Below, one piece after another: positions 1 through 48,107 of a DNA stretch of 48,107 nucleotides. A program made the translations under genes and the position numbers. The stretch spans positions 1 to 48,107 of the forward strand of contig CALPVV020000007.1 in assembly GCA_943327105.2 (NCBI GenBank), in the 5' to 3' direction. Under the pieces are notes generated by a model. That model made no database searches. It saw only the letters and a list, made by a program, of their open reading frames with translations, and was not told the origin of the DNA. Numbering within the stretch: position 1 is the first letter of the stretch; each line of letters opens with the position of its first letter. The stretch comes from Nitrosovibrio sp. Nv4 (GTDB lineage Bacteria > Bdellovibrionota > UBA1018 > CAIMNF01).

Positions 1-314
1 CACGTCCTGAAACAGTTTGTCAGTGGGCATTGGCTGGCGGTGTTTCATCAGTTGACGGAGCGGGGGTTTGGAACGCATCGATCCCTCAAGAAGAGTGGGA
101 CCTTGATGATGAAGAGCTGGCGCGCATCAAATCAATCTGGGATGAACGTTTTGGTGATCGTAACCAGGAACTGGTCATCATTGGTCAAAACATGGATCAA
201 GACGAGATCACCCGTAAATTCGATAATTGTCTCTTGAGTGACAAAGAACTAGAATTAGGGAAAGATTACTGGAAAAAAGCGAAGGATCCGTTCCCTCAAT
301 GGCTCGAAGATTAA
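1..314 (+). CDS. CobW/G3E-family GTPase, C-terminal part (5' end outside window)
   Basis: The frame is open from the first bases of the window, so the N-terminal GTPase domain lies upstream and only about 104 residues are seen. The visible part matches the CobW C-terminal domain. It begins RPETVCQW, and then has an aromatic stretch (GVWNASIP), a GDRNQELVIIGQNMD segment and an acidic DNCLLSDKELELG segment; in this family the matching residues read GDRxQELVFIG and DxCLLTDxE. CobW proteins of this type are zinc metallochaperones or low-zinc response proteins. Its 3' end overlaps tonB by 16 bp, so the two are probably co-transcribed. A TTG at position 30 is not a credible start because the homology continues upstream of it. 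The family call is firm; the zinc role is inferred from family and neighbours. Confidence 0.85.
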   Translation, partial: RPETVCQWALAGGVSSVDGAGVWNASIPQEEWDLDDEELARIKSIWDERFGDRNQELVIIGQNMDQDEITRKFDNCLLSDKELELGKDYWKKAKDPFPQWLED

Positions 315-919
315 AATTAAAACTCAGAACACCGCTCGCTCGCAGTTTCGTTGTGCATCTTGTTTTGGTTGGGATGATCACAATGGCTGTACTTTTTGAG
401 CCAAAGGTAAGTGAAAACATACCCATTGAACTAGAGTCGATCTCGCTCGAGAAGCAGGTGAAGCGCACTTTTCATAAGGCCATCCACTCGATTGGTATTC
501 CCCATCATGAACCTGATGATGATGTGATTTCATCTCAGAAGCCGATAGAAAAAACGCAGTCGTCGACGAGTAATTCAGATCAGGTTTCCAGTGAAGAAGG
601 TGGTGGAATCGCGCCAACCGAGATGCAGAAGTACATCATCGAGATCGTCAATCGCATCAACCGTAACAAGCGCTACCCTAAAGATGCGCAGTTCAATGAG
701 CAAGAAGGGGTTGTCGAAATCTTGCTCGAGGTTTTTCCGGATGGAAAAATCGCCAGATCGGAAATTTCTAAAAAAACACCCTTTGAGAGTTTGAACCAGG
801 CAGCTTTAGCGGCTGTTCAAAAGCTTGGGGCTTTACCGCCTTTACCTGTTGGAGCAAATGGCAATCCGGTTTTGAAGCCGATCACACTCCATATTCCAAT
901 CCATTTTCAATTGAAATAA
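299..919 (+). CDS. tonB: TonB family energy-transducing protein
   Basis: This 206-residue protein has the TonB layout. A short basic N-terminus is followed by one membrane anchor (about residues 15-33, rich in V, L, I and M), then a charged and serine-rich periplasmic linker. The C-terminal TonB domain (about residues 110-206) includes a RYPKDA motif and ends in a beta-strand, HIPIHFQLK. TonB couples the proton gradient, through ExbB/ExbD, to outer-membrane receptors. No exbB or exbD is visible in the window. The linker is short and lacks the usual long proline-rich stretch. The gene starts inside the end of the CobW gene and ends 8 bp before the convergent Fur-family gene. Its likely partner is the ZnuD-like receptor at 1471. 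Confidence 0.88.
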   Translation: MARRLKLKLRTPLARSFVVHLVLVGMITMAVLFEPKVSENIPIELESISLEKQVKRTFHKAIHSIGIPHHEPDDDVISSQKPIEKTQSSTSNSDQVSSEEGGGIAPTEMQKYIIEIVNRINRNKRYPKDAQFNEQEGVVEILLEVFPDGKIARSEISKKTPFESLNQAALAAVQKLGALPPLPVGANGNPVLKPITLHIPIHFQLK

Positions 920-927
920 TAATCAGC

Positions 928-1371
928 TTACTGGCAGTTCGGGCAAGTTCCAAAGAGTTCTAAAATGTGGGTGACATTTTTGAAATCGTATTTTTTAACG
1001 TAAAGATTGAGTAGGTTTTCCATTTCACATAAGTCAAGGATCTCTACTTTTTTACAGCCCTTACAAATTAAGTGATGGTGATGATCGTGGTCTGAATGAA
1101 TGAGTTCATAACGCGCAACACCATCTCCAAAATCACATCTACGAATCATTTTGGCGTTTTCTAGATGAGTAAGGTTCCGATAAACGGTCGCCAAGTCACA
1201 GGTTTTTTTTGCAAAGTTCTTGTAAATTTCTTCTGCGGAAAAAGGACCGTGGCTTTTTAGTAAAGTGCCAAGAATGATTTTTCTAGGAGGCGTCAATTTC
1301 AAGCCATTAGATTTAAGTGATTCCAAAAGTGATTCTAATGTCAGTTCTGGGGCCTTTGTTTTTTTTGCCAT
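928..1371 (-). CDS. Fur-family metalloregulator, probably Zur-like
   Basis: This is a Fur-family repressor of 147 residues, the usual length. A winged helix (about residues 12-85, with LTPPRKIIL and DLATVYRNLTHLE) is followed by the dimerisation and metal-binding part. That part has a histidine cluster (HSDHDHHHH), a CKGC pair and a C-terminal CPNC pair, the four cysteines of a structural zinc site. Sequence alone does not separate Fur, Zur and PerR. I favour Zur because the flanking genes are a CobW GTPase, TonB and a ZnuD-like receptor. The shared upstream region holds a perfect palindrome near the receptor start and a half copy close to this gene's start, consistent with repression of the receptor and autoregulation. 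Confidence 0.88.
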   Translation of the reverse strand: MAKKTKAPELTLESLLESLKSNGLKLTPPRKIILGTLLKSHGPFSAEEIYKNFAKKTCDLATVYRNLTHLENAKMIRRCDFGDGVARYELIHSDHDHHHHLICKGCKKVEILDLCEMENLLNLYVKKYDFKNVTHILELFGTCPNCQ

Positions 1372-1384
1372 TTCTGGACAGTCT

Positions 1385-1395
1385 AAACTATTTGC
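1385..1395. promoter_or_regulatory. Half-copy of the palindromic operator next to the fur/zur start
   Basis: The 11 bases AAACTATTTGC are identical to the spacer and right half of the operator at 1440-1450. They lie 14 bp upstream of the regulator's start codon (1371, minus strand). The left arm is poorly conserved, so this would be a weak second site, fitting negative autoregulation. It is short enough to need experimental support. Confidence 0.35.
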
Positions 1396-1434
1396 TACTT
1401 AAAATGTACATATTTAAAAACTCTATAAAATCTT

Positions 1435-1453
1435 AATGCAAACTATTTGCATT
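1435..1453. promoter_or_regulatory. Putative Zur/Fur operator upstream of the ZnuD-like receptor
   Basis: A perfect inverted repeat, AATGCAAA-CTA-TTTGCATT, has 8-bp arms and a 3-bp spacer, the size expected for a Fur-family dimer site. A possible -10 (TATAAA, 1424-1429) would place the start of transcription inside the palindrome, so binding would block the receptor promoter. A wider CTTAAT/ATTAAG pair (1432-1437 and 1457-1462) surrounds it. Assignment to the adjacent regulator is inference from position and symmetry. Confidence 0.6.
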
Positions 1454-1470
1454 TGAATTAAGATGACATC

Positions 1471-3492
1471 ATGAAACCAGTTAAACCGTTGATAGCCGTC
1501 GCGTTAGTTTTTTCACCTGTATTGTCACTCGCCGAAGAGGCTCAAGACTATCGCCTACCTGAAATCAGTGTTCTGGGCGTGACGCCAAAAGCTTCTGCAT
1601 TTGATTATTTGCCAACCGTATCGCAAGTGTCAGGCGTTAAGCTTGATCGAAAAAGGCAATCGACTATTGGTGAAACGCTTTCTAAAGAAGCGGGTGTTTC
1701 TTCTTCTTTTTTCGGTCCGAACGCAAGCCGCCCGGTGATTCGTGGTCTTGATGGTGATCGGGTGAGAATGCTTGAAAATGGAATTGGTGTACTCGATGCT
1801 TCAGGGGCAAGTCCAGACCACGCCATTGCAATTGACCCGATGTTGGTCGAATCTTTTGAGATTTTGCGAGGACCGTCTGCGCTGCTTTACGGTAGCAGTG
1901 CGGTAGGTGGTGTGGTGAACGTTCGAACCAATCGAATTTCTGAAAAACTGATCGATGAAAATCAGATCTCTTTCAACACGCGTTACTCGAGTGTCGATCT
2001 TGGTAAGAATTTGGGTGGCGTTGCTCGTTATAAATTAGGGAATTATGTTTTGCATTTCGATGGCTCTGTACGTTCGTCTGAAGATTACAAAGTGCCCGGA
2101 TTCGCCAAAAAAGACCCGACTGTTGGTGATGTTGAGAACAAAGTTTTGAATAGCGCCAATCGAGCATCTCAAGCGGCAGCAGGGTTGAGTTATCATTTTG
2201 ATCGTGGCTACATTGGCACTGCTTTTTCAGGTTATCTTTCCGAATATGGAACTACCAAGTCAGAAGAGGGTAACGATGTAAAAATCAATATGGATCGCGC
2301 GCGTGCCGATCTCGCCGGTGAAGTGAAGCAGGTGGGCTTCCTTGATTCCGTTCGTTTTAAAACGGCGTATTCTAAATATGAGCATAAAGAAATCGCTGGT
2401 TCAGAAGTGGGAACCGTTTTTCGAAATCGCGGTATTGAAACCCGTGTGGATGCAAAAAAAGGTGATCTACTTGTTGGTGCGCAACAGCAGTATTTCAAGT
2501 TCAGTGCTAATGGTGTAGAGGCGTTCTTGCCTACAACTTCCAATGCTTCCTATGCGTTGTTTGGTTATCAAGAGTGGTCATTTGGCCGTGTAAAACCTGC
2601 TTTCGGTTTGCGTTTGGATTCTGCGAATGTAACCTCTGAAGCGAGTGATCAATTCGGAGTGGGGCAGTCGAAATCCTTCTTTGCGCCCAGCTCTTCTCTT
2701 GGTTTTCAATATTTGCTCAATCAACCCGCAACTGGTGAGCACGAATGGACGCTGGGTTTGAACGGAACTTATACCGAGCGCGCACCAAACTATCAGGAAC
2801 TTTTTGCGAATGGTGAACACGTTGCCACTGGAATTGTTGAACGCGGTAATACCGGATTTAAAACAGAAAAGAACACCGGTGTTGAGCTTTCGGTGAAAGT
2901 AAAGGGCTCAGAGCATGAAGGGCGACTTGCCGGTTTTTATCAAGGTTTTTCAAATTATATTGCTCTAAATCCAACCGGAACATTTGAAGACGGAGAAGAT
3001 GGTTTACCGGGAACTGAAGATGATATTCCGGTTTACGATTATCAATCCGTGAAAGCGCAGCTTTTTGGTGCTGAACTTGAGTATCTTTATAAAATTCCAA
3101 CCGCTTTCTTGAACGGTAACTGGGAAACAGAATTCAAGTGGGACTGGGTTCGTGGATTGGATCGAACCAATAATGGTAATCTGGCTCGCATGACTCCGAT
3201 GCGTGGAACCCTTGGGGTTAATTACAGGCATGCAGCTTTTTCGGCTGAGTTGGAGTTTCAACGTGTGGAAGGTCAAAGCTCTTTGTCGGCAAATGAAACA
3301 CCTACCAGTGGTTACAATAGGGTCAATCTCGGTGGTGAAGTGCCAATTAAAACAGGCCTCGGTCAGTTGAAGGCGATTTGGCGTGTGAACAATGTTTTTG
3401 ATGTAGAGGCTCGTAATCATGTGTCTTTCTTGAAAGACGAAGTTCCACTCCCTGGACGTAACCTCATCATTGGGTTGCAGGCTCAGATCTGA
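1471..3492 (+). CDS. TonB-dependent outer-membrane receptor, ZnuD-like (zinc uptake)
   Basis: This 673-residue receptor has a signal peptide (about residues 1-21, ending SLAEEA), a plug domain (about 45-155) and a 22-strand-type barrel. The plug carries SRPVIRGLDGDRVRMLENG, LDASGASPDHAIAIDP and ILRGPSALLYGSSAVGGVVN. The DASxxSPDHAxAxDP block and the C-terminal LPGRNLIIGL are characteristic of ZnuD-type receptors. Zinc, or possibly another metal or haem, would be imported with energy from TonB, which is encoded upstream. The histidine-rich external loop known in ZnuD is replaced here by a serine- and glutamate-rich stretch around residues 258-270. It lies downstream of a palindromic operator, so repression by the adjacent Fur/Zur protein is likely. 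Confidence 0.87.
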   Translation: MKPVKPLIAVALVFSPVLSLAEEAQDYRLPEISVLGVTPKASAFDYLPTVSQVSGVKLDRKRQSTIGETLSKEAGVSSSFFGPNASRPVIRGLDGDRVRMLENGIGVLDASGASPDHAIAIDPMLVESFEILRGPSALLYGSSAVGGVVNVRTNRISEKLIDENQISFNTRYSSVDLGKNLGGVARYKLGNYVLHFDGSVRSSEDYKVPGFAKKDPTVGDVENKVLNSANRASQAAAGLSYHFDRGYIGTAFSGYLSEYGTTKSEEGNDVKINMDRARADLAGEVKQVGFLDSVRFKTAYSKYEHKEIAGSEVGTVFRNRGIETRVDAKKGDLLVGAQQQYFKFSANGVEAFLPTTSNASYALFGYQEWSFGRVKPAFGLRLDSANVTSEASDQFGVGQSKSFFAPSSSLGFQYLLNQPATGEHEWTLGLNGTYTERAPNYQELFANGEHVATGIVERGNTGFKTEKNTGVELSVKVKGSEHEGRLAGFYQGFSNYIALNPTGTFEDGEDGLPGTEDDIPVYDYQSVKAQLFGAELEYLYKIPTAFLNGNWETEFKWDWVRGLDRTNNGNLARMTPMRGTLGVNYRHAAFSAELEFQRVEGQSSLSANETPTSGYNRVNLGGEVPIKTGLGQLKAIWRVNNVFDVEARNHVSFLKDEVPLPGRNLIIGLQAQI

Positions 3493-3555
3493 ATGTGATT
3501 CCTTGATTTTCTTTATGTTCCGCGTTAAATCCTGAACAGGAAAGTGTGGATTAAG

Positions 3556-4188
3556 ATGATCAAAAAATCAGTGGTATTGGCAGGAATGCTATTCGTTGCT
3601 TCTATTACAGCGGAAGCAAAAGAGGTTTATTTCTTTGGCTATCATTTACCTGAGCCACCAACAGTAAGCAGTGATGACTTTCGTCGTGATTTCACCGAGC
3701 TTCATCAATATCAAGATCACCGTACACCCGAAGAGTGCGCTTCAGCTGCCACTCAGAGCAGTCTTTCTCTCACTAATGGTTTTGGTCCCAAGACGGGCGT
3801 CTTGACTGCGTCAGAAGTGAAAAAAGCAAAAGTACTGGCTGCGCGTGTTTTTGCAAAAGCTGGTTTGGCAGTTTACTACTTCAAGACTTATTTCAAGCGT
3901 CCACGACCATACATCACGGATGATTCACTCACGCCGTGTATCCCAAAAGTAAAAAACAGCTATATGTCTTATCCGAGCGGCCATTCGACAGCGGGTTATG
4001 CTTTGGCGCTCGCACTTGCTAAAAAGTTCCCGTACAAAAAAGAACTCATTCTTCAGCAAGGGTTGAAGATCGGTGAAAATCGTCTGATCGGTGGCGTGCA
4101 TCACCCATCTGATGTTGCAGCTGGAAGAGTTCTTGCCACTCAAGTGGTCAGAGGCATGTATGTCTCTGAAGTTCGTCCTGGGCTTTAG
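3556..4188 (+). CDS. Secreted PAP2-family acid phosphatase
   Basis: All three signatures of the PAP2/class A acid phosphatase superfamily are present: KX6RP (K110 to P118, read KTYFKRPRP), YPSGHS (139-144) and RX5HX3D (R176, H182, D186, read NRLIGGVHHPSD). The serine before the third motif is asparagine here. An N-terminal signal peptide (cleavage near residue 20, ITAEA/K) and two possible disulfide cysteines (61, 128) fit a periplasmic enzyme that hydrolyses phosphomonoesters or lipid phosphates. I chose the ATG at 3556 rather than the GTG at 3544, because the AGGAAAG at 3538-3544 is too close to the GTG. It is 51 bp or more downstream of the receptor gene and may be read with it. Confidence 0.85.
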   Translation: MIKKSVVLAGMLFVASITAEAKEVYFFGYHLPEPPTVSSDDFRRDFTELHQYQDHRTPEECASAATQSSLSLTNGFGPKTGVLTASEVKKAKVLAARVFAKAGLAVYYFKTYFKRPRPYITDDSLTPCIPKVKNSYMSYPSGHSTAGYALALALAKKFPYKKELILQQGLKIGENRLIGGVHHPSDVAAGRVLATQVVRGMYVSEVRPGL

Positions 4189-4191
4189 TTT

Positions 4192-5109
4192 TTAATCGAA
4201 AAACCCAACCAGTAATTTTGGTTTTACTTGAAACTCATTCACGAGTTCTTGAAGTTGCGCGCGTGCTTTAAGGCTCTCGGGGTGATCAGGAGTCGAAATT
4301 TTTTCAGCCAAAATGAATTCATTCTTCATCGAGTGTTCCCATCCAACGAGTTCGGTGACGGTAACCTTGAAGCCGTGAGCATTTAAAAATAAACAGCGAA
4401 TGACGTTGGTTAGGTGGCTTCCGAACTCACGTTTGTGAAGTGGGTGACGGGTAAGGGCGTGATGGAGTGAAAGTTGCGATGCGATCTCAGCCTGACAGCA
4501 AGGTACCAAGGCAAACGCGCGGGCATGATTTTTCAGTCCGAGTAAAATAGCGTCATCTGTTGCGGTGTCGCAGGCGTGAAGCGTGCAAACCACATCGGCA
4601 TTTTCAGATAGGGCAACCTCTTCAACTTTACTGCAGATGAATTCCATGCGGTTAAAGTTCGATTCCATTGCCAGCTTTTTTGAGGTTTCAATGAGTTCCG
4701 GACGGCTCTCAATTGCGGTTAATTTCGTGCCGGTTAGGTTTTGAAGAACCAGATCATAAAGAATGAATCCAAGATAAGATTTACCTGCACCGACATCGAC
4801 AATGTTCAGAGACTCATTTTTTGAAGCGAGCTTATTTATGGTGGGTTCGATCAGGCGAGTGAGGTGATGAACTTGTTTTAGCTTGCGACGTGAATCTAAA
4901 TTGAGTTTTCCGTCACGGGTCAGGATGTGCAATGCCTTTAAAAGGGCGGTCGATGTGCCTTCCCAGAGTTCTTCGCCTTGGATTTTCATGTCGTTCTTAT
5001 ATCGTACATCCAAGAAAAAATATCTTACAAAATCTTTGATGAAACTATTTGACAGTCGTCCCTGCTCAGTTACCATTGAACGTACATCGGTTGGTATTAT
5101 CCGCTTCAA
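4192..5109 (-). CDS. Class I SAM-dependent methyltransferase (Methyltransf_32-like)
   Basis: The protein has 305 residues. A mixed N-terminal region precedes a Rossmann methyltransferase domain, with SAM motif I (VDVGAGKSYLGF, about residues 105-116), an acidic motif II (TAIESRPELIE) and a later LHACDTATD ... LVPCCQ block. The LHACDTATD/PCCQ pair resembles the family that includes eukaryotic GSTCD- and METTL25-like proteins and uncharacterised bacterial enzymes. Its substrate is unknown; RNA is a reasonable guess from the family but nothing here proves it. It converges on the phosphatase gene with a 3-bp gap. The start at 5109 is the first ATG of the conserved frame. Confidence 0.75.
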   Translation of the reverse strand: MKRIIPTDVRSMVTEQGRLSNSFIKDFVRYFFLDVRYKNDMKIQGEELWEGTSTALLKALHILTRDGKLNLDSRRKLKQVHHLTRLIEPTINKLASKNESLNIVDVGAGKSYLGFILYDLVLQNLTGTKLTAIESRPELIETSKKLAMESNFNRMEFICSKVEEVALSENADVVCTLHACDTATDDAILLGLKNHARAFALVPCCQAEIASQLSLHHALTRHPLHKREFGSHLTNVIRCLFLNAHGFKVTVTELVGWEHSMKNEFILAEKISTPDHPESLKARAQLQELVNEFQVKPKLLVGFFD

Positions 5110-5263
5110 GGAAGAGGCACTGCTTTACACCATTGAGCAAGATGTTCGGTGGTTTATATGCAATCAATGTATTAAGTGTGGTTGCGGTCGAGTCGTGTCC
5201 AAGGACAAGGATATTCAGCTTTTTAGCTAGATCGAGGGAATGATCAGGTTTGACCCTTTTATG

Positions 5264-5299
5264 AACCCGAGCGGGAAAAAATTCCCGCTCGGGTTTTTT
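5264..5299 (+). terminator. Rho-independent terminator, plus strand
   Basis: Perfect 13-bp arms (5264-5276 and 5283-5295) of the form AACCCGAGCGGGA / TCCCGCTCGGGTT are followed by a run of T. On the minus strand no T-run follows, so it acts on plus-strand transcripts. No plus-strand coding gene lies upstream within the gap. Confidence 0.85.
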
Positions 5300-5307
5300 A
5301 TTTGCAC

Positions 5308-5338
5308 AAAAAAACCCCAGCCATTTCTGACTGGGGTT
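5308..5338 (-). terminator. Rho-independent terminator, minus strand
   Basis: Arms AACCCCAG (5313-5320) and CTGGGGTT (5331-5338) form an 8-bp stem. On the minus strand it is followed by seven T (complement of 5308-5314). It would end a transcript coming from the tatA side, including the candidate RNA at 5361-5527. Confidence 0.8.
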
Positions 5339-5360
5339 GAGAGAGTGAGAGAAAAAATTT

Positions 5361-5527
5361 GTGACTGCCCGTTCTCTGCCGAAGCACGAGATTTAGGCGG
5401 GGTGGGCACTGCGGGGATTGGGTCCAAGATTGAATTGCCTAGTTCTCAATCTCAGATGCTGTCCCAGCCTTTCAGCTGAGTCAGTAGAACAAAATGGACT
5501 TCGCACATTCTGAACTGATGCAGTCAC
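5361..5527 (-). ncRNA. Candidate structured non-coding RNA with a closing stem (6S-like size)
   Basis: Read on the minus strand, the 5' GTGACTGC (5527-5520) pairs perfectly with GCAGTCAC (5368-5361), closing a 167-nt element. Inside, AGATTGA/TCAATCT (5452-5446 and 5433-5427) forms a 7-bp hairpin with a 12-nt loop. CTCAGC/GCTGGG (5480-5475 and 5468-5463) forms a second hairpin with one G-U pair. A T-rich run and an independent terminator hairpin follow. The long-range closing stem, the size and the terminator resemble 6S RNA, but I cannot identify the conserved bubble sequences. Another structured RNA or a chance pairing is possible. Confidence 0.4.
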
Positions 5528-5659
5528 GCTATTAGTTAATGCGTGTTCCATGCCAGAAGATGAGTAATCCTGATATGCAGTGATATTAATTACTTATGAT
5601 GCGGGGGTGTTTTTGTTGGCTACACCGTGTCATAGTGACACTGGGTCAATTTGCTACAA

Positions 5660-5893
5660 TTAAGCCTGGGGCTTATTTTGCTCAGAAGAAGGAGCCTCTG
5701 TTGTAGAGGGTTGCTTCGTTTCTTTTTGCTCAGCAACGCGCTTATAGTTCGCTTCTTCAATGCCTGACATTGAGTCTTTGAAGTTTTTGATCGCTTTGCC
5801 CATGGTGTTTCCCAATTCCGGAAGACGGCGTGGGCCAACAACCAACAAAATGATACCGACGATCAACAAGTGCTCAAATGAAATTCCAAACAT
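5660..5893 (-). CDS. tatA: Sec-independent protein translocase subunit TatA
   Basis: This 77-residue protein has the TatA/TatB architecture: a very short N-terminus (MFGISFEH), one membrane helix (about residues 8-19), the hinge GPRRLPELGNTMGKAIKNFK with an amphipathic helix, and a polar disordered tail. Length and the F-K pattern at the end of the amphipathic helix favour TatA over TatB. TatA assembles with TatC (and TatB) to export folded proteins; no tatB or tatC is in the window. It lies 3 bp downstream of the Rsm22-like gene and is probably co-transcribed with it. Confidence 0.92.
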   Translation of the reverse strand: MFGISFEHLLIVGIILLVVGPRRLPELGNTMGKAIKNFKDSMSGIEEANYKRVAEQKETKQPSTTEAPSSEQNKPQA

Positions 5894-5896
5894 GAC

Positions 5897-7141
5897 TTAT
5901 TCATACTTCTTGAAGGTGGCGCTGTCAATCTGAGTAAGAGAGTGTTCACCGTGTAATTTCACATTTTGAAGCAAATCTCCGCGTTCTGGGTGATTTTTGT
6001 CCTCGTTTGTGAAGCGCGTGCGTCTTTTACCGTCTTGGCCACACATGAAAAATTCGCTGGTGCGTTTGCTCAATGATTTTGATGGACTGACCAAGCGGTA
6101 GCGCTCTTCGTTGAGGCCCTCAAAATTTCCAAAAAGTTCATTCAGGCTGCGGTTGGTTTTTTGAATTACGAGGTACGAGAACGGCAGGGTGCGGCGATCC
6201 AGACCGGTCAAAAGGTCGAGTTCACGCAGGTATTTCGGACGCATCCAATCGACCTCTTCGTGGCACCAGTCTTCTTCTTTGATCAATGCTCCACAGGCTT
6301 GTTCACCCAAACAGGGCAGCAAAATCTTGAGTGAGGAATTGCCGCCTTTGATTTTTTCAATCAGTGCTTTGCGCAGCAAAAGAAGTTTACGTGATTGAAG
6401 TTTCAGCGCTGGTTCTACGATGACCATCAGGCCTTCTTGTTCAAGATGATTTTCAGCAGTCTTTAAAAGTTCAAGTGCGATTGCTTCCGGCGTGAGAGGA
6501 CTTTCATTCAGGAAAAAACTCATCACCATCAGGTGAAATTGAGGAGCGGTTTTTGGTAACCAGGGTTGGTTGAGTTCCACTCTGCGATGAAAAGAGCGGG
6601 ATTTGTAGGTCATTCCATATCGATCTGCAAGATGATCAAACCAGTTTGCGCCCATTTGCAGTGCGGCTTTACTTTGTTCGATCAGCGCGAATGAACCGTT
6701 TTCAGGAAGTCCGATCGGAGCAAATTTTTCACCGGCCAGAATTCCGCATGCGCCCGATGCGACACCTGCGCCGAATTCAAGTCCTCGAAATTCACCTTCG
6801 ATTTTAGGAAATTGAAAACCAAGGCGATGGAGTTCAGCCCATACGCTGGCAACGCGGAAAAGGTTAGGTGGCATGAATGAAAGCAGGTACGCCAGGCGTT
6901 TGTTCTTTGCATTGCCTTCAGACCAGTAATCTTCGTGGTCGATGCCGTCTGTCTGGGTGCCTTCCTTGCGATTGAACAATTCTGAGAAGCCTTTGACGTG
7001 CGGAGCGATCGATCGAGTGAGGTAACGCTTGTTTTCGAGGGGGTCATTCAAGTCAATTAATTGACTCTTGATCAAAAAATCAGCCAAAATCGGCTCAAAA
7101 TCATTTTGAAATGCGTTTACTAATGAAACTGGAACTCTCAT
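5897..7141 (-). CDS. Rsm22-family ribosome-associated methyltransferase-like protein
   Basis: The 414 residues show a class I methyltransferase core, with LEFGAGVASG (121-130) at the SAM site and FHLMVMSFFLNE (202-213) at the motif IV position. They also show the Rsm22/METTL17 cysteine pattern: C277 and C283 (PCLGEQACG), C293 in the hallmark DWCH, and C367 (MCGQDGKR). In the mitochondrial relatives four cysteines hold an iron-sulfur cluster and the protein acts in small-subunit assembly. The spacing here suggests the cluster is kept. Its start codon (7139-7141) overlaps by two bases the start of the divergent gene at 7140. It precedes tatA by 3 bp. The role in ribosome assembly is inferred from the family. 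Confidence 0.75.
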   Translation of the reverse strand: MRVPVSLVNAFQNDFEPILADFLIKSQLIDLNDPLENKRYLTRSIAPHVKGFSELFNRKEGTQTDGIDHEDYWSEGNAKNKRLAYLLSFMPPNLFRVASVWAELHRLGFQFPKIEGEFRGLEFGAGVASGACGILAGEKFAPIGLPENGSFALIEQSKAALQMGANWFDHLADRYGMTYKSRSFHRRVELNQPWLPKTAPQFHLMVMSFFLNESPLTPEAIALELLKTAENHLEQEGLMVIVEPALKLQSRKLLLLRKALIEKIKGGNSSLKILLPCLGEQACGALIKEEDWCHEEVDWMRPKYLRELDLLTGLDRRTLPFSYLVIQKTNRSLNELFGNFEGLNEERYRLVSPSKSLSKRTSEFFMCGQDGKRRTRFTNEDKNHPERGDLLQNVKLHGEHSLTQIDSATFKKYE

Positions 7142-9086
7142 GCGTTACCCTGTGATTATTGTGAAATTAGGTTTACTTGAAGAACGGTCCACTCGTCCAC
7201 CTACAATTTTAGTTTTGGGGCAGGGCGCTCTGGCTGAGCAGATTAAGAATGATTTTTTAGAATTGGGCCTGAAGGCTCAACTCGTGGGCGGAGAACTCAC
7301 CGATTTTCCGTTGCCTAAGCTGACTGATATCGATGCAAAAGAGCAATTTGAAGCTCTCTTCAGGCATTGGGTCGCTCAGACCGGCGCCGAGTGGGTTCAT
7401 CCCGGCGTGACACTTTGGAGTGAACGTTCCGAATTTGAAGGTTGGGCAAGGCAGGCTGGTTTATTTTCAATCAGTGTCGCACCCAAGACCCTGCACCTTT
7501 TCTGGAACACTCACCATTTGATTCAGTTGGCTGAAGATGTGGGCGTTCCCAATCTTGGTTTCGGTGAATTGCCGATGACCTCGATTCGTGAAATCGAAAA
7601 CACCATTCGCAAGCTCGCACAGAATGATCGCGCAACTTTGCCATTCGTTCTTCGTAGCGCTTTTCGCGCTCGAAGCGGTTACGGTTCAAGAATCATTCGC
7701 AGCATGGAAGATTTGCAAGAGTGGGTTCCGATCTGGTTGAACCAGTTGAGGGAATATACCGGCCAAACTCTTTTATTCATCGAAAAGCACCTGGAAAGTC
7801 CACGCTCTTATTATCAGCCGTTTGCACGTTTGAAATCAGGTGAGATCGAGTTCTTTCCGATCGTCGATGCTTCACTGACTTTCGAAGGTAAGAACTGGAT
7901 CGAAGTTTGTCCTGCTCAGAGCATCGACAACGAAACAAAAGCTAAGATTGAAGATTATACCCGTCGCACCTTGGAAAAAGCCGATTTCGTCGGCGTAGGT
8001 GGATTGATTTTCATGTGCAATGGTCGTGAGGTGTATTTGACCGAAGGGTTGGCGCGTCCGAATTTCGCTTATCGTCTTTGGGAAAATGTTGGCCGTACGA
8101 AAGCCCTGCAGTGGCAGTTGCATGCATTGGCTCCGGGCTTGATTTCCCAGCCGCCGAAGCCTCGTCCGAAATTACAGGCAGCCTCACCGATTTGCGGGCT
8201 CAATTTGAAAATTTATGCTGAAGACACCTGGCTGAAAATTCCTCATCCTGGGGCAGTTCACGAAGTTTCTACCAAAACGGACTGGGCTGAAGGCGCTAAC
8301 GAGGGAAGTCTGGTTTGGGACTATAAGCCCGGACAAGAAGTTCTTTGGAATGATAGTGGTTCAATCGGTCACCTCACGGTGTTTGCCGATGGTTGGAAAG
8401 AAGTGTTGTCGGCAGCCCGTTCGATCATGAAAGACCTCTGGATTTCAGGTGGCATTCAAACCAACGAACGATTCCTTTTTGATCTGCTTTCTCACCCGTG
8501 GGTTGAAGAGTCGATGTTTTACACCGGCTTTGTGGATGAAGAATTCATTCCCCGTCAGGTTCCGGATTTTGATTGGAGCTCGATTCTTACTGCGGTCATG
8601 ACTGAAGTAAGTGAGCCATTGAGTGAAAAAGAATCGTGGATTTGGCTCAATCAGCGTTTACCGATGGATGCTCCTGGAAAATTGAGATGGACCCAGCGCG
8701 TGGATTTCGAAGTAAACGGTGCCCGCGGTGTGAAGGGTTTCTTCCAAAAAGAAAATGGTGAGCCAGAACGCATTTGTGCATATCCGCTTCATGCGGGTCG
8801 TTATGTGGTTCGAGTGAGGAATTGGTTTTTCTCGCTACGCCGTTCTGAAAAGGGGCGTCCATTGCAGTTGATGGCGCTGACCGGCGGACGGATACACTCC
8901 ATTTTTGCTAGAGAAGGTTCTAAAATCGAGCCAAAGAAAAACGTACTCATCATCGAGTGTCACCAGCGATTGGTGTCGCATCGCTTGCCGGTTCCGGTGC
9001 TTTTGAAAGAATTAAAAGCTCATCCGGAAGACATTGTTAAAATCGGACAAGAACTTGCAGAACTCGAAAGATGGAGTGATACTTGA
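7140..9086 (+). CDS. Degenerate biotin carboxylase / biotinyl-domain fusion (pseudoenzyme)
   Basis: This 648-residue protein follows the acyl-CoA carboxylase alpha-subunit layout. It has a biotin-carboxylase N-domain (about residues 20-130, with WVHPG at 85-89), an ATP-grasp part (about 165-330), the biotin-carboxylase C-domain (about 350-470, with GGIQTNERFL) and a biotinyl-like domain at the end (about 580-645, beginning TGGRIHSIF). Active-site positions are lost. The usual EMNTRLQVEH is here TEGLARPNFAY, so the Asn and the catalytic Glu are gone. The usual PRHIEVQ is PRSYYQP, the glycine-rich loop is eroded, and the biotin-accepting EAMKM is ECHQR (606-610), with Gln in place of Lys. It therefore cannot be biotinylated at that site and probably has a non-carboxylase role. 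The start is uncertain; a GTG at 7161 is an alternative. Confidence 0.8.
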   Translation: MRYPVIIVKLGLLEERSTRPPTILVLGQGALAEQIKNDFLELGLKAQLVGGELTDFPLPKLTDIDAKEQFEALFRHWVAQTGAEWVHPGVTLWSERSEFEGWARQAGLFSISVAPKTLHLFWNTHHLIQLAEDVGVPNLGFGELPMTSIREIENTIRKLAQNDRATLPFVLRSAFRARSGYGSRIIRSMEDLQEWVPIWLNQLREYTGQTLLFIEKHLESPRSYYQPFARLKSGEIEFFPIVDASLTFEGKNWIEVCPAQSIDNETKAKIEDYTRRTLEKADFVGVGGLIFMCNGREVYLTEGLARPNFAYRLWENVGRTKALQWQLHALAPGLISQPPKPRPKLQAASPICGLNLKIYAEDTWLKIPHPGAVHEVSTKTDWAEGANEGSLVWDYKPGQEVLWNDSGSIGHLTVFADGWKEVLSAARSIMKDLWISGGIQTNERFLFDLLSHPWVEESMFYTGFVDEEFIPRQVPDFDWSSILTAVMTEVSEPLSEKESWIWLNQRLPMDAPGKLRWTQRVDFEVNGARGVKGFFQKENGEPERICAYPLHAGRYVVRVRNWFFSLRRSEKGRPLQLMALTGGRIHSIFAREGSKIEPKKNVLIIECHQRLVSHRLPVPVLLKELKAHPEDIVKIGQELAELERWSDT

Positions 9087-9089
9087 TTC

Positions 9090-9389
9090 ATGGCAAGTTA
9101 CTCAAAAAATTTCCAAGTACCAGGTAAAATGGCTGATTCAATCTATGCTTCCATAGCTGGCGATATCGATCGCTTTCTCAGTAAGAGCTCAATTGGCAAT
9201 TACGAAGTGAAGCGTGACGATTCAGCAAAAAAGGTGTCGTTCAAATCTTCAATGGCCAGCGGTACTCTTTCTGCGAAAGATGAACAGCTTCAGGTTGATA
9301 TTTCTCTTAGTCTTCTAGCGACTCCGTTCAAGGGCAAGATCGAGGAAGGAGTCACGAAGTGGCTCTCGAAGACTTTTGCAAACAGCTAA
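9090..9389 (+). CDS. Small protein resembling the polyhydroxyalkanoate-granule system family
   Basis: The 99-residue protein starts 3 bp after the pseudo-carboxylase gene. Its second half (GTLSAKDEQLQVDISLSLL, then ATPFKGKIEEGV) matches the pattern of the putative polyhydroxyalkanoic acid system protein family, in which a beta-rich segment G-x-I-x-V is followed by LPLLLxPFxxKIExxI. The N-terminal half is less typical. No signal peptide or membrane segment is seen. Function is unknown; no PHA synthase is in the window, so a storage-granule role is not supported by context. Its end overlaps murJ by 14 bp. Confidence 0.55.
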   Translation: MASYSKNFQVPGKMADSIYASIAGDIDRFLSKSSIGNYEVKRDDSAKKVSFKSSMASGTLSAKDEQLQVDISLSLLATPFKGKIEEGVTKWLSKTFANS

Positions 9390-10989
9390 AAGCCAACAGC
9401 AAAAAGATTCTGGTTCTTCCGTACTGAAATCAGCAAGCGTAATGAGTGTTGCGGTTTTTTTAAGCCGCATACTTGGATTGGTGCGCGAGCAGGTTTTTGC
9501 AGCGCTCTTTGGTGCTTCTCATGCTACCGATGCCTATCAGATTGCATTTCGAATTCCGAATCTTCTTCGTGATCTATTTGCAGAAGGGGCGATGAGTGCC
9601 GCATTGGTGCCAACGTTCATTCAAGTTCAAAAAGAAAAAGGTGTTGATCGCGGGTGGCAGGTTGCTACGCGGGTTTTCGTCTTTCTTTTCCTGATCGTCG
9701 GTTTGCTTGCTGTTTTGGGAGTTTTCTTTGCCGAGCCAATCATTGAATTCTATGCGGGTGCTTATCATTCTGTTCCAGGTAAGTTCGAACTTACGGTAAA
9801 AATGACCCGTATCATGATGCCGTTCTTTCCATTGGTTGCGCTTGCGGCAGCATTCATGGCCATTTTGAATGCTTGTGGAAAATTCTTCATGCCGTCTTTC
9901 GCTTCAGCGATGTTCAATGCGGTTTCAATCATTACCGGTGTAGTGTTGGCCAATTTGTTTCCGGGGTGGGGGCGTGAACCAATAGAGGGTATGGCCTACG
10001 GAGTGATTGCCGGAGGCTTTGTTCAGGCATTGATTCAGTGGCCGGTTCTTCGAAGACAAGGGTATCGCCCGTTATGGAGTCAGCCCGACTCGGTCAGTTC
10101 TTTGAATGATCCTGCGCTTCGAAGAATGATGTTTTTAATGATCCCGGGCACGGTGGGACTGGCCGCTACCCAAATCAATATTCTCGTAAACAGTGTATTT
10201 GCCACATCGGTAGGTGCAGGTGCGGTTTCGTGGTTGAATTATGCATTCAGGCTCATGCAGTTTCCGATCGGTATTTTCGGAGTTTCGTTAGCCTCTGCAA
10301 CACTTCCTGTTTTTAGCCGTGCTTGGAGTTCGCATCATCATCAAGATGCTTCAGACTCTCTTTTAAAAACAGTGAAGCGAGTGTTTGCAATCAATTTTCC
10401 GGCTTCAAGCGGTTTAGCGTTTTTAGGTGTCCCGATCATTGCGTTGATCTTCGAACATGGAAAATTCTCGCGAGCAGACACGGTCAGTACTGCAAATGCG
10501 CTAGCGGCATATGCGGTGGGGTTGACTGCGTATTCGGTTGTGAAGGTATTGGTTCCGATTTGTTATGCAATCGGTGAAACAAGGCTAGCCGTGTTTTCAA
10601 GTGTGTTTTCGGTGGGTTCGAACCTTTTGTTCAACTTCCTCTTTGTGAAAAAACTTGGCTTTGTCGGCCTGGCTCTCGGCACTTCGATTACTGCAATTTT
10701 GAATTCAATTCTTCTTTGGTACTTCATCTCTAAAAAATTTCGCCAAAACGGAGTATCCACCCATCTCGTTGAAGTATTGAAGTCCATGACCCTTTATGGG
10801 GTTGCGGCTTTAGGGATGGGGGCGCTGGTTTGGTCAATTGATCATTGGCTTGCTGAATCGGTTTCAGTGCTTTTTCGGGTGGCGATTGGCATGGGGGTCG
10901 GCGTTGTTTCGTACCTTGGACTGAGTATTTTGCTAAAACTTGAAGAATCACTTGATCTTCTGAGGATGATCAAGCGAAGATTGGGTTAA
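9376..10989 (+). CDS. murJ: Lipid II flippase MurJ
   Basis: The 537-residue polytopic membrane protein matches MurJ/MviN. The N-terminal signature is SVMSVAVFLSRILGLVREQV, followed by a TDAYQIAFRIPNLLRDLFAEGAMSAALVP block. The hydrophobic segments are consistent with 14 helices and the length is usual for the family. MurJ moves lipid II across the inner membrane for peptidoglycan synthesis. The frame opens with a TTG at 9376 inside the previous gene. The ATG at 9442 would cut into the conserved first helix, so the TTG, or a nearby alternative start, is more likely. Its stop codon shares a base with the ATG of the next gene (TAATG), indicating translational coupling. Confidence 0.93.
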   Translation: MQTAKSQQQKDSGSSVLKSASVMSVAVFLSRILGLVREQVFAALFGASHATDAYQIAFRIPNLLRDLFAEGAMSAALVPTFIQVQKEKGVDRGWQVATRVFVFLFLIVGLLAVLGVFFAEPIIEFYAGAYHSVPGKFELTVKMTRIMMPFFPLVALAAAFMAILNACGKFFMPSFASAMFNAVSIITGVVLANLFPGWGREPIEGMAYGVIAGGFVQALIQWPVLRRQGYRPLWSQPDSVSSLNDPALRRMMFLMIPGTVGLAATQINILVNSVFATSVGAGAVSWLNYAFRLMQFPIGIFGVSLASATLPVFSRAWSSHHHQDASDSLLKTVKRVFAINFPASSGLAFLGVPIIALIFEHGKFSRADTVSTANALAAYAVGLTAYSVVKVLVPICYAIGETRLAVFSSVFSVGSNLLFNFLFVKKLGFVGLALGTSITAILNSILLWYFISKKFRQNGVSTHLVEVLKSMTLYGVAALGMGALVWSIDHWLAESVSVLFRVAIGMGVGVVSYLGLSILLKLEESLDLLRMIKRRLG

Positions 10990-11435
10990 TGTTCACGAAA
11001 AAGGATCACATCAAGGTATTGGCTAAGAATCTTGTCAGTCGCTTGGAGCAGGACGAGTCAATCGCCTTGAACCCACGCACACGTCACATGGTTTATCAGG
11101 ATTTGTATGTAAAACTGAATCCATACATTTTGAGCGATGAAGAAGTGAGAGAAAAAATTCTCACTCAACTCGGTCAAAAGTCAGAAGCTCTGACTGATAC
11201 CGGTCTCGCTGAATCAGACCAATATAAAGCTGCAAAAGCCGTATTGATGAACAAGATCGGTGAAAATGCGGTTCATGGTTTGTATTACCAGATCCCAATC
11301 AAAAACGTTGCTGTTCTCGTGGTTCAATTCCTTATGAGCCACAATCAGGTCGAAGAGGTCTATCTTTCAGATGATGATCTTGAGAAGACCATCGTAGATT
11401 TCTTCAAGAAGTTCGATTCAAGCCAGCTTCATTGA
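10989..11435 (+). CDS. DUF507-like protein of unknown function
   Basis: A 148-residue soluble, helical, acidic protein. The opening segment (HIKVLAKNLVSRL ... DLYVKLNPYILSDEEVREKI) resembles the DUF507 pattern of a short helix, a polar linker and a DExxR/E segment. The second half may be a divergent repeat of the same unit (IPIKNVAVLVVQFL ... LSDDDLEKTIVDFF). DUF507 proteins are common in deltaproteobacteria and have no known function. The start codon overlaps the murJ stop by one base. A consensus promoter for the next gene begins at the stop codon of this one. Confidence 0.6.
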   Translation: MFTKKDHIKVLAKNLVSRLEQDESIALNPRTRHMVYQDLYVKLNPYILSDEEVREKILTQLGQKSEALTDTGLAESDQYKAAKAVLMNKIGENAVHGLYYQIPIKNVAVLVVQFLMSHNQVEEVYLSDDDLEKTIVDFFKKFDSSQLH

Positions 11436-11461
11436 CATTTACTTTAACTTGTCAATATAAT
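11432..11461 (+). promoter_or_regulatory. Sigma70-type promoter for mltD
   Basis: TTGACA (11432-11437) and TATAAT (11456-11461) are both full consensus boxes, separated by 18 bp. The -35 box includes the TGA stop of the preceding gene. It would start transcription about 75 bp before the mltD ATG. A TGACA/TGTCA inverted repeat spans the spacer. Confidence 0.8.
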
Positions 11462-11542
11462 GACGGTTCCGCCGTTTTTGTTTGAACAAGAAGGGTGACA
11501 ATTTCAATTGTCGTCCGTTACAATCATCAGGAGGTCCGCGCA

Positions 11543-13126
11543 ATGAAATGGAATTTATTCACGCCCAAATCTACTGTTCAAACATTGACAATTTCCTGCA
11601 TCACCTTGTTGATGGCTGGGTGCGCAAGCACTACCACCACCGGTGGTTTATTTGGTGATGATGTAAGTACATCCGATACTTCAGCTTCTTCCAATTCAAG
11701 TCAGTCACTGACGATTTCATCTGAAAACACCTCAGTTCTACCTAGTGAATTGGTTTATCGCGGAATGAAAATCCAAAACTCAGTTTTTGACATTCCGGTT
11801 GAGATGAATCGATCTGTTGAGAAATGGGTCGATTACTTTACTGGTCGTGGTCGCGATCGTTTTGCTCATTATCTTGAGCGTTCAGAATATTTCATTCCGT
11901 TCCTTAAGCCGATTCTGAAGAACGCGAAGGCTCCTGAAGATCTGGTCTATCTTGCCATGATCGAAAGTGGTTTCAATAATAATGCACGTTCTAATGCACG
12001 CGCGGTGGGTGCATGGCAGTTTATTTCAGCAACAGGCCGTCGTTACGGGCTTGATGTGAATTGGTGGGTTGATGAGCGCCGTGATGTTGAGAAGTCCACC
12101 ATTGCTGCAGTTCAATACTTGAAAGACTTGAATGCAATGTATGGTAGCTGGTATTTGGCATGGGCTTCCTACAATGCGGGTGAAGCTAAAGTCGGTCGTG
12201 CGATTAAAAAGTATAAGACGAATGATTTTTGGGACCTCTGTAAAGGAAGTTATCTTCGCCCTGAAACCAAAAACTATGTACCAAAGTTGATTGCTGCTGC
12301 AATTGTAGGTAAAAATCGTAAGCAGTTCGGATTTGAAGAGAATTATTCAAAAATCAAAAGCGTGAATGCTGCCATGATTGCCGAGAAAGCCGAAGATGGG
12401 GAAGTGGAACGACTTCCAGATCAACTCGATGGCGAGAAGCCTGCTGCCGAAACTGCAGAACCAATCGTTGATCTCAATAAAGACTCTCCGGGTGATGCTG
12501 AAGATGAAGCAATTGTTTCTCGTGATTCTGTTGAGACCATGTTGCTCGATATGTCCCAGCGAGTGAGAACTCCGCATGTGAATCGCAAGGGTGAAGTGAA
12601 TGGCGACATTCTTTCAGAAGTTGAGATTCCTTCTCCAGCTGATCTTTTCAAGGTCGCCTCTGCTGCGGGTCTGACTTATACCGAATTCAAATCCATGAAC
12701 CCAGAGTTGTTGCGCTGGTTGACCCCGCCTCAATTTGGAACTTACAAAGTAAGAATTCCTCTGAGTCGCAAAGATTCTTTTCAGAAGAAATATTTCGATC
12801 CGACCTTTAAAAAAGAAGTTTCATTCCTGACTTACAAGGCACGCAAAGGTGATACCGCAAAAAATATTGCCAAGCGTTTTGGTATTAGCCCTGATCCAGT
12901 CACTCAAATGAATGATGTCAAGTCGCCTGGAGTTTCGCTTCCTGCTGGCAAGATGGTTCAGCTTCCGATTCCAAGCGATTTCGTACGCTCATTGGCTTCT
13001 TTGAAAACGCTCGATCTGATTGATCCTGCTTATCCGAAGCGTGCGCGTTATCGTAAGGCTCGCTTTCGTAAAGGCAAGCATTCCAGCGCTCAGTACGAAG
13101 AAACCGCAAAAACCAAGCGAATCTAG
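11543..13126 (+). CDS. mltD: Membrane-bound lytic murein transglycosylase D-like lipoprotein
   Basis: I place the start at the ATG of 11543 because a full AGGAGG (11529-11534) precedes it by 8 bp and the protein then opens with a lipoprotein signal (LMAG then C27). The 527 residues contain a low-complexity Ser/Thr linker and a family 23 lytic transglycosylase domain (about 105-265), with catalytic Glu in MIESGF (E141), then AVGAWQFI and a SYNAGEAKVGRA block. A degenerate LysM-like unit (about 355-405) and a clearer LysM (about 425-475, KGDTAKNIAKRFGIS) follow, and the C-terminal tail is basic. It cleaves peptidoglycan glycan strands with formation of 1,6-anhydro ends, anchored in the outer membrane. 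A consensus promoter lies just upstream. Confidence 0.9.
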   Translation: MKWNLFTPKSTVQTLTISCITLLMAGCASTTTTGGLFGDDVSTSDTSASSNSSQSLTISSENTSVLPSELVYRGMKIQNSVFDIPVEMNRSVEKWVDYFTGRGRDRFAHYLERSEYFIPFLKPILKNAKAPEDLVYLAMIESGFNNNARSNARAVGAWQFISATGRRYGLDVNWWVDERRDVEKSTIAAVQYLKDLNAMYGSWYLAWASYNAGEAKVGRAIKKYKTNDFWDLCKGSYLRPETKNYVPKLIAAAIVGKNRKQFGFEENYSKIKSVNAAMIAEKAEDGEVERLPDQLDGEKPAAETAEPIVDLNKDSPGDAEDEAIVSRDSVETMLLDMSQRVRTPHVNRKGEVNGDILSEVEIPSPADLFKVASAAGLTYTEFKSMNPELLRWLTPPQFGTYKVRIPLSRKDSFQKKYFDPTFKKEVSFLTYKARKGDTAKNIAKRFGISPDPVTQMNDVKSPGVSLPAGKMVQLPIPSDFVRSLASLKTLDLIDPAYPKRARYRKARFRKGKHSSAQYEETAKTKRI

Positions 13127-13150
13127 GCCAGTTGTGCTATAGATGGCCGT

Positions 13151-14374
13151 GTGGACGATCTATTTTCTGTAGCCAAAAAACCTGAAAGCGAACCTCTTGC
13201 GCATCGCTTGCGACCAAAGAGACTTGAAGATTGGGTCGGTCACGAAAAAGTACTCGGGCCGAAAGGCATGATTCGTACTTGGCTGAAGGCGCCTCGTTTT
13301 CCATCAATATTGCTTTGGGGCCCGCCGGGAGTCGGCAAGACATCACTGGCAATGCTCATTGCTGAAAACCGTGGCGATGCGTTCATTCAATTAAGCGCTG
13401 TTTCATCTGGTGTAAAAGACATCAAAGAGGCCGCTGATCAAGCTCGTGGTTATCAGCGACTGGGGCGACAAACCATTTTATTTTTTGATGAGATTCATCG
13501 TCTTAATAAATCACAACAAGACAGTCTACTGCCTCATGTAGAAAACGGCTTGTTTTCACTGATTGGGGCCACTACTGAGAATCCTTCGTTTGAAGTCAAT
13601 GCAGCGTTGCTTTCACGAATGAGGGTTATACGTCTTGATCGATTGAATGAAAAAAGTCTGGTCGATGTTTTCAATCGTGCTGTCACAAATGAATCCGGAT
13701 TGGCCGCAAGATTGGAATTCACTGATGAAGCACGTGACTTGCTCATTCAGCAGTCTGAGGGCGATGCAAGACGACTACTGACTCTGCTTGAATCGATAGT
13801 CATGTTGAAGCCGGAAGAAACTTGTTTCGATGAAGGCACGACCAAAGATCTACTTGCCCAAATGGGCGACCGTATTCTTCCTTATGACAAGGCTTCTGAA
13901 GAGCACTACAACATCATCTCAGCATTCATTAAATCGATGCGTGCCTCTGACCCCGATGCTGCTGTTTACTATCTGGCACGAATGCTCGAGAGTGGTGAAG
14001 ACCCGATGTTCATTGCCAGAAGGATGATCGTTTTTGCCAGTGAAGATGTCGGTAATGCTGATCCACGGGGGTTGTTGATGGCGATTGCTGCAAAAGAGGC
14101 CTTGGAATGCGTAGGCCTTCCAGAAGCGAGAATCAATCTCGCTCATGCCGCCGTCTCGCTCGCATTGGCCAAGAAAGATCGCGCTGTTTATGATGCGATC
14201 AATGCAGCGATGAGTGAAGTTCAAGAAACGGGCGCATTGCCAGTCCCAATGGTTCTTCGAAATGCAGTGACCTCATTGATGCGTGCCGAGGGGTATGGCA
14301 AAGGTGACCCGGAAAAAAGGTTGCCAGAAGGACTGCATCAAACCGTATTTTACAGACCCAAAAAAATCACATAA
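13151..14374 (+). CDS. rarA: Replication-associated recombination protein A (AAA+ ATPase)
   Basis: The 407-residue protein matches RarA/MgsA, the bacterial relative of WRNIP1 that acts at stalled replication forks. It has an N-terminal PLAHRLRPKRLEDWVGHE, Walker A GPPGVGKT (57-64), Walker B ILFFDEIHRLNKSQQD (about 109-124), sensor 1 GATTENPSFEVN and an arginine-finger LLSRMRV. The C-terminal tetramerisation part has SMRASDPDAAVYYLARMLE and the ASEDVGNADP signature. The start is a GTG at 13151; no ATG is available upstream of the conserved N-terminus. It follows mltD by 24 bp. Confidence 0.95.
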   Translation: MDDLFSVAKKPESEPLAHRLRPKRLEDWVGHEKVLGPKGMIRTWLKAPRFPSILLWGPPGVGKTSLAMLIAENRGDAFIQLSAVSSGVKDIKEAADQARGYQRLGRQTILFFDEIHRLNKSQQDSLLPHVENGLFSLIGATTENPSFEVNAALLSRMRVIRLDRLNEKSLVDVFNRAVTNESGLAARLEFTDEARDLLIQQSEGDARRLLTLLESIVMLKPEETCFDEGTTKDLLAQMGDRILPYDKASEEHYNIISAFIKSMRASDPDAAVYYLARMLESGEDPMFIARRMIVFASEDVGNADPRGLLMAIAAKEALECVGLPEARINLAHAAVSLALAKKDRAVYDAINAAMSEVQETGALPVPMVLRNAVTSLMRAEGYGKGDPEKRLPEGLHQTVFYRPKKIT

Positions 14375-14383
14375 CCTTTTGAA

Positions 14384-15154
14384 GTGAACAAAAAACTTTC
14401 TGCAATTCTATTGATGCTGTTGTTTTTTTCAGCTCCTATGTCAGCACAAGCAAAGAAAAAAAAGGCACCTGAAATGAAGGCTGAGCCTGAATTGGTTCAG
14501 CCCGTAAAAGTGACTCAAGCCGAAAGCAGCAATGAGTTAACAGCAGGTCTCGGAGTTGTTTACAATACCTACCGTTCAAATCTTGTTTCTTTGGGACAGT
14601 ATTCCCTAATGGCAAAAGTGGCGGCGACCTATCGTTTTGAGAGTGAGAAAGCATTCACTCTTCAATTTTCGTCTTTTTTCACTGCTCTTCCATTTGGATC
14701 CACCCAATATACCAACAGGACAGGTGTGGTTGATGAAGTGAAGGTTAGGTTTCTCGGGCTTAACTTGAGATTGGGTTATGATACTCCGTTCTTGGTTGAC
14801 CCTTGGAAGTTTCAAATGTGTCTGGGTTGGTACGCAAATACCATGTTTGTTACGAATGATCGTTTTGGGTATCAGTGGGCAAATGGTCCGCAACTTTATC
14901 CAACGCTTTCCTATCGTTTTGAAGATCGCTCAATTTTAGGTGGCTATGTTAAATACTCACCGGTGTTGGCTGGCACTTTTTACGCCACCATCAACTATGA
15001 ATTGGCGGCGGGGCTTTACTATCATTTCCCGATGAGTTGGTTGGGTGATCGTCATGCTGTTGTGAATTTTGATTTTGCGCATCTCAATGTCAGACCCGAT
15101 CGAGTGCAAGTATTTTCAAATTCAACATCACTTGGATTGGGAGTGCAAATTTAA
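14384..15154 (+). CDS. Probable outer-membrane beta-barrel protein of unknown function
   Basis: A 256-residue protein with a signal peptide (cleavage after SAQA, near residue 23), a lysine-rich then acidic linker and about 200 residues of alternating hydrophobic and aromatic strands. Examples are the segments around ELTAGLGVVYNTYR, FRFLGLNLRLGYDTPF-like turns and the terminal STSLGLGVQI. These features fit an 8- to 10-strand outer-membrane barrel. No family is recognised. The start is GTG (14384), 9 bp after rarA, so it may be read with that gene although the functions appear unrelated. Confidence 0.6.
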   Translation: MNKKLSAILLMLLFFSAPMSAQAKKKKAPEMKAEPELVQPVKVTQAESSNELTAGLGVVYNTYRSNLVSLGQYSLMAKVAATYRFESEKAFTLQFSSFFTALPFGSTQYTNRTGVVDEVKVRFLGLNLRLGYDTPFLVDPWKFQMCLGWYANTMFVTNDRFGYQWANGPQLYPTLSYRFEDRSILGGYVKYSPVLAGTFYATINYELAAGLYYHFPMSWLGDRHAVVNFDFAHLNVRPDRVQVFSNSTSLGLGVQI

Positions 15155-15258
15155 GGCGTTTAAAGCCATTTTGCCCCGTGTCGGCGTCAAAGTTTTTACT
15201 AGACTCCTTGATAAAAAGTCGTTCTAATCGGATTGTACATCTAGGGGGATTTTCTGCT

Positions 15259-16443
15259 ATGGACACAACTCGTCAAAACACAACTAATGATGCTCCAATT
15301 CTCGTTTTCGGAGAAGGTTCCGCTTCTGTATTTCTCATCTCCCAATTGTTGAAGCGAAATGAAAAAGTCATCTGGGTGAAAGACTCCGGTTCACAAGTCT
15401 GGCCAGTGATGCCTTATGTAAAGAGTGAGCTCGCTCTCGGAGCAATGCTTGATTCTTACCAAATGGTTTCAAATGACGTATTTGCAAACCCGATTGAAAA
15501 AGGAATCGCTCACCGAGTGTTCCGCAATAAAGGTTTCAAACTTCCTACATGGAAGCGCACTTCAAATATTGAAGCTCAACAAGATGCTTTTGAAGAAATG
15601 ATCTGGAAGCCTGAACAGGCATATCTGGGCGTTTCTGAGATTCGCATTGCCGGTTTGAGTGCAATGAAAATCGAAGAGATGCTTCGTGAGGCAATCGATC
15701 TTCATCCGTCCTTGAAAAAGGTGGAAATGGCACCGGTTGTTGAATTTGAAGTTCTCGATCAAGGTGGCAAGGTACAGTTTTCAAACGGTCTGGTCACCGA
15801 GTTCAAGCAGCTTTATTATTGCGGTCCTTTGTCTGAATTGAAATCAATTCCTAAACTTTCAGCAGTATTGAAACACCAGGTTTCAAAATCAAAAACCAGT
15901 TCAGCAGTGAGTGCACTTCAGGTGGTGTTCCATCATTCAGAGCCGTTGACACAGTCAATTGAAACAGGCTTGGTGATTCCAATGAACCGTGATTCTGGCG
16001 AAACTTTTGACCGTGATGTGCTCGGTTATTTTGTAGAGCCAAACCGCTCGGTTTGGACCGTATTCCTGCAAGCTGATGAAGTTGAAGAGAATCACGAGAT
16101 CATGAAGAAGCTTCGTAAGATGAAGCAATCCTTGAATAAGGCTTTTGATGGTCCTGACTTTTTGCCAGTAGGTAAAAAAGACTTCATGTCGACAGTTGAT
16201 AAAGAACAGGTTCGTTTCGAACCGGGTTTCATCGTGATCGAGGGTGAGTTCAAGCAAAGTGGTGCAAACGCCGACTACGTTCTTCTCAATGACTCATTCG
16301 GATTGTCAGATGCGCTTGAGCAAATTGCTAATCGTTTTGATATTCCTGCAATGCAGTTCGGTGTTGAGATTGCCGAGGCAAACGAGATCCTCGAAAATAT
16401 CCAGTCCGTTGAGAACGCGCCAGACGTTGAGGCCCAGTTTTAG
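15259..16443 (+). CDS. Unknown protein with an N-terminal Rossmann-like fold
   Basis: I place the start at the ATG of 15259, preceded by AGGGGG (15243-15248); the frame stays open upstream to 15178 without a better site. The 394-residue soluble protein begins with a dinucleotide-binding-like unit (APILVFGEGSASVFLISQL, then EKVIWVKDSG) that resembles the FAD/NAD-binding start of flavoprotein amine oxidases or GidA-like proteins, but the GxGxxG motif is altered (GEGSAS). The remaining domain shows mixed alpha/beta character without recognised motifs. A flavoprotein function is only a possibility. Its last 116 bp overlap the comF end on the other strand. Confidence 0.6.
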   Translation: MDTTRQNTTNDAPILVFGEGSASVFLISQLLKRNEKVIWVKDSGSQVWPVMPYVKSELALGAMLDSYQMVSNDVFANPIEKGIAHRVFRNKGFKLPTWKRTSNIEAQQDAFEEMIWKPEQAYLGVSEIRIAGLSAMKIEEMLREAIDLHPSLKKVEMAPVVEFEVLDQGGKVQFSNGLVTEFKQLYYCGPLSELKSIPKLSAVLKHQVSKSKTSSAVSALQVVFHHSEPLTQSIETGLVIPMNRDSGETFDRDVLGYFVEPNRSVWTVFLQADEVEENHEIMKKLRKMKQSLNKAFDGPDFLPVGKKDFMSTVDKEQVRFEPGFIVIEGEFKQSGANADYVLLNDSFGLSDALEQIANRFDIPAMQFGVEIAEANEILENIQSVENAPDVEAQF

Positions 16444-17080
16444 GTTTCCAGCCTAAACTGGCAGCGTGAATTTCAACTTCAGGGTTCAGTAAACTCAATA
16501 CGCTTGCTGCTTTTTCAATGGTGCTTCCACTGGTAATGAAGTCATCGACCAATAGAACCCTTTTGGGCAATTTTCCTTGAAAGTCAGGGTTACCTTTAAA
16601 CGGATTTAGAAGATACTTTCTCTCCCAGAAATTTCGCTCTGCTTGTTTGGCTCCTGTTTTGTCATTCAAAATCAATACATCTTCAATTAACGGCACTGAA
16701 AGTTGATGCGAAAAAAAGCGGGCTACACTCATTGCAGACGCATGTCCGCGTTTCAGATTTCGCAAATGATATTGGGGAATGCCTACGATGGCATCAAAAT
16801 GCAGGGCTTTCATTTCTTTGATCAGATCTTCAGATGGGCTGAAGAGTGTATTTCGTAAATCATTGCCACCGCGATTTTTCCAATGAACCAATATGGAGTG
16901 GGTGGTTGAAAAAGACAAAAAAACTGGAAAAACGCCTAGTATTCCATCATTTTTAGCATTCATCATCGTTTTGTTTTTTCTCATTGAAGTGAGACAGGTG
17001 GGGCAGATGGTGTCTGAAGTCGGTTCTTCGCAACCGGGGCAGATAAAAGGTTTCATCCAGAAAAGAAGGTGAGTCAACAT
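16328..17080 (-). CDS. ComF-family phosphoribosyltransferase-like protein
   Basis: From the ATG at 17080 the protein has 250 residues. An N-terminal zinc ribbon (C14, C17, C26, C29, read CPGC ... CPTC) is followed by a type I phosphoribosyltransferase domain with the PRPP motif VLLVDDFITSGST (about 176-187). This is the ComF/GntX arrangement, linked to DNA uptake in competent bacteria and otherwise uncharacterised. The last roughly 37 residues are encoded inside the 3' end of the convergent gene at 15259 and are not part of the family domain. The longer open frame up to 17221 overlaps rlmH and is unlikely to be used. It closes the rplU-to-rlmH cluster. Confidence 0.85.
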   Translation of the reverse strand: MLTHLLFWMKPFICPGCEEPTSDTICPTCLTSMRKNKTMMNAKNDGILGVFPVFLSFSTTHSILVHWKNRGGNDLRNTLFSPSEDLIKEMKALHFDAIVGIPQYHLRNLKRGHASAMSVARFFSHQLSVPLIEDVLILNDKTGAKQAERNFWERKYLLNPFKGNPDFQGKLPKRVLLVDDFITSGSTIEKAASVLSLLNPEVEIHAASLGWKPKTGPQRLARSQRTGYFRGSRLPRQSQHRTALQEYQND

Positions 17081-17114
17081 GTGCTTGCTTTTTGCAAGTG
17101 CAATGCCGATCAAT

Positions 17115-17594
17115 TTACCCTTCGTGGTGATAGGGGTGGCCTGAAGCAAACGAAAGCGCACGATAAAGTTGTTCAACCAAAACCAAGCGGGCCAGTTCAT
17201 GAGAAAGGGTTTGTGGGCCAAAACTGATTCGTTTGTGTGCCTTTTTCAAGATGGCATCGCTGAGACCATAGCTGCCGCCAAGGATCAGCACCAGTTCGCC
17301 CGGGCCGCGATCTTGAATGTCTTTGAATTCACTCGCCCATTCGGTGGTTTTCATCGCCTTGCCGGTTTCATCGAGTGCCCAGATCTGAGGCGTGCGGGCG
17401 TGATTGTTTTTGAATGATTGGCTTTCCAGTAGCTCAAGAATCATCGCCTCGTCTTTTTCAGGTGATTGGGTTGATTTCATTTCGATGCATGAAAATTTCG
17501 TGTAAGCACCCAAGCGCTTGGTGAATTCACCGACGGCGTCGTCCATGCCGGGTGTTTTCAGCTTTCCAAAACAGATGAGCACCGTTTTTTTCAT
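17115..17594 (-). CDS. rlmH: 23S rRNA pseudouridine-1915 N3-methyltransferase RlmH
   Basis: At 159 residues this is the normal RlmH length. It carries the SPOUT knot motifs: a central LILGGSYGLSDAIL (SAM-binding loop), then QTLSHELARLVLVEQLYRA and the C-terminal GHPYHHEG (HPYHK in most homologues). The enzyme methylates pseudouridine 1915 in helix 69 of 23S rRNA on assembled ribosomes. It lies between rsfS and comF on the same strand, an arrangement typical of this ribosome-biogenesis cluster. Confidence 0.96.
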   Translation of the reverse strand: MKKTVLICFGKLKTPGMDDAVGEFTKRLGAYTKFSCIEMKSTQSPEKDEAMILELLESQSFKNNHARTPQIWALDETGKAMKTTEWASEFKDIQDRGPGELVLILGGSYGLSDAILKKAHKRISFGPQTLSHELARLVLVEQLYRALSFASGHPYHHEG

Positions 17595-17617
17595 GAAATC
17601 GCCACAACCATCGCGTT

Positions 17618-18022
17618 CTAGTGAGATGGTGAAGAGATATAAAGTTCTTGTGGAACCGGCACCTTGCGGGCGTCATGCCACAGGTTTTCGATGTCGTAAT
17701 AATCACGAAGAGCATCGAGAAACACGTGAATGACCACATCGCCGAAATCGACCACAACCCAACGGCCTTCGCGGTACCCTTCAACACTGATCGGGGTGAA
17801 GCCATCTTCTTTGAGTTGAATGACGATGGAATCGGCAATTGCTTGAACTTGACGATCGGAGTGACCTGAGCAAACAACGAAATAATCGGTAAAGCTTGAG
17901 ATCTCTTTCAGATCAAGAACCTTGATGTTCTCGGCTTTTTTGTTTGCAGCCGACTGAACACTTAAAAATGCTTTCGCAAGCGAGATTTCATCCACTTCAA
18001 TGATCGTTGTTTCATTAGCCAT
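17618..18022 (-). CDS. rsfS: Ribosomal silencing factor RsfS
   Basis: The 134-residue protein shows the RsfS/DUF143 pattern. It has an opening helix, then VLDLKEISSFTDYFVVCSG, SDRQVQAIADSI, a VEGYREGRWVVVDFGDVVIHVF block and the terminal DYYDIENLWHDA. RsfS binds ribosomal protein L14 on the 50S subunit and blocks subunit joining when growth slows. Its start overlaps the nadD stop by 8 bp, the usual nadD-rsfS pairing, and suggests coupled translation. Confidence 0.96.
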   Translation of the reverse strand: MANETTIIEVDEISLAKAFLSVQSAANKKAENIKVLDLKEISSFTDYFVVCSGHSDRQVQAIADSIVIQLKEDGFTPISVEGYREGRWVVVDFGDVVIHVFLDALRDYYDIENLWHDARKVPVPQELYISSPSH

Positions 18023-18665
18023 AAATCTTGTTCCTCAAAATATAATCTCTTACATCGGCAGCGATGAGTTCTTTCATCGCGTCGCCCTTCTTCAATGCAA
18101 AGTCTTCCCGAATCTGAGTTGACGATGCTTCGATTGCTTCGGTTTCGACAAATTTGACCCGTCTTCCCTGCAGGGTGAATTCATCTCGGTTATCTGTGGC
18201 GATCAGCATTCCTGTTCCCGCATATTTCTTGATGATCGGGCTGATCGAATCAAGCGAGGTGGGCTTGCGAAGTAGAATGATCCAATCACATAGTCCTAAA
18301 AAAGCAGGAAATTTTGACCACTGATCCAGTTTTTCAAACTGATCGGTACCAATCACAAACGCAGGGTTTTTCAGTTCAGGTCCGAGCTTTTCTAAAAGCT
18401 GCCAGCTGTATTGCGTTTGGTTCTGGTATTCAAAATCACTGATCTCTACCTGAGCAATTCCACGAAATGCCAATTTGGCCATTTCCATGCGTTGTTCAAA
18501 AGAGATTGAAACTTTTTTTAATGGTGTGCCGAACGAGGGCAATACCATTATTTTTTTCACTCCCGGGTTCTTCAGAAGCCCATGAATGGCTTGCGTGTGA
18601 CCGAGATGTGGTGGGTTGAAGCTGCCCCCGAAGAGGGCGGTCGACTCCCGAAAATCAAAACTCAT
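18015..18665 (-). CDS. nadD: Nicotinate-nucleotide adenylyltransferase
   Basis: The 216-residue protein has the nucleotidyltransferase signature GGSFNPPHLGHTQ (residues 13-25), the phosphate-binding LRKP region and the C-terminal SSTQIRE (ISxTxxR-type motif). It converts nicotinate mononucleotide and ATP to nicotinate adenine dinucleotide in NAD synthesis. The ATG at 18665 lies inside the obg 3' end (11-bp overlap), and the 3' end overlaps rsfS, so obg, nadD and rsfS are translationally linked. Confidence 0.96.
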   Translation of the reverse strand: MSFDFRESTALFGGSFNPPHLGHTQAIHGLLKNPGVKKIMVLPSFGTPLKKVSISFEQRMEMAKLAFRGIAQVEISDFEYQNQTQYSWQLLEKLGPELKNPAFVIGTDQFEKLDQWSKFPAFLGLCDWIILLRKPTSLDSISPIIKKYAGTGMLIATDNRDEFTLQGRRVKFVETEAIEASSTQIREDFALKKGDAMKELIAADVRDYILRNKIYG

Positions 18666-19752
18666 TCGAGAGCTTCTCCCACAAGACGTGGATCAGATCA
18701 TGAATGCCTTCACCCGATGCACACGAGATGGAAAGCGGTTCTTTATCAATCAACGGGCGAGAGAGTTTTTTAGGGCCTTTTTCAAGCAACTTTCTGAATT
18801 CTTTTTTCACTTCTGGCAAAAACTCCGGCTGACCTTGAAAGAGGTCGGCCTTGTTGATGACGATGACTTCATCTTTATCGACGAGATCAGGGTTAAAAAG
18901 TTCAAGTTCTTTGCGGATGGCAAGGTAGAGGCGATGAAGTTCGATTGCGGCCTTCTTCGTGCTCGCGCCATCTTCATCATCAGGAACCGTTACGAAATCG
19001 AGAAGGTGAGTGCCATCTAAAAGGTGAACTGTAATTTTAGTACGTTCGATGTGCTTTAAAAATTTATGACCCAGTCCAAGACCTTGAGATGCGCCCTCAA
19101 TCAGGCCTGGAATGTCAGCAACAACAAAGCTTTTGAAGTCTGCAACTTTAACCACGCCCAGGTTTGGAGTCAGGGTAGTGAAAGGATAATCTGCAATTTT
19201 TGGATGTGCAGCGCTCATGCGGGAAATCAGGGTAGATTTACCTGCATTTGGGTATCCGATGAGGCTGACATCAGCAAGAAGCTTCAATTCAAGAAGAAGT
19301 TCAACTGAGTTACCTTGTTCACCCGGTTGTGCAAATTTTGGAGCTTGGAAAACTGCTGTAGCAAAGTGGGTATTACCTTTACCGCCACGGCCGCCTTTTG
19401 CAGCAACCCAGCGTTGGCCATCTTCTGTGAAATCGAAGATAATTTCGCCAGATTCAGCATCTTTTACTACAGTGCCGACTGGTACACGAACTTCGATATC
19501 TTCGCCGTCTTTACCGGCTTTATTGCGTCCTGAGCCCTGTTGGCCGTTATCAGCCGAATAAGAGCGTTTAAAACGGAAGTCTTGGAGGGTTCCGAGTTGG
19601 CTGGATGATAGGAAGTACACGTCGCCGCCTTTACCACCATCGCCACCGTCTGGTCCCCCACGGGGTACAAACTTTTCGCGACGGAAGCTTACGCTGCCCG
19701 CTCCGCCATGTCCGGAAGATACTTTGATTTTTGCTTCGTCGATGAATCTCAT
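18655..19752 (-). CDS. obg: GTPase Obg/CgtA
   Basis: At 365 residues it has the glycine-rich Obg fold (about 1-158, MRFIDEAKIKVSSGHGGAG onward) and a G domain with G1 GYPNAGKST, G3 DIPGL and G4 NKAD. It has no long C-terminal OCT domain, ending soon after the G5 SCASGEGI. Obg acts in late 50S assembly and stress signalling. The N-terminus matches the family from the first residue, so the ATG at 19752 is secure. However, directly upstream (19757-19763) is the T-run of a strong terminator hairpin and there is no Shine-Dalgarno sequence. Confidence 0.97.
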   Translation of the reverse strand: MRFIDEAKIKVSSGHGGAGSVSFRREKFVPRGGPDGGDGGKGGDVYFLSSSQLGTLQDFRFKRSYSADNGQQGSGRNKAGKDGEDIEVRVPVGTVVKDAESGEIIFDFTEDGQRWVAAKGGRGGKGNTHFATAVFQAPKFAQPGEQGNSVELLLELKLLADVSLIGYPNAGKSTLISRMSAAHPKIADYPFTTLTPNLGVVKVADFKSFVVADIPGLIEGASQGLGLGHKFLKHIERTKITVHLLDGTHLLDFVTVPDDEDGASTKKAAIELHRLYLAIRKELELFNPDLVDKDEVIVINKADLFQGQPEFLPEVKKEFRKLLEKGPKKLSRPLIDKEPLSISCASGEGIHDLIHVLWEKLSNEF

Positions 19753-19756
19753 AAAT

Positions 19757-19789
19757 AAAAAAACCGAGTCAGATTATGACTCGGTTTTT
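19757..19789 (-). terminator. Terminator hairpin directly before the obg start codon
   Basis: Arms AAACCGAGTCA (19761-19771) and TGACTCGGTTT (19777-19787) give a perfect 11-bp stem with a 5-nt loop. A T-run is present on both strands, so it can act in both directions. In the rpmA-to-obg direction the T-run ends only 4 bases before the obg ATG. It probably ends or attenuates the rplU-rpmA transcript. Confidence 0.85.
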
Positions 19790-19842
19790 ACCTTAAAAAT
19801 GGTTGATTGTCTTTACCTAACTTCTAAACGCAGGAATTCAGA

Positions 19843-20097
19843 TTAAGCTGGGTAAACAGAAATCTTTTTGCGCTTTTGGTCTTTGTATTCAAATTTCACT
19901 ACGCCCGGAATCATTGCGAAAATAGTGAAGTCTTTTCCAAGACCTACGTTTTTACCAGGGTGAAACTCAGTTCCACGCTGACGGCAAATGATCTCGCCTG
20001 ATTTAACTACTTGTCCGCCGTAACGCTTGATACCAAGCATTTTTGGATTACTATCGCGACCGTTTCTTGTACTACCACCGGCTTTTTTGTGTGCCAT
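19843..20097 (-). CDS. rpmA: 50S ribosomal protein L27
   Basis: The 84-residue protein starts [19 protein letters not shown], the L27 N-terminus that reaches the peptidyl transferase centre. It continues with LGIKRYGGQ and [13 protein letters not shown], and [11 protein letters not shown] near the end, all canonical. There is no firmicute-type cleavable N-terminal extension. It follows rplU by 81 bp and precedes the terminator and obg. Confidence 0.98.
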
Positions 20098-20178
20098 GAC
20101 GATTTACCTTCATTAATCTCGGCGGACCTAGATTGGTGTCCCAATGCTCAAGTCGGCCTAATCAAGTTAATGTTAAAA

Positions 20179-20718
20179 TTATGCCTTTTTAGCAGCTGCT
20201 TTTTTAGGAGCCGCTTTAGCTTTACCTGCACCAGAAGCTTTCGCTGCGATGGATGCTGCTTTTTTAGCAACAGTCATCTTCTTGCGAGAACCCAAAGTTT
20301 TAGTTTGGCTAGAAGGACCTTTTGGCTTCAAGTTAGTGAAGAACTTAGCGAGCTTCACTTTCTTATCAGCAGCAGAAAGTTCCGCAGACTTAGCACCGTC
20401 AGAAAGAACAGTGATCAATAATTGAGTCTGTTCTTGGCGGTGACCTTGAGTGCGGCGATATTGCTTACGGCGCTTCATCTTGATGATGGTGACTTTATCG
20501 CCACGACCTTGAGCTACAACTTCTGCCTCAACTTTTGCGTTACTTACGTATGGCTGGCCGAGCGATACGTCGGAGCTGCCCTCAGCGGGATTGCTCAAAA
20601 AAAGAACTTTATCAAATGTAACCTTAGCACCTACATCACCTGCAAGTTTTTCAACTTGGATGATATCACCTGTTGTTACACGAACTTGTTTTCCACCTGT
20701 TTCAATAACTGCGTACAT
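20179..20718 (-). CDS. rplU: 50S ribosomal protein L21 with a Lys/Ala-rich C-terminal extension
   Basis: The first about 103 residues are L21: [24 protein letters not shown], then [20 protein letters not shown] with the family's basic YRR-GHRQ segment. A further roughly 75 residues, ending in alternating lysine and alanine ([12 protein letters not shown]), follow. L21 is normally close to 103 residues, so this is a long basic tail, possibly an additional rRNA-binding arm. I use the ATG at 20718, preceded by GAAGG; a TTG at 20727 is in frame but less likely. It heads the rplU-rpmA unit. Confidence 0.95.
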
Positions 20719-20905
20719 AGCCTTCAAGGTTTGCCTGAAAGACGGCGTAAAGTCAAGTGACGATTATTCGATTTGCAAGAGGTTTTTTTAAGCCCCCGAT
20801 AAGGCAACGCGTAAAAAGCTCCTATTTACATGGGGCTGTTTTTAAGGAATAGTGTCGATTCAATAATCAACTATATACAACTAGTTCTGTTTAAGGAGAT
20901 ATGCG

Positions 20906-22978
20906 ATGGATGCATGGAATTCCCAGTGGACCATTTGGATGAATTCACCGATTTATTTCGGTATTTTTGGCCTTTTAGTGGCAGTTTTCTTTTTTTACCG
21001 TGTAAAGGGGTTACCGGAAGGTAACGATACCATGAAGCGGATCGCGGGTTATATCCGCGAGGGTGCGATGGCTTTCTTGAGCCGTCAGTATCAAGTTTTG
21101 GCAGTTTATGCCTTGGTAGTGTTTGTAGCGATCGGTATGGGACTTGGCTGGATAGCCGCAGCTTCCTTCCTTTTGGGTGCGTTTTTGAGTCTTTTGGCAG
21201 GTTATGTGGGCATGAAAGCGGCAACGAACGCCAACGTTCGTACTGCTGAAGCTGCTCGTACCGGCGTAAAAGCAAATGCACTCTTGACCGCTCTCGACGG
21301 TGGAGCCGTAATGGGTCTCTCTGTTGCAGGTCTCGGTTTGATCGGTCTTGGCGTTGTTTACCTTGTATTTAAGGATCACGCTGAAATCAGTCCAATCCTT
21401 CACTCTTTTGCTGTGGGCGCATCTTCAATCGCTCTTTTTGCTCGTATCGGTGGCGGTATCTATACTAAAGCCGCTGACGTAGGTTCTGATATCGCCGGTA
21501 AGGTGATTGAAGGAATCCCTGAAGATGATCCACGTAACCCAGGTGTTGTTGCCGATAACGTTGGCGATAACGTTGGTGACGTTGCCGGAATGGGCGCGGA
21601 TATTTATGAGTCCATGATTGCAGCAATTGTTGCGGCAATGGCAATTGCAATCACTGCAACAGTTGGACAAGTCCCTCAATTGCTTGCTGCTGATGAAGCG
21701 ACCAATAAAATGGTAGCAGTTGGTCTTCCACTCCTTCTTTCAGGATTGGGATTGGCTGTATCTATTATCTGTATCTTTATTTCTCGCGCAATGAAGCACA
21801 TGAATCCAGCAACCGTTCTTCGTGGGGCATTGATTTTCCCTCCGATCATTCTTGCGCTTGTTTCTTACGTCGTGATGAACATGTTGGGCGTGACTCAATC
21901 CGTAACTGCAATTCTTGCATTGGGTGCAGTTGGTGGAGCGATCATCGGTCTAGTGACTGACTATTATACATCTTCCACTCCAGTGATGAACATTGCTCGC
22001 GCATCGATCACTGGTGCAGGGACTAACTTGATTCAAGGTCTCGCAGTTGGGATGGAATCAACTGCTATTCCGATGTTGGTTGTAGCGCTCGTTGCTTACT
22101 TGGCTAACAAATACCTCGGCCTTTACGGTATTGCGCTTTCAGCGGTTGGTATGCTTGGTGGTACTGCAGTGGTAATGACTGTTGATGCTTATGGCCCGAT
22201 CTCTGACAACGCCGGCGGTATTTCTGAAATGTCAGGTCTTGGTAAAGAAGTTCGCGACATTACCGATGAACTCGATGCAGTTGGTAACACGACTGCTGCA
22301 ATTGGTAAGGGCTTTGCGATTGGTTCTGCAATTCTCACCGTTCTTGCACTCTTCTCTGCATTCAACATGGAAGTAAACCATGTGCGTGAGCAAGCGGGCA
22401 TGGCGGTTGTGAATCTCGCGATTACGGATCCAAATATCTTGATCGGTATTTTGGTTGGTTCAATCCTTCCATTCCTCGTTGGCTCTACTACCATGTTGGC
22501 AGTAGGTCGCGCGGCAGGTGCGATCGTTGAAGAAATTCGTCGTCAGTTCAAAGAAATTCCAGGTTTGATGGAATTGAAAGCTGACCCTGAACCGAAGAAA
22601 ATCGTGAGCATTGCTACTGCAGCTGCCCTGAAAGAAATGATTCTTCCAGGCATGATCGCAGTAGTGGCGCCGGTACTTGTAGGTTTCGTGCTTGGTGCTG
22701 CTGCATTGGCTGGTCTTTTGGCCGGTTCACTTGCGGTGGGTGCGACCCTTTCTCTCTATATGGCAAATGCCGGTGGAGCATGGGACAACGCTAAGAAATA
22801 CATCGAAAAAGGTAAAATCGAAGGTCACAAAAAAGGTGGCGACGTTCACAAAAACGCCGTTGTCGGTGACATGGTCGGTGACCCGTTCAAGGATACTTCT
22901 GGTCCAGGGATTGCGATTCTCATTAAAGTGATGAGCGTCGTATCTCTCTTGATCGCTCCGCTCATCGCGAAGCTCTAA
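20906..22978 (+). CDS. hppA: Membrane-bound ion-pumping pyrophosphatase
   Basis: The 690-residue polytopic protein shows the M-PPase signatures. The first is [20 protein letters not shown] with [17 protein letters not shown], followed by a DNAGGISEM block and [15 protein letters not shown] with a C-terminal [10 protein letters not shown]. It couples hydrolysis of pyrophosphate to ion transport across the inner membrane. The motif [16 protein letters not shown] has Ala where potassium-independent enzymes have Lys, which places it with the potassium-dependent enzymes. Whether it pumps H+ or Na+ cannot be settled by eye. An AAGGAG (20893-20898) sits 7 bp before the ATG. It ends before a strong terminator at 23029. 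Confidence 0.97.
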
Positions 22979-23028
22979 AAAACACACCCGGGGCATTTTT
23001 GATGCCGGGCGCGTTAAAATGATTCGAA

Positions 23029-23061
23029 GGGCGTGGTGCCGATGGCATCACGCCCTTTTTT
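23029..23061 (+). terminator. Rho-independent terminator after hppA
   Basis: A 12-bp stem, GGGCGTGGTGCC / GGCATCACGCCC, with one G-T pair and a 3-nt loop is followed by six T. A weaker hairpin with a bulge (about 22986-23010, CCC-GGCAT/ATGCC-GGG) precedes it. Confidence 0.88.
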
Positions 23062-23091
23062 ATTTTATCAGTCTATCGAATGGGTGCTTGG

Positions 23092-23100
23092 TGATATAAT
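23092..23100 (+). promoter_or_regulatory. Extended -10 promoter for apt, nearly leaderless
   Basis: TGATATAAT is a consensus extended -10 element (TGn-TATAAT) with TATAAT at 23095-23100. No clear -35 is seen, as usual for this class. The apt ATG at 23110 is only 9 bp downstream, so the 5' leader would be about 2 to 4 nt. Confidence 0.6.
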
Positions 23101-23109
23101 CGAGATAAG

Positions 23110-23610
23110 ATGCATCCATTTGAAACTCATATTCGAAATGTTCCCGATTTTCCGAAACCAGGAATCGTATTCAAAGACATCACGCCATTATTGCAAGAGC
23201 GCTTTCATGAAGTCATTGAAGCAATGGCGCAAACGATCGATTGGGACCAGATTGACTATGTGGTCGGAGTCGAGTCTCGAGGATTTATTCTGGGTGCAGC
23301 GCTGGCTGAATTAAAAGGCAAAGGCTTCATTCCGGTGAGAAAAAAGGGCAAGTTGCCGCCACCGGTTGTTTCTGAATCCTATGTTCTAGAGTACGGGACA
23401 GATCATCTAGAGATGAGTGTGAACGAGAAGCCTGCAAGAGTGGTATTGATTGATGATGTGCTTGCAACAGGAGGAACGATTAAAGCGGCAATGCGGCTTT
23501 GTAATCGTAATCACTATGAAGTCAAAGAGATTTCATTTTTGATCAATCTTGCATTTTTGAATCAGCTCAAGAGTGAAGGATTGCCCGTTAGATCAGTCAT
23601 TGAGTATTGA
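23110..23610 (+). CDS. apt: Adenine phosphoribosyltransferase
   Basis: At 166 residues it matches Apt: RNVPDFPKPGIVFKDITPLL at the N-terminus, then YVVGVESRGFILGAALA, PVRKKGKLP and the PRPP-binding VVLIDDVLATGGTIKAA. It salvages adenine to AMP. The start at 23110 gives the usual N-terminus. The stop codon is immediately followed by the stop of the convergent gene at 23611, with no intervening base. Confidence 0.96.
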   Translation: MHPFETHIRNVPDFPKPGIVFKDITPLLQERFHEVIEAMAQTIDWDQIDYVVGVESRGFILGAALAELKGKGFIPVRKKGKLPPPVVSESYVLEYGTDHLEMSVNEKPARVVLIDDVLATGGTIKAAMRLCNRNHYEVKEISFLINLAFLNQLKSEGLPVRSVIEY

Positions 23611-24756
23611 TTAATATTTTCCTCTGCCGTCGATCACTTCAATGCCAAGTTGATTGAGGATTTTCAATTCTTCCGGACTGGGTGGATTAGAGTGATAAAT
23701 CAGTGTTTTGATTTTAGTTGGCGGAAGTTCGCCAAAATGAAGTCCCTCAACATAATTTCCATAAGGTTTGAAAAGCTGTTCGCTTTCTAGTTTATTCAAT
23801 TCAGGAAACCGCTCAAAAAACTTGCGATCAAATTTAGGTCTGGAACTGTTTTGCACCATATCGAGCCAGGTGGGAATGTGTTCACCTTTTTGTTTTCTGG
23901 CTTGGTACCACAATTTGTTGTTCATCGGGTCAACGAATCGAAGTTTGTTCTCTTTAGAAACCTGCTGATAATAGTAAGGCACCGAAGTTTTTACCCATTC
24001 CAACGGAATTAGATAATCTACTGCAAGTTTGTCGCTGAGTTTTTTATCTGGAAGAATGGTCATCCATTTTAAATCTGCAACGAGTTCGCCTTCGATCATG
24101 GCGCGATCAAGACTGTCTCCGATTGTTAACACCGTATTGTCTTGAATTGAATCCAGTTTTAAAACCCAAGTATCTCCGATTCTCGATTTTGCATAAATAT
24201 CCATGCTGTAGTGAGTAGGATGAATATTGATTCCCGACTTTTTTTCTGGAACGAGATACATCGATTTGGGTTTGATGGAGGCTGAAATTTTTTCATATTC
24301 TGAGGGCTCCATTCTGAGATAACGAGCCTCTATGATATTTCTTCCCTCTGGGTTGAAAACCCCATTTGAAGATTCGATCTGATGCTGATTTTTAAAGCCA
24401 TTCCTCAAAATCTCCAGCCGGGATTCTTTTGAAGAATCGATAGCGAAAGTGAAATTTTTTTGATCGATCATCTCAACCAGCTTTTTAAAAACCGGGTCAC
24501 GCTGAGAAATTTGATCAATGAGCTTAATTTGCTCTTCAAAGTGAAGTCCATTTTGAGCTGATTTCAACTTCGTATTTTGAATGATCTGTTGAACCAGTAT
24601 TTTGGCTTGATCGTGTTCCGGGTGAAGTGAGGTTTGTGTTAATAACTTTTGGAAATAATCAGAGCAATTGACTGCTTTCGAATCCGGAGTCGAAAGAGTC
24701 AAAAAGGCCAGAATCAAGAAGTGAAAAAAAGTTTTAGGTTTTTGAGAGGTTTTCAA
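23611..24756 (-). CDS. Secreted protein, possibly ADP-ribosyltransferase-like (DUF3626-like)
   Basis: The 381-residue protein has a signal peptide (cleavage near SKA/VNC, residue 28). The central part reads RLEILRNGFKNQHQIESSNG (113-132), an arginine- and glutamate-containing IIEARYLRME (141-150), then KPKSMYLVP (162-170) and a TIGDSL (211-216). This order resembles the DUF3626-type pattern, in which an R-x-Il-xG-x-NqFeT-SnG segment is followed by RPKYGxL and TxGDS, a family related to ADP-ribosyltransferase folds. That comparison is from memory and is weak. The last part (about 330-381) has no recognised motif. It begins with a TTG overlapping the sua5 stop (TTGA), so it is the third gene of the murF-sua5 unit. 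Confidence 0.5.
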   Translation of the reverse strand: MKTSQKPKTFFHFLILAFLTLSTPDSKAVNCSDYFQKLLTQTSLHPEHDQAKILVQQIIQNTKLKSAQNGLHFEEQIKLIDQISQRDPVFKKLVEMIDQKNFTFAIDSSKESRLEILRNGFKNQHQIESSNGVFNPEGRNIIEARYLRMEPSEYEKISASIKPKSMYLVPEKKSGINIHPTHYSMDIYAKSRIGDTWVLKLDSIQDNTVLTIGDSLDRAMIEGELVADLKWMTILPDKKLSDKLAVDYLIPLEWVKTSVPYYYQQVSKENKLRFVDPMNNKLWYQARKQKGEHIPTWLDMVQNSSRPKFDRKFFERFPELNKLESEQLFKPYGNYVEGLHFGELPPTKIKTLIYHSNPPSPEELKILNQLGIEVIDGRGKY

Positions 24757-25841
24757 TTTGTTTGAATTGGTTTATTCCGACTCGCACGCTTCAGGCGATC
24801 AAAGATCGAGGCGCCAAGTCCTTCTTTGGTGTTTTCAGGTACGTCGGCAAAGATATGAGTTATTTTTGGATTTTCGTCGAGCTCGCGCATGGTGGAAAAA
24901 AGATTTCTCGCCATTTCTTCATAGGAGTTTTCATGTGAAAGAATCCTGAGCTCTTGTTTTTCAAGATTCTGAAAGGAGTGATGAAATCCACTCATGGAAA
25001 TCCAAGCACTGGATTCGAGTGATGATTCTGGAAAGCTGGAGACGATGGGAATGGATTTTGAGTCTTGAAAGGATACAGGGATCAAATAGAGAGGTTTTCT
25101 TGGAGCATAATGTTCATCAAGCATTCCAGGGGCTACAGCTGATTCACTGATTTTTTGCATTAACGAGGGGGCTGTAGCGACGGTGGTGCCGAAAGCGACC
25201 TCTAGTTCTGATTTTGAAATTTTTCCAGGTCTTAACAGTGTTACAGAGTCTTCGGTGATTTGGACAATGGTCGATTCAACTCCGACTTCGCAATTACCGC
25301 CGTCGAGTACGCCAGAAATTCTACCATCGAGTTCTGTGATGACATGATCGGCATTGGTGGGTGAGATTCGGCCGAAACGATTTGCGCTCGGCGCAGCCAA
25401 TGGAAAACTGATGTGAGCGAGCACTTCTTGGAAAAGAGGATGTTTGGGGCAGCGAATGCCAACAGTGGGCTGATTACTAGTGACTTCGGCAGGGATTTTT
25501 GAGCCTTTTGGGAGAATGATGGTCAGAGGTCCTGGCCAAAAATGCTTCATTACCGATTCGATTTTGCCAAGATTCTTCCAGCTCAAAACATCTGAATTAA
25601 GAATGTTTTCAATTACCAGCGCTTTTACCGGGCTGGAATGGTGTAGGGTTTTTTCTGAAATGTGAACAATCAATGGATCAAAAGAGGGACGTTCTTTTGC
25701 AGTGAAGATCTTTTTCACTGTTTCCGGATTGGTCGCATTTCCAGCGAGTCCGTAAACCGTTTCTGTGGGCAACGCTACGACTTCGTCTTGCTTCAATAAT
25801 GCTGCAGCATCAACTGCTTTGGTGAGGCGTAATGTTTTCAT
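24753..25841 (-). CDS. sua5: L-threonylcarbamoyladenylate synthase, Sua5 type
   Basis: The 362-residue protein has the YrdC/Sua5 catalytic domain (about 1-205), with ALPTETVYGLAGNA, KIFTAKERPSFDPLIVHI, PLAAPSANRFGRISPT, VESTIVQI and LLRPGKIS. The linker VAPGMLDEHYAPRKPLYL and a C-terminal Sua5 domain (about 250-360) follow, which distinguishes it from the short TsaC. It makes the TC-AMP intermediate for the t6A37 modification of ANN-reading tRNAs. Its start overlaps the murF stop by 4 bp (ATGA) and its stop overlaps the next start. Confidence 0.94.
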   Translation of the reverse strand: MKTLRLTKAVDAAALLKQDEVVALPTETVYGLAGNATNPETVKKIFTAKERPSFDPLIVHISEKTLHHSSPVKALVIENILNSDVLSWKNLGKIESVMKHFWPGPLTIILPKGSKIPAEVTSNQPTVGIRCPKHPLFQEVLAHISFPLAAPSANRFGRISPTNADHVITELDGRISGVLDGGNCEVGVESTIVQITEDSVTLLRPGKISKSELEVAFGTTVATAPSLMQKISESAVAPGMLDEHYAPRKPLYLIPVSFQDSKSIPIVSSFPESSLESSAWISMSGFHHSFQNLEKQELRILSHENSYEEMARNLFSTMRELDENPKITHIFADVPENTKEGLGASIFDRLKRASRNKPIQTN

Positions 25842-27148
25842 GAGCCAGCTTGAAGAAGTTTGAATACGGTTTCCATCTTCATTCCGCGAGAGCCTTTGAT
25901 GAGAATCTGGTCGTGAGGGGAAAGATTGTTTTTCAAGGCCTGAGTCAGTTGTTCGTGTGTTTCAAAATGCTTCACATGTGAATAGTGGTTTTTACTGAGT
26001 TCATCGAGAAGCCATTTCATGCGTGAACCATAAAGATAAACTTCATCTATTTTAAGCCCCATGATTTCTTTCGCGATCTCACGGTGAAAGCTCTCTTCCT
26101 GTTCGCCAAGTTCAAGCATGTCACCCAATACGGCTAAGTTTTTGTTGTTGCTTTTAAGCAGGCGAAGGGCGGCGGCCAATGAGGTTGGGTTTGAATTGTA
26201 GTAGTCAGCGATGACCGTGATTTCATTTGGCAGATTATGGATTTCAGTTCGTCCGTAAGCTGTTTTGAAGGTGGTCAGGCCTTTTTGCATTTCTTCTTTG
26301 GTTAGACCAATGAGTTTTCCCATGGTCACCGCGGCAAGCAGATTGTGTTCATGGTGAGCACCGGGCAACGGTGACGGATATTCAATTAAGAAAGCCGTGT
26401 CTGCTTTTTCATAGGCAAGAAAGTTTTTCAATTGAAGATCGTCTGAATGTTTTTCAAACCATCGCTTCACATAAGGATCAGCGACATTGATGGCTAGTTT
26501 TTTACTGTTTCGATAGCCGTAATCAAATGCTTTCAGTTCCTCTTCGGCGGCGATATCAACCGTTTTCAGCTGATGAAGATGTTCAGGCCCCAGCGCAGTA
26601 ACAATAAGGTGAGTGGGTTCGACCAGGTCAAGGTGTTGTTCCATGGCGCCGATGTCATCAATCCCGATCTCAATCACGGCGATCTGGGTATCTGGCTTCA
26701 AACTCAAGAGAGTGAGTGGAATACCTAAGAAACCGTTCTGGCTTCCTTCGGTTTTCATGACCTTGGTGTATTTGCCATTAAGTAGACTTGAAATGAGTTC
26801 TTTAGTGGTGGTCTTGCCGACACTGCCAACCACACCGATGAATGGAATATTGAATGTTATACGATAGGCGTGCGCCAGTTTACGAATGGCGGTCAGGGTT
26901 GACTCGACTTGAAAGATGATGACGTGAGCCGGCGCTTGTACTGGTTTTTCGCTCACAATGGCTACACAGCCTTTTTCAATTGCAGAGGTGATGTAATCAT
27001 GGCCATCCATGCTGTCGCCCTTGATTGCAACGAACAGAGAGCCTGATGATACTTTTCTGGAGTCAGTTGTAATTTCAGCGATGTCAATGCAGGCTGTGGA
27101 TTTTGGAAGTTGAAGGATTTCGGCGATTCGATGAGTGTTCCAGAACAT
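25838..27148 (-). CDS. murF: UDP-N-acetylmuramoyl-tripeptide--D-alanyl-D-alanine ligase
   Basis: The 436-residue Mur ligase has an N-terminal UDP-binding domain with DSRKVSSGSLFVAIKGDSMDGHDYI, the P-loop VGSVGKTTTKELI and the KTEGSQNGFLGIPLTLL segment typical of MurF. It then has DYYNSNPTSLAAALRLL and a C-terminal domain with LGDMLELGEQE and ILIKGSRGMKMETV. It adds D-Ala-D-Ala to the peptidoglycan precursor. It is isolated here from the mra/dcw cluster and heads a murF-sua5-secreted protein unit. Its upstream TATACT places the transcription start at or next to the ATG, with no Shine-Dalgarno. Confidence 0.95.
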   Translation of the reverse strand: MFWNTHRIAEILQLPKSTACIDIAEITTDSRKVSSGSLFVAIKGDSMDGHDYITSAIEKGCVAIVSEKPVQAPAHVIIFQVESTLTAIRKLAHAYRITFNIPFIGVVGSVGKTTTKELISSLLNGKYTKVMKTEGSQNGFLGIPLTLLSLKPDTQIAVIEIGIDDIGAMEQHLDLVEPTHLIVTALGPEHLHQLKTVDIAAEEELKAFDYGYRNSKKLAINVADPYVKRWFEKHSDDLQLKNFLAYEKADTAFLIEYPSPLPGAHHEHNLLAAVTMGKLIGLTKEEMQKGLTTFKTAYGRTEIHNLPNEITVIADYYNSNPTSLAAALRLLKSNNKNLAVLGDMLELGEQEESFHREIAKEIMGLKIDEVYLYGSRMKWLLDELSKNHYSHVKHFETHEQLTQALKNNLSPHDQILIKGSRGMKMETVFKLLQAGS

Positions 27149-27154
27149 ACTGAA

Positions 27155-27160
27155 AGTATA
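27155..27160 (-). promoter_or_regulatory. -10 box of murF, predicting a leaderless mRNA
   Basis: TATACT on the minus strand lies 6 bp upstream of the murF ATG (27148), so transcription would begin at or beside the A of the start codon. The only -35 candidate is the T-rich end of the neighbouring terminator, about 17 bp further upstream. Confidence 0.4.
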
Positions 27161-27177
27161 GCGGAGAGGGTGAAAAT

Positions 27178-27217
27178 AAAAAAGCCCGGCGCATCGATTT
27201 CTCGGGAGCCGGGCTTT
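27178..27217 (-). terminator. Rho-independent terminator after the DsbA-like gene
   Basis: AAAGCCCGGC (27181-27190) and GCCGGGCTTT (27208-27217) form a 10-bp stem with a 17-nt loop. Six T follow on the minus strand. It separates the DsbA-like gene from murF. Confidence 0.85.
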
Positions 27218-27237
27218 AGAGTCCTTTCGGATTCTGA

Positions 27238-28302
27238 TTAGTTCTTAGCGCTCAACTCTTCGTCGATCACTTCAGAGAACGCTTCGATTGGAAGCGCGCC
27301 GCTGATCAATTGACCGTTTACGAAGAAAGTTGGAGTAGAGCGTACGCCGAGCTTCTCGCCGTATGCCATGTCTTTTTTCACATAGTCCGCGAACTTGTGT
27401 GAATCAAGGCACTCTTTGAATTTCTTCTCGTCAACGCCAGATGCTTTAGCGTGTTTAATGAGGCTTTCAGCATCGAGTTTGTCCTGGTTCTTGAACGCGA
27501 GGTCGTGGAATTTCCAGAACTTGTCTTTGTTTTGCTCGTTAACACACATAGAAGCTTCTGAAGTCAAAGGAGCATCTTTGTGCATTGGGAGTGGAAATTG
27601 TTTGAAAGCAATTTTCACCTTGTTGCCGTACTTTTTGTTGATTTGGTTCACAACATCCGCACCTTTTCCGCAGAATGGGCATTGGAAGTCAGAGAATTCA
27701 ACGATGGTAACTTTAGCAGAAGAGCTTCCTTTGAAAGGAGCATCACCAACTTCAACCTGAATGTTTGATTTTGGTTTTTTGAAGTATACTTCTACAGGGT
27801 TGCCTTTAGTGAGTTTAGCCAAATAAGACTGAACCATCTCGTCTTTTTTCTGGTCTTTCATGTAAGCAAAAATGCGCTCTTTTACTTGCTCATTGATGTT
27901 GCTTTCAGGAATGTTTTTTTCTTTTACGAATTTTTTGTAATCAGCATCAGAGATTTTGATGTCACCTTTGAGGATTTTTTTGCTGATGTATTCTTCAGAA
28001 GAAGCAAGGCCGTCTTTTTTCGCTTCAGCAGAGAGGTATTTCTCTTGAACGAGTTTGTTCAATTGACCCATTTTCAGATCATATTCTTGTTTTTTGATCT
28101 GCATGAGCTCAAGTTGAGCATCGCCAATGAGTTGTTCTTCGGTGATTTCTTCACCGTTGATTTTAGCAACAACGCCTGGTTTAGAAGCGTCTTTGATGAG
28201 AAAATTGATTTTTGCTTTCGCGCTTTCGCTTGTGCAAGCAACAATTACGCCTGCAGTAAGTAGGCATGTGGTCACGAGTTTCAAGGTACGGTTCGTGTTC
28301 AT
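27238..28302 (-). CDS. DsbA-like thioredoxin-fold lipoprotein with a SurA-like N-terminal region
   Basis: The 354-residue protein has a lipoprotein signal (IVA then C23). A helical, lysine-rich region (about 44-165) begins VVAKINGEEITEEQL, the opening seen in SurA/PpiC-type chaperone domains. A DsbA/thioredoxin domain (about 185-350) follows, with the redox site C208-P-F-C211, a PMHKDAPLTSEASMC segment and the cis-proline region RSTPTFFVNG. It probably folds or oxidises exported proteins in the periplasm, anchored to a membrane. This fusion of a chaperone-like N-region with a DsbA domain is seen in related bacteria. It is followed by a terminator. Confidence 0.85.
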   Translation of the reverse strand: MNTNRTLKLVTTCLLTAGVIVACTSESAKAKINFLIKDASKPGVVAKINGEEITEEQLIGDAQLELMQIKKQEYDLKMGQLNKLVQEKYLSAEAKKDGLASSEEYISKKILKGDIKISDADYKKFVKEKNIPESNINEQVKERIFAYMKDQKKDEMVQSYLAKLTKGNPVEVYFKKPKSNIQVEVGDAPFKGSSSAKVTIVEFSDFQCPFCGKGADVVNQINKKYGNKVKIAFKQFPLPMHKDAPLTSEASMCVNEQNKDKFWKFHDLAFKNQDKLDAESLIKHAKASGVDEKKFKECLDSHKFADYVKKDMAYGEKLGVRSTPTFFVNGQLISGALPIEAFSEVIDEELSAKN

Positions 28303-28351
28303 TTGTGTTTGTCCTTTCGATGATTGACTAATTCCCTAAAAGCGTAAGGGA

Positions 28352-29338
28352 TTAAAGATTCGAAAACAAGTCGTGAATTCGAAGAAGTCCTTTTATTTCA
28401 AACTTTTCGCTCACTACAGGCAATACGCTAATTTGGCTTTCACGGTTTTCCATGATTCGTAGCGCATCATAAGCGAGCATGTTTTCAACAACCGTTATAG
28501 GGTTTTGCGTCATGACTTCTCTGGCGTTCAGTGTGAAAAATTTTTCGCGATGTTGAAGTGCTCTGCGAATGTCTCCATCGGTAATGATGCCGATCAGTTT
28601 TCCGTTTTCCTCGACCAAGACACCACCCAGTTTTTTTCGAGTGGAGAGTTCGAGTACTTCATCCATTGCTGCATCCGGTTTAATGGTTGGACACTGGTCA
28701 GGATAGGAGTGCATCAAATCTTTGACGGTCAGTTGAAGGCGTTTTCCTAGCGAGCCTCCAGGATGGTTACGCGCAAAGTCTTCAGGTGAAAAACCACGAG
28801 CCTGCAGTAGACTTACTGAAAGTGCATCACCGATAGCCAATGCAAGTGTGGTGCTGGTTGTTGGTGCCAAATTGTGAGGGCATGCTTCTTTTTCAACAGA
28901 AGCATCGATCCAGTGCTTTGATCGTAGTGCGAGTTTTGATTTCGGGTTTCCGCCAATGCCGATTACTGGAATGTTTTTATGATCAAAAAAAGGCAATATT
29001 TCTAGCAATTCTTCAGTGTTTCCCGTGTAGCTGAATGCCATAACGATATCGTTCGGGCCCACCACGCCGAGATCGCCGTGAAGTGCTTCTGTGGGGTGCA
29101 CGAAGACTGCCGGGGTTCCCGTACTACTCAAGGTAGCCGCTATTTTTGATGCGATTTTCCCTGACTTCCCGATACCAAGTAGGATGACTTTTCCGCCGGC
29201 GTTGGTTCGGTCAAGAATCAGTTGAATCGACTGGTCGATCGAAGCAGCGAGTTCGGGTTGGTTGGAGTAGCGATGAACAGCTTTCTGGATGGCCATGCCT
29301 TCATCAAGCAGGACTTGGCAAAATTCTTTGAAGCGCAT
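28352..29338 (-). CDS. kdsD: Arabinose-5-phosphate isomerase (KdsD/KpsF)
   Basis: At 328 residues it has the standard layout. A SIS sugar-isomerase domain (about 30-180) carries GIGKSGKIASKIAATLSSTG, PTEALHGDLG and the SYTGNTEE loop, and is followed by NLAPTTSTTLALAIGDAL. Two CBS domains follow (about 210-270 and 275-328), with GVLVEENGKLIGIITDGDIR at the first. It converts ribulose-5-phosphate to arabinose-5-phosphate, the first step to Kdo of LPS. Its start is 23 bp from the divergent lipoprotein gene. Confidence 0.95.
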   Translation of the reverse strand: MRFKEFCQVLLDEGMAIQKAVHRYSNQPELAASIDQSIQLILDRTNAGGKVILLGIGKSGKIASKIAATLSSTGTPAVFVHPTEALHGDLGVVGPNDIVMAFSYTGNTEELLEILPFFDHKNIPVIGIGGNPKSKLALRSKHWIDASVEKEACPHNLAPTTSTTLALAIGDALSVSLLQARGFSPEDFARNHPGGSLGKRLQLTVKDLMHSYPDQCPTIKPDAAMDEVLELSTRKKLGGVLVEENGKLIGIITDGDIRRALQHREKFFTLNAREVMTQNPITVVENMLAYDALRIMENRESQISVLPVVSEKFEIKGLLRIHDLFSNL

Positions 29339-29348
29339 GCCATTATGC

Positions 29349-29354
29349 TACACT
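29349..29354 (+). promoter_or_regulatory. Possible -10 box of the lipoprotein gene
   Basis: TACACT lies 7 bp before the ATG at 29362, with a TTTGAA at 29327-29332 as a possible -35 (16-bp spacer). The transcript would be leaderless or nearly so. The boxes are moderate matches. Confidence 0.3.
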
Positions 29355-29361
29355 GTTTTTT

Positions 29362-29904
29362 ATGAAAACTCTTGTAAAAGTATGGTGTTTGTCAGTGATC
29401 GCTGTAGTGGGTTTGTCGAGTTGCATGAGTGCCTACATCAAATCGGTTGGCGGGGACACTGATAGGATGTTTTCAAAAATCTATGTTTCTGATTATCCGA
29501 TTGCTTGGGATGCTGCAGTTGAGGCGCTAAAAGCCAGCCCGATGGAAGTAGTCAATCGCGAGAATGGTATGCTTCAGACCAAATGGATCGACAATACGGC
29601 TGAAAGGAATCTGATTGATTCAGCAGGCTCGGTCAGCAACTACACCAAGGCGCAGTATCGTTTTCGAGTCACCATGGCAAAGGGTAGTTTTGAGAATAAG
29701 AACTCTGTACGCATGACCGTTCAAAAGGAACAGCAAATTCAGCGAGACGTTCTTGAAGGCTGGCGCAATCAGGAAAGTGACGGCATTCAGGAAAGATCAC
29801 TGATCTATCGGGTTGGAAAATTGATTGAATTCAGAACCAGAACAGAAAAAATCGAGTCGAAAAAAATCAAACAAGAACTCGAAACCGACCCACTTATGAA
29901 TTAA
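29362..29904 (+). CDS. Lipoprotein of unknown function with BamC-like features
   Basis: The 180-residue protein has a lipoprotein signal peptide (LSSC at 18-21). The mature part opens with YIKSVGGDTDRMFSKIY. A helix-grip type pattern follows (AWDAAVEALKASPMEVVNRE, then GMLQTKW), as in BamC/NlpB proteins, in which short helices alternate with an antiparallel sheet. The C-terminus is charged and helical. BamC-like function is a guess from the pattern. The last 11 bp overlap the convergent coiled-coil gene. Confidence 0.65.
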   Translation: MKTLVKVWCLSVIAVVGLSSCMSAYIKSVGGDTDRMFSKIYVSDYPIAWDAAVEALKASPMEVVNRENGMLQTKWIDNTAERNLIDSAGSVSNYTKAQYRFRVTMAKGSFENKNSVRMTVQKEQQIQRDVLEGWRNQESDGIQERSLIYRVGKLIEFRTRTEKIESKKIKQELETDPLMN

Positions 29905-30967
29905 GAAGGTTTTCGAATTCTTTAAGAAGTTCTTCGTCTGTTTTATTTGCAAGTGAAGGTTCGTTATTAGTTGGTAAAGGAACCGGATCGCCTGCCACTG
30001 CTTTCAGTGGTTCAGGTTCAGCTGCTGGTGCGGCGTCAAGACTGGTTTCAACTGAATCAACCAGTTTTTCGAATTGGTCAGCTGAAGGAGCTGGTTCAGC
30101 AACTGCCTGCAATTTTGGTTGGGGTTCAATGACTGGTTCAGCAACAGGTGGTGCAACAGGAGCTGCGGCAACCGGCGTAACCGGAGGAGTTGCAGGCTTA
30201 CCTTCAAGAAGAGCATCAATCGCATCTTGATCAAGAGCATGCTTTTGTTTCGCCGCTTCAGGTGCAGGTGCCGGCTCAATGATGGGCTCAACATCAGGAA
30301 CTGCCGCAAGTGGTTTGCGTTCAGTTACTTGAGGTGCTGGTGCTGCAGCTGCTGGTGCTGGTGCTTCACTTAGTTTTTTCTTAAGCTGGGCGTTCTCTTG
30401 CTGGAGTCGCTTGAGATTCGCGAGATCTTCTTCAAACAAAGAGTATTCTTCAAGTCGAGCTTCAAGATTCTTGATTTTGTCGGTGAGGGATTTTTGGTTT
30501 GCTTCAACGTAAGCGGTTCCACCTGAGTTTGCTCTCAAGGTTTCGACTTCTTCCAGAAGTTTTGCTTTTTCAACATTGATATTAACGACAAGACTTTCTT
30601 TTTCACGTAGCTGGCTCTCGAGTGAACCTAATCTTGCAAGTAGGTCAGGTGAAATCGCTGATTTACTCGGATCAGTTGCAGCTACAGGAGCGGCAGCGGC
30701 ATTGAGGCCGTGAAATGGCATCGCTGCAGTTGCACCATCGTTGTTCATTCCGAAGAGTTGTTTTCTCACGAACTCCGCTTCGTTGATGAGCTGATTCAAA
30801 TATGACTTCACAACAGCTGAAGGAATCTGTGAATGAGCAAGACCCATTCGTCTCTTTTGAATGACCCAGTGATAGCAATAAACAGAGAGAAGGGTGAAAA
30901 TTCCGGCTGCTCCCAAGAGCAAAAACTCTTCTGTGAATTTTGAATAAAAGTAGACCATCGAATTCAT
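29894..30967 (-). CDS. Membrane-anchored coiled-coil, Pro/Ala-rich protein with a FliM-like motif
   Basis: The 357-residue protein has one transmembrane helix near the N-terminus (about 16-34). A coiled coil follows (about 105-200, with regular leucines and E/K, such as LESQLREKESL and IKNLEARLEE). Then comes a long Pro/Ala/Glu-rich stretch (about 201-340) and an acidic C-terminal helix (TDEELLKEFENLLNS). At residues 245-256 it reads LDQDAIDALLEG, close to the N-terminal motif of FliM and FliN (LSQDEIDALLxG), which binds CheY-P or is conserved in the switch. This is a single short motif in a low-complexity region. I do not recognise the family; a role in envelope or motility organisation is speculative. 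Confidence 0.6.
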   Translation of the reverse strand: MNSMVYFYSKFTEEFLLLGAAGIFTLLSVYCYHWVIQKRRMGLAHSQIPSAVVKSYLNQLINEAEFVRKQLFGMNNDGATAAMPFHGLNAAAAPVAATDPSKSAISPDLLARLGSLESQLREKESLVVNINVEKAKLLEEVETLRANSGGTAYVEANQKSLTDKIKNLEARLEEYSLFEEDLANLKRLQQENAQLKKKLSEAPAPAAAAPAPQVTERKPLAAVPDVEPIIEPAPAPEAAKQKHALDQDAIDALLEGKPATPPVTPVAAAPVAPPVAEPVIEPQPKLQAVAEPAPSADQFEKLVDSVETSLDAAPAAEPEPLKAVAGDPVPLPTNNEPSLANKTDEELLKEFENLLNS

Positions 30968-31100
30968 AAGCGCGTCCCTCCTAGACTTTGCCTGAAAACC
31001 TTAGCAATCCAATAATGATTATGTGCCTGAGTTGAGTGAGTGTCAAACGTCAACAATGATCCTACTTGCCGGCAAGGTTTTGACGGGTTAACTTCCGAAT

Positions 31101-31883
31101 ATGATGAAAAGGGAAGTACTTTTGGAAGGTGCTGTCGATGCCGCTTATGCCGCAGGTAAAGTGATTCGTAAGCATTTTACTCGTAAATTACGCATTCAAG
31201 AGAAAGCCGATAACATGGGGCTGGTTACGAATGCCGATGTAGAAGCCGAAGCGGCTGCCATTCGGGTTTTAAAGAAATGCGAATCGAGCTTTGCTCTTCT
31301 GACTGAAGAAACCCATTCCAAAGGCAGGCTTGAAGGGCAAGCCGGGTTGTGGATTTTGGACCCACTCGATGGAACCACTAATTTTGTTCATCGCTTTCCC
31401 ATGTTTTGCGTCACGATCGCGGCTCAGATTGGCTCTAATATCGAAGTGGCGGTGACTTATCATCCGATTTTAGATGAGCTTTATACAGCCATTCGCGGAA
31501 AGGGCGCATATCTGAATGGGAAGCGAATGCATGTTTCAGACAAAAAGAAGATTGCGGATGCCCTTTTATCAACCGGCTTTTCCTATCACCGTCGAAATCT
31601 GCTTTCGACCGAAATGACCTCTTTTGAAAAATTGAGCATGAGTGCGAGGGCGATTCGCAGGCCTGGAAGTGCGGCGCTTGATCTTGCGTATACAGCACGC
31701 GGAGTGTTCGATGGGTTTTGGGAGCGTCATCTGGCACCGTGGGATGTTGCTGCCGGTTCTTTATTGGTAACGGAAGCGGGCGGTAAGGTTTCAGATTTTG
31801 ATAATAAGAAGTTCGACCCTTACGGGCCTGAAATTCTGGCGACAAATGGAAAAATTCATCGCCAGCTGCTTAAAAATATCTGA
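31101..31883 (+). CDS. Inositol monophosphatase family protein (SuhB-like)
   Basis: The 260-residue protein carries the inositol-monophosphatase signatures: TEETH (metal site), LDPLDGTTNFVHRFP (about 88-102) and the C-terminal WDVAAGSLLVTEAGGKVSD with APWDV. Magnesium-binding residues D, E and D are all present. These enzymes hydrolyse inositol monophosphate and related sugar phosphates; some (SuhB) also act in rRNA transcription antitermination. It has no Shine-Dalgarno of note, and opens ATGATG. It is followed by a convergent aminotransferase gene with a 6-bp gap. Confidence 0.9.
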   Translation: MMKREVLLEGAVDAAYAAGKVIRKHFTRKLRIQEKADNMGLVTNADVEAEAAAIRVLKKCESSFALLTEETHSKGRLEGQAGLWILDPLDGTTNFVHRFPMFCVTIAAQIGSNIEVAVTYHPILDELYTAIRGKGAYLNGKRMHVSDKKKIADALLSTGFSYHRRNLLSTEMTSFEKLSMSARAIRRPGSAALDLAYTARGVFDGFWERHLAPWDVAAGSLLVTEAGGKVSDFDNKKFDPYGPEILATNGKIHRQLLKNI

Positions 31884-31889
31884 TTCAAC

Positions 31890-32801
31890 TTATTTTAGAT
31901 TCAATTCGCGTTTCACGAGGTCAGCGAATGCTGCTTTCAGTGTTGCTGAAACAGGACCAGCGTTTCCTTTGTTGATTTTTTTTCCATCAAGATCCAATAC
32001 CGGCAAAACTTCTTTCAAAGAGCTCGATACAAATACTTCGTCTGCTTCGTAGAGGTATTCTTTTGGAAAGCGAACTTCACGGCAAGGAATTCCAAGTTCA
32101 ACGCAAAGGTTGATGATGGCTCTGCGGGTAACGCCATCAAGAATTCCGACATCAAGCGGTGGAGTAGCCACAATTCCGCGTTTTACATAAAACACGTTGA
32201 AGGTGGTTCCTTCGGTGATAAATCCCTGTTGGTCGGGCATTAAAGCATCGTCATAACCCTCATCTGCAGCCGTAAGGTAGGCGAGCAGACTGTTCAGGTA
32301 GTTTCCTGATTTCATGGCTGGGTCAATTGCCTTAGGGTGATTTCGAATGCGTTTTGAAATCTGAAGTTTGGTGCCTTTGACGAATGCCGGGGTCGGAAAC
32401 ATGCTGATCGGTTCAACGATGATCACAAAATCAGCCGAAGATTCAAGGTTTTTAAGGCCAAACCCGATCTTGCCGCTTCCTCTTGAAACAACAATGCGCA
32501 TATAAACGTCTTCGTTGCTTTTGCCTGGTTGAGCGCGATACGCAGCAATTGTTTTTAAAATTTCTTTTTCATATTGCGCAACGGTATGCCCCAGCTTCAT
32601 GTGACAAAGAGCGGCGGATTTTTCCATCCGAATCAGGTGCTCTTTCAGACGAAATGGCTTGCCGTGATAAGTACGAACTACTTCATAAAGGCTGTCGCCA
32701 TAGAGAAAACTCCGATCAAACACCGAGACATTTGCCGATTCTGGCGGTATGATTTTCCCATTGATATTGATGACTGTTTTCCGTTTTTTTGCAGAGAGCA
32801 T
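31890..32801 (-). CDS. Class IV PLP-dependent aminotransferase
   Basis: The 303-residue protein has the fold type IV features: an opening VININGKIIPPESANVSVFD and FLYGDSLYEVVRTYHGKPF, the PLP lysine K164 in AMKSGNYLNS, the PLP-phosphate part FITEGTTFNVF (E197) and GVTRRAI near the end. Members include branched-chain aminotransferase, D-amino acid aminotransferase and aminodeoxychorismate lyase. The sequence does not decide the substrate; the length is close to D-amino acid and branched-chain types. It is divergent from hflX with a 36-bp gap. Confidence 0.88.
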   Translation of the reverse strand: MLSAKKRKTVININGKIIPPESANVSVFDRSFLYGDSLYEVVRTYHGKPFRLKEHLIRMEKSAALCHMKLGHTVAQYEKEILKTIAAYRAQPGKSNEDVYMRIVVSRGSGKIGFGLKNLESSADFVIIVEPISMFPTPAFVKGTKLQISKRIRNHPKAIDPAMKSGNYLNSLLAYLTAADEGYDDALMPDQQGFITEGTTFNVFYVKRGIVATPPLDVGILDGVTRRAIINLCVELGIPCREVRFPKEYLYEADEVFVSSSLKEVLPVLDLDGKKINKGNAGPVSATLKAAFADLVKRELNLK

Positions 32802-32837
32802 GCGTCGATCGTATCAAGAAGCTGATCGAAAATACAT

Positions 32838-34106
32838 ATGATTGAAAACACACAGTCTCTTTTGCCAATTAAAGAACATTTGAAGGTATTCACTCTCGGA
32901 GTGGAAGAGGAATCCTTGAATGAACTAGACCGCCTTTTGCATACGCTTGGGGTTGAAACCGCCCAGCGCGTAATGGCACCCGTACGTAAAATCGTCGCGG
33001 GCACCTATTTTGGTACGGGTAAGCTTGATGAAATTCGCGAACAGGGCGGAGACGAAATCGACCTGTTTGTTCTTGATGTCGAGCTGACTCCCCGTCAGAT
33101 GCAGAATGTTGAAAAAATTCTGGGTAAGCCTGTTCTGGATCGGAACGCCATCATTCTTGAAATTTTTTCTCGTCACGCGCGTACCAGTGAAGCAAAGACC
33201 CAGGTCGAGCTAGCCAAGTTACAATATGTTTTGCCCCGATTGGCTCACTTGTGGAATCACTTTGAACGCCAGCGCGGCGGTGGTGTCGGCAATAAGGGGA
33301 TGGGTGAAAAACAGATTGAAGTCGATCGTCGCCTGGTTAAGCGCCGAATCTCGATCCTTGGCAATCGCCTCAAAGAAATCGAAAAAGAACGAAAAGTGCA
33401 ACGCTCTTCGCGTAAAGACATTATGAAAGCGGCAATTGTCGGCTATACCAACGCCGGTAAATCGACCTTGCTGAACACGTTGACCGAAAGCAAGGTTCTC
33501 GCTGAAGACAAACTCTTTGCGACCCTTGATTCTACCGTTCGCGCGCTAAACCCAGATAGTCATCCACCGGTTGTGGTGATTGATACGGTGGGGTTTATTC
33601 AAAATATTCCGACTTCATTGATTGCTTCGTTCCGATCAACGCTTGAAGAAATTTCCCAGGCTGATTTGATTGTTCATGTTGTCGATGCATCTTCAGAGCA
33701 TGCTCGTGAGCAGTTTGAAACCACGGTCGAAGTTTTAAAAGAACTCAAGTGCGATGATAAAGATCGCATTGTCGTTTTGAATAAAATGGATTTATTGAGT
33801 TCCCCGGCTCAAGTGAACCGGGCAAAGCTTGTGCATCCCGGTGCCGTTCGTATTTCCGCACTTGATCTTGATGCAGTCAAGAGGCTGCGTGAGCAGATTC
33901 TTGATTATTTCAAAACCAAGATGCAGGTGTTTGAAGTGGTGGTGCCTTATACAGAAGGCAAGCTTCTTGCGAAGATTCAAGAATTCGGTTCGATCAATAG
34001 CACCAAATACCTTGAAAAAGGGGTATTCATGCAAGTGAAAATGGATACAGGCCTTGCTCAGAAATTGGGAGTGACTCGTTATGCAACTGCTAAGCAAGAT
34101 GATTAG
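32838..34106 (+). CDS. hflX: GTPase HflX
   Basis: The 422-residue protein has the HflX N-terminal domain (to about 190), with GTYFGTGKLDEI, DVELTPRQMQNVEKIL and DRNAIILEIFSRHARTSEAK, plus a coiled-coil. The G domain follows, with GYTNAGKST (about 200-208), DTVGFIQ and NKMD. It binds 50S and 70S ribosomes and rescues them after heat stress in other bacteria. The start is the ATG at 32838. The next gene starts 26 bp inside it. Confidence 0.95.
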   Translation: MIENTQSLLPIKEHLKVFTLGVEEESLNELDRLLHTLGVETAQRVMAPVRKIVAGTYFGTGKLDEIREQGGDEIDLFVLDVELTPRQMQNVEKILGKPVLDRNAIILEIFSRHARTSEAKTQVELAKLQYVLPRLAHLWNHFERQRGGGVGNKGMGEKQIEVDRRLVKRRISILGNRLKEIEKERKVQRSSRKDIMKAAIVGYTNAGKSTLLNTLTESKVLAEDKLFATLDSTVRALNPDSHPPVVVIDTVGFIQNIPTSLIASFRSTLEEISQADLIVHVVDASSEHAREQFETTVEVLKELKCDDKDRIVVLNKMDLLSSPAQVNRAKLVHPGAVRISALDLDAVKRLREQILDYFKTKMQVFEVVVPYTEGKLLAKIQEFGSINSTKYLEKGVFMQVKMDTGLAQKLGVTRYATAKQDD

Positions 34107-34929
34107 TGTTTTGTTCTTTTTGACCTCGTTTTCTTCAGTTGCTCAAACTGTCGAGCAGTTCCGTACACCGGCAAAGCTTTATGCGGGGGCTTACACTGTT
34201 AAAATTCAATTGAAAAAGGGCTATACCGAATACGATGTTCCGTTCTTTATCAAGCCTGATCAGGCTGAAAGCACTCTTGACCCGACATTGATAAGGGAGC
34301 TTGGGTTTTCAGAAAAAACTTTTCACTTTGACAGCGTAAGGATTGCGGGAAAAAAAATCGATCATCATCAATTCAAGCCGATGAAATCAGAGTGGGCATT
34401 TGTTCCTGATTTTGCGAAGAGCTGTTGTGCAGGTGTTTTGGGGCGTGATGTTTTATCCCAATTTGAAATTCGATTTGATCCGGGTTCACCGATTCATATC
34501 GTCTGGAAAAGATTACCTTCAAAATCTGAAAATGAAGTTTTCAAACCGGCTTTTTTGGTCGAATTGAAAAAGTTGTTTTCACTTGCCTCTACGAACGATC
34601 GTGTTTGTGTGTTGAATCTGCAAGATCGAATCCTGAAGTTTGAAGGTGCGCCTGTGAAGTCCGGTCCAGCATTATTCACCTTCTATATTATTCCGCCAGA
34701 TCGCGAACTTCGGGTCATGGAAATCACGAAAGACGCAAGACCTTCAGCGATTAAGGCAGGTTTTGCCAGTGGTTTAACCGTGACTGAAATCAACGGCGAA
34801 TCAGTCGGTAAAATGGATCGATGGTTGGTCGAAAAATATCTGAAGGGTGAAAAAGGTTCTACCCTGAGATTAACGACAGCTAAAGGCAAACAATTCGTGT
34901 TTGATTTTGCAAAAAACAGTTTCGAATAA
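34081..34929 (+). CDS. Secreted protein: degenerate retropepsin-like domain plus PDZ domain
   Basis: The 282-residue protein has a signal peptide (cleavage near SSVAQ, about residue 20). Residues about 45-135 follow the plan of bacterial aspartyl proteases, including LGFSE and the GVLGRDVLSQFEIRFDP element (118-134), but the expected DTGA active site is replaced by FFIKPDQAEST (55-65), so it should not be catalytic. The C-terminal part (about 195-280, DRELRVMEI ... IKAGFASGLTVTEING ... KMDRW) is PDZ-like. Its first 26 bp lie within the end of hflX. A scaffolding or substrate-binding role is inferred. Confidence 0.65.
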   Translation: MQLLSKMISVLFFLTSFSSVAQTVEQFRTPAKLYAGAYTVKIQLKKGYTEYDVPFFIKPDQAESTLDPTLIRELGFSEKTFHFDSVRIAGKKIDHHQFKPMKSEWAFVPDFAKSCCAGVLGRDVLSQFEIRFDPGSPIHIVWKRLPSKSENEVFKPAFLVELKKLFSLASTNDRVCVLNLQDRILKFEGAPVKSGPALFTFYIIPPDRELRVMEITKDARPSAIKAGFASGLTVTEINGESVGKMDRWLVEKYLKGEKGSTLRLTTAKGKQFVFDFAKNSFE

Positions 34930-34937
34930 AACTGAAA

Positions 34938-35423
34938 CTAATTCTTCGGATAAATTCTGGAAAAACAAGTCAGGTCTTCATTTGAACCAAGGAATGAAAC
35001 TTGTTGTTTTCCCTTGTAGTCAATGATGTTTGTAGTGAGAACAGCATTGAAGAAATCAGAAGCTTTGAACACCTGAGCCTTCGGCATTTTGAAATGAAAC
35101 TCAACAGTGATTTTGCTGCCATCTTGAACGGTCATCCATTTTGCAAGATAGCTTGCGCTTTCAGCATCGGTCTTGGCATCTTCTTCTCGATCAATGCCAA
35201 TACTTCCAGTGTCATGAGATTCGCCAACATCATCAAAACCAGTGGTATAGAAAAAAGTTCCTTTAAAAGGACTGTTCAAAGAAACCACAACGCGATCAGT
35301 GCTGTTTGGATTGGCAAAGTGACAGTCAATGTACTGAACGTCGTTCGCAGCAAATGCAGATTGAACGGTGGCTGTGTAAAGTGCAGAAGTAGAAAGTGCG
35401 GCAATAGCAAGAATCTTGAACAT
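34938..35423 (-). CDS. Small secreted protein of unknown function
   Basis: The 161-residue protein has a signal peptide (cleavage after FAA, about residue 26) and two cysteines (CHF near the mature start and LTCFSR near the end) that may form a disulfide. The mature part is rich in Asp, Thr and aromatic residues in alternating order, suggesting a beta-sandwich. No family is recognised. It lies 13 bp downstream of recX on the same strand, at the end of the rimP-nusA-infB-rbfA-truB-recX run, but its function is unrelated. It converges on the PDZ protein gene. Confidence 0.55.
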   Translation of the reverse strand: MFKILAIAALSTSALYTATVQSAFAANDVQYIDCHFANPNSTDRVVVSLNSPFKGTFFYTTGFDDVGESHDTGSIGIDREEDAKTDAESASYLAKWMTVQDGSKITVEFHFKMPKAQVFKASDFFNAVLTTNIIDYKGKQQVSFLGSNEDLTCFSRIYPKN

Positions 35424-35436
35424 GCTTGAAAGCGTA

Positions 35437-36039
35437 TTACTTCTTTAAAGCGACTTCAACCGCCTTTTTCGCAATTCCATAATCAAAACCTGCGGCAACA
35501 AGCTTTTGCAGTAGGCGTTGCTTGCGGGCAAAAGGGTCTTCGATTTTAGTGATGGCTGATTTTTCGGCTGCTTTGCAAGCGGCTTGAATTGCCCGTTCCA
35601 GTTCGTCATCGGGGTTGAATTCAATTTCTTTGGTCTGTTCTCCGACCCCTTTTAAGGTGAGCTTTTGCTCAATGTAGCGTTTCCCTTTTCCTCGACGCGC
35701 ATATTCACGGGTAATCATATCGGCAAATCGAGCATGATTGATGATGTTCGTGCGTTCAAATTCTTTGAGGATGTTTTCAATCCATTCAAGAGCTTCCGGT
35801 TGAGTTTCAAGATTCACTTTGCGCTTCAGGTAGGCCTCAAGTCGAGGGCGAGACGTTTCTCTTCGAGAACAGTAAAACAAGGCCAGATCCATGAGGCGTT
35901 TTGGGTCATAGGTCGGTTTTGTTCGGGATGTCAAACGGGAGCGTGCTGGGCGATCGCCGTTCAGATCGAGTGACGATTTTTTTCGATAGGAAGAGTTCCC
36001 CTTGCGCCCCCATTTTTTCGCGCGAATCGAATCGCTCAT
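35437..36039 (-). CDS. recX: RecX-like regulator of RecA
   Basis: The 200-residue protein has a basic, disordered N-terminus (about 1-40) and the RecX helical repeats. These include LMDLALFYCSRRETSRPRLE, WIENILKEFERTNIINHARFADMIT, REYARRGKGKRYIEQKLTLKGV and the C-terminal KQRLLQKLVAAGFDYGIAKKAV. RecX modulates RecA filaments. Its sits in the translation operon behind truB (13-bp gap) rather than next to recA, which is not in the window. The N-terminal extension of basic residues is longer than usual. Confidence 0.82.
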   Translation of the reverse strand: MSDSIRAKKWGRKGNSSYRKKSSLDLNGDRPARSRLTSRTKPTYDPKRLMDLALFYCSRRETSRPRLEAYLKRKVNLETQPEALEWIENILKEFERTNIINHARFADMITREYARRGKGKRYIEQKLTLKGVGEQTKEIEFNPDDELERAIQAACKAAEKSAITKIEDPFARKQRLLQKLVAAGFDYGIAKKAVEVALKK

Positions 36040-36052
36040 GCCTTGCCCCTGG

Positions 36053-37021
36053 TTAACCGTGCCATAAGATGATTCTCTGCAATCGGTACGTCGGTTTCAA
36101 GTGGGAATCTGCTTCACTCAGGCGCTCAAAAAGAGCCACCGGTGTGCCAGATGCCAGGCGGGCTATGAAATAGCGTGGGTTATTTCGGGTGTCCGATACG
36201 AATTTTTCAATCACCGAATAAACGGCATGAGGCTGCCCCTGAAGCATTGCAGTCGCCTCAATTTCAGTGACGGTCAGGGTTTGAAGGTGGGTTGCGACGT
36301 CAAGTAGTGGATGAAAGGCTGAGATATTCTCGATTGGTGCCTTTTCTTCAAGAAGTTTCATCACGGTTTCGAGATCTGAACACTTTGTTAACGATACATC
36401 ACTTGAATCAGTTCGAATCAAGGTGCGGAGGTGGGCAGCCGTTCCGGCTTTTTTAGCAAGGTCTTCGGCAATGACCCGAACGTAAGTGCCGCTTTCACAG
36501 CGTACGTGAAAAGAAAGCTCTGAAGTAAGAGGTGTTTTTTGGACCGTGAATTCACTGATTTTTTTCAAGATCGCTTTGCGTTCAACCTCGATGCCTTGTC
36601 GGGCAAGAGAGTGAAGGGTACGGCCATCCTGTTTTTTAGCAGAATACATCGGCGGTGTTTGCCAATAGTCCTCGGCTACGAATTGATCGGCAAGGACTTG
36701 CCACTGTTCATCGTTCAGTGATGGTACGGCCAAGGTCTCTACCACTTCACCAGTAAGGTCACCGGTATTGGTGCGGTTTCCGACAGCGATCATGCCTGAA
36801 TAAGCTTTTACCGAGTGAAGATAGGTGTCAGCGAGTTTGGTCGCTTCACCCACGAGTACGACCAGCGCACCTGTTGCAAATGGGTCGAGTGTTCCGCCAT
36901 GGCCGATCTTAAAACCCTTTTCACAATATCCATTACGGGTGAGGGCGATCTTCAGGCGAACGACAACATCGCTTGAAGTGAGTTCAGCGGGTTTATTGAT
37001 CCAGAATGCGCCCGAGAGCAT
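36053..37021 (-). CDS. truB: tRNA pseudouridine-55 synthase
   Basis: The 322-residue protein shows TruB motifs: INKPAELTSSDVVVRLK, then GHGGTLDPFATGALVV (with the catalytic Asp in TLDP), YSGMIAVGNRTNTGDLTGEV, QTPPMYSAKKQDGRTLHSLA and the RCESGTYVRVIAEDLA block. A C-terminal PUA-like region follows. It makes pseudouridine 55 in the T arm of tRNAs. The stop of rbfA and the ATG of truB are adjacent, with no base between them. Confidence 0.96.
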   Translation of the reverse strand: MLSGAFWINKPAELTSSDVVVRLKIALTRNGYCEKGFKIGHGGTLDPFATGALVVLVGEATKLADTYLHSVKAYSGMIAVGNRTNTGDLTGEVVETLAVPSLNDEQWQVLADQFVAEDYWQTPPMYSAKKQDGRTLHSLARQGIEVERKAILKKISEFTVQKTPLTSELSFHVRCESGTYVRVIAEDLAKKAGTAAHLRTLIRTDSSDVSLTKCSDLETVMKLLEEKAPIENISAFHPLLDVATHLQTLTVTEIEATAMLQGQPHAVYSVIEKFVSDTRNNPRYFIARLASGTPVALFERLSEADSHLKPTYRLQRIILWHG

Positions 37022-37411
37022 TTACTCTGATTTCTTATTAGCAGCGGCTTTTTCAGCCTCGAGCTGTTTCAAGATTTCATTCACACGAAGAGTGTTTTCA
37101 AGACCTTTGTCTTCTTTGAATAAAAGGTCAGGAATGGAACGCAATTGCATGATGGCAGCAAGTTGCTTTCTCAAAAAGCCCTTCGCGTCGCGAAGGGCTT
37201 CGAGAACTTGTTTAGTCAGATCAGGGTCAGTGTAGGTTTGATCGATAGAAACGATCGAAATATACACGGTTGCCTGTTTCACATCACGAGTGAGTTCAAC
37301 GTTGGTTACCGTAACGAAAGGAACACGAGGGTCCTTGAGTTCACGATTGATGAGCAAAGAAAGCTCATCTTTCATCATTGAAGCCACGCGGCTGATTCGA
37401 ATTGGATCCAT
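37022..37411 (-). CDS. rbfA: Ribosome-binding factor A
   Basis: At 129 residues it matches RbfA: RVASMMKDELSLLINRELKDPR at the start, then VTNVELTRDVKQATVYISI and LRDAKGFLRKQLAAIMQLRSIPDLLF. The C-terminal helix is lysine-rich. It acts in maturation of the 16S rRNA 5' end during cold adaptation and 30S assembly. It lies between infB (20-bp gap) and truB in the conventional order. Confidence 0.96.
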   Translation of the reverse strand: MDPIRISRVASMMKDELSLLINRELKDPRVPFVTVTNVELTRDVKQATVYISIVSIDQTYTDPDLTKQVLEALRDAKGFLRKQLAAIMQLRSIPDLLFKEDKGLENTLRVNEILKQLEAEKAAANKKSE

Positions 37412-37431
37412 TTGGTACTGCTCCTGGAATA

Positions 37432-40356
37432 TTATAGTTCTTGGCTTACCATTTCGATCTCGTAGGCTTCGATAAGATCGCCCACTTTGATGTCATTGTA
37501 ACCATCGATGCCCATACCGCACTCATAGCCTTGAGCGACTTCTTTAGCGTCGTCTTTGAAGCGTTTGAGTGAGTTCAATTTGCCGTCGAAGATGATTCGG
37601 CTGTCACGCAACAAACGAATTTGTGCATTACGAACCAATTTACCATCGACTACGAAGCAACCTGCAACTGTTCCTGCTTTAGGAAGAGAGAAGGTCTGAC
37701 GAACTTCGGCACGACCAAGGTAGTTTTCCACGCGTTTCTTGTCGAGGAGACCAGCCATTGAGTTCTTCACATCATCAAGAAGTTCATAAATAATGTTGTA
37801 GGTCTTGATCTGAATTCCTTCAGACTCGGCAATTGAGCGAGCTTTGGTTTCAGGACGTACGTTGAACCCGATGATGATTGCATCAGAAGCGTTCGCGAGC
37901 ATGACATCGCTTTCAGTGATTCCGCCTGCAGCTGCAAGAACGACCTTCACTTTAACTTTGTCAGTAGCTTGTTTGATCAAGCTGTCTTTTACGGCTTCTA
38001 CAGATCCGAATACGTCGGCTTTCAAGATCACGCGAAGTTCTTTCGCTTCTCCTGATTGGGCTTTAGCAAATAGATCTTCAAGAGTCGCTTTTGAAGACAT
38101 CGATTTTTTGTCGCGTGCAAGTTGAATACGGTGATCAACGAGTGTTTGTGCTGCTTTTTCGTCTTTCACTACGTCGAATGTTTCACCTGCATTTGGAATG
38201 CCATCAAAACCAAGCAATTCAACCGCAATACCCGGAGTAACCACTTTAACCGGTTCACCCAAGTGATTAGTCATTGCTTTAGCACGGCCCCAGCAAGTTC
38301 CACTCACCACGATTTCTCCTTGATTGAGTGTACCGCGGTTAATGAGAAGGCTAGCGACTGGACCACGACCTTTTTCAAGGCGTGATTCGAGTACAACCCC
38401 TTTAGCAAGGGCGTTGTAGTTTGCTTTGAAGTCTTCCACTTCAGCAACGAGAAGAATGCTCTCGAGCAATTTGTCGAGATTCAATTTCTTCAATGCTGAC
38501 ACCGGTACGAACATGGTGTCTCCGCCCCAATCTTCTGCAAGAAGGTCGAGTTCGGCGAGGCCTTGTTTGATTTTTTCAGGGTTAGCACCCGGTTTATCAA
38601 TCTTGTTCACGGCTACGATGATTGGCACTCCTGCTGCTTTCGCATGCGAGAGGGCTTCACGAGTCTGAGGCATCACGCCGTCATCGGCAGATACAACGAG
38701 AATCACGATATCGGTCGCGTTCGCGCCACGTGCACGCATGTTGGTGAATGCTTCGTGACCCGGAGTATCGATAAAGGTAATCAACTTGCCATCTTTTTCG
38801 ATGGTGTAAGCACCGATGTGCTGGGTGATCCCGCCGGCTTCACCACCGGCAACATTCGCTTCACGAAGTGAATCGAGAAGGGTTGTTTTACCGTGGTCGA
38901 CGTGACCCATGATGGTCACTACCGGAGGACGACTTTGAAGTTCTTCAGCATTGTCTTCGGAAGCATCAAGCATTGCTTCTTCTTTGAATGCGATGTTTTT
39001 CACATCGAATTTGAATTCAGAAGCGATCAAAGATGCAGTGTCGAAATCGATCGATTGGTTCATCGTTGCCATTTGTCCCATTTTCATGAGGGCGCGGATG
39101 ACATCGTTCGCTTTCACAGCCATTTGTTGGGCTAGTTCGCTGACCTTGATGCTATCTCCCATTTCAACAACGCGTTTATGCGCGGCTGCCACGGTGATTT
39201 CAGTACGATTAAGACTTTTACCCAATGGTGCCTTCTTTTTCTTTGGAATGAAGACCATTTCTTTTTTGCGATAATCCGCAAATTTGACGTCTTCAGGTTT
39301 CACAACAGTGTCAAAAGCCTTAGGGCCCCGTTTTTTTGCTTCTTCTTCTGCCATTCGATCAAGGTTTTCCTTGTCGACACGGCCGAATTTAAAGCTGTCG
39401 CGATCAGATTTGAATTTGCCTTCTGCGGTACCTGCAGCGCCTTCAAAACCTTTTTTCACACCTGTTCCAGCAACAGCCGGACGAGCAGGGGTTTTAGGCA
39501 TTGGTTTGGCCGCTTCAATAATACGAAGACCGCCAACCTTTTTTGCACCTTCTTTTGGTTTAAAGATGGTCAGGGTGGTTTCGGTTCTGCGAATGACTGA
39601 AGTGGTGGTTTTGCCACCTTCAGTTTTCACTTCAGTGCGAACGGTTTCAATTTTTCCGTCTTTTGGAGAAGGTACTACTTCCACTGGTTCAACTTCGACT
39701 GGTTCAACTTCTTCAACTGGAGCTTTCGCCACAGGTGCAGGAACTTTTCTCAGCATTGAAGTTTTCAATACAGGTGCTGCTTCAGGAGTTTCGATATCAA
39801 CAATCGCTTCTTCTGGTGCGGCAGTTGCCTGCATCATCAATTCAGCTTCAGCTGCTTTCGCTTCTTCTTTCAAGACTTCTTTTGTCGTTTCAACTGTTGA
39901 AGTCACCGTTTGGGTTGCGCCATCAGAGAGATGACGACGACGAATGACGGTTGAAGAAGAGGTAGAAGGCGCTTCAGTGGTAGGTGCCGGAGCTGCCGGT
40001 ACTACTGGAGCTGCCACCTTTTTCTTAGCGACAGTTTTAGGCTTAGGTGCTTCGGTCGCAGTTGCTGCTGCTGTTGCTGCAGCGACTGGAACAGATTCAC
40101 CGCCAGCGCTAGCACGTCTTGCCACGACTTTTTTTGCCGCTGGAGCTTTCGCTTTTGCAGCAGTGTCGGTCTTCTTGGCTAAAGAGGTGCCGCCCTTAAG
40201 AACGGTGCGAGCCTTTTGAACATCATTATCGGTCAATTCGCTCATGTGGTTCTTCACTTGGATTTCAAGCGTGTTCAGCTTGTCAACCAAGGAAAGGGAA
40301 TCAATGCCGAGCTCTTTGGCGAGTTCGTATACCTTGAGTGGTTCACGATCGGTCAT
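37432..40356 (-). CDS. infB: Translation initiation factor IF-2
   Basis: The 974-residue protein has an N-terminal IF2-N segment (about 7-45, [20 protein letters not shown]), a long Ala/Pro/Lys/Glu-rich linker (about 50-300), a second IF2-N like segment near 395-455 ([20 protein letters not shown]), and then the translational GTPase core. The core has [14 protein letters not shown] (P-loop), [23 protein letters not shown] and domains II to IV to the end, [15 protein letters not shown]. It delivers initiator tRNA to the 30S subunit. It follows nusA with a 4-bp overlap (ATGA). The Ala/Pro-rich linker is low complexity but unremarkable for IF-2 of this length. Confidence 0.98.
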
Positions 40357-41729
40357 TCATTTGCTCCTTCAGATTGTTGAATCAATTCTTTGATCTTTTG
40401 ATCGGTTGCAGACTTGCTGTCGGGTGCTAGTTCTGGTGCAGAGATTGAAGCTGCCTGAACGCCGAGAACAAATGGTGCGCCTTCATCAACCAAAGCTTGT
40501 GCTTTAGCTTTAAGACGTTCTGCGGTTTCTTTTTCTTCGAAGCCTGGAACTTTCGCGAGGAATTCGAGAGAGGTTTCAGAAAGTTGCTTGATGTTGAGAA
40601 CGCCTACTTGCGCAAGACCGCGAGCAAGGGTTTCATTCAAGCCTTCGATGTTCACCAAGTTTGCAATCGCGTCTTGAACGCGTTTTTGAAGCTTGGTCTT
40701 AGAGATGATGTCAAGTTTCCAGCCGGTGATGTTTGCGGCAAGGCGAACGTTTTGACCACGTTTACCGATCGCCAGTGAAAGCTGGGTGTCTTCAACCATG
40801 ATTTCCATCGTTTTTGCGCGCTCATCGATGCGGATCGAAGAGATCTCAGCAGGAGAAAGAGCGGAACGAGCGAAAATCATCGGGTTATCAGACCAAGGAA
40901 TGATGTCGATTTTCTCGCCTTTCAATTCCTGAATCACTTGTTGAACGCGAGTACCTTTCATCCCAACGCATGCGCCGACCGGATCAATGTCGCGATCTTT
41001 TGAGATCACGGCCATTTTCGCGCGAGAACCTGGTTCACGTGCACATTGTTTGATTTCAATGATGCCATCGCGAATCTCAGGAACTTCTTGTTCGAAAAGT
41101 TTCATGAGGTATTTCGGGTTGGTGCGGCTGATGTAGAGGGCAGGACCTTTAGTAGTGGTCACCACGTCTACGAGCATCGCTTGAACTCGATCGCCTGGTT
41201 TGTAAGATTCGCCAGGAATGATTTCGTTCTTCGGAAGAAGAGCGTCAGTCTTACCAAGGTCGATCACCAGGTTACCGCGTTCCATACGACGAGCGATCCC
41301 TGAAACGATCTCGCCTTTGAGGGGGAGGTATTCGTTGAAGATGATGTCGCGTTCAGCGTCACGTACTTTTTGGAAAATGATTTGTTTCGCAGTTTGTGCG
41401 TCGATGCGGCCAAAGCTTGGAGTTTCAACTTTCACACCGAGCTCATCGCCGACTTGTGCTTGAGGATCGAGTTCAAGAGCGTCTTCCACTTTGATCTCTT
41501 CTGATTCTTCAAGCATGTCGTCATCGCTCTCGACCACTTTTTTGAAGAGGTAAAGATCAACGTCACCTGATTCGTCGTTGTAGTGCGCTTCGAGAATGGC
41601 GTGAGGGCCGTATTTCTTCTGAGCAGCAGCAAGAATCGCTTGTTCAATCGCGCTGACGATGATTTCTCTTTTGATACCGCGATCGCGGCCTACTGATTCA
41701 ATGACACGGCTAAGTTCTGTTAAGTTCAT
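40353..41729 (-). CDS. nusA: Transcription termination/antitermination factor NusA
   Basis: At 458 residues it has the NusA N-domain (about 1-130, with RGIKREIIVSAIEQAI), the S1 domain (about 135-200, GEIVSGIARRMERGNLVIDL) and two KH domains (about 230-345, with PVGACVGMKGTRVQQVIQEL and LAIGKRGQNVRLA). A C-terminal helix-hairpin-helix unit (GLNETLARGLAQVGVLNIKQL) and a short acidic tail follow. It binds RNA polymerase and modulates pausing and termination. It is between rimP and infB, with 4-bp overlaps on both sides. A terminator in the rimP leader could be a target of NusA feedback. Confidence 0.97.
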   Translation of the reverse strand: MNLTELSRVIESVGRDRGIKREIIVSAIEQAILAAAQKKYGPHAILEAHYNDESGDVDLYLFKKVVESDDDMLEESEEIKVEDALELDPQAQVGDELGVKVETPSFGRIDAQTAKQIIFQKVRDAERDIIFNEYLPLKGEIVSGIARRMERGNLVIDLGKTDALLPKNEIIPGESYKPGDRVQAMLVDVVTTTKGPALYISRTNPKYLMKLFEQEVPEIRDGIIEIKQCAREPGSRAKMAVISKDRDIDPVGACVGMKGTRVQQVIQELKGEKIDIIPWSDNPMIFARSALSPAEISSIRIDERAKTMEIMVEDTQLSLAIGKRGQNVRLAANITGWKLDIISKTKLQKRVQDAIANLVNIEGLNETLARGLAQVGVLNIKQLSETSLEFLAKVPGFEEKETAERLKAKAQALVDEGAPFVLGVQAASISAPELAPDSKSATDQKIKELIQQSEGANE

Positions 41730-42346
41730 GGTTTTTTCGCTCCAGTCTTCTTTTTGGATTCTTCCGGAAGGTCGAGGTCTGGCTCAAGATGAGCCTTCGC
41801 CACGAGTTCCAGTGGAATCCGGATTAACGTTTCATGTTTAATGACGCGAGTTCCGTCTTCCGGCGAAACTCCGAATAAAATCGAATTCGTACTTGATTCA
41901 AAACCGCGTACGATTCCAAAAAAGTTTTTTTGCTTCGGGTTCTTTGCGCTGTATTCAGCTGCCTGTGATTCATCGGCAGTGAGAGCGCGAAAGGTTTGCA
42001 CACGACCAATTTGGCCGGCAAAACGTTCGAAGTCGGTTGTCTTTTGTAGTGGACGATCAATCCCCGGCGAGGAAACTTCCAGTTCATAAGGACCCTTGAA
42101 GATCGCCATGAGAAGTTCATTACTTTCGAGAGGTTGATCGAGTTCGTTGTTTACGATCACGCAATCTTCGATTGAAATTCCACCTGGTTTGTCGATGAAC
42201 AAACGCAAGGTCTTTTCACGATGATTGACCACTTCCACGGCAACTAGTTCATAGCCCAGCTTGGAAAGCTGTTCATCAAGCCACTGCGAAAGCAGTTGGT
42301 TTGATGCTTCTGGCATAGTAGCGGTTGAGGTTGTGTTAGCGACCAT
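41726..42346 (-). CDS. rimP: Ribosome maturation factor RimP
   Basis: The 206-residue protein shows the RimP order: QWLDEQLSKLGYELVAVEVV with the LRLFIDKPGGISIEDC segment and YELEVSSPGIDRPL, then a C-terminal SH3-like barrel with an extra acidic/lysine tail. It assists 30S assembly. The start at 42346 is preceded by AAGGAAA (42357-42363 on the minus strand) at about 10 bp. It heads the rimP-nusA-infB-rbfA-truB-recX operon. Its leader contains a terminator. Confidence 0.95.
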   Translation of the reverse strand: MVANTTSTATMPEASNQLLSQWLDEQLSKLGYELVAVEVVNHREKTLRLFIDKPGGISIEDCVIVNNELDQPLESNELLMAIFKGPYELEVSSPGIDRPLQKTTDFERFAGQIGRVQTFRALTADESQAAEYSAKNPKQKNFFGIVRGFESSTNSILFGVSPEDGTRVIKHETLIRIPLELVAKAHLEPDLDLPEESKKKTGAKKP

Positions 42347-42390
42347 TTTCGTACGATTTCCTTCGATCCGGACAAGTTTCCGCTTCGGTT

Positions 42391-42424
42391 AAAAAAATAG
42401 GCGGGATCTGTGAGAACCCGCCTA
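42391..42424 (-). terminator. Terminator-like attenuator in the rimP-nusA leader
   Basis: TAGGCGGG (42398-42405) and CCCGCCTA (42417-42424) form a perfect 8-bp stem with an 11-nt loop. On the minus strand seven T follow (42397-42391), a classic intrinsic terminator. It sits between the predicted promoter (42455-42483) and the rimP start (42346). Confidence 0.75.
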
Positions 42425-42454
42425 AAGTAGATCTTGCTTTTAGGATCGTCAGAG

Positions 42455-42483
42455 AACTTAACCTAAAACGGAGTTCATTTCAA
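42455..42483 (-). promoter_or_regulatory. Promoter for the rimP-nusA-infB operon
   Basis: On the minus strand TTGAAA (42483-42478) and TAAGTT (42460-42455) are separated by 17 bp. Transcription would start near 42448 and give a leader of about 100 nt containing the attenuator. Confidence 0.5.
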
Positions 42484-42623
42484 GCCAAAAGACTGGAGAT
42501 TTTTGTCGGTCATGACGCAGATATTTAAACTAAATTCGTTTATTTTGCACTCTTCAAGGTAAAAACTCTACCAATTTAGGCGTACATTCCATAAAATCGA
42601 ATATAGGGTCTACAGGGGAAAAT

Positions 42624-45545
42624 ATGAGTTCAAAAAATCAGAGCGCGTCATTCGTTGTTGTTTTGTTCACCATTCAAAACGTGTTTTTGCCGTTTGGAGT
42701 TCAAGCCCAGCAGGTCGCGACCGCGGCACCTGCTTATTTCAATGAATTGAAGTCGCCTGATTTCACTTCATTGAGCGGACCGCTTCAGGTCAACTTGCAA
42801 TCGTGTCTCATCAAGTCGGGACTGGGAATGACGGGCGATTTGGTGAAAGACCAAGCCACAGCTCAAAACCGCGCTGACTACTGGCGCGATAAATTCAAAA
42901 AAAAAGGCGACGATAAAGACCAATCCCCGACCGGATGCAAGTGTGAAGACCCCGCGATTACCGAAGCACCGAGTTGCGGTAAATATGGGATAGAGGCCAA
43001 AATAACAGAAGGTAATAGTCAAGCCCCTGAACGCAAACCCAATCAAGGTCAAATTTCAAAACACTTCGACGACCGAAAAATCGTGACTGAACACATTGCG
43101 TGCCTCAAAAATCTTTCTAAGTGCGGCAACGAAGATTTAGATAAAGTGAAAAAACAAGTCGCCGCTTACAATTGCCAAATGCAAGCGCTTCAGGCGGCGG
43201 TTCAGCAGGCAGGTCAGTTGTTGAAGCCCGCGCTTGATAACAATTTAAAGACCTATCAGCAGATGAATATCTATACCGATAGCGTCGATAAGCAGGTTGA
43301 AAAAATTGATGAAGTGCTGATGGGTGACCCAAAGCTCGGTGGTTCGGGTGATGCCCGCTTCAAGGGTTTGATTGGTTTGAATAACGAACTGAAGCAAAGC
43401 TTGACCCAAATGAAAGAGCTGGAAGCATCGGCTAAAACCGAAATCGACACCATCGATAATGATGAAACTTCGAACAATGATTTACTGGAAGCGTCGCGTA
43501 CCCAGCAAGCATGGAGTTGTTTCAACGGTACCACTGAAGTGGGCGGTAAGGCGCTGACTTGTTTTCAACCGACGATGGATCAATCCGGTGGCCCCGATAA
43601 GGCGCAACCGATGCGTGATCGCAACGGAAACATGAAAACCGCTCAAAGTGCCTGCGGCGCCTTGAATTACATTCAAAGTAAGCTCGCGCAAAGTGCGTAT
43701 GTGAATAATGGAAAAGGCATTTTGAGAAATGCCAACAACGCAAACAAGGCCAATCAGTACGCGAATGATTTCAATTCTAGAATCGTGATTCCATTGATGG
43801 GAATGATGGCGGCTTCTTCACCGGGTGGCGCGGGTCAAGGTGAGGGTGGGGCATCAGGTGCGATGGTTCCGACCGTGAAAAGCTGGCAAGACATTGAATC
43901 GAAATTCGGCGGTGCAATCAATGAAATCAGCGCTGAATCGAAAATCAATGTTCGCCAATTGCTTCAATCAACAGCCGCTAAATGTTTTATCCAGGCCGAT
44001 CAATATAAAAACACGCAACTGAAGTCGGCTTCATCGCAATTCAATAAAAACAAGTTGCAGATTGAGAATAAACGCAAGGTTTTGACTTCTAAAATCAATG
44101 ATCAAATCACCAAAGCAGGTTCGGCTTATACTGACATTATTGCGGTTTTGTCGGGTGGCAAGCAGCACAGTGTTTTAAACATGGCTCAATGTCCGAAAAA
44201 CGATGCCAAGAAAATGATCAATCAAGGGTGCTTGAATTCGGTCATGACTACGGTTGAAAAACTTCAAACCGGTGAAAAGGGAGCGACTGCGATTCCGATT
44301 CAAGGTGGCAGTTTGACCATGAATGTCGCGTGCACAGGCCTCACGGGTTGTATTACAGCAATGCAAAGCGCCCGTGTAGAGCGAAAAGCGCATTCAGACA
44401 TGGCGAAAGCCCTGAAGACTCAAAAAGTGACTGAATCGAATTCTGCAATCACGAACAATTTGAACACGCTGGGTAAGGTGTTGTCGCAAGGTCAGAACGG
44501 CATCAAGGCAATGTATGACGAGATGAAGAAAAGCATGCTGGCGCTTGGAATCACGGCGCCTGATTCACTCAATTTTGGTGAAAAAGAAGCGCTTTCACCG
44601 CTTGAAACCAAAGACGGTTCAGTGGGGCCTTATCAGCAACCGAAAGATTTGACGGCTCTTTTGTCGGGCAGTGTTTTGCCTGAAGGTCTTTACAGTTTTA
44701 AAGACAGCGGCATGAAAGATATTTTGAAAGAAATCAACGACAAGGAAAAAGAGAAGAAAGCCGATATCAAAGAAAAGCTAAAAGACTTCCAGTCTATTTT
44801 AGCAAAATATGACGGCATCGCCGGTGAATGTAATGTGAAGGGATTGTCTGAAAAAGGCGATGATTCCAATAATGAAGAAAATGTTGGTGTAATGGAAACC
44901 GATTGTCGAACTTGTGCAAGCGGCGTGCGTACTTGCCAAGGTGCGCTTAAAGGCGGTTCTGATAAAATTGCTGGTTTGCAAAAAGAAATTGATGATCTGA
45001 ATGCACAAATAAAAACAAAAACCAATCGGTCTAATGCTGTAATTGACGCTGATATAAAAAGTTCTAAAGCCTCAATTAAGACTCTCAAGAATAAACCGAA
45101 TAAAACTACGGAAGAGCAGAAACAATTAACGGATGAAGAGGCCAAATTAGTAACTCTTGAAAAAGAGAAAAATGAAAATAAAGATGCTGCTTTGGTTAAA
45201 AAGAAAAGTGATGAAATCAAAGAGTTAAAAGCGCAGATCGTTAAAAAAGAAGAAGATATTAAAACATTAGAATCAGAGCCTTCAAGTAGCTTGAGTTCTA
45301 GTGATAACATGGCAAGCTTACAGGCTCTTTTGGATGCTGTTTCAAAGCTGAAAAAGAATGAAGATGTGGAAAAAAACCACAAGACTGCTGAAGGGAATTT
45401 GGATGTTTTGGATTCTTTAAATAGTGAGAAAAAGTGTGAGAATTTGTATAATGGTTGTGAAAAATGCACCAGTAGCGCCAAAAAGGTCTACACCGAGGCC
45501 GAGAAAAAGGACGGGGATGGCGGTTCCTCAAACAAGGGTCAGTAG
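42624..45545 (+). CDS. Large secreted, cysteine-rich, coiled-coil protein of unknown function
   Basis: The 973-residue protein begins with a signal peptide (ending near VQAQQ, residue 29). It has 22 cysteines, grouped in pairs such as CKC, SCFN...TCF, ACTGLTGC, CRTC...TC and CENLYNGCEKC, an even number consistent with disulfides in an exported protein. Coiled-coil propensity is visible around 200-290 and strongly at about 780-920. This second coiled coil is flanked by cysteine groups (near 765-785 and 930-950) and is encoded by markedly AT-rich DNA (about 44990-45440) unlike the rest of the gene. AGGGGA (42614-42619) precedes the ATG by 4 bp. I recognise no family. Size, secretion and the paired cysteines suggest an extracellular or envelope structural role, but this is unproven. 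Confidence 0.75.
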   Translation: MSSKNQSASFVVVLFTIQNVFLPFGVQAQQVATAAPAYFNELKSPDFTSLSGPLQVNLQSCLIKSGLGMTGDLVKDQATAQNRADYWRDKFKKKGDDKDQSPTGCKCEDPAITEAPSCGKYGIEAKITEGNSQAPERKPNQGQISKHFDDRKIVTEHIACLKNLSKCGNEDLDKVKKQVAAYNCQMQALQAAVQQAGQLLKPALDNNLKTYQQMNIYTDSVDKQVEKIDEVLMGDPKLGGSGDARFKGLIGLNNELKQSLTQMKELEASAKTEIDTIDNDETSNNDLLEASRTQQAWSCFNGTTEVGGKALTCFQPTMDQSGGPDKAQPMRDRNGNMKTAQSACGALNYIQSKLAQSAYVNNGKGILRNANNANKANQYANDFNSRIVIPLMGMMAASSPGGAGQGEGGASGAMVPTVKSWQDIESKFGGAINEISAESKINVRQLLQSTAAKCFIQADQYKNTQLKSASSQFNKNKLQIENKRKVLTSKINDQITKAGSAYTDIIAVLSGGKQHSVLNMAQCPKNDAKKMINQGCLNSVMTTVEKLQTGEKGATAIPIQGGSLTMNVACTGLTGCITAMQSARVERKAHSDMAKALKTQKVTESNSAITNNLNTLGKVLSQGQNGIKAMYDEMKKSMLALGITAPDSLNFGEKEALSPLETKDGSVGPYQQPKDLTALLSGSVLPEGLYSFKDSGMKDILKEINDKEKEKKADIKEKLKDFQSILAKYDGIAGECNVKGLSEKGDDSNNEENVGVMETDCRTCASGVRTCQGALKGGSDKIAGLQKEIDDLNAQIKTKTNRSNAVIDADIKSSKASIKTLKNKPNKTTEEQKQLTDEEAKLVTLEKEKNENKDAALVKKKSDEIKELKAQIVKKEEDIKTLESEPSSSLSSSDNMASLQALLDAVSKLKKNEDVEKNHKTAEGNLDVLDSLNSEKKCENLYNGCEKCTSSAKKVYTEAEKKDGDGGSSNKGQ

Positions 45546-45592
45546 AATTCCTGAAAGAATGCACCCGGATAGGGGGGTAATTCGGTCAACCC

Positions 45593-45621
45593 TTGACACG
45601 ATCCTCCCTTACCGGTAACTC
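45593..45621 (+). promoter_or_regulatory. Possible promoter of infC
   Basis: TTGACA (45593-45598) is a consensus -35. The -10 position 17 bp later reads TAACTC, a poor match. A CCCTTA/TAAGGG inverted repeat (45606-45611 and 45622-45627) overlaps the -10 and could be an operator. Confidence 0.4.
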
Positions 45622-45671
45622 TAAGGGCTGAATTTAAGTGTAACAAATCATAGGAGAACACACTCAACAAC

Positions 45672-46334
45672 ATGGGATTTAGATCAAGCACTCCACCCGC
45701 AGGCGGTGGAAATCCAGGTAGTCCAGCAGGCGGAGGCGGTCCACGCACGCCATTCGCACCAAGACCCCGTCCATTTCCTTCAAGAGGCGGAGACCGTTTT
45801 AATAGAGAAGATAAAGATGGTGTAAGACTCAATGAGCGCATTCGCGTTCCTGAAGTCCGCTTGATCGATGAAAAAGGTGAGCAAGTTGGAATCGTTCCAA
45901 CCTCTCAAGCCCTTGCCATGGCCCGCGACCGCGGCCTTGATCTCATGGAAGTTGCAGCCGGTGCAAAACCGCCTGTTTGTAAAATCCTCGACTACGGCAA
46001 ATACAAGTACGAAGAAAAGAAGAAAGAGCATACTGCTCGTAAGAACCAAGTGGTAGTGAAGGTGAAAGAAATTCAACTTCGCCCGAACACTGATGAGCAT
46101 GATCTTGATTACAAAGTGAAGAACGCGATCGGCTTCTGCGAAGAAGGCGATAAAGTGAAATTCATCATTCAGTTCCGTGGCCGCGAAGTGGCTCACACGG
46201 CTCCCGGCTATGAGATGTGCAGAGACATTATCGAACGCATGAAAGAAGTGGCGATCGTTGAAACTCCTGCAAAACTCGATGGTAAGAAAATGATGATGAT
46301 CGTGGCTCCGAACCCACAAGCTAAAAAGAAGTAA
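45672..46334 (+). CDS. infC: Translation initiation factor IF-3 with a Gly/Pro-rich N-terminal extension
   Basis: The 220-residue protein has an unusual glycine-, proline- and arginine-rich stretch of about 45 residues at the start, followed by standard IF-3. The N-domain contains RLNERIRVPEVRLIDEKGEQ and DLMEVAAGAKPPVCKILDYG; the C-domain contains KEIQLRPNTDEHDLDYKVK and VKFIIQFRGREVAH. It prevents subunit joining and checks the initiator codon. The ATG at 45672 is 15 bp from AGGAG (45652-45656), a long spacing; no closer start exists in frame. A bidirectional terminator follows at 46357, and neither rpmI nor rplT lies behind it, unlike the usual infC-rpmI-rplT order. Confidence 0.95.
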   Translation: MGFRSSTPPAGGGNPGSPAGGGGPRTPFAPRPRPFPSRGGDRFNREDKDGVRLNERIRVPEVRLIDEKGEQVGIVPTSQALAMARDRGLDLMEVAAGAKPPVCKILDYGKYKYEEKKKEHTARKNQVVVKVKEIQLRPNTDEHDLDYKVKNAIGFCEEGDKVKFIIQFRGREVAHTAPGYEMCRDIIERMKEVAIVETPAKLDGKKMMMIVAPNPQAKKK

Positions 46335-46356
46335 TCATCTTTTAAAAGTTAAAATT

Positions 46357-46390
46357 AAAAAAGGCACCGGAACTTCCGGTGCCTTTTTTT
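46357..46390. terminator. Bidirectional terminator between infC and the next gene
   Basis: GGCACCGGAA and TTCCGGTGCC (46363-46372 and 46374-46383) form a long near-perfect stem, with T7 downstream (46384-46390) and A6 upstream (46357-46362). It can end the plus-strand infC transcript and the convergent minus-strand transcript. Confidence 0.88.
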
Positions 46391-46412
46391 TATTGAATCA
46401 TCTGGCCTTGAA

Positions 46413-47690
46413 TCAGCTGTTCGGGTTGTACACCGGTTTGGCTTTTTCGGGTTTCTTGGTTTCCGGTTTTTCTTTAGCGTCTTTTGGCAAGTGTTTGCTG
46501 GTTTGAGAGCCAACGGTATTGAAGTTCGTGTTCCACATCTTGTCAGACTGCTTCAACCACATGTTGAACATTTCCGTGTTCACGAAGTTGATGCCGATCC
46601 GGGTGCCGAAATCGGTGGCAAGGTATGCGCTTTCTGAAGCGAATTTGTTCGGAATTTTACGTTGAAATTGCTTTCTCAATTGTGGAAAGCCCTTCATGTA
46701 AAGTGGGTCGGTGATCATTACCATGCGGGGAACCGGGTAAATCGCGTCCCAAGCGCTCAGGCTGGCGATCTGCATGCCTATCTCTTTCATGTTCACGTCT
46801 TTCCATTCCTTCTCGCCTCGGGCAACCTGTTGCATGGTGTGAAAGCCTGCATATGTTACGTTCGTCAGCGGCGAGAGAATCATGTACTCGACGTAGTTGT
46901 TCATGCCGATTTTGATTTTCTCTTTGCGGGTGATCTGGCCGAAGTCGATTTTATTTCCGATCTCGCCTTTGGCAATCGTGTTGCGGCAACCGAGTTCAGA
47001 CATGATCGGTGTCCAGAACAGGGTTGAAGAAAGCATGTCGAATGGGTAGCCCGCTTCCGGGTTTTTTGCATACGAACCAAAGAGTCCGACGCTGGTGAGG
47101 GTGAGGCCGGTCACCATGCTTCGAACTGCCTCTGCCTTGTTTTTTCCAAGACAGGTGCTGTTGAGTTTGCGGGTGAGGTAGCCACCGATTTTCTTTTCGT
47201 GGCAAACCTTGTTCTCGCCGCATTCTTTGGCGATCTTTCTCAGTTCATCGGGCAATTCAGCTGCGACTTTTTCTAGGTCGGCTTGAGGCACTGCTTGTTT
47301 GAAGTCTTGATAGCGGCTGTTTACGTATTTGCCCAATTGTTCGTCTTTGCCGAGCTGACCGGGGTTTTCCTTGATGAATTTCTTGAAGGCTTCAGCATCA
47401 AGGTTGCCATCATAAACAGCAAACTGATCGATGGCATTGTCGACCGACTTCGACCAGTCTTCTTTACTGAGTTGTGAGGCTTTCTTGAAAAGCTCATCGT
47501 TATAGTAAGCGGCGGCTTCATGTCTTGTTTTCAAGCCCTGAGTGCCTTTTCTTTTTCCAAGTGATTCAAGTACGTTGGTCAGGCAGTCTTGTTGTGGTTT
47601 GAAAATAGGAGAAGCCGTTGCCGTCAAAGTCAACAGACTGAGCCCGGTAAACACGACGATCAATGGGTGTTTGTTTCTTTTTAGGGTCAT
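46413..47690 (-). CDS. Secreted or envelope protein of unknown function, first of two tandem paralogues
   Basis: The 425-residue protein has a signal peptide (ending ATAS, about residue 27), a helical charged region (about 45-190) and five cysteines. A hydrophobic middle begins near residue 195 (SMVTGLTLTSVGLF), and a conserved C-terminal part contains SPLTNVTYAGFHTMQ, TDPLYMKGFPQLR and LATDFGTRIGIN. The same blocks occur in the gene cut by the window end. It ends in a Lys/Pro-rich tail. I do not recognise the family. The ATG overlaps the stop of the upstream paralogue by 4 bp. Confidence 0.7.
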   Translation of the reverse strand: MTLKRNKHPLIVVFTGLSLLTLTATASPIFKPQQDCLTNVLESLGKRKGTQGLKTRHEAAAYYNDELFKKASQLSKEDWSKSVDNAIDQFAVYDGNLDAEAFKKFIKENPGQLGKDEQLGKYVNSRYQDFKQAVPQADLEKVAAELPDELRKIAKECGENKVCHEKKIGGYLTRKLNSTCLGKNKAEAVRSMVTGLTLTSVGLFGSYAKNPEAGYPFDMLSSTLFWTPIMSELGCRNTIAKGEIGNKIDFGQITRKEKIKIGMNNYVEYMILSPLTNVTYAGFHTMQQVARGEKEWKDVNMKEIGMQIASLSAWDAIYPVPRMVMITDPLYMKGFPQLRKQFQRKIPNKFASESAYLATDFGTRIGINFVNTEMFNMWLKQSDKMWNTNFNTVGSQTSKHLPKDAKEKPETKKPEKAKPVYNPNS

Positions 47691-48107
47691 GAGTCCTCTT
47701 TTGTCTCAGCAGTCGGTGTTGGAGAAGCGGTTGGAGTTTTTCCAATGAATTTCGTATCGAAATATTGATCAGAAGCATCCAGCCACTTGTAGATGATCTC
47801 GGTCGAAGCTGAATTGATGGCGATTCGAGTTCCGAAATCAGAAGCGAGATAGACGCCCTCTGCCGCGGCTTTCACTGGAATCTTGTTGTAGTAGAAATTC
47901 CTCAGTTTCGGAAAGCCCTTCATGAAGAGTGGATCGGTAACCAAAATGGATCGTGGCATCAAAACGGCTCCGTCCAGAAGGGTTAAGCTGATCATTTGTT
48001 TAGTCATGTCTTTGAAGTTCAGATCTTCCCACTTTTTTTCACCTTCTGAAATTTGTCGAATGGTGTGAAGGCTCATGTAGGTCACGTTCGTGAGCGGAGC
48101 AATTTTC
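47687..48107 (-). CDS. Tandem paralogue of the preceding protein, 5' end outside window
   Basis: The frame is open to the right edge, so only about the last 140 residues are seen. They parallel the neighbour: APLTNVTYMSLHTIRQ, TDPLFMKGFPKLRN and LASDFGTRIAIN align with SPLTNVTYAGFHTMQQ, TDPLYMKGFPQLRK and LATDFGTRIGIN. The C-terminal tail is Ser/Thr/Pro/Glu-rich. The first visible codons (KIAPLTN) continue the homology beyond the GTG at 48085, so the real start lies outside. A tandem duplication with a 4-bp overlap is the simplest reading. Confidence 0.72.
   Translation of the reverse strand, partial: KIAPLTNVTYMSLHTIRQISEGEKKWEDLNFKDMTKQMISLTLLDGAVLMPRSILVTDPLFMKGFPKLRNFYYNKIPVKAAAEGVYLASDFGTRIAINSASTEIIYKWLDASDQYFDTKFIGKTPTASPTPTAETKEDS

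Follow-up and report, generated by a model that had tools for sequence, protein, structure and literature searches.

Why a genome should keep a long, undamaged gene with the layout of an acyl-CoA carboxylase alpha subunit, when most of the residues for biotin chemistry have been replaced, is the question raised by a gene at positions 7140..9086 (+ strand) of the window, i.e., the whole 48,107-nucleotide stretch analysed here, corresponding to contig C7 in a genome of 2.31 Mb (92% complete). The frame of this apparently non-catalytic, acyl-CoA-carboxylase-alpha-like gene is intact over 648 aa. Close homologues open with MKLGLAE or a similar sequence that aligns to VKLGLLE in the window protein, so translation likely starts at the GTG codon at 7161, and the true protein probably has 641 aa. 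Three parts follow one another on the + strand: a biotin-carboxylase-like region with its catalytic residues lost (7206..8549; residues ~23-470, limits approximate), a BT-like segment of one helix and then strands (8550..8849; residues ~471-570, placed by the structural model and the match to 9tps_G), and a biotinyl/carrier-like domain (8850..9062; residues ~571-641, placed by PF00364, hhalign and 1dcz). The AlphaFold model, built from nine sequences, is poor (mean pLDDT 43.5, pTM 0.26), the BT-like segment being its best part (block pLDDT 59-83 at 471-560 in the 641-residue numbering). A foreign origin of the gene was set aside, as its GC content and codon-position GC are like those of its neighbours.

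The window protein matches the Pfam family CPSase_L_D2 above the cut-off (5.8e-8) and Biotin_carb_C below it (3.2e-6; 27.6 bits, cut-off 32.4). Among 28 members of the family to which the protein belongs, these two were found in 28/28 and 27/28, respectively, PF00364 in three, and the Pfam BT domain in none. Biotin carboxylase models of NCBIfam also match, every curated cut-off being missed by far (best score 65.4 bits against a cut-off of 1114.45 for pyruvate carboxylase; 50.3 against 626.5 for accC). A profile of 28 orthologues was matched end to end by two chains in the PDB, 9tps_G (positions 16-638 of 644, E 1e-47) and 9yx0_D (11-640, E 1.6e-42), and a C-terminal profile of nine sequences matches 1dcz, the 1.3S carrier of transcarboxylase (E 3.7e-4). 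By sequence homology and domain order the protein is thus assigned to the carboxylase alpha subunits, and the first-pass annotation, which had reported their domain order in an intact frame, was borne out on this point. The likeness to known alpha subunits (8j4z, the MCC alpha subunit, as well as 9tps_G and 9yx0_D) lies in the colinearity of BC, BT-like and carrier-like parts over ~640 positions; unlike them, the window family lacks the catalytic Asn, Glu and His and the biotinyl Lys, and has no carboxyltransferase gene nearby in 25 genomic contexts. Identity to the biotin carboxylase AccC is 21-24% across the carboxylase domain, yet a branch of ~3.3 changes per column (2.44 + 0.86 about the midpoint root) with 100/100 support separates the two.

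The extent of the loss was assessed against the AccC of the same genome and in a MAFFT alignment with eight intact-motif biotin carboxylases of the same order. In E. coli numbering, the catalytic residues considered are K116, K159, H209, E276, E288, N290, E296 and R338. Among these eight residues the window protein retains only E288. Its replacements, which take in the bicarbonate-site His and Glu and most of the active-site Lys and Gln residues, are K116 to T, K159 to R172, H209 to S223, E211 to Y225, Q233 to T, H236 to G, K238 to N, E276 to I, N290 to L304, V295 to F309, E296 to A310 and R338 to K, and the biotin-accepting Lys of EAMKM has become Gln 609 in ECHQR (residues 606-610; 8955..8969, + strand). 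The change of the His in PRHIEVQ and that of the biotin-accepting Lys, both noted at first pass, were therefore confirmed. The motif EMNTRLQVEH had been described as changed in its catalytic residues, which holds for the Asn and for the Glu of QVEH; the first Glu of EMN (E288, here E302) and the Arg of NTR (R292, here R306) are kept, and so is the pair E201/K202 (E215/K216), so that the statement that every active-site element had been lost is true of most of them but overstated.

These losses are not the result of an alignment shift, because profile-profile alignments give the same register. In hhalign, 40 family sequences (the partial G032, G037 and G039 excluded from the 43) align with the eight true carboxylases with a probability of 100 and an E-value of 2.6e-46, in the MAFFT register and without gaps over TEGLARPNFAY and IEMNTRLQVEH. 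The C-terminal part aligns with two biotin carriers of the same genome (probability 97.2, E 3.3e-11), again with an identical register at the biotinyl site. Shifted positions of the Lys and Glu would have undone the original claim; the three alignments agree that the residues are absent.

A scan of the whole genome collection with the window protein alone gave 8 loci and reaches close relatives only; within the phylum a profile was used, on a sample of 240 genomes that included 55 of the same order, with at most five candidates scored per genome. The family is carried by 43 of the 55 genomes of the order, which comprises Bdellovibrio-like bacteria (profile match <=8.5e-100). Additional pieces of the gene occur in G037 (5.5e-65) and G032 (4.5e-60), and the other matches listed, at 1.1e-56 or worse, are taken as probable ordinary biotin carboxylases, eight of which were checked by residue. 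In the 185 sampled genomes of the phylum outside the order, the best match was 5.3e-55. Synteny revealed two further copies outside the 43, a fragment of 119 aa in G052 and a diverged copy of 503 aa in G054, so that some form of the gene exists in 45/55 genomes. In the phylogenetic tree a very long branch with 100/100 support divides the 43 members from the eight ordinary carboxylases; the subset that includes the window copy (f1) forms one group. The family branch is too long to tie its descent to one carboxylase type.

Throughout the family (partial G032, G037 and G039 included, gaps set aside), N290 is kept in one of the 43 sequences (G035) and E296 in one other (G036), E211 in none of 42, and no genome has the full motif set. 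The biotinyl Lys is also absent in 42/42, being replaced by G (21), Q (15), R (4), E (1) or H (1), and one sequence does not extend over the site; a biotinylated carrier is thus not predicted from any of them. Close to the former biotinyl site, His 614 shows 98% conservation. Judging from these sequences, the motif loss is old and shared across the order, and it is therefore neither a sequencing error nor recent decay. Homologues with intact motifs, which would have weakened the first-pass claim, were not found among the 43 orthologues.

The conservation that remains has a pattern of its own. The family conserves 73 positions of the carboxylase region at 85% or more; of these, 31 are common to at least six of the eight true carboxylases and 42 are not; at 27 of these 42 no true carboxylase has the family residue, and there are 19 more conserved family positions at which fewer than four of the eight carboxylases have an equivalent. 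Family-specific residues within or adjoining the former catalytic segments include W93, F121, P227, F228, C257, W314 and W325, several of them bulky replacements (L to W93, M to F121, Q to P227, V to F228, T or S to W314, which lies four residues past the E296 position, and E or L to W325). We infer that the active-site pocket has been remodelled or filled, and the pattern looks like remodelling rather than decay.

Selection was estimated with the Nei-Gojobori method in a script of our own. Seven of 78 pairs, all between genus-mates, were below saturation (pS < 0.72), and their omega is 0.022-0.035 in six and 0.121 in the seventh; with dS at 1.0-2.1 these are rough estimates, yet well away from 1. 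The twelve pairs that involve the window copy are all saturated at synonymous sites (nearest G005, pS 0.78, pN 0.16), so the omega values apply to the genus-mates. The comparison of synonymous and non-synonymous change proposed at first pass has thus revealed constraint in the genus-mates, with the window pairs saturated. These values suggest purifying selection in the genus-mates, which argues against a pseudogene, as does the intact frame of the window copy, and the earlier view of a retained gene rather than a pseudogene is upheld. The binding or regulatory role proposed along with it is a natural inference from a conserved non-catalytic gene, but any partner or ligand is conjectural.

The gene order around the gene offers a candidate. 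Only 3 bp past its stop lies a 99-aa PF09650 (PHA_gran_rgn) protein gene (9090..9389, +), followed by MurJ, the lipid II flippase (9376..10989, +; ORF as listed, from TTG), and a 148-aa DUF507-like protein (10989..11435, +; identified by an orthologue match). The latter label comes from one orthologue that matches PF04368 at E 0.0022, below the cut-off, the window copy being unmatched. A divergent Rsm22-like methyltransferase gene (5897..7141, - strand) borders the locus. The usual order in 25 contexts of 11-20 kb is the divergent Rsm22-like gene, the carboxylase-like gene, the ~100-aa PF09650 gene, MurJ, the 148-aa DUF507-like gene and MltD. The neighbours were counted with a simple ORF caller as Rsm22-like 22, PF09650 19, MurJ 20, DUF507-like 18 and MltD 16 of 25, all lower bounds since opposite-strand ORFs masked genes, including the carboxylase-like gene itself in L037, L059 and L070; the presence of the latter in 25/25 is expected, as the contexts were chosen around it. 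In 38 of the 40 genomes for which the sequence examined contains both genes, the PF09650 gene lies on the same strand and at most 79 bp downstream; gaps of 538 and 2017 bp separate the two genes in the remaining genomes, and in G034, G037 and G045 the sequence examined does not include it. Membership of these genes in one operon, MurJ being the next in it, is inferred from this order.

The locus also stands without the gene: the Rsm22-like and PF09650 genes adjoin in G026, G047, G050 and G013, and MurJ and the DUF507-like gene are found together in G014 and G019 (f3). The gene was therefore inserted into, or lost from, an existing locus. Because four genomes have the locus without it, the gene is dispensable and the PF09650 protein does not everywhere depend on it. 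No PHA synthase (PhaC_N) match was found in the genome that contains the window; a role in PHA metabolism was set aside, and the PF09650 family name is not to be read as a PHA function. The best match of the PF09650 protein to solved structures is at E 0.19. A role in anti-phage defence was also rejected, with no PADLOC matches at E 0.01 for the carboxylase-like, PF09650 and Rsm22-like proteins. The family is a concrete target for asking about the role of a PF09650 protein beside MurJ in a genome that has no PHA synthase match.

In the reading we prefer, a fused BC-BT-carrier alpha subunit would have given up both the carboxylation and the attachment of biotin at an early point in the order's history, and the remodelled active-site face or the carrier-like domain of what may now be a soluble scaffold or adaptor would bind a protein or a small ligand, the PF09650 protein encoded directly downstream, in the locus shared with MurJ, being the best candidate partner. 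A non-catalytic binding role is probable; a scaffold function as such stands at about even chances, and so does the full reading of a lineage-specific, carboxylase-derived pseudoenzyme kept for binding, likely as a scaffold or adaptor. The PF09650 protein is a tentative partner, somewhat more likely wrong than right. The dispensability in four genomes counts against this reading, as does, at the level of the order, a divergence faster than that of the neighbours.

To our knowledge, no full-length pseudoenzyme has been reported earlier in the biotin carboxylase/carrier family, and none of the entries listed for the open-access literature describes a non-catalytic protein derived from an entire biotin carboxylase/carrier fusion. 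The nearest known concept is plant BADC (biotin attachment domain-containing), a protein of the carrier type that lacks the biotinylation motif and has a non-catalytic role; its reported effects on the plastid carboxylase are inhibition or help with assembly (PMC11926652). The window protein is likewise carrier-type, motif-less and apparently kept for a non-catalytic role; in contrast to BADC, which by that account is a counterpart of the carrier only, it also has a degenerate carboxylase domain, it is bacterial, and its link to a carboxylase is conjecture.

It is conceivable, albeit unlikely, that the protein acts in a BADC-like manner, i.e., that a dead alpha-like protein joins real carboxylase subunits and tunes or helps assemble acetyl/acyl-CoA carboxylase. 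The retained alpha-subunit domain order would suit this, and partners are available: the genome encodes three other biotin carboxylases (AccC and two more) with intact motifs at separate loci, and carrier and carboxyltransferase genes elsewhere, and all 55 genomes of the order have some carboxyltransferase and some biotin/lipoyl match. Because these are encoded elsewhere, the window gene is not the missing carboxylase of its genome. However, gene presence does not track full-length carboxyltransferases. G038 and G045 have the gene and only weak PF01039 matches (6.8e-16 and 6.3e-17), though at 89% and 86% completeness genes may be missing from them; G026, G013, G014 and G019 have strong PF01039 matches (best 1.4e-131 or stronger in each) and lack the gene. 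Moreover, 178 tblastn matches for carboxyltransferases, carriers and other biotin carboxylases of the kinds tested in 25 contexts included none outside the family gene itself, so that neither proximity nor co-occurrence with a carboxyltransferase indicates an acyl-CoA carboxylase holoenzyme, and the BADC-like role is weakened. The strong association that is left is with the PF09650 gene and the MurJ locus.

A nucleotide sensor, or an ATP-grasp enzyme re-purposed for new chemistry on a different substrate, is slightly less likely still. Several ATP-site residues survive in the family: K159 in 35/41, R292 in 37/43, K116 in 15/41, E276 in 24/43 (as E or D in 29/43) and E288 as E or D in 28/43. 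As they survive in many members, nucleotide binding or altered chemistry is possible, which counts against the preferred reading, and the family-specific conserved residues beside the old pocket could fit it as well. Most of this retention lies outside f1, in which K116 and E276 are lost in 13/13; K159 is kept as Lys in 12/13, the Arg of the window copy being the sole exception, and E288 as Glu in 12/13. The metal-ligand Asn is lost in 42/43, and a single chemistry across the order would require the sites lost in f1, and the K159 Lys lost in the window copy, to be replaceable. The predicted loss of biotin chemistry is common to the family and that of the ATP site apparently went further in some lineages. 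Across the order, the family offers a natural series in which an ATP-grasp active site ranges from partly to almost completely lost.

Rather doubtful is a more specific elaboration, in which a whole biotin carboxylase-carrier alpha subunit would have been domesticated once, in one bacterial order, as a structural or ligand-sensing partner of the PF09650 protein at the MurJ locus, and would couple a metabolic or lipid signal to cell-envelope synthesis.

Slow decay of a functionless carboxylase paralogue is very improbable. It would explain why the gene was not found in 10 of the 55 genomes (G013, G014, G019, G021, G023, G026, G042, G047, G050 and G051, some of them 72-78% complete), the diverged G054 copy, the weak conservation of the BT-like region, and the order-level divergence outside f1, where the gene has 25-34% identity to the window copy versus 48-61% for MurJ. 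Against it stand the long intact frames that persist over deep divergence, the genus-mate omega of about 0.03 and the conserved family-specific residues. An artefact of alignment, assembly or frame can practically be dismissed, for although fragmented, MAG-like assemblies account for many of the genomes, MAFFT, hhalign and HMMER matches give one register and the same losses recur in 43 genomes.

Upstream of the carboxylase-like gene lies a divergently oriented gene for an Rsm22-like methyltransferase (window positions 5897-7141), assigned by a Pfam family match, and the starts of the two ORFs overlap, that of the Rsm22-like gene being at 7141 and that of the carboxylase-like gene, as listed, at 7140. 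This neighbour was seen in at least 22 of the 25 contexts (stretches chosen around the carboxylase-like gene). The Rsm22 family takes its name from a mitochondrial small-ribosomal-subunit protein. On the other side, a gene for a PF09650 (PHA_gran_rgn) protein (9090-9389) is sited between the carboxylase-like gene and MurJ, and the PF09650 profile matched in 51 of the 55 genomes of the order, including three weak matches in family f3. Despite the presence of this gene, no match to PHA synthase was found in the window's own genome.

Several variations of the locus were observed. A gene on the reverse strand for a 667-aa protein with TPR repeats at its C-terminal end (L058:5962-7962) separates the carboxylase-like and PF09650 genes in genome G025, and related ORFs lie immediately 3' of the carboxylase-like gene in G034 and G045 (loci L055 and L069). 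The family member of G054 (L103:2286-3794, forward strand) occupies the same locus as in other genomes and is shorter (503 aa) and highly diverged, possibly representing a lineage in transition. Among loci without the carboxylase-like gene, that of G026 lacks MurJ between the PF09650 gene and the DUF507-like gene downstream of it (L099:4377-5238, forward strand), whereas MurJ sits between these two genes in G047 and G013; in G050, the PF09650 gene is followed by MurJ.

At the far end of the window, two adjacent reverse-strand ORFs (46413-47690 and 47687-48085) are apparently tandem paralogues, a putative assignment based on C-terminal sequence likeness judged by eye only.
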